A stretch of 40,907 nt of DNA from Alphaproteobacteria bacterium (GTDB taxonomy: Bacteria > Pseudomonadota > Alphaproteobacteria > UBA11222): positions 1 through 40,907 of the forward strand of contig JAUSQH010000229.1 in the NCBI GenBank assembly GCA_030652895.1, written 5' to 3'. Numbering within the stretch: position 1 is the stretch's first letter; each line of letters begins with the position of its first letter. Positions 1 to 40,907 of this stretch are shown here, piece by piece. The notes under the pieces were generated by a model. It searched no databases and was not told the DNA's origin. It was given only the letters and a program-made list of their open reading frames with translations. The position numbers and the translations under genes are program-made.

Positions 1-294
1 GCCCAGGGCCAGCAGGCCGCAAGGTTATGCGCGCTGAATTTACTGGCGCATTTGCGCGAAGCCTGCGATGGCAATCTGGACCGGGTGCGGCAATGCGTGC
101 GCATCGAAGGATTCGTCAACGCAACCCCGGAATTCGGCGAACACCCCGCTGTCATAAATGGCGCCTCGGATTTGATCGCAGATGTGTTTGGCGCGAAAGG
201 CGTTCATGCACGCTTTGCCGTCGGATGCAGTAGCCTGCCGTTCGATGTCGCCGTCGAAATCGCTGGCGTTTTTGCCATTGATCCACCCCGATAA
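1..294 (+). CDS. RidA/YjgF-family protein, 3' end only
   Basis: Open reading frame running in from the window edge; 97 codons are visible and it ends in TAA. The sequence resembles the C-terminal two thirds of the RidA (YjgF/YER057c/UK114) family, with the typical stretches RVVR-like 'VRQCVRIEGFVN', 'VINGASDLIADVFG' and 'HARFAVGCSSLPFDVAVE'. Classic RidA members deaminate reactive enamine/imine intermediates; this longer alphaproteobacterial subgroup is less well characterised, so the exact substrate is not known. It stops 4 nt before the phosphodiesterase start and is probably the first visible gene of the 1-2653 operon. The N-terminus lies outside the window. Confidence 0.8.
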   Translation, partial: AQGQQAARLCALNLLAHLREACDGNLDRVRQCVRIEGFVNATPEFGEHPAVINGASDLIADVFGAKGVHARFAVGCSSLPFDVAVEIAGVFAIDPPR

Positions 295-298
295 CACA

Positions 299-1036
299 AT
301 GACCGGGTGGTTGAGCAAATATCTCTATAGCCATCGCGGCCTGTTTGATAATAGCGGCGCCGCGCCCGAGAACAGTCTCGCCGCGTTTCGCGCCTCCGTT
401 GACAAGGGCTATGGCATGGAGCTGGATGTGCAGGCTGCAGGCGACGGGACGCCGGTTGTGTTTCATGATTTCACGCTGGGCCGCATGACGGCCGCGCGCG
501 GATCCGTCGCAAACCTGGACCATCGGGCGCTGGGCAAACTCCCGCTTCTCGGGGGCAAGGAAACCATTCCGACATTTGCCGATACACTGGACACCGTGAA
601 CGGGCGCACCCCCCTGCTGATCGAAATAAAAGTGCCGCCCGGGGGCCGCATCGGACCGCTGGAAGCCCGAATCGCGGAGCTGCTGGCCCACTATAATGGC
701 CCCTTCGCTGTCCAGTCTTTCAATCCTGCCAGTGTCGCCTGGTTTGTTGAAAATGCGCCCGCATTTACCCGCGGGCAGATCGCGCAGAATTTTATTTCCC
801 GGCCTGAACCCGGCATGGCCTGGCGCCAACGCCTTGCATGGGGAAAATTATGGAGCTGCGGCACAAGCCAGCCGCATTTTGTATCCTATAATGTGCGTGA
901 TCTGCCGAGCCCGCCAACCCGCGCCGTTCGCCGTCAGCGCATTCCCCTGCTATGCTGGACGGTGCGGACGCCACAGCAGGCGGCTATCGCAAGGCGCCAT
1001 GCGGACAGTTTTATTTTTGAGGGATTTCATGCCTGA
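299..1036 (+). CDS. glycerophosphodiester phosphodiesterase (GDPD family)
   Basis: 245 aa with a TIM-barrel GDPD signature: SHRG (His12), PENSLAAF (Glu24), MELDV (Glu41, Asp43) and VFHD (His56), which are the acid and histidine residues that bind metal and catalyse hydrolysis in the family. The expected reaction is cleavage of a glycerophosphodiester to sn-glycerol 3-phosphate and an alcohol, but the physiological substrate is not shown. No signal peptide is visible, so it should be cytoplasmic. The ATG at 299 was chosen because it is 4 nt after the RidA stop and homology begins there; upstream codons in frame overlap RidA. Its 3' end overlaps the next gene by 8 nt, implying translational coupling. 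Confidence 0.87.
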   Translation: MTGWLSKYLYSHRGLFDNSGAAPENSLAAFRASVDKGYGMELDVQAAGDGTPVVFHDFTLGRMTAARGSVANLDHRALGKLPLLGGKETIPTFADTLDTVNGRTPLLIEIKVPPGGRIGPLEARIAELLAHYNGPFAVQSFNPASVAWFVENAPAFTRGQIAQNFISRPEPGMAWRQRLAWGKLWSCGTSQPHFVSYNVRDLPSPPTRAVRRQRIPLLCWTVRTPQQAAIARRHADSFIFEGFHA

Positions 1037-2237
1037 CAGCAGCGGCCAACTTCGCGTCCGCATCATCGAAAATATCGATGCGGTCCAGGCGGGGCAATGG
1101 GATGCCTGCGCCAATCCAACGGAGTTGCCATCTGGTGAGGAAACTCCCGCCAATCCCTTTTTGTCGCATGCCTTTTTACTGGCCCTGGAAAAATCCGGGT
1201 CGGCAGCCGATCATGCGGGCTGGGCGCCCCGCCACATCGTGCTGGAATCCCCCGATGGCACACTTCTTGGCGCCATTCCGATGTATCTTAAATCACATTC
1301 TTATGGTGAATATGTTTTCGATCATGCCTGGGCCGACGCCTATCACCGCGCAGGCGGGCAATATTATCCCAAGCTGCAGGTCTGCGTGCCTTTTACCCCG
1401 GCGCCAGGCCGCCGCATACTTGTCCGTCCGCATAGCAATGGCGCGCAGCACCGTGATGCGTTGATCCGCGCCAGTACTGAAATTGCCGAAAAGTCGGGGG
1501 TTTCATCAATACATTTCACATTTCTTGAAAAGGATGAATGGGAGACGCTTGGCGCATCGGGGTTTTTGCAGCGTACGGACTATCAGTTCCACTGGCTAAA
1601 CCAGGGCTTTCAAAACTTTGACGACTTTCTGAAAAGTCTTAACTCGCGAAAACGCAAACAGATACGCAAGGAACGCCGCGAGGCGGTAGCAAACGGCATT
1701 GAAATTGAAATGCTCACCGGCGATGCGATCAAGGAGGCGCACTGGGACGCATTTTATAAGTTTTATCTGAACACCAGCCGCAGCAGATGGGGACAGCCTT
1801 ATTTGACGCGGGAATTTTTCAGCCTGATCGGTGCTGCCATGCCGGATAAAATTGCGCTTGTCATGTGCAGCCGCGATGGACGTCCAATTGCGGGTGCTAT
1901 AAATTTTATCGGCGGCGAAGCGCTGTTCGGGCGTAACTGGGGGTGTATCGAAGAACATCCTTTTTTGCATTTCGAAGCCTGCTATTATCAGGCTATCGAG
2001 TTTGCCATTGCCCGTGGCCTGCAACGCGTGGAGGCGGGCGCACAGGGCGCACACAAACTGGCGCGTGGTTATTTACCCAATCTGACCTACAGCGCGCACT
2101 GGATTAAAGACCCGCGGCTGCGCGATGCGGTGCGCCAGTATCTTGCGCAGGAACGCGCGCATGTGATTGAGGATTCGCATATACTGGCCGGACATTCCCC
2201 ATTTCGAAGAAACGAGCAGGAGGAGCAAGAAGAATGA
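1029..2237 (+). CDS. FemAB-like / peptidogalycan-type GNAT acyltransferase (PF04339-like)
   Basis: 402 aa. The sequence fits the FemAB_like group of large GNAT-fold proteins: an N-terminal half with 'NPFLSHAFLLALE' and 'AWADAYHRAGGQYYPKLQ', then a basic helix 'SRKRKQIRKERR' and a C-terminal half with 'FYLNTSRSRWGQPYLTREFF' and 'VEAGAQGAHKLARGYLP'. Family members are often annotated as N-acetyltransferases or peptidoglycan-biosynthesis-like proteins, but no reaction is firmly established. It starts inside the 3' end of the phosphodiesterase gene (8-nt overlap) and ends in an ATGA overlap with the HIT gene, so the three are almost certainly cotranscribed. The C-terminus ends in an acidic tail. 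Confidence 0.78.
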   Translation: MPDSSGQLRVRIIENIDAVQAGQWDACANPTELPSGEETPANPFLSHAFLLALEKSGSAADHAGWAPRHIVLESPDGTLLGAIPMYLKSHSYGEYVFDHAWADAYHRAGGQYYPKLQVCVPFTPAPGRRILVRPHSNGAQHRDALIRASTEIAEKSGVSSIHFTFLEKDEWETLGASGFLQRTDYQFHWLNQGFQNFDDFLKSLNSRKRKQIRKERREAVANGIEIEMLTGDAIKEAHWDAFYKFYLNTSRSRWGQPYLTREFFSLIGAAMPDKIALVMCSRDGRPIAGAINFIGGEALFGRNWGCIEEHPFLHFEACYYQAIEFAIARGLQRVEAGAQGAHKLARGYLPNLTYSAHWIKDPRLRDAVRQYLAQERAHVIEDSHILAGHSPFRRNEQEEQEE

Positions 2238-2653
2238 CCGGCGATCCAAACTGCATATTCTGTAAAATTCTGCGTGGCGAGATTCCATCCGTAAAAATAC
2301 ATGAGGACGAGGAAACCCTCGCTTTTATGGACGTGATGCCGCAATCGCCGGGTCATTGCCTGGTCATTCCCAAAAACCATGCAGCAAATATTTTTGAAGT
2401 CAGCACCGATGACGCCGCTATCCTGATTCGCGCGACCCATCGCCTTGCCCAGGCTGTCAACACCGCGCTGAAACCCGACGGCGTGGGCCTGTATCAGTTT
2501 AATGGCAGCGCGGCGGGACAAACCGTGTTTCATATTCATTTCCACGTCATCCCGCGCTATAAAGACGTTGAACTTGTCATGCATGCACGCGATATGGTCG
2601 ATAAATCCGTGCTGCAACCTTTTGCAGAAAAGATAAAGGCTGCCCTGCGTTAG
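2234..2653 (+). CDS. HIT family hydrolase (HINT-like)
   Basis: 139 aa. The histidine triad His-x-His-x-His-x-x is seen at residues 100-106 (HIHFHVI), and the N-terminal CIFCKI pair of cysteines is the usual HINT opening. HINT proteins hydrolyse purine nucleoside phosphoramidates and related adducts; the true substrate here is unknown. Length is normal for the family. The start overlaps the previous stop as ATGA, so translation is probably coupled. The stop at 2653 is followed by an 89-nt gap before aroQ; a small hairpin (AAGGG/CCCTT) lies there but lacks a T-run, so I do not call a terminator. Confidence 0.88.
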   Translation: MTGDPNCIFCKILRGEIPSVKIHEDEETLAFMDVMPQSPGHCLVIPKNHAANIFEVSTDDAAILIRATHRLAQAVNTALKPDGVGLYQFNGSAAGQTVFHIHFHVIPRYKDVELVMHARDMVDKSVLQPFAEKIKAALR

Positions 2654-2742
2654 ATGGTCGCCACAGTGCATAAAAAAGGGTTGCCCTTCCCATACTGGCC
2701 TAGTCAGGTTACAAAGCTGGGACAACCGATTTGGGAGGCCCC

Positions 2743-3180
2743 ATGACGGCGCTCATTCTTGTGCTTAACGGCCCGAACCTGAACCTGCTCGGCACGCGCG
2801 AGCCGGAAATCTATGGCAAGACAACTCTTGACGATATTCATCTGCTGATGAACAAGTCGGCGGCGGCCCATGGCTGGCGGCTGGATTTTCGTCAATCGAA
2901 TCATGAAGGCGAACTGGTGGACTGGATTCAGTGGGGGCGCGAAAACACCGACGCCATCATCATCAATGCGGGCGCCTATACGCATACGTCGGTCGCCATC
3001 CTTGACGCATTGCGGGCGGTTGATAAACCTATCATCGAGGTGCATCTGTCGAATTTGTTTCAGCGCGAGACATTTCGCCATCATTCCTATATTACCCCAG
3101 CGGCGTTGGGACTGATCTGCGGCTTTGGCGCACGGGGTTATGTGCTTGCGCTTGAAGCCCTTACGGACGTTTTGAGTTAA
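2743..3180 (+). CDS. aroQ: type II 3-dehydroquinate dehydratase
   Basis: 145 aa, the normal length for the small dodecameric type II enzyme, which removes water from 3-dehydroquinate to give 3-dehydroshikimate in the shikimate pathway. The start is typical, [18 protein letters not shown], including the catalytic Tyr of the flexible lid. Further motifs are '[13 protein letters not shown]', '[15 protein letters not shown]' and 'EVHLSN', with the active-site His. ATG 2743 is preceded by a clear GGGAGG ribosome site, which decides the start against an upstream TTG at 2731. It heads the aroQ-accB-accC-aat block; the accB start is 11 nt downstream. Confidence 0.93.
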
Positions 3181-3191
3181 CGGAAAGAAGC

Positions 3192-3638
3192 ATGGATAAA
3201 GACAAAATCGACCGGGACATGATCCGCGCGCTTGCGGAACTTCTGGATGAGACCAGACTAACCGAAATCGAAATCGAACATGCCGGGCTGCGGGTGCGCG
3301 TCGGCCGGCAACCAGGTGCGCCCGCCCCCGTGGTGCAATATGCTGCGGCGCCGGCAACGTCCCTTGCGGTGCAGCCGGCGCCAGGCGAAAGCATGACGGC
3401 GCATCCTGGCGCCGTTACGTCGCCCATGGTCGGAACGGTTTATCTGGCCCCGGAACCAGGGGCCACGCCGTTCGTCGCGGTAGGTGACGCCGTGGAAACC
3501 GGCCAGACACTGTTCATTATAGAAGCCATGAAAACCATGAACCCCATTGCCGCGCCGCGTTCCGGCAAGGTAGTCCGGGTTCTGGTCAAGGACGGACAGC
3601 CGGTGGAGTTCGGCGAGCCCCTGGCCATCATTGAATGA
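3192..3638 (+). CDS. accB: acetyl-CoA carboxylase biotin carboxyl carrier protein
   Basis: 148 aa. An N-terminal helix (residues 1-40) leads into an Ala/Pro-rich linker (about 41-70) and a biotinyl domain (about 75-148). The biotin attachment site is EAMKTMN with Lys114. The protein carries carboxybiotin between AccC and the AccAD carboxyltransferase in the first step of fatty acid synthesis. It is preceded by a GGAAAG ribosome site and followed after 31 nt by accC, the usual pairing of these two subunits. Confidence 0.95.
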   Translation: MDKDKIDRDMIRALAELLDETRLTEIEIEHAGLRVRVGRQPGAPAPVVQYAAAPATSLAVQPAPGESMTAHPGAVTSPMVGTVYLAPEPGATPFVAVGDAVETGQTLFIIEAMKTMNPIAAPRSGKVVRVLVKDGQPVEFGEPLAIIE

Positions 3639-3669
3639 CAGCCGGGCTGAAAATAGTTTGGGCCAGTGT

Positions 3670-5007
3670 ATGATCAAGAAATTGCTTATCGCCAATCGGG
3701 GCGAGATTGCGCTGCGCATTCATCGCGCATGCAAGGAAATGGGCATTGCAACCGTCGCCGTGCATTCCACTGCGGATTCAGAAGCCATGCATGTGCGGCT
3801 GGCGGACGAAAGTGTGTGCATCGGGCCACCTGCGGCGGCAAAATCCTATCTCAACATTCCAGCTATCGTAACCGCGTGTGAAATAACCGGCGCAGACGCA
3901 GTTCATCCCGGCTATGGCTTTCTTTCTGAAAACGCAAATTTTGCTGAAATACTGGCCGCGCACAAGATTACGTTTGTTGGTCCGAGCACGGAACATATCC
4001 GGGAGATGGGCGACAAGATCGCAGCCAAGCAGGCAATGATTGCCGCCGGTGTGCCGGTGGTTCCCGGATCGCCCGGCGCGGTAAGCGATGCGGACGCGGC
4101 CGGAATTGCCGCCAGCATCGGCTATCCTGTGTTGTGCAAGGCGGCGGCGGGCGGCGGCGGGCGCGGTATGAAGGTGGCCACGGACCCCGGCGCGCTGGCG
4201 GAAGCCCTGGCCACCGCGCGGGGCGAGGCGCGCAGTGCGTTTGGTGACGACGCCATGTATCTGGAGAAATATCTGGGCCATCCACGCCATATTGAAATTC
4301 AGATCATGGCGGATGCGCATGGCAACGTGGTGCATCTGGGGGAACGCGATTGTTCGCTGCAACGCCGGCATCAAAAAATTCTCGAAGAATCCCCCTCGCC
4401 TGCACTGGATGACGCCGCGCGCCGGGAGATCGGCCGCATTGTGACGAAAGCCATGCAAAAAATTGGCTATCTCGGCGCGGGTACGATCGAGTTTCTGTAC
4501 GAAAAAGGCGCGTTTTATTTCATAGAAATGAACACGCGTATTCAGGTTGAACATCCCGTGACGGAAATGGTGACCGGTATCGATCTGGTGCGCGAACAGA
4601 TACGCGTGGCCTGCGGACTGCCCCTCAGCTTCAGACAGGAAGACGTCGTGCTGCGCGGCCATGCCATTGAGTGCCGAATCAACGCCGAGCATCCCCGAAC
4701 GTTTATCCCCAGCCCGGGAACGATCAGGAACTTCCATGTTCCCGGAGGACTTGGGGTGCGTATCGATTCGGCAGCCTATGCGGGGTACCGGATACCACCT
4801 TACTATGACAGCATGATCGGCAAGCTGATCGTGCATGGCCGCGACCGGCACGAATGCCTGATGCGCCTGGGCCGCGCGCTGGACGAGTTCGTTATCGATG
4901 GGGTCGAGACCACGCTGGATTTGCACCGGGCGCTGCTGGAGGAGCCCGATTTTATTAACGGCAATTATGATATTCACTGGCTTGAGACCCGTCTCGCAAA
5001 CAGTTGA
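3670..5007 (+). CDS. accC: acetyl-CoA carboxylase biotin carboxylase subunit
   Basis: 445 aa, the usual length. The opening MIKKLLIANRGEIALRI, the Gly-rich ATP-grasp loop KAAAGGGGRGMK (157-168), 'ERDCSLQRRHQK' and 'FIEMNTRIQVEHPVTEM' match biotin carboxylase closely. It carboxylates biotin on AccB with ATP and bicarbonate. ATG 3670 was chosen because homology begins exactly there; the frame extends upstream to 3631, but that stretch overlaps the accB stop and is not conserved. The ribosome site is weak, so translation may depend on accB. The aat start is 16 nt after the stop. Confidence 0.95.
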   Translation: MIKKLLIANRGEIALRIHRACKEMGIATVAVHSTADSEAMHVRLADESVCIGPPAAAKSYLNIPAIVTACEITGADAVHPGYGFLSENANFAEILAAHKITFVGPSTEHIREMGDKIAAKQAMIAAGVPVVPGSPGAVSDADAAGIAASIGYPVLCKAAAGGGGRGMKVATDPGALAEALATARGEARSAFGDDAMYLEKYLGHPRHIEIQIMADAHGNVVHLGERDCSLQRRHQKILEESPSPALDDAARREIGRIVTKAMQKIGYLGAGTIEFLYEKGAFYFIEMNTRIQVEHPVTEMVTGIDLVREQIRVACGLPLSFRQEDVVLRGHAIECRINAEHPRTFIPSPGTIRNFHVPGGLGVRIDSAAYAGYRIPPYYDSMIGKLIVHGRDRHECLMRLGRALDEFVIDGVETTLDLHRALLEEPDFINGNYDIHWLETRLANS

Positions 5008-5023
5008 GAAGATCATGCGCTAA

Positions 5024-5674
5024 ATGCCTGAACTGACGCCGGAACTGCTGTTGCGCGCCTACGCCCACGGCTATTTTCCCATGGCGGAGAGCCGTGACGA
5101 TCCGGAGCTGTTCTGGCTTGATCCGGAAACGCGCGGCATTCTGCCACTGGACCATTTTCATGTTTCCCGCCGACTGGCGCGCACCATCCGCACCAATCGC
5201 TTTACGGTGCGCATTGACACCGCCTTTGAACAGGTCATGCGCGCCTGCGCCGCGCCACGGCCCGGGCATGAAGACAGCTGGATCAACGAGAAGATAATCG
5301 GCCTCTATACCGCACTGTTCGAACAGGGGCATGGCCATTGTGTCGAATGCTGGCAGGGTGAGCGGCTAGTTGGCGGCGTATACGGCGTCCAAATTGGCGC
5401 GGCATTTTTTGGAGAAAGCATGTTCAGTCTGGTGCGCGACGCCAGCAAAGTTGCCCTTACGCATCTTGCAGGCCGTTTGCGGGCGGGCGGCTTTCAATTG
5501 CTGGACACACAATTCCTGACAGCGCACCTGAGCAGTTTCGGGGGCGTCGAAATTCCGCGCGCCCGCTATCAGAAATTATTGCGCCGGGCCACCAGCAACA
5601 TTGGCGATTTCTATTCGCTGCCGGATCCCTGTGACGGCTGCGACGTCCTGCAATCAATCACCCAGACATCGTAA
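5024..5674 (+). CDS. aat: leucyl/phenylalanyl-tRNA--protein transferase
   Basis: 216 aa. The N-terminus [15 protein letters not shown], followed by '[22 protein letters not shown]', 'DSWIN', '[31 protein letters not shown]' split around the GNAT-like core, and '[21 protein letters not shown]', identify Aat. It adds Leu or Phe from aminoacyl-tRNA to N-terminal Lys/Arg, making the protein a ClpS/ClpAP substrate (N-degron pathway). It is the last plus-strand gene of the acc block. Its 3' end overlaps the convergent DUF2155 gene by 64 nt. Confidence 0.94.
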
Positions 5675-6159
5675 ACCGGGTGTTCCAGCGCCGATAATGC
5701 CGGGCTGGACGCAAACATCCAGCCCGAAAACACCGGCTGCCGGTAGACCGCCCCATTGGCAGCGGACGCGGCGGTGCCAAAATCGGCAATCTCCAGATAG
5801 GCGCTGGTTTCGGGCGTCTCTTCCGGCGGGCGCTTATGGCAGGTGCGCGCGGTAATCTGCAAGGCGCCAAACTGTGTTGGAACATCAACAGGCGCATCGA
5901 AAGACATGATCCGTCCGGTGATTTTGTCGAGGCCATTCAGGCGTACGGTTTTGGCGCGCCGTTCTTCTTCGGTCTCGACGGTCACCGGCGGCGCGCCTGC
6001 CTGGGGAACTTGTAGCCACGGCGCAACGCCGCCAAGCTCTTCCTCCAGGCTCGGCACATCAAGTGACTGCGTGGGCTCATTGGGCGGAAACGCGACCTGC
6101 GCCCACCCCGCGACGGGCCACAACAGACTTAGCGCCACAATACCCGGTTTTATTTTCAT
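5611..6159 (-). CDS. DUF2155 family exported protein
   Basis: 182 aa. Residues 1-21 form a signal peptide (basic start, hydrophobic core, cleavage after GWA), so the protein is probably periplasmic. The mature part has an acidic/proline-rich stretch and then the DUF2155 core: '[13 protein letters not shown]', '[21 protein letters not shown]', '[28 protein letters not shown]'-type sequence with two conserved cysteines that could form a disulphide. Function is unknown. In many alphaproteobacteria this gene sits between aat and NDUFA12, as here. The start is 3 nt after the methyltransferase stop; the 3' end overlaps aat in the opposite direction. Confidence 0.85.
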
Positions 6160-6162
6160 GAT

Positions 6163-6942
6163 TTATGCCGCCAGATGCGCGGCAAAACGCAGCCGCACAT
6201 AGTCCGCCGTCCAGTTGCCCTGCGAATCACATAATGACGGCGCCAGCAGATCGATAATTTCCTGGCGAATCGACGCGTGTTTATCGCTTGGCAAAGACTG
6301 GAAGAAGGGCGCGCGAAACGTGTCCAGCCAGCCGTCAATACCGGTTGGAAGCGGGGTTGGACGGGGAATCAGTTCGATATAGTCGACATGGAACCCACCG
6401 TGCCTCAGGCGTTCCGAATATTCAGCGGGCGTTGGATAAAACCACGGCGAGACCTCGGTTTCTTCCAACCCGTATCTGCGGGCAGTCGCGCGCAGCGCCA
6501 CCACAATGGCCGCCACATTACCGTGCCCGCCAAACTCCCCCACAAAGCGCCCGCCGGGGCGCAGCGCCCTCGCTACACAGCCAATCACAGCATCGGGATC
6601 TTGTATCCAGTGCAACACCGCATTGCTGAAAACCGCATCAAAGCAGCCGGTGAACGGCAGCGCCGTCGCATCCCCGCGCACGGCGGCAAGCCCGCCTGCA
6701 TGCGCCGCAGCGATCAGGGATGGGCTAGGATCAATGCCGGTGACGTTCGCGCCCCTTGCTGCAATGGTGAGACTAAGGGCCCCATCCCCACACCCCAGAT
6801 CAAGTATTGCCTCGCCGGCCTTGGGGGCCAGCAAATCAACCACAGGGCGCGCCAGATCAGCGACGAAGCGGGCGTTGCGCGCATAGGATTCCGCCTGCCA
6901 TTGCTGACTATTGGTTGCAGCCGATGCGCCGGATGCCGTCAT
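6163..6942 (-). CDS. class I SAM-dependent methyltransferase, small-molecule type
   Basis: 259 aa Rossmann-fold methyltransferase. Motif I ILDLGCGDG lies at residues 46-54, followed by 'VTGIDPSPSLI' (acidic ribose-binding loop), 'DAVFSNAVLHWI' (motif IV) and 'ALRPGGRFVGEFGG' (motif VI). The 'NAVLHW' form and overall layout resemble trans-aconitate methyltransferase/BioC-like enzymes; the substrate is not known. It overlaps mlaD by an ATGA and is followed after 3 nt by the DUF2155 gene, so it is embedded in this operon although its link to lipid transport or complex I is unclear. Confidence 0.82.
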   Translation of the reverse strand: MTASGASAATNSQQWQAESYARNARFVADLARPVVDLLAPKAGEAILDLGCGDGALSLTIAARGANVTGIDPSPSLIAAAHAGGLAAVRGDATALPFTGCFDAVFSNAVLHWIQDPDAVIGCVARALRPGGRFVGEFGGHGNVAAIVVALRATARRYGLEETEVSPWFYPTPAEYSERLRHGGFHVDYIELIPRPTPLPTGIDGWLDTFRAPFFQSLPSDKHASIRQEIIDLLAPSLCDSQGNWTADYVRLRFAAHLAA

Positions 6943-7400
6943 TTTTTCTCTTCGGTGTTACCGGTAGCCGAGAATATGGCCTGGCCAATCAGGCTCATTA
7001 AATCAATGGAACCCTGGGTAAAGCGAATCTCGCTGCCATTTTCCAGAAAGTCTTCACTGCCCCCTGCGTCCAGCGACAGGTAGGTCGCGCCCAACAATCC
7101 TTCGCTGGTGATCTTGGCGGAGGAATCGTCCGGCAGAGGAATCCCCTGCTTAATATCCATCTCGATCACCGCCTGATAAGTCTCCTGATCTAGCCGCTGA
7201 GCGATAACGGTACCCACTTTTATACCGGACATGCGCACATCACTGCCCGTGGTCAATCCATCCACACGGTCGAATTTGGCGATAAGCATAAAGCCGCCAT
7301 CGCTACCGATACTGCTGGTAGAATATCCGAAGGCCAGAAAGATTCCGGCGACGACCAGCACTGCGGCCCCGATCAGCGTTTCAACGAGATTTCCACCCAT
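6939..7400 (-). CDS. mlaD: MlaD-like outer membrane lipid asymmetry protein (MCE domain)
   Basis: 153 aa. One N-terminal membrane helix (about residues 8-28) anchors a single MCE domain (about 36-115: 'FDRVDGLTTGSDVRMSGIKVG', 'SEGLLGATYLSLDAGG'). MlaD forms a periplasmic hexamer on the inner membrane that, with the MlaFEB ABC transporter, moves phospholipids between membranes. The other mla genes are not in the window. The short C-terminal helix after the MCE domain fits a hydrophobic pore. It lies 2 nt downstream of NDUFA12 and overlaps the methyltransferase by 4 nt. Confidence 0.88.
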   Translation of the reverse strand: MGGNLVETLIGAAVLVVAGIFLAFGYSTSSIGSDGGFMLIAKFDRVDGLTTGSDVRMSGIKVGTVIAQRLDQETYQAVIEMDIKQGIPLPDDSSAKITSEGLLGATYLSLDAGGSEDFLENGSEIRFTQGSIDLMSLIGQAIFSATGNTEEKK

Positions 7401-7402
7401 GG

Positions 7403-7786
7403 CTATATTTCCGGATTCCAGGCTTCGTAGGCCGCTGTCTTTTTGGCTGTGACGGGCTCGGTCAGTATGCTGCCTCTGGGACGATAGGCATTCGGGGTGC
7501 CTGTTTGATTCGATACATGCGGCTGTTCATATTTTTTGCGCTTATGTGCTGATTCGCCCGGTAATTCGTCCACCGTATGGTGCAGCCAGCCATGCCATTC
7601 CGGCGGAATACGCGAGGCGTCGACGTCACCATTATAAATCACCCAGCGCCGGTCCCGCTCGCGCTCCCGGTAATAAATGTTGCCCTGGGAGTCGGCGCCG
7701 ACTCGTATGCCTTTGCGCCAGGTCCACAGCCGCGTTCCCGCGCTCTGCCCATCCCACCAGGTAAACATCTGCTTGATCAGGCCCAT
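7403..7786 (-). CDS. NADH:ubiquinone oxidoreductase accessory subunit NDUFA12
   Basis: 127 aa. Homologous to the mitochondrial complex I subunit B17.2/NDUFA12, which alphaproteobacteria share: 'FTWWDGQSAGTRLWTWRKGIRVGADSQGNIYYRER' (written here in part), 'RRWVIYNG' and 'SRIPPEWHGWLHH' are characteristic. It is a supernumerary, peripheral-arm subunit that aids complex I assembly and stability. The core nuo genes are elsewhere. It is the first gene of the minus-strand operon, so its promoter lies in 7787-8028. This gene is strong evidence for the alphaproteobacterial origin of the window. Confidence 0.92.
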   Translation of the reverse strand: MGLIKQMFTWWDGQSAGTRLWTWRKGIRVGADSQGNIYYRERERDRRWVIYNGDVDASRIPPEWHGWLHHTVDELPGESAHKRKKYEQPHVSNQTGTPNAYRPRGSILTEPVTAKKTAAYEAWNPEI

Positions 7787-7917
7787 TACGCACCCCTTTT
7801 AGGCAATGACCGGTCCATGGCGCAAATCGCCGTATGGATATGGCCGAATTTGACGCGAATATGACATTCGCTTGGCCCAGCGTCCAGCCCGGTCCCGCGT
7901 CATTATTTTCTCAGGTA

Positions 7918-8028
7918 TTACCTAAAAATATTTTCGTAAAAACGCCACCCTCTTATATTACATGAGATATATATCATAATATGTTGATTTAATTTAATAT
8001 TATTCGGATGAAATAATTCAAGTAGAAG
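7918..8028. other. AT-rich stretch between NDUFA12 and nrdJ
   Basis: This part of the 458-bp divergent intergenic region is strikingly A+T-rich compared with all flanking genes. It contains an AT palindrome GATATATATC (7966-7975) and runs such as TTAATTTAATATTATT. It adjoins two consensus DnaA boxes. It could be an UP element or promoter for NDUFA12 and/or nrdJ, or an easily melted element; I could not pick a convincing -35/-10 pair. No ORF is supported in it. Confidence 0.5.
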
Positions 8029-8037
8029 TTATACACA
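8029..8037 (+). promoter_or_regulatory. DnaA box (TTATACACA)
   Basis: Exact match to the TTATNCACA DnaA box consensus, immediately next to the first NrdR-like site and the AT-rich stretch. DnaA boxes in front of ribonucleotide reductase genes are known from E. coli nrdAB, where DnaA links dNTP supply to replication. Binding here is inferred, not shown. Confidence 0.5.
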
Positions 8038-8146
8038 GCCCACTATCTTGTGGAAATCTAATTTTTATCCACAAAATGTTGTTGCGCATTTTTCACTATC
8101 GCCTAGTCTTGGTGGTCCCTGGGGAAAGGGACACTAGATGTTGTGA
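8038..8146 (+). promoter_or_regulatory. four NrdR-box-like sites at exact 31-bp spacing
   Basis: Four 16-bp segments resemble the NrdR box acaCwAtATaTwGtgt: 8038-8053 (gccCACTATCTTGtgg), 8069-8084 (ccaCAAAATGTTGttg), 8100-8115 (cgcCTAGTCTTGGtgg, weakest) and 8131-8146 (acaCTAGATGTTGtga, best). Each starts exactly 31 bp after the one before, about three helical turns. Pairs of NrdR boxes spaced about 31-32 bp are the known arrangement for this ATP/dATP-sensing repressor of ribonucleotide reductase genes. Their place directly ahead of nrdJ supports NrdR control. The third site is degenerate and may not bind on its own. Confidence 0.6.
8065..8073 (+). promoter_or_regulatory. DnaA box (TTATCCACA)
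   Basis: Exact match to the strongest DnaA box form, 36 bp downstream of the first one and in the same orientation. It overlaps the second NrdR-like site (8069-8084), so DnaA and NrdR could compete. A poorer inverted match (TGTGGAAAT, 2 mismatches) lies at 8051-8059 between the two. Confidence 0.55.
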
Positions 8147-8152
8147 TCATTA

Positions 8153-8183
8153 CAAAAGCGATACAGGTTATCTCAAGCTTTTG
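8153..8183 (+). promoter_or_regulatory. nrdJ 5' leader hairpin
   Basis: CAAAAGC (8153-8159) and GCTTTTG (8177-8183) form a perfect 7-bp stem with a 17-nt loop, just downstream of the last NrdR-like site. Further on, CCCC within 8198-8203 can pair with GGGG (8234-8237) just upstream of the nrdJ ATG at 8245, which would cover the ribosome-binding region. This may be a cis-regulatory leader; the ligand, if any, is unknown. No cobalamin riboswitch core was recognised. Confidence 0.35.
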
Positions 8184-8244
8184 TGCAGGCAACACGGCCC
8201 CCCGATCCAGACCAGTCATAAACGCAGTAAATTGGGGCGAAAAT

Positions 8245-11200
8245 ATGCGCGTGAAGCGTCACTATACGGTCGAAGGCCAATCTCCATACGAAGGCATTGC
8301 GTTTCGCACCACCAATAGCGAAATTCGTAACCCCGATGGTTCCGTTGTATTCTATCTGCAGGGAATCAGCGTCCCCGCAAGCTGGAGCCAGGTCGCGTGT
8401 GACGTTCTGGCGCAAAAATATTTCCGCAAGGCCGGGGTGCCCGCCGAACTTCGCCCCGTCGAGGAAGCGGACGTTCCGGGCTGGCTATGGCGGCGTGCCG
8501 CCGACGACACCGCGCTGGAGCGTATTGACCCCAGCAAACGTTTTGGGCCTGAGATGCAGGCTTGTCAGGTGTTTGACCGGCTGGCCGGCGCGTGGACCTA
8601 CTGGGGGTGGAAAGGCGGCTATTTTGATGCCGAATCGGACGCCCGCGCTTTTTATGATGAACACCGCTATATGCTGGCGAAGCAGATGTGCGCGCCGAAC
8701 AGCCCGCAATGGTTCAACACCGGCCTGCACTGGGCCTATGGCATTGATGGGCCAGCGCAGGGGCATTTCTACGTCGATCATACCACCGGAGAGGTGCACC
8801 GCTCCCGCAGCGCCTATGAGCGTCCCCAACCCCATGCCTGTTTCATCCAGAGCGTCAGTGACGATCTGGTGAACGAAGGCGGCATTATGGACCTGTGGGT
8901 TCGTGAAGCCCGCCTGTTCAAATATGGCTCTGGCACGGGCTCCAACTTCTCCGCATTGCGCGGCGAAAATGAATCGCTTTCCGGGGGTGGCAAGTCCTCC
9001 GGCCTGATGAGCTTTTTGCGCATCGGCGACCGCGCGGCCGGGGCCATCAAGTCGGGTGGCACCACACGGCGCGCCGCCAAGATGGTGATCGTCGATGCGG
9101 ATCACCCGGATATCGAGACATTCATTGACTGGAAAATGCTCGAAGAGCAAAAAGTGGCGGCGCTGGTTTCCGGATCCAAGCTGCTTGATAAACATCTCAA
9201 CGCCATCGTCCGCGCCTGCGTCAATTGCAGCAGCGACGGCGACGAATGCTTTGATGCGAAAAAGAACCCGGCGCTGCGTCAGGAAATCCGCAACGCCCGC
9301 GCCATGATGGTGCCGGAAAATTATATTCAGCGCGCGGTGCAATTTGCCCGTCAGGGACATAAGCGGATCGATTTCCCAACCTTCGACACAGATTGGGATT
9401 CCGAAGCCTATTTGACTGTGTCCGGGCAAAACTCCAATAATTCCGTACGGGTAACGGACGAGTTTCTGAAAGCAGTTGAAGAAGATCAGGAGTGGTCATT
9501 GACCCGCCGCACAGATGGCGTTGTGACCAAAACCCTGCCCGCACGTAAGCTGTGGGAGCGTATTGGCGAGGCTGCATGGGCGTCCGCCGACCCGGGGCTG
9601 CAATTTCACACGACCATCAATGACTGGCACACCTGCCCGGTCAGCGGGCCGATTCGCGCCTCTAATCCGTGCTCGGAATATATGTTTCTGGATGATACGG
9701 CGTGCAATCTCGCCTCGCTCAATCTGATGCAGTTTCAGGATGGCGCCGGCGCGTTTGATGTTGAGGGTTTCTCGCATGCCGCGTCGCTGTGGACCATGGT
9801 GCTGGAAATTTCAGTGATGATGGCGCAGTTCCCGTCCCAGCGCATCGCCGAGCTGTCCTACATCTATCGCACGCTGGGGCTTGGCTTCGCAAATCTTGGC
9901 GGCTTGCTGATGGGTATGGGGCTTGCGTATGACAGCGCCCAGGGGCGCGCGATTGCCGGTGGTATTTCCGCGCTGATGACCGGCGTTTCCTACGAAACTT
10001 CCGCAATGATGGCGCGCGAACTGGGTGCTTTCCCAGGCTATGCGCGCAATGCGGACGCGATGCTGCGGGTTATGCGCAATCATCAGCGGGCAGCGCATGG
10101 CGAAACCGGCGGTTATGAACAACTGCAAACTCTGCCAGTGCCACTGGACGCCGCCAGTTGCCCGGATCAAGCGCTGATCGCCGCCGCACGGCTTGCCTGG
10201 GACCGGGCCGTGACTTTGGGTGAGGCCCATGGCTATCGCAATGCACAGGCCAGCGTTATTGCCCCTACAGGCACGATCGGCCTGGTCATGGATTGCGACA
10301 CGACCGGAATCGAACCGGATTTTGCCCTGGTCAAGTTCAAGAAGCTGGCCGGCGGCGGGTATTTCAAAATTATCAACCAGACGGTGCCGCCCGCATTGCA
10401 GGTGCTTGGCTATAGCCAGCCAGAAATCGACGCCATTATTGATTATGCGGTTGGCCGGGGAACGCTGGATGGTGCGCCGGGCGTCAATCACGATACGCTG
10501 CGTGCTCGCGGCTTTGGTGACGCACAATTGGCCACCGTCGAAGCCGGGTTGGATGCGGCCTTCGAAATCAAGTTCGTCTTCAACAAATGGTCTCTGGGCG
10601 AAGAGTTCTGCACAGACGTTCTGGGCTTCAGCAGGGAACAGCTCGAAGACATGAGCTTCAACATGCTATCGGAACTCGGTTTCACCCACCGTGAAATTGA
10701 GGCGGCCAATCTGCATTGCTGCGGCACCATGACACTGGAAGGCGCACCTGGACTGAAAGACGAACATCTGCCTGTATTTGACTGCGCCAATCCGTGTGGC
10801 CGCATCGGCAAGCGTTATCTGAGCGTCGATAGCCATATTGAGATGATGGCGGCCTGCCAGCCATTCATTTCCGGCGCAATCTCCAAGACCATCAACATGC
10901 CCAATAACGCAACCATCGAGGAATGCACCCGCGCCTATATGAAGTCCTGGCGTCTGGGGATCAAGGCCAACGCCCTGTACCGCGACGGTTCCAAACTGAG
11001 CCAACCGCTGAATGCGCAAATCCTCGACAATGACGCCGACACCGCGCAGGAAACTGCGCAAACCATTATCGAAGCCCCAGCGGCCACGCGCGCGCAACTT
11101 GTCGCCGAGCAACTGGCGGTGCGCACAATGGAACTTGAGAAGAAAAATGTTGAGCGCCGCCGCCTTCCACATCGCCGCAAGGGCTATACACAAAAGGCGA

Positions 11201-11907
11201 CCGTCGGCGGACACAAGGTCTATTTGCGCACTGGTGAATATGAAGATGGCAAACTGGGTGAAATCTTCATCGATATGCACAAGGAAGGCGCTGCCTTCCG
11301 CAGCCTGATGAATAATTACGCCATCGCAATTTCCATTGCTCTGCAATATGGCGTCCCGCTGGAAGAATTTGTCGACGCCTTTACCTTCACCCGTTTTGAG
11401 CCGGCCGGCATGGTGCAGGGGAATGAGGTAATCAAAAGCGCCACATCTATTGTTGATTATGTGTTCCGGGAACTGGCTATCTCCTATCTGGGCCGTGGCG
11501 ATCTGGCGCATGTGGAACCCAATGAATACCGCTTTGACGCCATGGGTACCGGTGCGGAGGAAGTCGCCGGCCAGATGCAAAAGGTTACCAGCACCGGTTT
11601 CGTGCGCAACCGCCTCGTCGTGTTGCCCGGCGGCGCCGACGTGCCGGTTGCCGAACAGGAAGAAGATATCAAGTCCACCCTGGTGGGTGAGATGCGCACC
11701 GGCACAGGCCCCATGGTTAGCGCTGAGAGCTTTGTATTGAGCACAGCCGTAACAAATGGCGGTAGTACGCAAACCAGTCTGCTGATGGAGGCGCGGGTTA
11801 AAGGTTACGAAGGAGAAAGCTGCGGCGAATGCGGTAATTTCACGCTGGTGCGTAACGGCACCTGTATGAAATGCAATACCTGCGGAGCCACGAACGGCTG
11901 TTCATGA
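8245..11907 (+). CDS. nrdJ: adenosylcobalamin-dependent (class II) ribonucleotide reductase
   Basis: 1220 aa, the long form typical of alphaproteobacteria. It reduces ribonucleotides to deoxyribonucleotides using a radical made from coenzyme B12, so it works with or without oxygen. Visible features: '[18 protein letters not shown]', the radical site N-x-C-x-E as Asn474/Cys476/Glu478, and redox cysteines Cys199 and Cys487 (Cys487 lies 11 residues after the radical Cys, as in other class II enzymes). '[20 protein letters not shown]' is also present. The C-terminus is cysteine-rich: C1193, C1196, C1207, C1210, C1213, C1219, probably the thiol relay or a zinc-ribbon-like tail. ATG 8245 is chosen because homology starts there; the frame is open back to a GTG at 8143 inside an NrdR-like site. 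Monocistronic, with its own terminator. Confidence 0.95.
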
Positions 11908-11931
11908 AAGAACCATTTTCTAAGGAGTTAT

Positions 11932-12028
11932 AGGGAAACCGCCAGTTAGTTGCGTTGCGTACCTCCGAATAGTCATCGGAGTCTTCCCTGCTGAAAACTG
12001 GGGCCGTGCGTGCACGGCCCCTTTTTTT
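11932..12028 (+). ncRNA. candidate structured RNA ending in an intrinsic terminator
   Basis: Between nrdJ and the acyltransferase gene, AGGGAA (11932-11937) pairs with TTCCCT (11984-11989). This encloses CTCCGA/TCGGAG (11963-11968/11976-11981, 7-nt loop) and a 25-nt single-stranded-looking segment with a GTTGC repeat. The terminator hairpin follows. A closed stem, an inner hairpin and a terminator form the layout of many small RNAs and riboswitch-type leaders. It could be a 3'-UTR-derived sRNA of nrdJ, an independent sRNA, or a transcription attenuator for the gene at 12076. The inner stem contains CCTCC, a possible anti-Shine-Dalgarno sequence. No known family was recognised. Confidence 0.35.
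12000..12028 (+). terminator. strong rho-independent terminator after nrdJ
   Basis: GGGGCCGTGC (12000-12009) and GCACGGCCCC (12012-12021) form a GC-rich 10-bp inverted repeat, with at least 8 bp usable around a realistic loop, followed directly by seven T residues (12022-12028). It should end nrdJ transcription. It lies 47 nt upstream of the next start codon, so that gene needs its own promoter or readthrough. Confidence 0.85.
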
Positions 12029-12075
12029 GTTCCCCGATTAACCCGGTATTCATCTTGTTCATCCATTCTTTACCT

Positions 12076-13308
12076 ATGCAGGATGGAGCATCACAAAATT
12101 CCGGGTTACAGGTGTTCGTCGCGCGCGATGAGGAAGAGCGCCGACGTATTTATCGTTTCCGTTATCGCGTGAAGGTAGAGCAATTGGGCGCCGATCCGCC
12201 TTATGCGGATCATCGCGCCAAGCTTCTATGTGATCCGCTGGATGCCCCGGCCAGACAGATATATGTCGCCCAATCCAAAGGCCATGAACTGGTCGCCGCG
12301 GCGCGCCTGAATACCGGTCTGGCCGACAACAACCTCTCCGAAATAACCCGGCTTGAGGGATTCGGTTCCTTTCGCGAGTTCGGCGTCGATTCCCTGTCAC
12401 TTAGCGGTCAACTGGTGATCGCTCCAAAATGGACCAGCAGCAAAGCGGCGTCATTGGCGCTCAGCGCCATATATAAACTTGCCCGCCAGGGCGGCAGCCG
12501 TTTCGATTTCAGTCAATGCTCGCCCGCGCTGGTACCTCTGTATCAGCGGCTAGGTTATCGCCGGTTTCGCGAGAACTTCATGGATGACGCGCTTGGGTAT
12601 CAGGTGCCGCTGGTAATGGTGACGGAAGATTACCAGCATCTTGCGCGGGTTAATTCACCTCTGATCAACATCGCGCGCAGTATGAACAACCCGCCAGAGA
12701 CGGGTAACTGGTTCGCACGCGGCTTTCCCGAATACGCGCTTGCACCAGTCGAAGTCGCGATGGAGGATGACGAATTCTGGCATTTCCTGGCCAGGAAGTT
12801 AAATCAACTACCCACGGCGGGCATCCCTTTGTTGGAGGGGTTGAACTACACGGAAGCTCTTTCCTTTATCCGCGCTGGATCGGTGCTGCATTGCCGCAAA
12901 AATACGCCCATAGTGAAGGCAGGCCAGATGGGCCGCGAAATGTTCGTTATTTTATCAGGTGACGTAAAAGTTCTGGCGGGACCGGACAAAGCCGAAGTAG
13001 CGCACCTTAAACGCGGTGACATATTTGGCGAACTGGCCTATCTGTCAGAAGTGCCGCGTACCGCTGATGTGGTGACCACGGATGATGTGGAACTGCTGGT
13101 GCTGAGCCAGGAGATCGTGCGCCGCATTATGGAAAAGATGCCCGCCATCGCCGCGCGTGTGCTGTTTAACCTGTCGCTTATCCTGTGTGCGCGCCTTGGC
13201 CAATCAACACGCGACCTGGTGACCGCCACGTCATTGCCCGTTGCGCCTGACGAGGATGAGCGGGCAACTCTGCCAGACGGCATCGCCAGCGGCGCCAGTC
13301 AGCGCTGA
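12076..13308 (+). CDS. N-acyl amino acid synthase/autoinducer-synthase-like acyltransferase fused to a cyclic-nucleotide-binding domain
   Basis: 410 aa, two domains. Residues about 12-190 have the GNAT-like fold pattern of FeeM/LuxI-type acyltransferases: 'RIYRFRYRVKVEQLG' (Arg/aromatic helix), acidic 'DPPYADH', 'AAARL', then 'SLSGQLVIAPKWTSSKAASL' with the acyl-donor-binding region. Residues about 265-375 form a CNB domain with 'GREMFVILSGDVKVL' and a phosphate-binding cassette FGELAYLSEVPRTADV (317-332), including the Arg that contacts the cyclic phosphate, so binding looks intact. No HTH is present, so this is not a Crp-type regulator. It is probably an acyltransferase controlled by cAMP or another nucleotide; substrate unknown. 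ATG 12076 is used because earlier in-frame codons fall in the terminator. Transcribed alone. Confidence 0.72.
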   Translation: MQDGASQNSGLQVFVARDEEERRRIYRFRYRVKVEQLGADPPYADHRAKLLCDPLDAPARQIYVAQSKGHELVAAARLNTGLADNNLSEITRLEGFGSFREFGVDSLSLSGQLVIAPKWTSSKAASLALSAIYKLARQGGSRFDFSQCSPALVPLYQRLGYRRFRENFMDDALGYQVPLVMVTEDYQHLARVNSPLINIARSMNNPPETGNWFARGFPEYALAPVEVAMEDDEFWHFLARKLNQLPTAGIPLLEGLNYTEALSFIRAGSVLHCRKNTPIVKAGQMGREMFVILSGDVKVLAGPDKAEVAHLKRGDIFGELAYLSEVPRTADVVTTDDVELLVLSQEIVRRIMEKMPAIAARVLFNLSLILCARLGQSTRDLVTATSLPVAPDEDERATLPDGIASGASQR

Positions 13309-13322
13309 TCACGCCCCCATCC

Positions 13323-14048
13323 CTATTGCGGCCGCTGAAACACGCCAACAATGCTAAGGCCGGGCAACAGCGGCAGCATGTCAAATAAAGCGATCAGCGG
13401 GATGAGCGCGTTGATAAATTTCAGTTGCGCTGGCGAAAACGTTTTTGAAAAGTTGGTTTTGTTCTTATTCTTGAACCTGTAGACAAGGCCGCCAACCGGA
13501 TTAATCTGGCTAAGGCGGATAGTGCGCAAATTGGACGCTTGCGCCAACATGCTTAACCTATCCGCATCATAGCGGCGGAAATGCCCGGAGGCCTGATCCA
13601 TTTCGGAATAAAGCGCACTTCGCGCGGGCACTTTTACGATCAAATACCCGCCCGGCTTCACTATCCCGGCTGCTTTAGAAAAAAACTCAGCGTCATCGGC
13701 GAAGTGCTCAAGCACATCCATCACGATAACGGCGTCCCCCTGCAAACCTGACAGTTCCTGCCAATCTCCACAAAGATCAGCCTGTATCGTGCGGACCTGC
13801 TTGGCCGGGTATTGACTGCTTACGCGACGCAGCAATTCCTCATTATAGTCAACCGCAATGACTCGGGCCGCCTTGTTCAGGCAGATATTGATACCAAGCC
13901 CCGCTCCACACCCGAGCTCAATGACATCGCCTCGCAAAAAATTTTCGAATTTCCCGTAAGTCCAGGCAAAATAGTTGGGTAGCATCTCCATATGGCTCTG
14001 GGCTTCATGATAGGTCCGGTTGCCGCTCTCAATTTCCGAATTACCCAT
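13323..14048 (-). CDS. class I SAM-dependent methyltransferase in the glycan island
   Basis: 241 aa. Motif I VIELGCGAG is at residues 42-50, followed by 'VIAVDYNEELL', 'AVIVMDVLEHFADD' and 'IVKPGGYLIVKVPA'. It belongs to the Methyltransf_11/23-like group often found beside glycosyltransferases. The C-terminal region is hydrophobic (about residues 215-235) and could touch the membrane. It is downstream of gtrA by 37 nt in the same direction and probably acts with the GT2/GtrA pair on a lipid-linked or surface sugar. The substrate cannot be told from sequence. Confidence 0.75.
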   Translation of the reverse strand: MGNSEIESGNRTYHEAQSHMEMLPNYFAWTYGKFENFLRGDVIELGCGAGLGINICLNKAARVIAVDYNEELLRRVSSQYPAKQVRTIQADLCGDWQELSGLQGDAVIVMDVLEHFADDAEFFSKAAGIVKPGGYLIVKVPARSALYSEMDQASGHFRRYDADRLSMLAQASNLRTIRLSQINPVGGLVYRFKNKNKTNFSKTFSPAQLKFINALIPLIALFDMLPLLPGLSIVGVFQRPQ

Positions 14049-14085
14049 ATTTACCTAACACAAGAATTAGCCCCCCGAAGATTCC

Positions 14086-14490
14086 TCATTCACTTTCGGC
14101 AGCATGCGCACGAAAAACATAAATTCGGTTAACAATAAATTTGAAAATCAGAGAAGTAAACATAATGATAATAAGCGCTACTGTGTAGTAAACATGTAAT
14201 AACGTATGTAAAACTAAAAATGCTAAATACTCGCTTACCCTGAAAGCTATGCTTGTGAAGACATAGCGGACAGCTTGCCCTTTTGCACCACTTTTTGCTT
14301 CAAAAACATAATAACGGGTAGTAAGAAAATTAATGACAAAAGCCACGCTTAACGCGATCGCTACAGAGGTTTCTACTTCGACAGAAAATACCTCGTGCAG
14401 TAATACGGGCATTCCAAGAGTGAATACTGCGCTCACACCAGTCATCAACAGATAGCGGAATATCTGTAGCAATGTCACACGACTAGCCAT
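14086..14490 (-). CDS. GtrA family membrane protein
   Basis: 134 aa with four predicted membrane helices, the standard GtrA layout: 'LLQIFRYLLMTGVSAVFTLG', 'VAIALSVAFVINFLTTRYYVF', 'SEYLAFLVLHTLL' and 'VALIIIMFTSLIFKFIVNRIYVF'. GtrA proteins are thought to flip or present polyprenyl-phosphate sugars for surface glycan decoration. The gene lies 6 nt after the GT2 gene, the usual bactoprenol glucosylation pairing. Base composition is visibly more A+T-rich than the housekeeping genes around it, hinting at a different history. Confidence 0.82.
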   Translation of the reverse strand: MASRVTLLQIFRYLLMTGVSAVFTLGMPVLLHEVFSVEVETSVAIALSVAFVINFLTTRYYVFEAKSGAKGQAVRYVFTSIAFRVSEYLAFLVLHTLLHVYYTVALIIIMFTSLIFKFIVNRIYVFRAHAAESE

Positions 14491-14496
14491 ATCAGG

Positions 14497-15378
14497 CTAA
14501 TCTGCGGCGCGTTTGTCGATCATGTCCGCAATCAGGGCGAACATTCCGGTATTAAAGGCGAACAACAATAGCATTATTGTCTTGTCGGTAAGATTTTCCA
14601 ATTCAAAAATATCGTAGGCAAGGCTGGCCATTGCGGCCAACATAAGTAACAAGGCGAACGGCCCAATGACCCGGAGTGGCGCAAAATAAGTTCCAGTCCG
14701 CAAGATCAGCATCAGGAATCTCAGCGTATCGCGGATCGGTTTGATTTTGGAGTTCCCCACCCGCTCGTGATAATCGATCGGGGCAAACATCACTCTTCTG
14801 TGGGTCGTCAGCAGGGCCAGGGTGATCGTCAGTGTAAAGCTGAATGTGTTGGGTAAAATTCCCATAAACCGCTCGGCCACGTCACGGCGAAACACGCGCA
14901 TTCCGGAATTGATGTCCGGAATATTTTTCCGCGCGATCCAGGAAGCCCAGGCGCGCAAAAATATTTTGGGCAGCGCCCGGACCTTTGAGTAAGTGACATT
15001 GTCACCTGTGCGCGCGCCAACCACCATATCGTAATTGCGGCACATTTCGATGAGATCTGGGATGCGTTCGTTGGGATAGGTTCCGTCGGCGTCCGTAATT
15101 ACGATGTATTCAGCCAACGTATTCCGGATGCCCGTTTTTAGCGCCGCGCCATAGCCAAGATTATTATCATGCGTCACAACCCGAAGCGCGGTGTCCTCCT
15201 TCTGTATTTTCTCAAGAACGGCAGCGGTGCCATCCGACGACCCATCATTGACAATGATCAGCTCATAATCCGCCACTGCGGACATCGCCTTGCGGATATG
15301 TTGAATAGTGTCCGCTACGCCATCTTCTTCATTGTAGGCAGGAACGATGACTGCCGCAGAAAGCGGTGAATTATTCAT
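14497..15378 (-). CDS. GT2 glycosyltransferase, polyprenyl-phosphate sugar synthase type
   Basis: 293 aa. A GT-A domain opens with VIVPAYNEE (10-18), has 'IIVNDGSSDGT' and the nucleotide-sugar/metal site DAD (96-98) in 'VITDADGTYP'. Two C-terminal membrane helices (about 233-253 and 261-281) anchor it. The pattern is that of dolichol-phosphate mannose synthase/bactoprenol glucosyltransferase-like enzymes that put a sugar on undecaprenyl phosphate at the cytoplasmic face. It is followed directly by gtrA. A second GT2 gene upstream (15512-16326) is decayed, so this is the only intact copy here. Confidence 0.85.
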   Translation of the reverse strand: MNNSPLSAAVIVPAYNEEDGVADTIQHIRKAMSAVADYELIIVNDGSSDGTAAVLEKIQKEDTALRVVTHDNNLGYGAALKTGIRNTLAEYIVITDADGTYPNERIPDLIEMCRNYDMVVGARTGDNVTYSKVRALPKIFLRAWASWIARKNIPDINSGMRVFRRDVAERFMGILPNTFSFTLTITLALLTTHRRVMFAPIDYHERVGNSKIKPIRDTLRFLMLILRTGTYFAPLRVIGPFALLLMLAAMASLAYDIFELENLTDKTIMLLLFAFNTGMFALIADMIDKRAAD

Positions 15379-15511
15379 TTTACGACAGGCCCCCGCCTAA
15401 TAGAAATTGCCAAACCGGAAGGCGCCGCAACCGGCGTATCAATAACACACCTGACTATACGTCACACGCCACCCCATATCATTGGAACATGATTTATGAT
15501 CAACGAATATT

Positions 15512-16326
15512 TCATTGATTCTCCACAGCGCCGGTTAGAAAAAAACAGACCTTTGCACTGTTAACCGGTTTCTTTTGCGATTCATTAGCGTCCATTACTT
15601 TTCGCCCCGCCACAAGTCCCACAAGGCAGGTTAAAAAACCCGTCATGGAAAGAATCGCACCCAGGTCAGGCGACTGAATATGACCACCACCTGCTCCGAT
15701 CATATAGTAATACAAAAACTTCAAAATAGGTACAAGGCCGGTTGTGAGCAGTATGCTTCCCGGGAAGGAAATAACCGTCATTTTCTTGCCGGCCTAGATT
15801 AGCATTTCCGTTGTGTAACTACACGAAGAAACAATATTGATCTGCAACGCAGCATCACGCGAAATCGCCCGAAAGCCGTTTACCGCATCCGGAATATCAA
15901 CACCAGACAGGCTTCGAGTCGCCAGACCTCTCATTTTTGCAAGGCCTTTTTACGGGAGAAAAATGCCGACATCCCCGGTTTTCCGGCCACCGACGACCAG
16001 GTCCGCTGTACCATCAAGAATAGGCTGGATAAGATCCGGAATATCCCAGCCGGAATATTGGTTATCGCCATCGGCGTTGACAATAATGTCAACGCCTAAA
16101 TGCAAGCAGCGGTCAAGGCCCGCGCCAAACCCACGTTCTGTTTATTCTTGACCATGTGTTCGACGCCCAATTCGCGCGCCACCGAAAGTTTTCTATCGGT
16201 TGAGCCGTCGTCAATAATTAGAATCTCCACCTTATCGATCCGGGGAATAGAACGCGGAATATCCCGCACCGTCTGAGGCAAGGAGTGCTCTTCGTTGTAG
16301 CAGGGAATTTGTACGATCAGCTTCAT
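15512..16326 (-). pseudogene. decayed GT2 glycosyltransferase gene with C-terminal membrane domain
   Basis: The minus strand encodes a recognisable GT2 protein broken in several places. The start is good (ATG 16326, [19 protein letters not shown], then [11 protein letters not shown]). At about 16113-16117 the frame shifts: 'NVGLARAL' runs into a stop, while another frame continues '[22 protein letters not shown]'. That frame reaches a TAA (15950-15952) and, after 'GVDIPDAVNGFRAISRD', a TAG (15794-15796). Then 'AGKKMTVISFP' jumps straight to the membrane tail 'LKFLYYYMIGAGGGHIQS', so roughly 45 codons of the usual sequence are missing. The 5' and 3' pieces alone would read as 76- and 89-residue ORFs but are fragments of one gene. 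Confidence 0.85.
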
Positions 16327-16793
16327 GATTTCAGCTTCTATCCGTTAGTTATCGCAGCCATGTTCCCGGAACCAGTTGCCAAATAGTCTCGTGGCAGGCA
16401 GCGTAACCCCGCAGGATACGTAAAACCATAATGGGAAGACATAAGCGGCGTCACACGCAAAGAGGAGCACAGTGTGCAGACCGTGTGATCTTCACGTGCT
16501 AGTTCCGGTCCCCCTGTTGCAAGTTTTCCCGCAAGACGCTAGCCTAACCTAAATATCCGTGGAAGCTAATGATCGTTCGTCGGACGAGTCCGTGATTGGC
16601 CCAACATAACGTATGCGCAAATATGGAACCTTTGATCCTCCTATATGAAATTGCATAAAAAGCGCCCATGCTGAACTTCCTTGAGCCGCAATGACCTACA
16701 CAGGACCAATGTCGCTCGTGGCCGGATTCTGCAGATTACAACAGTATCGCCCAACAAACAGACGGCCATCGATTCAAGCGTGGGGTTTCTCGC
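16327..16793. other. non-coding region with nested inverted repeats
   Basis: 467 bp between the decayed GT2 gene and the GT39-like gene, with no supportable ORF. It contains a nested dyad: TCACACG (16451-16457) pairs with CGTGTGA (16482-16488), and inside it GCACA/TGTGC (16467-16471/16473-16477). A second small hairpin, CGGAC-GA-GTCCG, lies near 16580-16592. The region may carry promoters for genes on both sides; it may also hold remnants too decayed to read. Confidence 0.4.
16632..16659 (+). promoter_or_regulatory. possible promoter of the GT39-like gene
   Basis: TTGATC (16632-16637), a 16-nt spacer, then CATAAA (16654-16659). Each hexamer matches 4 of 6 consensus positions. It would give a leader of about 125 nt to the ATG at 16794. 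Weak, listed only because the gene stands alone and must have a promoter in this region. Confidence 0.2.
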
Positions 16794-18476
16794 ATGTGGA
16801 TACAAACAGCACGAAATAAGACATTAATATCCCTGCTGGCTTTCTCTGCACTATTTTGCGCGATTATAGCCTCGCAATATTTCAGGGGAGTTTTTTCCAG
16901 CGAGCTTATGTCTGACGCCACTGGGCATTATGTTACGACATTGCTGGCCCATGACTATATCAGGAATATCCTTCCAGCGAATCCTGTCACTTATGCCGTT
17001 GATTATTTTATCCATTATCCGTCAATTCGAATAGGTAGCAACCCGCCTCTTTTCTATGCTTTTTCAAGTCTGTGGGCGCTCATAACCTCGGATTCCGTAC
17101 AGTCTGCATTGATCCTATCAGCAGTACTGGGCGCGCTGTATTGTGTTATTTCTATGTGGTGGCATACCCGGCTTCAAGGCCTAAGCGCCGGAATAATTGT
17201 CGCCGTTTCAATCGCGCTGCTGCCAACATTCCAGCGGGTCGCAGGAAGCTTTCTGCTTGATATCCCAATTGGAATATTTTCGCTTATCGCCGCCATATGC
17301 TATGCAAAATTTCTTCATCAAGGAGACAGGCGCCCGGCAGTAATATTCAGTATTTTCGCCGCGGCGGCGCTGTTAGTCAAACTTAGCTCGCTTTTCCTAG
17401 CGGTGATGGTGCCACTGGCGATCCTCATCAGCGGAAAATATTCACTGCTGCGGAGCAGGAATTTCTGGTTACCAGTATTGATCGTCGGCACACTCGTTAC
17501 GCCCTGGTACCTGTTCACTTTTGAGACCCTGGTGTCAGGCGCCAAAACCCAATGGGATTATGCCTATCCGCTGCTGGCGTTAACCGGCTATCTTTCTGTT
17601 TTAGCGAAAAACCTCACGCTTCCGGGATGTGCGCTTGTCATCGCCGGATTAATCGACCGCCTGCGTTTTATTCGCGCCTGCAAGGGTTCATTTGAGGCAG
17701 ATCACTGGGCAGTAATTATTGCGCTGGCTTGCTCCGTCATATTATTACAAGTTTTCATACCGGCAAACATCCTGGACCGCTATATGATCACCGCGCTCGG
17801 GCCATTGATGATGATGATGTGGCCTGGCGCCGCGGCGGTTGGAAATTTACTCGCCCGCCAGCTGGAGCGCCGTAAACTAACTTCTGAAAATTTCAACCGC
17901 AAAATCCCGCATTTGATCCTGACTGTAATCCTGGGGATGATATTCATTAATGCACTGCAGATAGAACCGGCGCCGACAAACCAGATGGCGCTCGTGGCAA
18001 AAAAAGTGTTTGATAATTTGCCTGCCAATAACCCGGTTGTAGTGATTGGCTCAGACGGCAGCCGCGGATCCAGCTTCATCGCCCAGGTCGCCCAATTGGA
18101 TCCGGTCCGGCCCAGTATTTTTACGGTTCGCGGCGCGCGCCTATTTGGCGAGGAAAGCGGCTTTATGAATATTGACTATAAGCCAAAATTCAGCACTCCC
18201 GGTGAGGTGCTCAACGAGTTGCAGAGGCTTTCCGTTGCCATGATCATTGTGGATAGAGCCGCCGAAGCCCAAATATGGCAACATAACAAGGACTTGGCGT
18301 GGCTAGTAGACAACAAACCGGAACTTTGGCACACGGTGTGGACAATGGATAATCCTGGCGGCGATGGCACACTGTCGCTTCATATACTTAAAAGCTCGGA
18401 GTCCAAAGTTAAAGATATATCCCTGCTGCGCGAAGCTTTCCGTCCAAATTCAGGCAATATCGGAACGGCCCAATAA
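16794..18476 (+). CDS. GT39/ArnT-like integral membrane glycosyltransferase
   Basis: 560 aa with roughly ten hydrophobic segments in residues 1-390 and a soluble, probably periplasmic C-terminal part. The first loop after helix 1 has 'SELMSDATGHYVTTLLAHDY' with an Asp in the position of the catalytic Asp of the protein mannosyltransferase/ArnT (GT39/GT83) fold. 'SNPPLFYAF' matches the second loop motif. Such enzymes transfer a sugar from a polyprenyl-phosphate donor to lipid A, protein or glycan on the outer face. It would be a natural user of a donor made by the GT2/GtrA pair, but the acceptor is unknown. Ends directly against the convergent aspS stop with no gap. Confidence 0.75.
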   Translation: MWIQTARNKTLISLLAFSALFCAIIASQYFRGVFSSELMSDATGHYVTTLLAHDYIRNILPANPVTYAVDYFIHYPSIRIGSNPPLFYAFSSLWALITSDSVQSALILSAVLGALYCVISMWWHTRLQGLSAGIIVAVSIALLPTFQRVAGSFLLDIPIGIFSLIAAICYAKFLHQGDRRPAVIFSIFAAAALLVKLSSLFLAVMVPLAILISGKYSLLRSRNFWLPVLIVGTLVTPWYLFTFETLVSGAKTQWDYAYPLLALTGYLSVLAKNLTLPGCALVIAGLIDRLRFIRACKGSFEADHWAVIIALACSVILLQVFIPANILDRYMITALGPLMMMMWPGAAAVGNLLARQLERRKLTSENFNRKIPHLILTVILGMIFINALQIEPAPTNQMALVAKKVFDNLPANNPVVVIGSDGSRGSSFIAQVAQLDPVRPSIFTVRGARLFGEESGFMNIDYKPKFSTPGEVLNELQRLSVAMIIVDRAAEAQIWQHNKDLAWLVDNKPELWHTVWTMDNPGGDGTLSLHILKSSESKVKDISLLREAFRPNSGNIGTAQ

Positions 18477-20273
<1,797 letters not shown>

Positions 20274-20373
20274 AGTGCCTTTTCCAGTTATATCGGGCGG
20301 AGAAGCGCATGGAAGCCCGCTGATTGTCAAGTAGTGCTGGTCCTTTTTGCACGACTAAACATCTCCAATCCAT

Positions 20374-20379
20374 TATAGC
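20374..20379 (+). promoter_or_regulatory. candidate -10 element of rnd, possibly leaderless
   Basis: TATAGC ends 7 nt before the rnd ATG at 20387, and no ribosome-binding site lies between. If used, transcription would begin at or next to the start codon. No good -35 hexamer sits 16-18 nt upstream, so confidence is low. Confidence 0.25.
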
Positions 20380-20386
20380 TAGCCAT

Positions 20387-21547
20387 ATGAAATTAATCAC
20401 AGATACCGATGAACTGACCGCATATTGCGCGCGGCTTGCCCAGGCGCCCTATATTACCGTGGATACGGAATTTCTCCGGGAGAAAACCTTTTGGCCGCGC
20501 CTGTGTCTGGTGCAGGTCGCCGGCCCCGAAGATGAGTTGATCATCGACCCGCTGGCGCCCGGAATGGATCTGTCGCCCTTGTACGACCTGATGGCCAATA
20601 CAGCTGTGCTGAAAGTCTTTCATGCGGCCCGTCAGGATGTCGAAATATTTCACCATGACGGCGGGGTCATGCCCAGACCCATGTTCGACACCCAGGTGGC
20701 GGCCATGGTGTGCGGCTTCGGCGATTCGGTCGGCTATGACACCCTGGCGCGCAAGATCAGCAAGGTGCATATCGACAAAAGCTCGCGCTTTAGCGACTGG
20801 TCGGTGCGGCCGCTAAGCGAGCGTCAGCTAAAATACGCCATGCAGGACGTGACGCATTTGCGCGGCGTGTATGAGTGGCTGGCGCGTGAACTGCGCAAAA
20901 ACGGGCGTGAGGCTTGGTTAATGGAAGAAATGGCGATCCTCACGGATCCCAAAACCTATCTTACCGAGCCGCGTGAGGCGTGGCTGCGCATCAAGACGCG
21001 CGGCGGCAATCGGCGTTTCCTGGGAGTGTTGCGCGAAATTACCGCCTGGCGCGAAACCGAGGCGCAAACACGCGATCTGCCCCGCAACCGGGTGATTCGT
21101 GACGAGGCGCTGCTGGAAATTGCCGCGCACCCGCCGCATACAATCGCCGAAATGGGAAAGATGCGTTCGGTGACGGCTGGTTTTGCTGAGGGCAAGCTGG
21201 GTCAGTCTCTGCTGGCGGCGATACGCCTGGGCGCTGAAATGCCCGAGGCGGACCTGCCGCCCTTGCCAGATCGCGACCCGCCGGGCAAATCTACCGGGGG
21301 CACGGTTGAGCTGCTCAAAGTGTTGCTGAAAATTAAATGCGAGCAGGCTGGCGTCGCCAGTAAGCTGGTGGCCAACAGCGCCGATCTGGATCGCATCGCC
21401 GCCGATGACGAGGCCGATGTCCCTGCGATGCATGGCTGGCGGCGGGAATTGTTTGGTCTGGCGGCGCTGCAGCTGAAACATGGCAAGCTGGCCATCACCA
21501 TGAAAGGCAACAAAATCGTTCTGGCGCCCCTTGCCGGGGAGCCTTAA
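20387..21547 (+). CDS. rnd: ribonuclease D
   Basis: 386 aa. DEDDy 3'-5' exonuclease: Exo I 'VDTEF' (Asp26, Glu28), Exo II 'FHAARQDVEIF' (Asp84), Exo III 'YAMQDV' (Tyr150, Asp154). An HRDC-type helical domain follows at about 210-290 ('RGGNRRFLGVLREITAWRE', 'LPRNRVIRDEALLEIA'). It trims the 3' ends of tRNA precursors and other structured RNAs. Start ATG 20387 fits the usual MKLITDTDEL opening. The 3' end overlaps the convergent SDR gene by 4 nt. Confidence 0.94.
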   Translation: MKLITDTDELTAYCARLAQAPYITVDTEFLREKTFWPRLCLVQVAGPEDELIIDPLAPGMDLSPLYDLMANTAVLKVFHAARQDVEIFHHDGGVMPRPMFDTQVAAMVCGFGDSVGYDTLARKISKVHIDKSSRFSDWSVRPLSERQLKYAMQDVTHLRGVYEWLARELRKNGREAWLMEEMAILTDPKTYLTEPREAWLRIKTRGGNRRFLGVLREITAWRETEAQTRDLPRNRVIRDEALLEIAAHPPHTIAEMGKMRSVTAGFAEGKLGQSLLAAIRLGAEMPEADLPPLPDRDPPGKSTGGTVELLKVLLKIKCEQAGVASKLVANSADLDRIAADDEADVPAMHGWRRELFGLAALQLKHGKLAITMKGNKIVLAPLAGEP

Positions 21548-22332
21548 TTCCATCCGGTAAGGCGTTTTACCAGTTGGAAATAAATCCGGTAAGGCAACAT
21601 ATTCAGAACTTTCAAAACATAGGTAAAGCGGCGGGGAAAGGTGATTTCAAATCCGCCCTTCTGAATACCGGCCAGAATGCGCTGCGCCGCCTCATCGGCG
21701 GGCATCAGAAACGGCATGGGAAACGGGTTGTTCGCCGTGGCCGGCGTGTCAACAAATCCGGGGCAAGCGACACTGATCCGGACCCCGGCGCGATCCAGAT
21801 CGAACTTCAGACTTTCCGCCAGATTGATCAACGCTGCCTTGGTGGGGCCATAGGCCGCCGAGCGCGGCAACCCGCCATAGCCGGTCACGGATGAAACGAT
21901 CAGCACATGGCCCATCCCCCGCGCCATCAGGTCCGGCAACAGGGGCGCCAGACAATGCACCGTCCCCATATAATTGACCTGCATGCTGTGCGAGAAAGGC
22001 GCCGCGTCAAATTGCCCGGTTATCTCGACCGGCAGATAAATTCCGGCGTTAAGAACGGCCAGCGCCACCGGGCCAAGATCCCCGGTGATCGCGGCATAGC
22101 CGTCAGCTATCTGCCGGGGGTCTGTCACATCAAGACTATAAGGATGGATGGAACCTTTTAGCGACGCGGCTTCTTGTGCGAGCGAGAATAGTCCACCCTT
22201 TCCGCGTGCGCTAACCGCGACCCGCCATCCTTCCCGCGCGAGCGCCAGTGCGACGGCCCTGCCGATACCGGAACTGGCCCCGGTCACCCAGGCGCACCCA
22301 CTGGATGGAATTACTGCTTCGAATTTGTTCAT
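21544..22332 (-). CDS. short-chain dehydrogenase/reductase
   Basis: 262 aa classical SDR. It has the nucleotide motif TGASSGIG (17-24), NAG (95-97), the catalytic Ser147/148 and YxxxK (Tyr161, Lys165). Arg in 'VSARGKGG' after beta-strand 2 favours NADP(H). A C-terminal hydrophobic, basic segment ('LKVLNMLPYRIYFQLVKRL') suggests membrane association, as in SDRs acting on lipids. Substrate not known. Divergent from the NUDIX gene. Confidence 0.85.
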   Translation of the reverse strand: MNKFEAVIPSSGCAWVTGASSGIGRAVALALAREGWRVAVSARGKGGLFSLAQEAASLKGSIHPYSLDVTDPRQIADGYAAITGDLGPVALAVLNAGIYLPVEITGQFDAAPFSHSMQVNYMGTVHCLAPLLPDLMARGMGHVLIVSSVTGYGGLPRSAAYGPTKAALINLAESLKFDLDRAGVRISVACPGFVDTPATANNPFPMPFLMPADEAAQRILAGIQKGGFEITFPRRFTYVLKVLNMLPYRIYFQLVKRLTGWN

Positions 22333-22339
22333 GAAGTCT

Positions 22340-22345
22340 ATTATA
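22340..22345 (-). promoter_or_regulatory. candidate -10 element of the SDR gene, possibly leaderless
   Basis: A perfect TATAAT on the minus strand ends 7 nt before the ATG at 22332 and no Shine-Dalgarno sequence is present. The -35 region 17-18 nt upstream is poor (GCAACA/CAACAG). The position implies transcription starting at the start codon. Confidence 0.35.
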
Positions 22346-22413
22346 GTGAGTTGGCGTCATACCTGTTGCATTAAATCAAGCTGCTATCACACGGAATAAG
22401 AAAGAATATTCAT

Positions 22414-23064
22414 ATGCCTCTGGATATTTGGCCTGCACCTTCATTTGGCCCCGACGATGTCGAACTGTTGGAGCAGAAGCGCAGTTTTTCGGGTTATTTC
22501 GCCGTTGATCACTATCGCCTACGCCATCGCCGCCATGATGGAGGATGGACCCAGCCCATTCAGCGGGAAGTTTTCATTTCCGGAGATGCGGTGGTGGTCC
22601 TTCCCTATGACCCGGTGCGTGATGCAGTGATATTGATAGAACAGTTTCGCACCGGACCCTACGCCAACACCAACGGAGCCGAAGCGCAGAAGGCCTGGCT
22701 GATAGAGACCATCGCCGGCCGGTTCGAGCCGGGCGAAATCCCGGAAGAGGTCGCCCGCCGCGAAGCCCTTGAAGAAGCCGGATGTCAATTAGGACGCTTT
22801 TTTCCGATGGGTGCATTTTATCAAAGTCCGGGTTGTATTGCGGAGAAAATCCATTATTTCTGTGCTCTTGCCGATACAGATGGGATCGGCGGCATTCATG
22901 GATGTGATCACGAAGATGAGGATATTCGTGTTATCGTCATGAAACGGGAACACGCCTTGCGTGGCCTCGCCGAAGGGCGGATCAGCAATGTGACGCTTGC
23001 GTTTGCCCTGCAATGGCTCGAACTTAACCGGCGGCGCATTTTATCAGAATTAAGCGTCTCCTGA
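22414..23064 (+). CDS. NUDIX hydrolase, ADP-ribose pyrophosphatase type
   Basis: 216 aa. A full Nudix box is present: G, five residues, E, seven residues, then REALEEAGC. The sequence upstream 'VVVLPYDPVRDAVILIEQFRTG' and downstream 'FYQSPGCIAEKIHYFCA' follow the NudF/ADP-ribose diphosphatase subgroup, which hydrolyses ADP-ribose to AMP and ribose 5-phosphate. The acidic 'HEDEDI' after the box fits the metal-binding loop. The start codon has no strong ribosome site. It is separated from the cysteine synthase by a promoter. Confidence 0.87.
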   Translation: MPLDIWPAPSFGPDDVELLEQKRSFSGYFAVDHYRLRHRRHDGGWTQPIQREVFISGDAVVVLPYDPVRDAVILIEQFRTGPYANTNGAEAQKAWLIETIAGRFEPGEIPEEVARREALEEAGCQLGRFFPMGAFYQSPGCIAEKIHYFCALADTDGIGGIHGCDHEDEDIRVIVMKREHALRGLAEGRISNVTLAFALQWLELNRRRILSELSVS

Positions 23065-23075
23065 ACCGCAGATAC

Positions 23076-23104
23076 TTGAATACGACAGCGCCGCTGGGGA
23101 TAAT
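23076..23104 (+). promoter_or_regulatory. sigma70-type promoter of the cysteine synthase gene, leaderless
   Basis: TTGAAT (23076-23081), a 17-nt spacer, then GATAAT (23099-23104), each close to consensus. The -10 ends only 6 nt before the ATG at 23111 and no ribosome site lies between, so the transcript should begin at or within a base or two of the start codon. Confidence 0.6.
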
Positions 23105-23110
23105 GATAAA

Positions 23111-24109
23111 ATGGACATAAGAAACGGTCTGACCGACTCTATCGGCAACACCCCGCTTATACGGCTGCGCAAAGCGTCGGACGCGACGGGCTGCGATATT
23201 CTGGCCAAGGCCGAGTTCATGAACCCCGGCCAGTCAGTCAAGGATCGCGCGGCGCTCTATATCATTCGCGACGCTATCGCCACGGGACGGTTGAAGCCCG
23301 GCGGCGTCATCGTCGAAGGCACTGCCGGAAATACCGGCATCGGGCTGGCGCTGGTCGGTAATGCATTGGGCTTTCGCACCGTTATTGTCATCCCCGACAC
23401 CCAGTCGCAGGAAAAGAAGGACATGATCCGCCTAACGGGCGCGCAATTGGTTGAGGTCCCCGCCGTCCCTTATCGCGATGAAAATAATTATGTCAAATAC
23501 TCCGGACGTTTGGCTAAAGAACTTAATGCAAAAGAACCAGCCGGCGCCATATGGGCCAACCAGTTTGACAATGTGGCCAACCGGCTTGCCCATTACGAAG
23601 GCACCGGCCCGGAAATCTGGCGGCAGACCGAAGGCAAGCTCGACGGTTTTATCTGCTCGGTCGGCACCGGCGGCACACTTGCCGGGGTCTCCATGGCGTT
23701 GAAGGAACGCAACCGCGACATCGTCACGGCCTGCGCTGACCCGGATGGTTCTGCCATTCATACCTGGATCAAAACCGGTGAACTAAAAGCAGCCGGAGAT
23801 TCCATCACTGAGGGTATTGGTCAGGGGCGGGTCACTGCCAATCTTGACGGCGCGCCCATCGACGACTCCTTCAACATCCCGGATAGAGAGGCCCTGCCGA
23901 TTATTTATGAACTGTTGCGCGCTGAGGGGCTGTGCATGGGCGGGTCAACCGGCATTAATGTGGCGGGCGCCATTCGGCTGGCGCAGCAGATGGGGCCGGG
24001 TCATCGTATTGTCACGATCCTGTGTGATTTCGGTACACGCTATCAAAGCAAGCTGTTCAACCCCGAGTTCCTCAAAAACAAGCAACTTCCAGCACCCGAT
24101 TGGTTATAA
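23111..24109 (+). CDS. cysK: cysteine synthase A-like PLP enzyme
   Basis: 332 aa fold-type II PLP enzyme. The PLP lysine is Lys44 in 'PGQSVKDRAA', the substrate loop is EGTAGNTGIG (69-78) and the phosphate-binding loop is VGTGGT (184-189). O-acetylserine sulfhydrylases make cysteine from O-acetylserine and sulphide. 'ANQFDNVANRLAHYEGTGPEIW' is typical of the alphaproteobacterial subgroup annotated CysK, though related members act on other beta-substituted serines, so the precise donor is not certain. Followed after 5 nt by a sulfurtransferase, consistent with a sulphur-metabolism pair. Confidence 0.88.
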   Translation: MDIRNGLTDSIGNTPLIRLRKASDATGCDILAKAEFMNPGQSVKDRAALYIIRDAIATGRLKPGGVIVEGTAGNTGIGLALVGNALGFRTVIVIPDTQSQEKKDMIRLTGAQLVEVPAVPYRDENNYVKYSGRLAKELNAKEPAGAIWANQFDNVANRLAHYEGTGPEIWRQTEGKLDGFICSVGTGGTLAGVSMALKERNRDIVTACADPDGSAIHTWIKTGELKAAGDSITEGIGQGRVTANLDGAPIDDSFNIPDREALPIIYELLRAEGLCMGGSTGINVAGAIRLAQQMGPGHRIVTILCDFGTRYQSKLFNPEFLKNKQLPAPDWL

Positions 24110-24114
24110 CGAAC

Positions 24115-24963
24115 ATGACGAATGATATTCCGAATACACTAGTAACTACAGAATGGTTAGAGCAGCATCTTAACTCCCCGGATGTACGGGTGGTGGATGC
24201 GTCCTGGTATCTGCCGGACGCCAGACGCGACGCAAGGGCGGAATATAAGGCGGCCCATATTCCCGGCGCGGTATTCTTTGATATTGACGAAATTTGCGAT
24301 ACCGAATCTCCCCTGCCGCACATGTTGCCTTCGCAGGAGAAATTCGCCAGCCGGATGCGCAAACTGGGCCTGGGTGACGGCAACCGCATCGTCGTTTATG
24401 ACGGCGCAGGCCTTTTCAGCGCGGCCCGGGTGTGGTGGATGTTTCGCGCCATGGGGCATAATGATGTCACGGTTCTGGATGGCGGGTTCAGTAAATGGAA
24501 AACCGAAGGCCGCCCTATCGAGGATATGCCGCCCATGCCGCGCGAACGGCATTTCACCGCCCGGCTGAACCGGTTCATCCTGCGCGATGTTGCTCAGATG
24601 CTGGAAAACCTTCGCACCGGCGCCGAACAGGTGGTGGATGCGCGCGGACCGGGCCGTTTCAAAGGGGCCGAACCCGAACCCCGTCCGGGCGTGCGGCCCG
24701 GGCATATCCCTGGCGCTATTAACCTGCATTATGCGCGCTTGCTTTCCGCCGACGGCACGATGCTTCCGGTAGATGAGTTGCGGCGTATCGTCGAAGAAGC
24801 GGGAATTGATTTATCCAAACCCGTCGTCAATAGCTGCGGTTCCGGCGTAACAGCCGCCATTGTGTTTCTGGCCCTGCACCGGTTGGGGCACAAGGCCGTC
24901 GCGCTTTATGACGGTTCGTGGGCCGAATGGGGCAGCGGGCACGAGCTCCCTGTTGAGCCGTAA
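24115..24963 (+). CDS. sseA: 3-mercaptopyruvate/thiosulfate sulfurtransferase
   Basis: 282 aa with two rhodanese domains (about 1-140, inactive, and 155-280). The active-site loop is CGSGVTA (241-247) with Cys241; the CG[ST]GVT form favours 3-mercaptopyruvate sulfurtransferase over thiosulfate rhodanese. It moves sulphur from mercaptopyruvate, a product of cysteine, to acceptors. ATG 24115 was picked over an upstream TTG because that would overlap the previous stop; no ribosome site is visible, so coupling to the upstream gene is likely. Confidence 0.88.
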   Translation: MTNDIPNTLVTTEWLEQHLNSPDVRVVDASWYLPDARRDARAEYKAAHIPGAVFFDIDEICDTESPLPHMLPSQEKFASRMRKLGLGDGNRIVVYDGAGLFSAARVWWMFRAMGHNDVTVLDGGFSKWKTEGRPIEDMPPMPRERHFTARLNRFILRDVAQMLENLRTGAEQVVDARGPGRFKGAEPEPRPGVRPGHIPGAINLHYARLLSADGTMLPVDELRRIVEEAGIDLSKPVVNSCGSGVTAAIVFLALHRLGHKAVALYDGSWAEWGSGHELPVEP

Positions 24964-24976
24964 AACAGGGCGCCCT

Positions 24977-25528
24977 ATGCCAAAGACGCTTCACACCACC
25001 GTCACATTTCTTGAAATGCACAAGAAACCGCTGACACTGCATATGGCGGCGCCGCTGCGCAACTATGCGCTGTTGCGCGCCGAAAATCCCCCTGTGCATT
25101 ATTACCGTTATCTCTATCACATGGTCGGCCGTGATTACGCCTGGGTAAACCGCAAACGCATGCCGGATGAAGAACTGGTGGAGATTATTCACCACGCCCA
25201 GGTGGAAATTTACGTCCTGTATGCCGGGGGCGTTCCCGCCGGTTTTTTCGAACTGGATTTTCGAAATGGGCAGGACGTGGACCTGGTTTTTTTCGGATTA
25301 ATGCCGGAGTTTTATGGCATCGGGCTTAGCCGTTTCCTGTTGGCGCAGGCAATTAATCTCGCCTGGCGCAATGGGACAAAGCGCCTTCAGGTGCAGACCT
25401 GCACACTGGACCATCCACGCGCTCTGCCGCTCTATCAGCGCATGGGTTTCGAGCCGTTCGCCCAGGAAGCGGCGGAACTTGTTCCGATTGACGATCGTGA
25501 CTTTGTCAGCCTGACTCCCAGCAAATAA
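24977..25528 (+). CDS. GNAT family N-acetyltransferase
   Basis: 183 aa GNAT fold. The acetyl-CoA-binding motif A region is 'LVFFGLMPEFYGIGLSRFLLAQA' (written as segments: FFGLMPEFYGIGLSRFL), and 'TCTLDHPRALPLYQRMGFEP' is the usual C-terminal motif B. It belongs to a group found next to sulfurtransferase genes in alphaproteobacteria; acceptor unknown. ATG 24977 lies 13 nt after the sseA stop. It ends 7 nt from the convergent asmA stop. Confidence 0.8.
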   Translation: MPKTLHTTVTFLEMHKKPLTLHMAAPLRNYALLRAENPPVHYYRYLYHMVGRDYAWVNRKRMPDEELVEIIHHAQVEIYVLYAGGVPAGFFELDFRNGQDVDLVFFGLMPEFYGIGLSRFLLAQAINLAWRNGTKRLQVQTCTLDHPRALPLYQRMGFEPFAQEAAELVPIDDRDFVSLTPSK

Positions 25529-25535
25529 CGGCCCG

Positions 25536-27533
25536 TTAATGCGCCGCATCAAGCGCATTAAGTTCCGGCCACGGGCCGGTGTTTTGTAGCGCGTCGAAAG
25601 CTGCCGTCCGGGTAGCGGCGCATTGTTTATCAGTTCCCGATTGACCGGGCTTTGAAATGATAGAGCCGGCCGCGCCAAGAAGCATACCCAGCGGCCCGAG
25701 CGCCATTCCAATCGCAGTCTTTCCGACATTTTTTGCCACGGAACTTTTGTTCAGGTGAAACTCCGGGAAAGCCAGTGTGCCGCTTATATCCACGTCACTG
25801 GCGAGGCTGATCATGCTTTCATCGCGCGGTCTTGGCGACAGGCGAAAGCGCAACCTCTCTTCGCCGAGATCTATATGTCCGTCACCGGTCACCACGGCCT
25901 TATTCGTCATCAAAAGCAGCGCCTTGCTTTGTGCAACGCCATCATTGATGACGAAGGCCCCGAATCCGCAATCAATCTTCGCATCTTTCCCTTCGCCATT
26001 GAACATGCCCTCTATGGAGCGGAGCACATCCGTGATTCCCCCCCTTAAGAGGGACGAAAGCCGCAAAGGAATTGCCCCCTCCTGCAATTCAAAAAATGCC
26101 CGCCCCCCCATGCCGGCCGCCAGTGCCGCAACCGTGTCTCCGCTGCTCTTGCCTTCGAATAATACCCCCACCTTTCCTTTGGCGTATTTCGGCATATCAT
26201 TCTCATTCAAAAGCCCGGCAAGATCGATATCGCTGGCCTGGGTGTGAAAGGACAAGCGCAGCGTCTCGCGCTGCGGCGTCACAGTCATGCTCGTTGCCAC
26301 CCGGCCTTTCGCCACGTCCAAATCAAGATGCGTAAAGCGAAGAACATTATCGCTCAGCTTCCCATCCAGGAGAAAATTGGAAAACTCCTCTCCGCCAATT
26401 AGTATGGACTGCGCTGCAAAGCGCAGTTGTAGCTGCGCAACATCGGGAAGTTCCAGTTTTATCGGATTGGAAGGAAAAACTTTTCCCGGCGGCGGTGGTG
26501 GCGTCTCGGGCAGGAAATTCCAATAAGGCCCAACGTCAAAAGTTTTTGATTTCAGTTCAGACGTAACATGAAGCGGAGCGTTCATTCCGACGATGATATA
26601 GCCGCTCGCATCGCTGTCGCCCAACTGGGCAAGAAGATTGCCAAAATGCAGATCTCTACCAACGGGCGTCAGATTACCTTCTATTTTTATCTTTCCAATA
26701 TCTGGCCCCGCCACCCCAAAATATTCGGTCATCGGCTGGAATCCCTTTGGGGAATTCAGCGTAAAGTCCGCATAGGTAAATTCCTTGAAGGGAAACTTTA
26801 CGCTGCCAATCGCGGTTAAGCTCAGTCCGAAAGCCTGTGCCTTCATATCGAATTGCCGGGGCTGCTCGGGACTGACCGTATAAAGGGGCGCAACCTTACC
26901 CTTCGCCTCAATATCGTTATTATTCAGTCTTGCGATAACTTCATAACTGCCAATGCCATTCACAGTGTCATGGATCAGCTCGGCTTTTTCCAGATGCAAA
27001 CTATAGCGCGGCTTTGGGTCACGAATGTCGCGGTAATCTATCGCTATATCGCTGACTTTAATTTCACCAATCTCGGGTATCGCCGCCTCTTCGCCCTGGT
27101 TTGTGACTGCCGACGCCAGGACATTCCAGTTACGCTTTACATCGCCGTCTGTTTCAAGATGCACCACGGCACGATCCGCGGTGATAGAAATCACGTCCAC
27201 CCGGCCGCGCAATAATGGATATAGATGCACACGGATTTTTGCCGCGCCAACTGTAACGAAATTGGTGGCTTTGCCCCATTTATAATTGGCGATCTGCAAC
27301 CCCGCCACCTCGAGGGTTGGCGTCACTGAAACGCCGAGAATGATTTTTCCCGTGATCTTGATATCGCGGCCCGTCGCGGCCTGCAATTCGGCCGCAATTT
27401 CATTTCGCAGCTCCGACAGATCAAGCGGATTAGTTTTGAGATAAATCGCCGCTCCACTGACAATTAGGATCAGCAGACCTGCAACCGCTGCGGCAAAATG
27501 TAATAAACGCGACGCCCAGATCACTGGTCCCAC
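25536..27533 (-). CDS. AsmA family protein
   Basis: 665 aa. One N-terminal membrane helix (about 11-32) is followed by a long periplasmic beta-rich region: the AsmA N-terminal domain ('LSELRNEIAAELQAATGRDIKITGKI') and the AsmA_2 domain (about 400-570, 'DLAGLLNENDMPKYAKGKVGV'). AsmA-like/repeating beta-groove proteins are thought to carry phospholipids across the periplasm to the outer membrane. Translation starts at GTG 27533, inside the 3' end of the upstream pseudouridine synthase gene (13-nt overlap); no nearby ATG competes. It is the last gene of the long minus-strand run. Confidence 0.83.
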   Translation of the reverse strand: MGPVIWASRLLHFAAAVAGLLILIVSGAAIYLKTNPLDLSELRNEIAAELQAATGRDIKITGKIILGVSVTPTLEVAGLQIANYKWGKATNFVTVGAAKIRVHLYPLLRGRVDVISITADRAVVHLETDGDVKRNWNVLASAVTNQGEEAAIPEIGEIKVSDIAIDYRDIRDPKPRYSLHLEKAELIHDTVNGIGSYEVIARLNNNDIEAKGKVAPLYTVSPEQPRQFDMKAQAFGLSLTAIGSVKFPFKEFTYADFTLNSPKGFQPMTEYFGVAGPDIGKIKIEGNLTPVGRDLHFGNLLAQLGDSDASGYIIVGMNAPLHVTSELKSKTFDVGPYWNFLPETPPPPPGKVFPSNPIKLELPDVAQLQLRFAAQSILIGGEEFSNFLLDGKLSDNVLRFTHLDLDVAKGRVATSMTVTPQRETLRLSFHTQASDIDLAGLLNENDMPKYAKGKVGVLFEGKSSGDTVAALAAGMGGRAFFELQEGAIPLRLSSLLRGGITDVLRSIEGMFNGEGKDAKIDCGFGAFVINDGVAQSKALLLMTNKAVVTGDGHIDLGEERLRFRLSPRPRDESMISLASDVDISGTLAFPEFHLNKSSVAKNVGKTAIGMALGPLGMLLGAAGSIISKPGQSGTDKQCAATRTAAFDALQNTGPWPELNALDAAH

Positions 27534-28531
27534 TCCGCAAATGGATCCCCGCTTGTATTGGAATCAAAACCGAAAACCTTCCACGTATCCAGCATATGGC
27601 CCGGCAACGGCGCCGTAACGGAAATTACACCGCCGTCAGGATGGGGAATTTCGAGCGAGCGCGCATGCAGATGCAGCTTCGGTGCGATTCCCTCGACCAG
27701 CGCCTTATCGCCGCCATATTTGCGATCCCCGACGATTGGGGTTCCCAGCACCGCCGCGTGGGCGCGCAATTGATGGGTGCGCCCGGTCAGCGGCATGAAC
27801 GCAACCCACGCCACATGCTGGCCAACCACGTCGATCACCTTGTACAGGGTGTCGGCTGGTTTGCCCCGGGGATCGTCCGCCTCGACGGCGCTAACGCGCT
27901 CGCGATCTTCCCATGCCCCCTCGCCGTTCAATTTCGCCAGCGGCGCGCGAATGCGGCCCTGAAGCGGCCGCGGCACACCCACTGTCAGCGCCCAGTAAAC
28001 CTTGCGCGCTTCGCGGCTGCGAAAGGCCTGGCCAAATCTTGCCGCCGCATTCACCGTGCTGGCCAGTAACAACACGCCACTGGTGTCACGATCCAACCGA
28101 TGCACCAGACGCGGCCTCTCCCCGCCTTCTTCACGCAAGGCATCCAGCATGCCATCCACATGACGCGAGGTGCCAGAGCCCCCCTGCACCGCCAGGCCCG
28201 CCGGTTTGTTGATCGCAATGACCGTGCCGTCATTATACAAAACCGCGTCCTGCATCAACGCCCGGTCGGTGCGCGAAAGTTTTGCGGTGGCGGGCTTACG
28301 GTGCTCCTGCGCTGCGGTCTCTTCTGAGTGCAACGGCGGCACCCGCACCTGTTGACCTGAACCCAGGCGAAAGCCCGCCTTGACCCGGCCACCGTCCACC
28401 CGCACCTGACCGGTACGCAGCAGTTTTTCCAATCGCCCATGGGCAAGCTGCGGAAAGCGGCGCTTGAACCAGCGGTCAAGACGCAATCCCGATTCCTCGG
28501 CCGCGACTTCAAAAAGTTTTGCGTTATTCAT
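27521..28531 (-). CDS. rluC: RluA-family pseudouridine synthase (RluC-like)
   Basis: 336 aa. An N-terminal S4 RNA-binding domain (about 10-75: 'LRLDRWFKRRFPQLAHGRLEKLL') precedes the catalytic domain with 'HRLDRDTSG', in which the second Asp is the nucleophile, and 'PLTGRTHQLRAH' and 'IVGDRKYGG'. The S4 domain and layout fit RluC, which makes pseudouridines in 23S rRNA (955, 2504, 2580 in E. coli numbering), or close relatives. ATG 28531 is used; an upstream TTG at 28546 would overlap crcB and lacks support. It overlaps asmA by 13 nt. Confidence 0.85.
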   Translation of the reverse strand: MNNAKLFEVAAEESGLRLDRWFKRRFPQLAHGRLEKLLRTGQVRVDGGRVKAGFRLGSGQQVRVPPLHSEETAAQEHRKPATAKLSRTDRALMQDAVLYNDGTVIAINKPAGLAVQGGSGTSRHVDGMLDALREEGGERPRLVHRLDRDTSGVLLLASTVNAAARFGQAFRSREARKVYWALTVGVPRPLQGRIRAPLAKLNGEGAWEDRERVSAVEADDPRGKPADTLYKVIDVVGQHVAWVAFMPLTGRTHQLRAHAAVLGTPIVGDRKYGGDKALVEGIAPKLHLHARSLEIPHPDGGVISVTAPLPGHMLDTWKVFGFDSNTSGDPFAEWDQ

Positions 28532-28538
28532 ATGTCCA

Positions 28539-28922
28539 CTATGCAAGCAAACGGCGCATGAATGTAAGGCCTAACAGTAACGCCCCCACGGACAAACCGA
28601 ACGACGCAGCGCCATAGGCCACCGCCAGCGCCGCTTGACCGCGTTCATACAATGCCACGATATCCAGCGAAAATGCCGAAAAAGTAGTGAAGCCACCCAG
28701 CACCCCAACGCCCAGGAAAAGATGCATTTCCAGCGGTAGTGACGCACGCGCGGAAAACAACCCCGACGCCATGCCCATTAGCATGGAACCAATAATATTG
28801 ACGCCAAGCGTCCCCCATGGAAAGTCCGCGCCTAACAGTCTGATCGCCTGTGCAATAAAAACATATCGCGCCAGCGCACCAATCGCCCCACCCGCAGCTA
28901 CGGCAAGGTAGATGTTCAGCAT
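28539..28922 (-). CDS. crcB: fluoride efflux channel CrcB/Fluc
   Basis: 127 aa with four membrane helices. Motifs: 'GGAIGALARY' in helix 1, 'GTLGVNIIGS' in helix 2 and 'GGFTTFSAF' in the broken helix 3 that binds the central Na+ and lines the pore with Phe residues. It exports fluoride as an antiparallel homodimer; only one copy is present, consistent with the dual-topology form. It is 9 nt downstream of rarA, leaving no room for a fluoride riboswitch, so expression follows the operon. Confidence 0.92.
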   Translation of the reverse strand: MLNIYLAVAAGGAIGALARYVFIAQAIRLLGADFPWGTLGVNIIGSMLMGMASGLFSARASLPLEMHLFLGVGVLGGFTTFSAFSLDIVALYERGQAALAVAYGAASFGLSVGALLLGLTFMRRLLA

Positions 28923-28931
28923 GACCAGATC

Positions 28932-30242
28932 CTACGCATCCCTGGCCGCCTTTTCCCTCAATCCTTCCCAATAGGCAAGTCGTTTTATGACTTCACGCTC
29001 AAAGCCTCGCTCTGTCGGCACATAAAATTTCTGGCGCGGCATTTCTTCGGGAAAATAATTCTGCCCCGAAAAACCTTCAGCCGTGTCGTGATCATATTGA
29101 TAGCCCGCGCCATAGCCCTGCTCGCGCATCATTTTTGTGGGCGCGTTGAGAATATGTTTGGGCGGCGACAACGACCCCTGTTCCCTGGCTGCGGCGTTTG
29201 CCGCCTTGGACGCCCGGTAGACCGCGTTGGATTTTGGCGCCGTGCCCAGATAGATCACCGCCTGGACCAACGCCAATTCGCCCTCGGGACTGCCCAGAAA
29301 ATCATAGGCATCCTTCGCCGCCAGCGCCTGCACCAGTGCATTGGGATCCGCCAGGCCAATATCCTCAACGGCAAAGCGCACCATGCGGCGCGCAATATAC
29401 AGGGGGTCTTCCCCCGCGCTCAGCATGCGCGCCAGATAATAAAGCGCCGCATCCGTATCTGAACCACGCAGAGTTTTATGAAGTGCACTGATTAAATTAT
29501 AATGGCCTTCCTGCGCCTTGTCGTAAACAGGTGCACGGCGCTGTACGGTTTCGACCAACTGCGACGGATCGAGCGGTTCCGCAACGTCCAGCGCATATAG
29601 CTCCTGGGCCAGGTTCAACACGAAACGGCCATCCCCATCCGCCATCGCACGCAATGTCGCGCGAGCGTCAGCGGTCAAAGGCAGCGGCTTGCCCATTACC
29701 GCTTCAGCGCGCACCAGCAACGTCTCCAGATTATCATCATCCAGACGGCGAAGGACCATAACCTGCGCGCGCGACAAAAGTGCGGCATTTAATTCAAAAG
29801 ACGGATTTTCGGTGGTGGCGCCAATCAGAACAATGGTGCCGTCTTCGACATAGGGCAGAAACCCATCCTGCTGTGCGCGATTGAAGCGATGAATTTCATC
29901 AACGAACAATAACGTCCCAACACCGTCGCGCCGACGTGTGCGGGCCTGTTCAAACACTTTGCGCAAATCCGCCACGCCCGAAAATACCGCCGAAAGCTGC
30001 TCAAAGTGCAGATTGGAGCCCGCCGTCAACAGACGTGCAATCGTGGTTTTTCCTGTACCCGGCGGCCCCCACAAAATCAGCGATGTCAGCTTTCCGGCAA
30101 GAGCCATTCGCCGTAGCGGCGCATCCACGCCAACCAGATGATCCTGCCCGACAACATCGTCAAGCATCGCCGGGCGCAAACGATCGGCAAGTGGCCGTGG
30201 CGCACCACCTTCCAACCCAGCTGCCTCAAACAGGCTTGTCAC
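28932..30242 (-). CDS. rarA: replication-associated recombination protein A (MgsA/RarA AAA ATPase)
   Basis: 436 aa. Clamp-loader-like AAA+ domain with Walker A GPPGTGKT (59-66), Walker B 'LLFVDEIHRF' (111-120) and sensor 1 'IGATTENPSF'; the C-terminal part carries the tetramerisation region ('HYNLISALHKTLRGSDTDAAL', 'SPPKHILNAPTKMM'). It acts at stalled replication forks. GTG start at 30242 with an AAGGA ribosome site 8 nt upstream. It lies 10 nt after the Do-like protease gene. Confidence 0.93.
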   Translation of the reverse strand: MTSLFEAAGLEGGAPRPLADRLRPAMLDDVVGQDHLVGVDAPLRRMALAGKLTSLILWGPPGTGKTTIARLLTAGSNLHFEQLSAVFSGVADLRKVFEQARTRRRDGVGTLLFVDEIHRFNRAQQDGFLPYVEDGTIVLIGATTENPSFELNAALLSRAQVMVLRRLDDDNLETLLVRAEAVMGKPLPLTADARATLRAMADGDGRFVLNLAQELYALDVAEPLDPSQLVETVQRRAPVYDKAQEGHYNLISALHKTLRGSDTDAALYYLARMLSAGEDPLYIARRMVRFAVEDIGLADPNALVQALAAKDAYDFLGSPEGELALVQAVIYLGTAPKSNAVYRASKAANAAAREQGSLSPPKHILNAPTKMMREQGYGAGYQYDHDTAEGFSGQNYFPEEMPRQKFYVPTERGFEREVIKRLAYWEGLREKAARDA

Positions 30243-30252
30243 GATCTTGTCC

Positions 30253-31728
30253 TTACGCGCTTACACGCACCGATAATACCTGATCATCCCGGCGGATACG
30301 AAACTCCCACATTTTCCGCGCAGTCCCGGTCAGGCGTACGACATCTTCTGTCGACTTTATCTTATCCCGGCCTATGGAAAGAAGTATATCACCGGGCTGC
30401 AAACCGATCCGGACCGCCATACTTCGCTGTGGCATTTCTGTAATGATAACCCCGGTCAGTCCAGGACTTAGTTCCAGCTCTTCCGCATAGGCCGGCGACA
30501 GATTGGCGATTGTAATACCCGTCAACGGATGACTTCCAGACAACTTCGTAAGATTGCGCGGCGGCATTTCCGGGGCGGGCTTCAGGCTCATTGATAGCGT
30601 GGCAGGCGCGCCATCGCGCCATATTTCGATCTTGACCGCACCGCCTACTTTGGCTGTAGCAATACGGTAGCGCAGGCTTTCCGGATCGGCTATTTCGCGG
30701 CCATCGACCTTGAGAATAACGTCGCCCACCTTCAGCCCCGCCTGATCCGCTGGTCCGCCGGGGTAAATATTGCTGATCAGCACACCGGCTGGACGCGCTA
30801 GGCCGACGCTCTGGCTGATATCCTGTGTGACCGGCTGACCCGAAGCGCCAAGCCACGGGCGCACGACCGCACCGCCAGAAAAAGCCGATTCCACGACCCG
30901 CTTGACCATATTGGACGGTATGGCAAAGCCAATGCCAATTGAACCGCCACTGCGCGAAAAGATTGCGGTATTGATACCGATCAGCTTGCCATCGACGCCT
31001 ACCAGCGCGCCGCCGGAATTACCGGGATTGATTGCCGCATCGGTCTGGATAAAAAACTGATAATCCGAAACGCCGCCGTGGGTGCGCGCGGTTGCCGAGA
31101 CAATGCCGCTTGTCACCGTTTGGCCAACGCCAAAAGGATTTCCGATGGCCAAAACTATATCGCCAACCTCGGCCGAGTCTGAATCAGCAAACTCCAACAC
31201 AGGCAGAGCCTCACCTCCGGCATCAATTTTCAATACTGCAAGATCTGTATGCGGATCACTTAGCAGCACTCTGGCGTCGAACTCCCGCCGGTCGCTAAGC
31301 ACTACGCGAATTCCGGTCATATTTTCGACGACATGGTTGTTGGTTACGATTACGCCATCAGCGCGGACCAGCACACCGGACCCGAGGGTGTTCTGCACAC
31401 GCTCACGTGGCATGAACTGGCCCCCAAAATTTTCTCCGAAGAACCGCTGCATCATCGGATCGCCAAACATCGGCGGGCGCGCCGCAGTGCGCACTACGCG
31501 TTTAGCGAATATATTGGTGACGGCTGGGGCGGATGTATGCACCACAGGCGCAAAAGAAAGCTGCATCTGGGTGCGGCTTTGCGGTATCTCACGCTGTTGC
31601 GAATGCGCTGAAGTAGATGCGAAAATACAAACAAGGAAAATGCGGGCCAGCAGCAGGGCTAACCCGACGCGGATTCTTTTCCGTGATTTTTCAGGCCAGG
31701 TGTGAAGCCTAGCCTTCATCCTCGTCAT
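30253..31728 (-). CDS. Do-like (DegP/DegQ) periplasmic serine protease
   Basis: About 491 aa. An N-terminal signal sequence with a long basic n-region ends near 'ASTSAHS'. The trypsin-like domain has the triad His132 ('NNHVV'), Asp162 ('DPHTDLAVL') and Ser238 ('NPGNSGGAL'). Two PDZ domains follow (about 300-390 and 405-490, '[12 protein letters not shown]'). It should degrade or chaperone misfolded envelope proteins. The start is uncertain: ATG 31728 and ATG 31719 both lie within the rplQ 3' end, and the frame is open further upstream. Overlap with rplQ suggests cotranscription with the ribosomal genes. Confidence 0.88.
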
Positions 31729-32131
31729 CCATAAGCTCTGGACCGGAATCCTGACCGCGCGCATCCACGTCACGGTCTACAAATTCAATCACCGCCAATG
31801 GCGCGTTGTCCCCATAGCGAAAACCAGCCCGCATCACGCGGGTGTAACCGCCATGGCGTGCCGCATAACGCGGGGCAAGGGTCCCGAACAGTTTCTCCAC
31901 CAGCAACCGATCCGAGTCCGGAAGTTGCGCCAGAACCCGCCGCCGTGCGTGGAGCGTGGCTTTTTTACCCTGCGTCACCAGCTTTTCAACATAGGGACGC
32001 AGTTCCTTGGCCTTAGGCAAAGTAGTGACAATTTGCTCATGCTTTATCAAGGCTGAAGCCATATTCGCCAGCATTGCTTTGCGATGCGATGCAGTACGGT
32101 TCAATTTGCGGCCGCCAACTCCGTGACGCAT
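31709..32131 (-). CDS. rplQ: 50S ribosomal protein L17
   Basis: 140 aa. It opens [20 protein letters not shown] and has '[20 protein letters not shown]', both diagnostic of L17. After the core, a C-terminal extension ends in an acidic tail (ELMDDEDEG). Last ribosomal gene of the alpha operon, 54 nt after rpoA; its 3' end overlaps the protease gene. Confidence 0.96.
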
Positions 32132-32185
32132 GACCTAATCTCCTTATGCTCCAGGCATCTATTTGGCCCGGAAAGTATCAAATAT

Positions 32186-33202
32186 TCAGTATTGGTCTTC
32201 GTGGCGTTTCGCCAACTCTTCGATATTGTCCGGCGGCCAGTCCAGCACTTCCATGCCCAGGTGCAGCCCCATCTGCGACAACAGTTCTTTGATCTCGTTC
32301 AGCGACTTGCGCCCAAAATTAGGAGTGCGCAGCATTTCCGCCTCGGTCTTTTGGATCAGATCGCCAATATAGATAATATTGTCGTTCTTCAGGCAGTTTG
32401 CAGAACGCACAGACAGTTCCAGTTCGTCGACCTTTTTCAGCAACGCGGGATTGAATTCCAGTTCCGGACGTTCCTCGAAGGTTTGCGCATGTTTTGGCTC
32501 TTCGAAATTGACGAATACCTGCAGCTGATCCTGAAGGATACGCGCCGCATAGGCAACCGCGTCCTCGGGCGTGACCGCGCCATTGGTCTCCACATCCATG
32601 CTCAACTTGTCATAGTCAAGCACCTGACCTTCACGGGTATTTTCAACCTTGAAGGACACCCGCCGCACAGGACTGTACAGGGCATCGATGGCAATCAGAC
32701 CAATCGGCGCATCCTCGGGCCGGTTACGATCCGCCGGCACATAGCCCTTGCCATTATTGATCGTTAGCTCAAGCCGGATTTTCGCACCCTGTCCCAAAGT
32801 GCAGATCACATGATCGGGATTAAGAATATCAATGTCCGCCAGCTGCGTAATTTGCGCAGCCGTTACCTCGCCCGGTCCTTCGGCCGACAGAATCATGCGG
32901 CGCGGGCCCTCGGAGTGCATGCGTAGCGCCAGCGACTTCAAATTCAGCACAATGTCGGTGACGTCTTCGCGTACGCCGCTGATGGACGAGAATTCGTGCA
33001 GAACGCCATCGATCTGAACCGCGGTAACCGCCGCCCCCTGCAGGGAAGACAGCAATATCCGCCGCAGACTATTTCCCAGCGTTACGCCAAAGCCACGCTC
33101 CAGCGGCACGGCGACAACCGTTGCCCTGCGCTTTGGATCCATACCTGGATCAACTTCGAGCCGGTTCGGTTTAATCAGTTCCTGCCAGTTTTTTTCGATC
33201 AC
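32186..33202 (-). CDS. rpoA: DNA-directed RNA polymerase subunit alpha
   Basis: 338 aa. The N-terminal assembly domain (about 1-235) includes '[23 protein letters not shown]' in part ([17 protein letters not shown]); the C-terminal domain (about 255-320) has '[18 protein letters not shown]' and '[16 protein letters not shown]', which bind UP elements and activators. Starts with GTG at 33202, preceded by a GAGG ribosome site. Sits between rpsK and rplQ as usual in the alpha operon. Confidence 0.96.
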
Positions 33203-33323
33203 GCTTGCGACCTCATACCTGAAGTGATGTGCGCATAAATAGCGCCATCTCCTATGTGAAATTTTCCGACCACATCAGCATCAGGCTGGAAATACCGATG
33301 CCAGACCTGGCCGCATAAGACTA

Positions 33324-33713
33324 CTAGACGCGGCGGCGTTTTGGTGGCCGGCAACCATTGTGCGGAATCGGCGTCACATCGCGAATAGTGGTGACAGTAA
33401 ATCCAACCGCCTGCAGAGCGCGCAGCGCCGATTCACGGCCAGAGCCGGGTCCCTTGACTTCAACCTCAAGCACTTGCATGCCGTGTTCCTGGGCCTTTTT
33501 TCCGGCACTTTCCGCCGCCATCTGTGCGGCATACGGTGTCGATTTGCGCGACCCCTTAAAGCCCATCACCCCGGCAGAACACCACGAAATCACATTGCCC
33601 TGGGCATCGCTGATTGTGATCTTGGTGTTATTGAAGGTGGCATTTACGTGCGCCACACCTGAAGAGATGTTTTTTCGCTCCTTACGGCGAATGCGCGTCG
33701 CTTCCTTAGCCAT
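33324..33713 (-). CDS. rpsK: 30S ribosomal protein S11
   Basis: 129 aa. '[22 protein letters not shown]', written here in part as [13 protein letters not shown], '[15 protein letters not shown]' and the C-terminal '[15 protein letters not shown]' are typical of S11, which lies in the 30S platform. 65 nt after rpsM and 121 nt before rpoA, the usual alpha operon order; rpsD is not part of this cluster. Confidence 0.96.
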
Positions 33714-33778
33714 ACTTTGTCAAACCTTTCTAGAGCCCGTAACCGGCCGAAATATTACGGCAGCGGATTAAATCAATC

Positions 33779-34147
33779 TTACTTCTTCTTCCCGGCAATC
33801 GCCTTGGCGGGCCCTTTACGTGTGCGCGCATTTGTGTGCGTACGTTGACCACGAACAGGCAACCCGCGCCGGTGACGCAGGCCACGATAGCAGCCCAGAT
33901 CCATCAGGCGCTTGATATTCATCGCGGTAGCCCGCCGCAGATCACCCTCTACCAAATTATCCTGGTCGATGGTTTCGCGAACCCGGATAACCTCTGATTC
34001 AGACAAATCAAACACCCGGCGCTCGGCCGGGATTCCGACCTTCTCACATATCTCACGCGCCTTGGTCCGGCCAATCCCATGAATATAGGTAAGCGCAATC
34101 TCAACCCGCTTGTTGGTTGGAATATTTACACCTGCGATACGCGCCAC
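33779..34147 (-). CDS. rpsM: 30S ribosomal protein S13
   Basis: 122 aa. '[20 protein letters not shown]', '[11 protein letters not shown]' and '[21 protein letters not shown]' identify S13, a 30S head protein contacting the P-site tRNA. It begins with GTG at 34147, with an AAGGAGA ribosome site just upstream. First gene after the strong internal promoter at 34318-34345, with a leader of about 165 nt. Confidence 0.96.
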
Positions 34148-34240
34148 GCTGCTGTCTCCTTATTTACTCTGTCTCGCCCGCTTTTTACTCAATCTTACCA
34201 GTTTCAGACCAGAATGGCTCTGTAACCGCTCTAATACGGA

Positions 34241-34268
34241 CAACCGGACGCTGGGCGGCAACCGGTTG
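34241..34268 (-). promoter_or_regulatory. hairpin in the rpsM leader
   Basis: CAACCGG (34241-34247) and CCGGTTG (34262-34268) form a perfect 7-bp stem with a 14-nt loop in the untranslated leader downstream of the rpsM promoter. Alpha operon leaders are translationally controlled by S4 in E. coli; whether this structure has such a role is not known, and rpsD is not in the cluster. Confidence 0.3.
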
Positions 34269-34317
34269 ATTCTGGCTATTCGGGGCGGCTAAATCCTGAG
34301 ACCTGTGAAGTCGGCGG

Positions 34318-34345
34318 ATTATAAGTATTTATGGCCTGCCGTCAA
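34318..34345 (-). promoter_or_regulatory. near-consensus sigma70 promoter ahead of rpsM
   Basis: On the minus strand: -35 TTGACG (34340-34345), 16-nt spacer, -10 TATAAT (34318-34323). Five and six of six positions match consensus, the best promoter in the window. It lies in the 221-bp gap between adk and rpsM, so the alpha operon and the genes after it can be transcribed independently of the spc operon. Confidence 0.7.
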
Positions 34346-34368
34346 ATAAATCCTCGTCCGAACCTATT

Positions 34369-34956
34369 TCATTTCACCTCATCCAGAAGAGCGCCTATCT
34401 GTTTTGCGACGCTATCCACCGGTTGCATCCCGTTAATGCTGTGTAATTTGCCTTGCGCCTTGTAATATGGCAGTAAAGGCGCAGTTTGCGCCCGGTAAAT
34501 TTCAAGACGATTACGCAGCGTTTCTTCATTGTCATCGGCCCGCACGGACCCGGTTGCGGCGGCTGATTCGGCGGCACGGTTACGGATACGATCAAACAGG
34601 ATTTTTTCGTCGACCTGCACCTCGATCACCAGATCAAGCTCTTTTCCTTTTTCAACCAGCATCTCGTCCAGCGCCCTGGCTTGCGCCTCATTGCGCGGGA
34701 AACCATCCAGGATAAACCCCTTGCCGCAGTCCGGCTGGTCAATTCTGTCGGATATAATACCAACTACAATCGCATCGGACACCAGATCGCCGCGGTCCAT
34801 GATCTCTTTCGCCTTACGGCCAGTTTCCGTGCCGGCCGCAACGGCGGCACGCAGCATATCCCCTGTGGAAAGCTGCACCAGTCCGCGTTCCGTCTGCAGG
34901 CGCTCCGCCTGAGTGCCTTTGCCCGCGCCGGGGGCGCCCAACAGAATCAAATTCAT
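34369..34956 (-). CDS. adk: adenylate kinase
   Basis: 195 aa. P-loop GAPGAGKGT (7-15), AMP-binding 'STGDMLRAAV', 'GFILDGFPRNEAQA' and 'RLEIYRAQTAPLLPYY'. The LID segment is short, without the zinc-binding insertion of long-type kinases, as in most alphaproteobacteria. It interconverts ATP, ADP and AMP. The start overlaps secY by ATGA, so it is translationally coupled to it. Confidence 0.95.
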   Translation of the reverse strand: MNLILLGAPGAGKGTQAERLQTERGLVQLSTGDMLRAAVAAGTETGRKAKEIMDRGDLVSDAIVVGIISDRIDQPDCGKGFILDGFPRNEAQARALDEMLVEKGKELDLVIEVQVDEKILFDRIRNRAAESAAATGSVRADDNEETLRNRLEIYRAQTAPLLPYYKAQGKLHSINGMQPVDSVAKQIGALLDEVK

Positions 34957-36284
34957 TTGTTACGCCCCTTCAACCGGCTTTTCTTGATCAGTCCTTCATA
35001 TTGATGCGCCAGCAGGTGGCTTTGGATCTGCGCGACGGTATCCATCGTTACGCTGACAACAATCAGCAGGGACGTGCCACCGAAATAAAACGGAACGGAA
35101 TATTGCGCGACCAGTATTTCTGGCAGCAAACAGACCGCCGTCAAATACAGCGCGCCAACCGCCGTCAACCGGGTCAATATGTAATTAATATATTCCGCCG
35201 TCTTTGCACCAGGCCGGATACCGGGAATAAAGCCGCCATTCTTACGCAAATTTTCAGCCGTATCGTCGGGGTTAAAAACGATCGAAGTATAGAAAAAGCA
35301 GAAAAAGATAATGCCAGCCGCATAGAACAGCATGTAAAGCGGCTGTCCATGCCCCAGCAGGCTGGTGACCGTCGTCAACCATTCCGGCCCCCTGCCGGCG
35401 GAAAAGTTAGCCACAGTAATCGGCAACAATAAAATAGAAGACGCAAAAATTGGCGGAATAACGCCAGAAACGTTCAGTTTTAGCGGCAGGTGCGATGCTT
35501 CGCCCCCTATCATTTTGCGGCCAACCTGGCGCTTGGGATATTGCACCAGAAGCCGGCGTTGCGCGCGCTCCATGAAAACGATCGCGCCAATGACGGCGCC
35601 AATCATCGCCACCAGCACCAAAAGGAAAATTGTCGGCAATGCGCCGGTACGGCCAAGCTCAAATGTACTGAACAGTGCGCTGGGCAACTCGGCCACGATC
35701 CCGGCAAAGATGATCAATGAAATACCGTTGCCAACGCCACGCGCCGTAATCTGTTCGCCGAGCCACATTAGAAATACCGTGCCGCCGACCAGCGTGATAA
35801 CCGTCGTTAGACGAAAGAAAATGCCCGCTTCAATCACGACATTGCCCGCGCCTTCAAGTCCCGCGCCAATGCCATAGGCCTGCAACGTAGCCAAAAGCAC
35901 CGTTCCGTATCTTGTGTACTGAGTAATTTTCTTACGGCCCTGCTCGCCCTCTTTTTTCAGCGCCTCCAGCCGCTTCGATACGGACGTCATCAGCTGAATG
36001 ATAATGCTGGCAGAAATGTACGGCATGATGTTGAGCGCGAATATCGCCATGCGGCCAACAGCGCCACCGGAAAACACATTGAACATACCCAGAATGCCGC
36101 TTTGATTGCGCGAAATAATTTCGGCAAGCGCCAATGGGTTAATGCCTGGAAGCGGAATATAAGTGCCCAGCCGGTAGATGATGAGCGCGCCCAGGGTAAA
36201 CCATAGGCGCTTCTTCAGCTCCTCTGCCTTGCCGAAGGCGGCAAAGTTAAGATTAGCGGCTAATTGTTCGGCAGCGGAGGCCAT
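34953..36284 (-). CDS. secY: preprotein translocase subunit SecY
   Basis: 443 aa with ten membrane helices. 'FTLGALIIYRLGTYIPLPGIN', shown in part as YRLGTYIPLPGI, 'GIGAGLEGAGN', 'MWLGEQITARGVGNGISLIIFAGI' and 'GFIPGIRPGAKTAEY' are standard SecY motifs. It forms the protein-conducting channel with SecE and SecG in the inner membrane. The last gene but one of the spc operon. The 109-nt spacer upstream holds a triplicate 15-bp repeat. Confidence 0.96.
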   Translation of the reverse strand: MASAAEQLAANLNFAAFGKAEELKKRLWFTLGALIIYRLGTYIPLPGINPLALAEIISRNQSGILGMFNVFSGGAVGRMAIFALNIMPYISASIIIQLMTSVSKRLEALKKEGEQGRKKITQYTRYGTVLLATLQAYGIGAGLEGAGNVVIEAGIFFRLTTVITLVGGTVFLMWLGEQITARGVGNGISLIIFAGIVAELPSALFSTFELGRTGALPTIFLLVLVAMIGAVIGAIVFMERAQRRLLVQYPKRQVGRKMIGGEASHLPLKLNVSGVIPPIFASSILLLPITVANFSAGRGPEWLTTVTSLLGHGQPLYMLFYAAGIIFFCFFYTSIVFNPDDTAENLRKNGGFIPGIRPGAKTAEYINYILTRLTAVGALYLTAVCLLPEILVAQYSVPFYFGGTSLLIVVSVTMDTVAQIQSHLLAHQYEGLIKKSRLKGRNK

Positions 36285-36299
36285 TCAATATTCCAAGCG

Positions 36300-36344
36300 C
36301 GTTTTCAGCGAGACCGTTTTTAGAGAAACCGTTTTCAGAAACGC
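36300..36344 (-). repeat. three tandem 15-bp imperfect repeats ahead of secY
   Basis: On the plus strand the units are CGTTTTCAGCGAGAC (36300-36314), CGTTTTTAGAGAAAC (36315-36329) and CGTTTTCAGAAACGC (36330-36344), in exact 15-bp register. In the mRNA they fall in the untranslated leader of secY, ending 15 nt before the ATG. Because 15 is a multiple of three they would read as a five-residue repeat in any frame, but no ORF there is supported. Confidence 0.75.
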
Positions 36345-36393
36345 CAATTTCAGGCGTCTCGACAAAACCCCATGCACAAACCGATACTATTTT

Positions 36394-36855
36394 CTACGCA
36401 GCCGTAACCGTGACGCTACCGCCCAGCTTTTCCACCGCAGCGATAGCCGCCTTGGTCGCGCCACGCACCTCTATGGTCAGCTTTGATTTGAGTTCGCCAT
36501 TGCCGAGCAACCGCACCCCGCCACGAATGCGCCGCACCAGGCCAGCCGCCTTTAACGCATGCGCATCGAGAGGCTTACCCGTGTCCAGCTTACCTGCATC
36601 GATTGCCGCCTGTAACCGGCCAAGATTCACCTCAACGAAATCGCGCGGCGCCATGCTGTTAAAGCCGCGTTTCGGCAAGCGCATATGCACTGGCATCTGG
36701 CCCCCTTCGAAGCCTTTGATGGCCACGCCCGAGCGTGCCCGTTGCCCTTTTACGCCACGCCCGGAGGTCTTACCGAGGCCGGAACCAATACCCCGGCCAA
36801 CGCGCTTGCTTTTCTTCCGGGCACCCGGATTATCACGCAGTTCGTTCAGCTTCAT
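36394..36855 (-). CDS. rplO: 50S ribosomal protein L15
   Basis: 153 aa. '[20 protein letters not shown]', '[19 protein letters not shown]' and '[18 protein letters not shown]' are diagnostic of L15, with a basic Gly-rich N-terminal extension that penetrates 23S rRNA. It lies 96 nt after rpmD and 109 nt before secY. Confidence 0.96.
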
Positions 36856-36951
36856 AACCGCTATCCCATATTAAGCTTGTAACCGGCATCCTATGGCCGG
36901 CCCGCTACTTTCATGTAACGGATCAAATTCAAAAGCGCACTCAGGCGCTGC

Positions 36952-37152
36952 CTATTCTACACGCACCAGATGCGCAACCTTCGCAATCATGCCACGCACG
37001 GAAGGCGTATCCTCCAACGTCCGGACCCGGTGCATTTTGTTCAAGCCAAGGCCGACCAGCGTCGCGCGCTGATCCGATGGGCGGCGAATGGGGCTGCCTA
37101 TCTGACGCACCGTAACCGTATTGCCTGTGCCAGTTTGTTTGTTGCCCGCCAT
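36952..37152 (-). CDS. rpmD: 50S ribosomal protein L30
   Basis: 66 aa. The core '[20 protein letters not shown]', '[21 protein letters not shown]' (given here in part: [17 protein letters not shown]) and '[11 protein letters not shown]' match bacterial L30. It lies 6 nt after rpsE in the normal spc order. Confidence 0.95.
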
Positions 37153-37158
37153 AACGCT

Positions 37159-37716
37159 CTACTCCTGAACCGAAATATCGTCGGCGGCGCCACTGCGGCG
37201 CTGCGCAATATCCCCAACCTTTTTACCGCGCCTGGACGCCACCATGCGCGGCGAAACCTGTTTCTTCAATCCGTCGATGGTCGCACGCACCATGTTGTAA
37301 GGGTTGCTTGAGCCAACAGACTTCGCGACTACATCTTGAACGCCCAGCGTCTCGAAAACGGCGCGCATCGGACCGCCGGCAATAATTCCGGTTCCTGGCG
37401 TCGCCGAGCGCATCACCACTTTACCCGCGCCATGACGGCCTTCCATGTCATGATGCAATGTGCGGCCCTCACGCAGGGGCACACGGACCATATTGCGCTT
37501 GCCCGCTTCCGTCGCCTTGCGAATGGCTTCGGGCACTTCGCGCGCCTTACCGTGACCAAACCCGACCCGTCCCTTCTGGTCGCCAATAACCACCAGCGCG
37601 GCAAAACCAAACCTGCGGCCACCCTTCACCACTTTGGCGACGCGATTGATATGCACCAGCTTATCAACCAGATCACCGTCGCCGCGTTCGCGTTCAAAAC
37701 CGTCATTACGTGCCAT
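37159..37716 (-). CDS. rpsE: 30S ribosomal protein S5
   Basis: 185 aa. The N-terminal double-stranded RNA-binding-like domain has '[20 protein letters not shown]', '[20 protein letters not shown]' and '[19 protein letters not shown]'; the C-terminal half has '[21 protein letters not shown]' in part. S5 helps set decoding accuracy with S4 and S12. ATG 37716, 40 nt after rplR. Confidence 0.96.
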
Positions 37717-37756
37717 GTTGTGGCAACTCCTTAATTCATTTCAGCAAACGACTGCC

Positions 37757-38119
37757 TTAGAAATCCAATCCGCCCTCTCGGGCGCCATCCGCCAGGGCCT
37801 TGACCCGGCCGTGATAAAGATATCCGCCACGGTCAAAAACCACCTTGCCGACACCCGCTGCTTTCGCACGTTCAGCAACGAGCTTGCCGACAGCAGCGGC
37901 AGCCGCACAATCCGCGCCCGTCTTTGCTTTCTCGCGGAAATCCTTGTCCAGACTTGACGCCGACGCAAGCGTACGCCCCGCCAGATCATCGATAACCTGA
38001 GCATAGATGTTCTTTGACGACCGGAATATTGAAAGCCGCGGCCTGCCACTGCCGACGACCCGCAACTTGCTGCGCACACGCCCTTGACGGCGCTCGCCTA
38101 GATTTTTTGTCTTTTTCAT
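37757..38119 (-). CDS. rplR: 50S ribosomal protein L18
   Basis: 120 aa. '[20 protein letters not shown]', '[19 protein letters not shown]' and '[19 protein letters not shown]' identify L18, which binds 5S rRNA with L5 and L25. It lies 14 nt after rplF and 40 nt before rpsE. Confidence 0.96.
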
Positions 38120-38133
38120 AACCGCCGCACCGC

Positions 38134-38667
38134 CTACTTCTTCTTGCCTTCCTTACGGAAGATGAATTCATTTTCGTAGCGAATGCCCTTGCCCTTGTAG
38201 GGTTCAGGCGGACGATAACGCCGGATTTCCGCCGCTACCTGTCCAACGCGCTGTTTATCAATACCGCTGACGGCAATCGCCGTCGGCCGTTCGCACGCGA
38301 TCTGCACGTCAGCGGGGATCGGGTAGATCACATCGTGGCTATAGCCCATCTGCAATTGCAAATTCTTGCCCTGCACCGCCGCACGATATCCAACGCCGCT
38401 GATTTCAAGTTTCCTGGTGAACCCTTCCGTCACCCCAGCGACCATATTGTTCACCAGGGTGCGCTGCATGCCCCACATAGTGCGGCCCTGCCGGTTATCA
38501 TTACGGGGCATGACCTTGATGCTGTCGCCGTCCAACGTGATGGCGACCTCATCAACCAGAGTTGCCGCCAGCTTACCCTTGGGTCCGCTAACCGACACAT
38601 CCTGCCCTTTGATATCAACGGTTACCCCTTTGGGTACCGCGATCGGGTTTTTGCCTATTCGAGACAT
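38134..38667 (-). CDS. rplF: 50S ribosomal protein L6
   Basis: 177 aa. It opens [20 protein letters not shown]; '[20 protein letters not shown]' and the C-terminal signature '[19 protein letters not shown]' are typical of L6, which sits near the factor-binding site of the 50S. 63 nt after rpsH. Confidence 0.96.
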
Positions 38668-38730
38668 CGTATTTGTCCGATTCCTATCGTTCTTCTAAAA
38701 GTTCAGCGCAAACTCAGATATGACCGTACG

Positions 38731-39129
38731 CTAGAACACCTTGCATAAAACTTCGCCACCGATATTGCGTTCGCGCGCCTGCGCGTCCGACAGCACCCCT
38801 TGCGGCGTCGATAAAATGGCCAGACCGAGGCCATTACGAATCCGGGGAATTTCGCTGACCGACGAATAAACCCGGCGGCCAGGGCGCGAAATACGGGAAA
38901 TTTCCCGGATTACCGGCTCCCCATTATCATATTTCAACTCAATCTCGAGTTCACTCTTGCCGCCCGGATATTCAACCCGTGTGTAACCGCGAATATACCC
39001 CTCGTCCTGAAGGACATCCAGCACCCGGCGGCGCAAATTGGATTCAGGCGAGATAACCGTCGCCTTCCCCCGTAATTGCGCGTTGCGTATGCGGGACAAC
39101 ATGTCCGCCAGCGGATCTGTCATCGTCAT
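38731..39129 (-). CDS. rpsH: 30S ribosomal protein S8
   Basis: 132 aa. '[19 protein letters not shown]', '[11 protein letters not shown]' and '[20 protein letters not shown]' are diagnostic. S8 binds 16S rRNA helix 21 and in E. coli also represses the spc operon. ATG 39129 has a GGAG site 8 nt upstream; a second ATG two codons later (39123) is possible. Confidence 0.96.
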
Positions 39130-39141
39130 AAATGATGCTCC

Positions 39142-39447
39142 TTACCAGCTCGACTTGACCATTCCGGGGATTTGCCCGGAAGAGGCCATGTCACGCAATG
39201 CGATACGCGACATGCGCAGCTTGCGGTAATATCCTTTAGGGCGCCCGCTTATCTCGCAGCGGTTATGCACCCGGACTCTCGCGGAATTGCGTGGCAGTTC
39301 AGCCAGCGCGAGACTCGCCGCAAAACGTTCTTCAGGTTCTAACGTCTTGTCCATCGTAATCACCTTCAGACGCGCGCGCTTGCCCGCATAGCTTTGGGCC
39401 AACCTCTCGCGCTTTTTATTCCGCTCTATGGCGCTTTTCTTAGCCAT
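39142..39447 (-). CDS. rpsN: 30S ribosomal protein S14, zinc-free form
   Basis: 101 aa. '[16 protein letters not shown]' and the C-terminal '[20 protein letters not shown]' fit the long S14 class. It lacks the CxxC...CxxC zinc ribbon of the short class. Located 15 nt after rplE and 12 nt before rpsH. Confidence 0.96.
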
Positions 39448-39462
39448 TCCCGTTACCCTTCT

Positions 39463-40035
39463 TCACGTTTTCCCCGCCGTTGATGTCAGAGGAAAATTGA
39501 AATGTTTTAACAAAGCCCGTGCTTCATCGTCCGTTTTCGCAGTGGTGCAAACCACCACATCAAGGCCCCAGAATGTATCAACCTTGTCATAATCGATCTC
39601 CGGGAAGACGATATGCTCTTTCAGCCCCATGGAGAAATTGCCCCGGCCATCAAAACTTTTCAGGTTAAGCCCCCGAAAGTCGCGAACGCGAGGCAGCGCC
39701 ACATTGATCAGCCTGTCAACAAATTCATACATGCGCGCCTGACGCAGGGTAACTTTCACACCGATCGGCATACCCTCGCGCAGCTTGAACGCAGCAATGC
39801 TCTTCTTGGCGCGCGTCACCACGGCCTTCTGACCGGCGATCAGCGTAAGTTCCTCGGCCGCAATATTGATCTTTTTTGAATCCTGCGTCGCTTTGCCGAC
39901 GCCCATATTCAGCACCACCTTTTCTAGACGCGGCACCTGCATCACATTCGCGTAGCCAAAATCCTTGACCATGCCGGCCCGGACGACTTCCTCATAATGC
40001 GTCTTTAGCCGGGGTATATAGGCTGCTTCAGACAT
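39463..40035 (-). CDS. rplE: 50S ribosomal protein L5
   Basis: 190 aa. '[13 protein letters not shown]', '[19 protein letters not shown]', '[20 protein letters not shown]' and '[13 protein letters not shown]' are typical of L5, which binds 5S rRNA and contacts the P-site tRNA. ATG 40035 ([10 protein letters not shown]) is used: it overlaps the rplX stop (ATGTCTGA), whereas longer readings run through rplX. Confidence 0.95.
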
Positions 40036-40351
40036 CGATAATTTCTCCCGAACGCTTCGCAAAACGAACTTTGCGTCCATCATCAAGAATTTTATAGCCA
40101 ACCCGCGTCGGCTCACCGGTCTTTGGATCAACGTGCGCAAGATTCGAAATCTGGATCGGTAATTCCTTCACCAGAATGCCGCCCGCCGATGTCTGGCTTT
40201 GCTTCGTGTGCCGTTTCACCTGGTTAACACCCGAAACAATAGCGCGATTATCCGTCAAAAACATTTTGACAACTTCGCCCTTTTTTCCCTTGTCGCGGCC
40301 AGCCAGCACCACAACCTTGTCACCTTTTTTGATCTTGAATTTCGCGGCCAT
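40028..40351 (-). CDS. rplX: 50S ribosomal protein L24
   Basis: 107 aa. A KOW motif lies in '[20 protein letters not shown]', and '[20 protein letters not shown]' with '[20 protein letters not shown]' fit L24, an early assembly protein of the 50S. ATG 40351 overlaps the rplN stop by one base (TGATG); an adjacent upstream GTG is also possible. Confidence 0.95.
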
Positions 40352-40719
40352 CACAACACCTCCGGCGCGAGCGAAATAATCTTCATATGATTTTTCGCGC
40401 GCAGCTCTCGCACCACCGGGCCAAAAATACGCGTTCCTATCGGTTCGCCCTGATTGTTGATCAGTACCGCCGCGTTGCGATCAAACCGGATGGCGCTGCC
40501 ATCGGGGCGGCTGATCGCCTTGGCCGTGCGCACAATCACCGCCTTCAATACATCGCCGGCCTTCACCTTACCGCGCGGGATAGCTTCCTTGACGCTGACA
40601 ACTATAATGTCGCCAACGCTTGCATAACGGCGCTTGGAGCCGCCCAATACCTTGATGCACATCACTTCACGCGCACCTGAATTGTCGGCTACATCTAGCC
40701 TGGATTGCATCTGGATCAT
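40351..40719 (-). CDS. rplN: 50S ribosomal protein L14
   Basis: 122 aa. '[20 protein letters not shown]', '[19 protein letters not shown]' and '[20 protein letters not shown]' are near-universal L14 sequence. It forms an intersubunit bridge. In the spc operon it follows rpsQ after 105 nt. Confidence 0.97.
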
Positions 40720-40746
40720 TGCCGGATACCATTCATCAAAGTTATC

Positions 40747-40801
40747 TCTGGGGAAAACTCGCCCAGACTTAAAATCACTATTTCAACCATGGTCATCATG
40801 G
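40747..40801 (-). promoter_or_regulatory. two hairpins in the rpsQ-rplN spacer
   Basis: TCTGGG (40747-40752) pairs with CCCAGA (40762-40767), loop 9 nt; CCATG (40787-40791) pairs with CATGG (40797-40801), loop 5 nt. They lie just upstream of rplN, where a leader-type regulator could act, but no T-run follows, so they are not called terminators. Confidence 0.3.
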
Positions 40802-40824
40802 AACTGCACACACCTTCACTACGA

Positions 40825-40907
40825 TCAGGCGTCGTTCCCGATTACCTCCCAACTTTTTGTCTTCGATATGGGGCGGCATTCTCTTATCCGCACCATCTCG
40901 CCGACGG
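40825..40907 (-). CDS. rpsQ: 30S ribosomal protein S17, 3' end only
   Basis: The frame running in from the right edge reads 26 complete codons and a TGA: 'VGEMVRIRECRPISKTKSWE' and a short tail. This is the conserved C-terminal end of S17 ('GD.V.I.E.RPLSKTKRW'). It precedes rplN, as expected in this cluster. The rest of the gene is outside the window. Confidence 0.88.
   Translation of the reverse strand, partial: VGEMVRIRECRPISKTKSWEVIGNDA

Follow-up and report, generated by a model that had tools for sequence, protein, structure and literature searches.

The promoter of nrdJ, a vitamin B12-dependent class II ribonucleotide reductase (RNR) gene, was found to contain a row of NrdR boxes in a 31-bp register, and this row is probably a double NrdR operator, in which one NrdR tetramer would lie over the -35 region and another over the -10 element and the transcription start. 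The promoter is located in an alphaproteobacterial contig of 40,907 nucleotides, which was analysed as a whole and is called the window here. The row contains two strong boxes (8069 and 8131), one moderate box (8038) and one degenerate site (8100). The point of interest is that such double operators recur in the class and that the operator is coupled to DnaA boxes; neither four operators of equal standing nor the larger NrdR oligomer suggested in a preliminary description of this DNA is supported. Control of nrdJ by NrdR, which was part of that description, is very likely and is well supported by the predicted boxes, by their conservation and by the presence of NrdR in the genome.

NrdR boxes of the nrdJ promoter

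The positions 8038, 8069, 8100 and 8131 and their 31-bp register before nrdJ, as given in the preliminary description, were found to be exact, and the whole row lies upstream of the ATG start codon at 8245. The sites read GCCCACTATCTTGTGG (8038-8053), CCACAAAATGTTGTTG (8069-8084), CGCCTAGTCTTGGTGG (8100-8115), and ACACTAGATGTTGTGA (8131-8146). Every site had been described as C-W-A...T-T-G-T-G; this pattern was present in full at 8131 and was incomplete at 8038, 8069, and 8100. Site 8069 contained the full core and ended with TTGTT, site 8038 contained C instead of A at the 6th position, and site 8100 was devoid of the central AT and contained G at the 12th position. The 16-bp palindrome of an NrdR operator, with invariant C4 and G13 and an AT centre, was found at 8069 and 8131; 8038 was moderate in this respect and 8100 failed as a full box. 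The two boxes of an NrdR operator stand an integer number of turns apart with a spacer of 15–16 bp, and the spacer of 8038/8069 was 15 bp. The spacer of 8100/8131 was also 15 bp, with the degenerate 8100 as one member, so that the upstream pair is canonical and the downstream pair begins with a degenerate site in which C4 and G13 are retained. The row is upstream of the RNR operon and overlaps the predicted promoter.

A position weight matrix for NrdR was trained on 105 other alphaproteobacterial nrdJ promoters, with the genus and family of the window left out, and was used to scan the 40,892 positions of the 40.9 kb window (Table 1). Three of the sites were placed among the six best positions; the third site, already called degenerate in the preliminary description, was found far down the ranking. 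The best score of the four-rung ladder was 43.5, whereas the maximum in 60 dinucleotide shuffles was 9.4. Boxes 1, 2, and 4 are well beyond chance, and site 3 alone, with a chance of about 1% at its prespecified position, is only suggestive. Of the four operators claimed, three clear boxes in a multi-box array therefore stood, and site 3 is degenerate and doubles as the predicted -10 element.

Table 1. Predicted features of the nrdJ promoter region; bits and ranks are from the matrix scan of the window
Feature	Position	Strand	Remarks
DnaA box TTATACACA, directly abuts NrdR box 1	8029..8037	+	exact TTATNCACA; equally placed in both congeners, where it reads TTATRCACA
NrdR box 1 (moderate), paired with box 2 across a 15-bp spacer	8038..8053		8.3 bits, rank 6
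DnaA box TTATCCACA, shares five bases with the left half of NrdR box 2	8065..8073	+	exact consensus; invariant in three congeners
NrdR box 2 (strong), right edge overlaps the predicted -35	8069..8084		17.3 bits, rank 2
Predicted -35 element TTGCGC, 16-bp spacer to the -10	8082..8087	+	TTGCGC-N16-TAGTCT also in sister-genus promoter L005
Site 3, degenerate NrdR-like, invariant C4 and G13, overlaps the predicted -10	8100..8115		-0.8 bits, rank 194
Predicted -10 element TAGTCT	8104..8109	+	kept in the window, L004, L005 and L006; TACTCT in L003
NrdR box 4 (strongest), just 3' of the predicted transcription start	8131..8146		18.6 bits, rank 1; perfect 14-mer core, present twice in the genome
nrdJ, vitamin B12-dependent class II ribonucleotide reductase	8245..11907	+	NF005736, 2174 bits against a cut-off of 1737, residues 1-1220

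The matrix scan covered the window, and pattern searches for the 14-bp core covered the whole genome (3.47 Mb). The perfect core CACWANATNTWGTG was found at only two places in the genome, at 8132 and upstream of glyA-nrdR. When one mismatch was allowed 15 sites were found, two of which (8070 and 8132) lie 62 bp apart in the nrdJ promoter. As boxes 1 and 3 both deviate from the consensus, no perfect canonical NrdR pair was found in the genome. An extra box at 8171 (9.0 bits), located 40 bp past box 4 as its possible four-turn partner, was not counted; its surroundings were 0–15% identical in the congeners.

Predicted binding of NrdR to the row

The genome was found to encode its own NrdR (TIGR00244, 168 bits), which contained the DNA-contacting residues D15, R17, and RRRR (R26-29) and aligned without gaps to its E. 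coli counterpart up to and including the domain linker. These residues contact conserved G-C pairs and the backbone (PMC9110341). The DNA-binding form of NrdR is a dATP/ATP-loaded tetramer on two boxes about three turns apart; the dATP/ATP-loaded protein is an octamer in solution and must dissociate to bind DNA (PMC9110341). The E. coli NrdR needs two boxes, and its affinity was lowered 530–1000-fold when one of them was mutated (PMC12051234). Two tetramers are therefore a simpler arrangement than one larger assembly.

From the sequence, we infer that boxes 1 and 2, a canonical pair with 31 bp from centre to centre, would be bound by one dATP/ATP-loaded tetramer over the -35 element, and that box 4 and the degenerate site 3 would form the second pair, with another tetramer over the -10 element and the transcription start. 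At high dATP either tetramer would block RNA polymerase, and both together would give tighter repression. With site 3 at -0.8 bits, binding at the downstream pair may be weak or absent, and box 4 may be partnerless.

Conservation of the promoter and nature of site 3

The promoter was compared with those of the two congeners that have an intact promoter (L003 and L004) and of two members of the sister genus (L005 and L006). The three-way identity was 50–85% across 8011-8150, whereas it was 0–30% in both flanks. As the preliminary description would lead one to expect, the 31/62-bp register of sites 1, 2, and 4 was exact in both congeners. Box 1 was found at the same offset with 8.2 and 8.4 bits, and box 2 scored 17.5 bits in both, with variation at the free position 10 alone. 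The substitutions in boxes 2 and 4 were mostly at the free positions of the NrdR consensus. In the sister genus, box 4 and a site-3-like element were kept and boxes 1 and 2 were absent.

A consensus sigma-70 scan of the nrdJ promoter gave no match, so the predicted -35 and -10 elements rest on conservation. CTTGCG was found at the corresponding -35 place in other ladder promoters. In ladder promoters selected on the outer boxes alone, a -10-like hexamer (CATACT, TACAGT, or TAGTCT) was often found where site 3 lies. Both C4 and G13 were present at site 3 in 13 of the 18 ladder cases other than the window's own, against 13.8% of the -10-like control windows (p = 3e-8, a somewhat optimistic value as a few of the rows are from related genomes). 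As C4 and G13 are kept beyond what is expected of a -10-like sequence, site 3 seems to be a trade-off between the needs of the promoter and those of a weak NrdR box.

These observations bear on an alternative explanation, in which the pair 8038/8069 alone works as the operator, box 4 is an auxiliary or relic single box, and site 3 is simply the -10 element. This pair is the only one here with both canonical spacing and two clear boxes, and the two-box requirement of NrdR (PMC12051234) and the low score of site 3 are consistent with such a reading. However, no position in the window matched the matrix better than box 4, which also holds one of the two perfect cores in the genome; box 4 was retained in each of the five family members compared, two of which are without boxes 1 and 2, and site 3 keeps C4 and G13 more often than -10-like sequences do. 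We therefore consider the single-pair explanation unlikely.

NrdR boxes in the nrdJ promoters of Alphaproteobacteria

The promoter collection contained 231 alphaproteobacterial nrdJ promoters, 228 of them distinct. In the 121 promoters outside the matrix training, 59 box pairs were found at 31–33 bp, against about one per off-peak lag. At least three predicted boxes within 130 bp were found in 66 of the 231 promoters and at least four in 20, whereas three boxes were found in none of the 2,300 dinucleotide shuffles. Most of the four-box arrays were composed of two 31-bp pairs with a variable distance between them, so that a single helix face is no general rule. Two 31-bp pairs were found in 35 promoters at a lenient threshold, which was chosen low enough to admit the window's own site of -0.8 bits, and in 14 of them all four boxes scored 6.5 bits or more. 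The inter-pair distances clustered near 50, 62–65, and 76 bp. Helical phasing between the pairs of the 35 promoters was not significant (Rayleigh p = 0.10; 0.51 on distinct distances).

The preliminary description had proposed that four boxes on one face of the helix are bound by one larger cooperative NrdR assembly, with a steeper switch in response to the dATP/ATP ratio. The exact register of 3 x 31 bp in the genus, where the inter-pair helical phase is conserved, would suit such an assembly, as would the octamer in solution (PMC9110341). The exact register of the ladder also recurs in other alphaproteobacteria, and pairs at 93–95 bp were found in unrelated promoters, with 10 in the first promoter set against 0.25 per lag. 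In the second set the excess was weak (5 against about 3), and the equal-spaced ladder is therefore one recurrent variant and no class-wide rule. Against the larger assembly stand the dissociation of the octamer that DNA binding requires (PMC9110341), the weakness of site 3 and the variable inter-pair spacing, with its lack of significant phasing across the 35 promoters. As a general principle the larger oligomer is not supported, and for this promoter it is quite improbable; two separate tetramers are preferred.

Other layouts were also observed upstream of nrdJ. A four-box layout of 31-19-31, in which the two pairs almost touch without being in helical phase, recurred in L017, L156, L125, L141, and others, and a layout of 31-45-31 recurred in another group of nrdJ promoters. 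In the L220 promoter, five NrdR boxes were predicted in a stretch of about 130 bp.

DnaA boxes

Two perfect DnaA boxes, TTATACACA (8029-8037) and TTATCCACA (8065-8073), were overlooked in the preliminary description and are the only matches to TTATNCACA in the 40.9 kb window. Across the class, the nrdJ promoters contained 40 matches to TTATNCACA, whereas shuffles gave an expectation of 2.25, and the density was 0.281 per kb in nrdJ promoters against 0.006 per kb in the neighbouring DNA. The boxes are thus both conserved and enriched, as is expected in a DnaA-regulated promoter. DnaA is known to regulate nrdAB in E. coli and has been proposed to do so in Caulobacter (PMC8203912). The overlap of the DnaA and NrdR boxes suggests that the two proteins compete at the upstream pair: DnaA, bound beside box 1 and across part of box 2, would compete with NrdR there, and the output of nrdJ would thereby be coupled to the nucleotide pool and to replication initiation.

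It might also be argued that 8029-8073 is controlled mainly by DnaA and that box 1 resembles an NrdR box only through the shared CCACA/TGTGG motif. The two perfect DnaA boxes and the role of DnaA at nrdAB (PMC8203912) fit this explanation. However, box 1 of the congeners keeps the NrdR half-site TATSTTGTGG and not the flanks that a reversed DnaA box would need, and box 2 varies solely at the NrdR-free position 10, which makes control mainly by DnaA very improbable. A broader and rather speculative reading treats the 31-bp ladder as a common lattice, where NrdR tetramers could occupy alternative registers (1+2, 2+3, or 3+4) and DnaA would compete for 1+2. The nrdJ switch would then read the nucleotide pool and the replication state at the same bases, and combined control by NrdR and DnaA would be widespread at alphaproteobacterial nrdJ.

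Comparison with known systems

NrdR is usually viewed as a two-box, one-tetramer repressor. The nrdRJ operator of Streptomyces coelicolor (PMC9110341, structure 7P3F) is likewise a class II RNR promoter, with a palindromic box pair about three turns apart that overlaps the promoter; it has one pair and one tetramer, whereas three clear boxes, a degenerate fourth, and DnaA boxes were found here. Four NrdR boxes in two pairs with 15–16 bp spacers, the proximal box overlapping the RNA polymerase site, are present before nrdAB of Listeria monocytogenes (PMC12051234), which is therefore a published precedent for a double operator. The Listeria operon encodes a class I RNR of Bacillota, whereas in the window a single 31-bp register holds all four sites, site 3 is merged with the predicted -10 element and DnaA boxes overlap. 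The nrdHEF operon of Streptococcus pneumoniae (PMC12051234) is also preceded by more than two NrdR boxes, but its three boxes have spacers of 24–26 bp and its box 0 is unconserved and poorly bound. DnaA and NrdR sites occur together at the class Ia nrdAB promoter of E. coli (PMC8203912, PMC12176259), whereas here the RNR is of class II and a DnaA box physically overlaps an NrdR box.

The published genome-wide survey (PMC12051234, section 4.6) looked solely for box pairs at most 50 nt apart. Its search pattern gave no match in the nrdJ promoter of the window, and double NrdR operators are therefore likely undercounted. Our search of the literature, largely of non-subscription sources, found nothing relevant on NrdR box arrays in Alphaproteobacteria, and a prior mention of more than two boxes is possible (Rodionov and Gelfand 2005). 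The class-wide recurrence of double operators, in which some boxes coincide with the -10 element, suggests graded or redundant repression, and their position next to DnaA boxes suggests that dNTP supply is directly linked to the initiation of replication.

Other genes and neighbouring regions

An Rfam search of 7700-8350 with E values up to 1 gave zero matches, and the B12-dependent nrdJ is therefore not preceded by any known cobalamin riboswitch. No strong NrdR box was found upstream of a second RNR-like large subunit gene of the same genome (778 aa, L112:4393-6729). A strong single NrdR box was found before the glyA-nrdR operon of the genome (L113:5000-5015, 17.2 bits) and in the congener L256 (18.2 bits), and weaker boxes were present before glyA-nrdR in several other alphaproteobacteria. 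NrdR autoregulation is reported never to have been found in Proteobacteria (PMC5343134), and the box before glyA-nrdR hints at it. The intergenic region upstream of nrdJ is shared with a divergent gene on the minus strand (7403-7786), which encodes an NDUFA12-like complex I subunit. The gene 3' of nrdJ (12010-13308, plus strand) contained an acyltransferase-like N-terminus and a cyclic-nucleotide-binding-like C-terminus, with weak family matches only.
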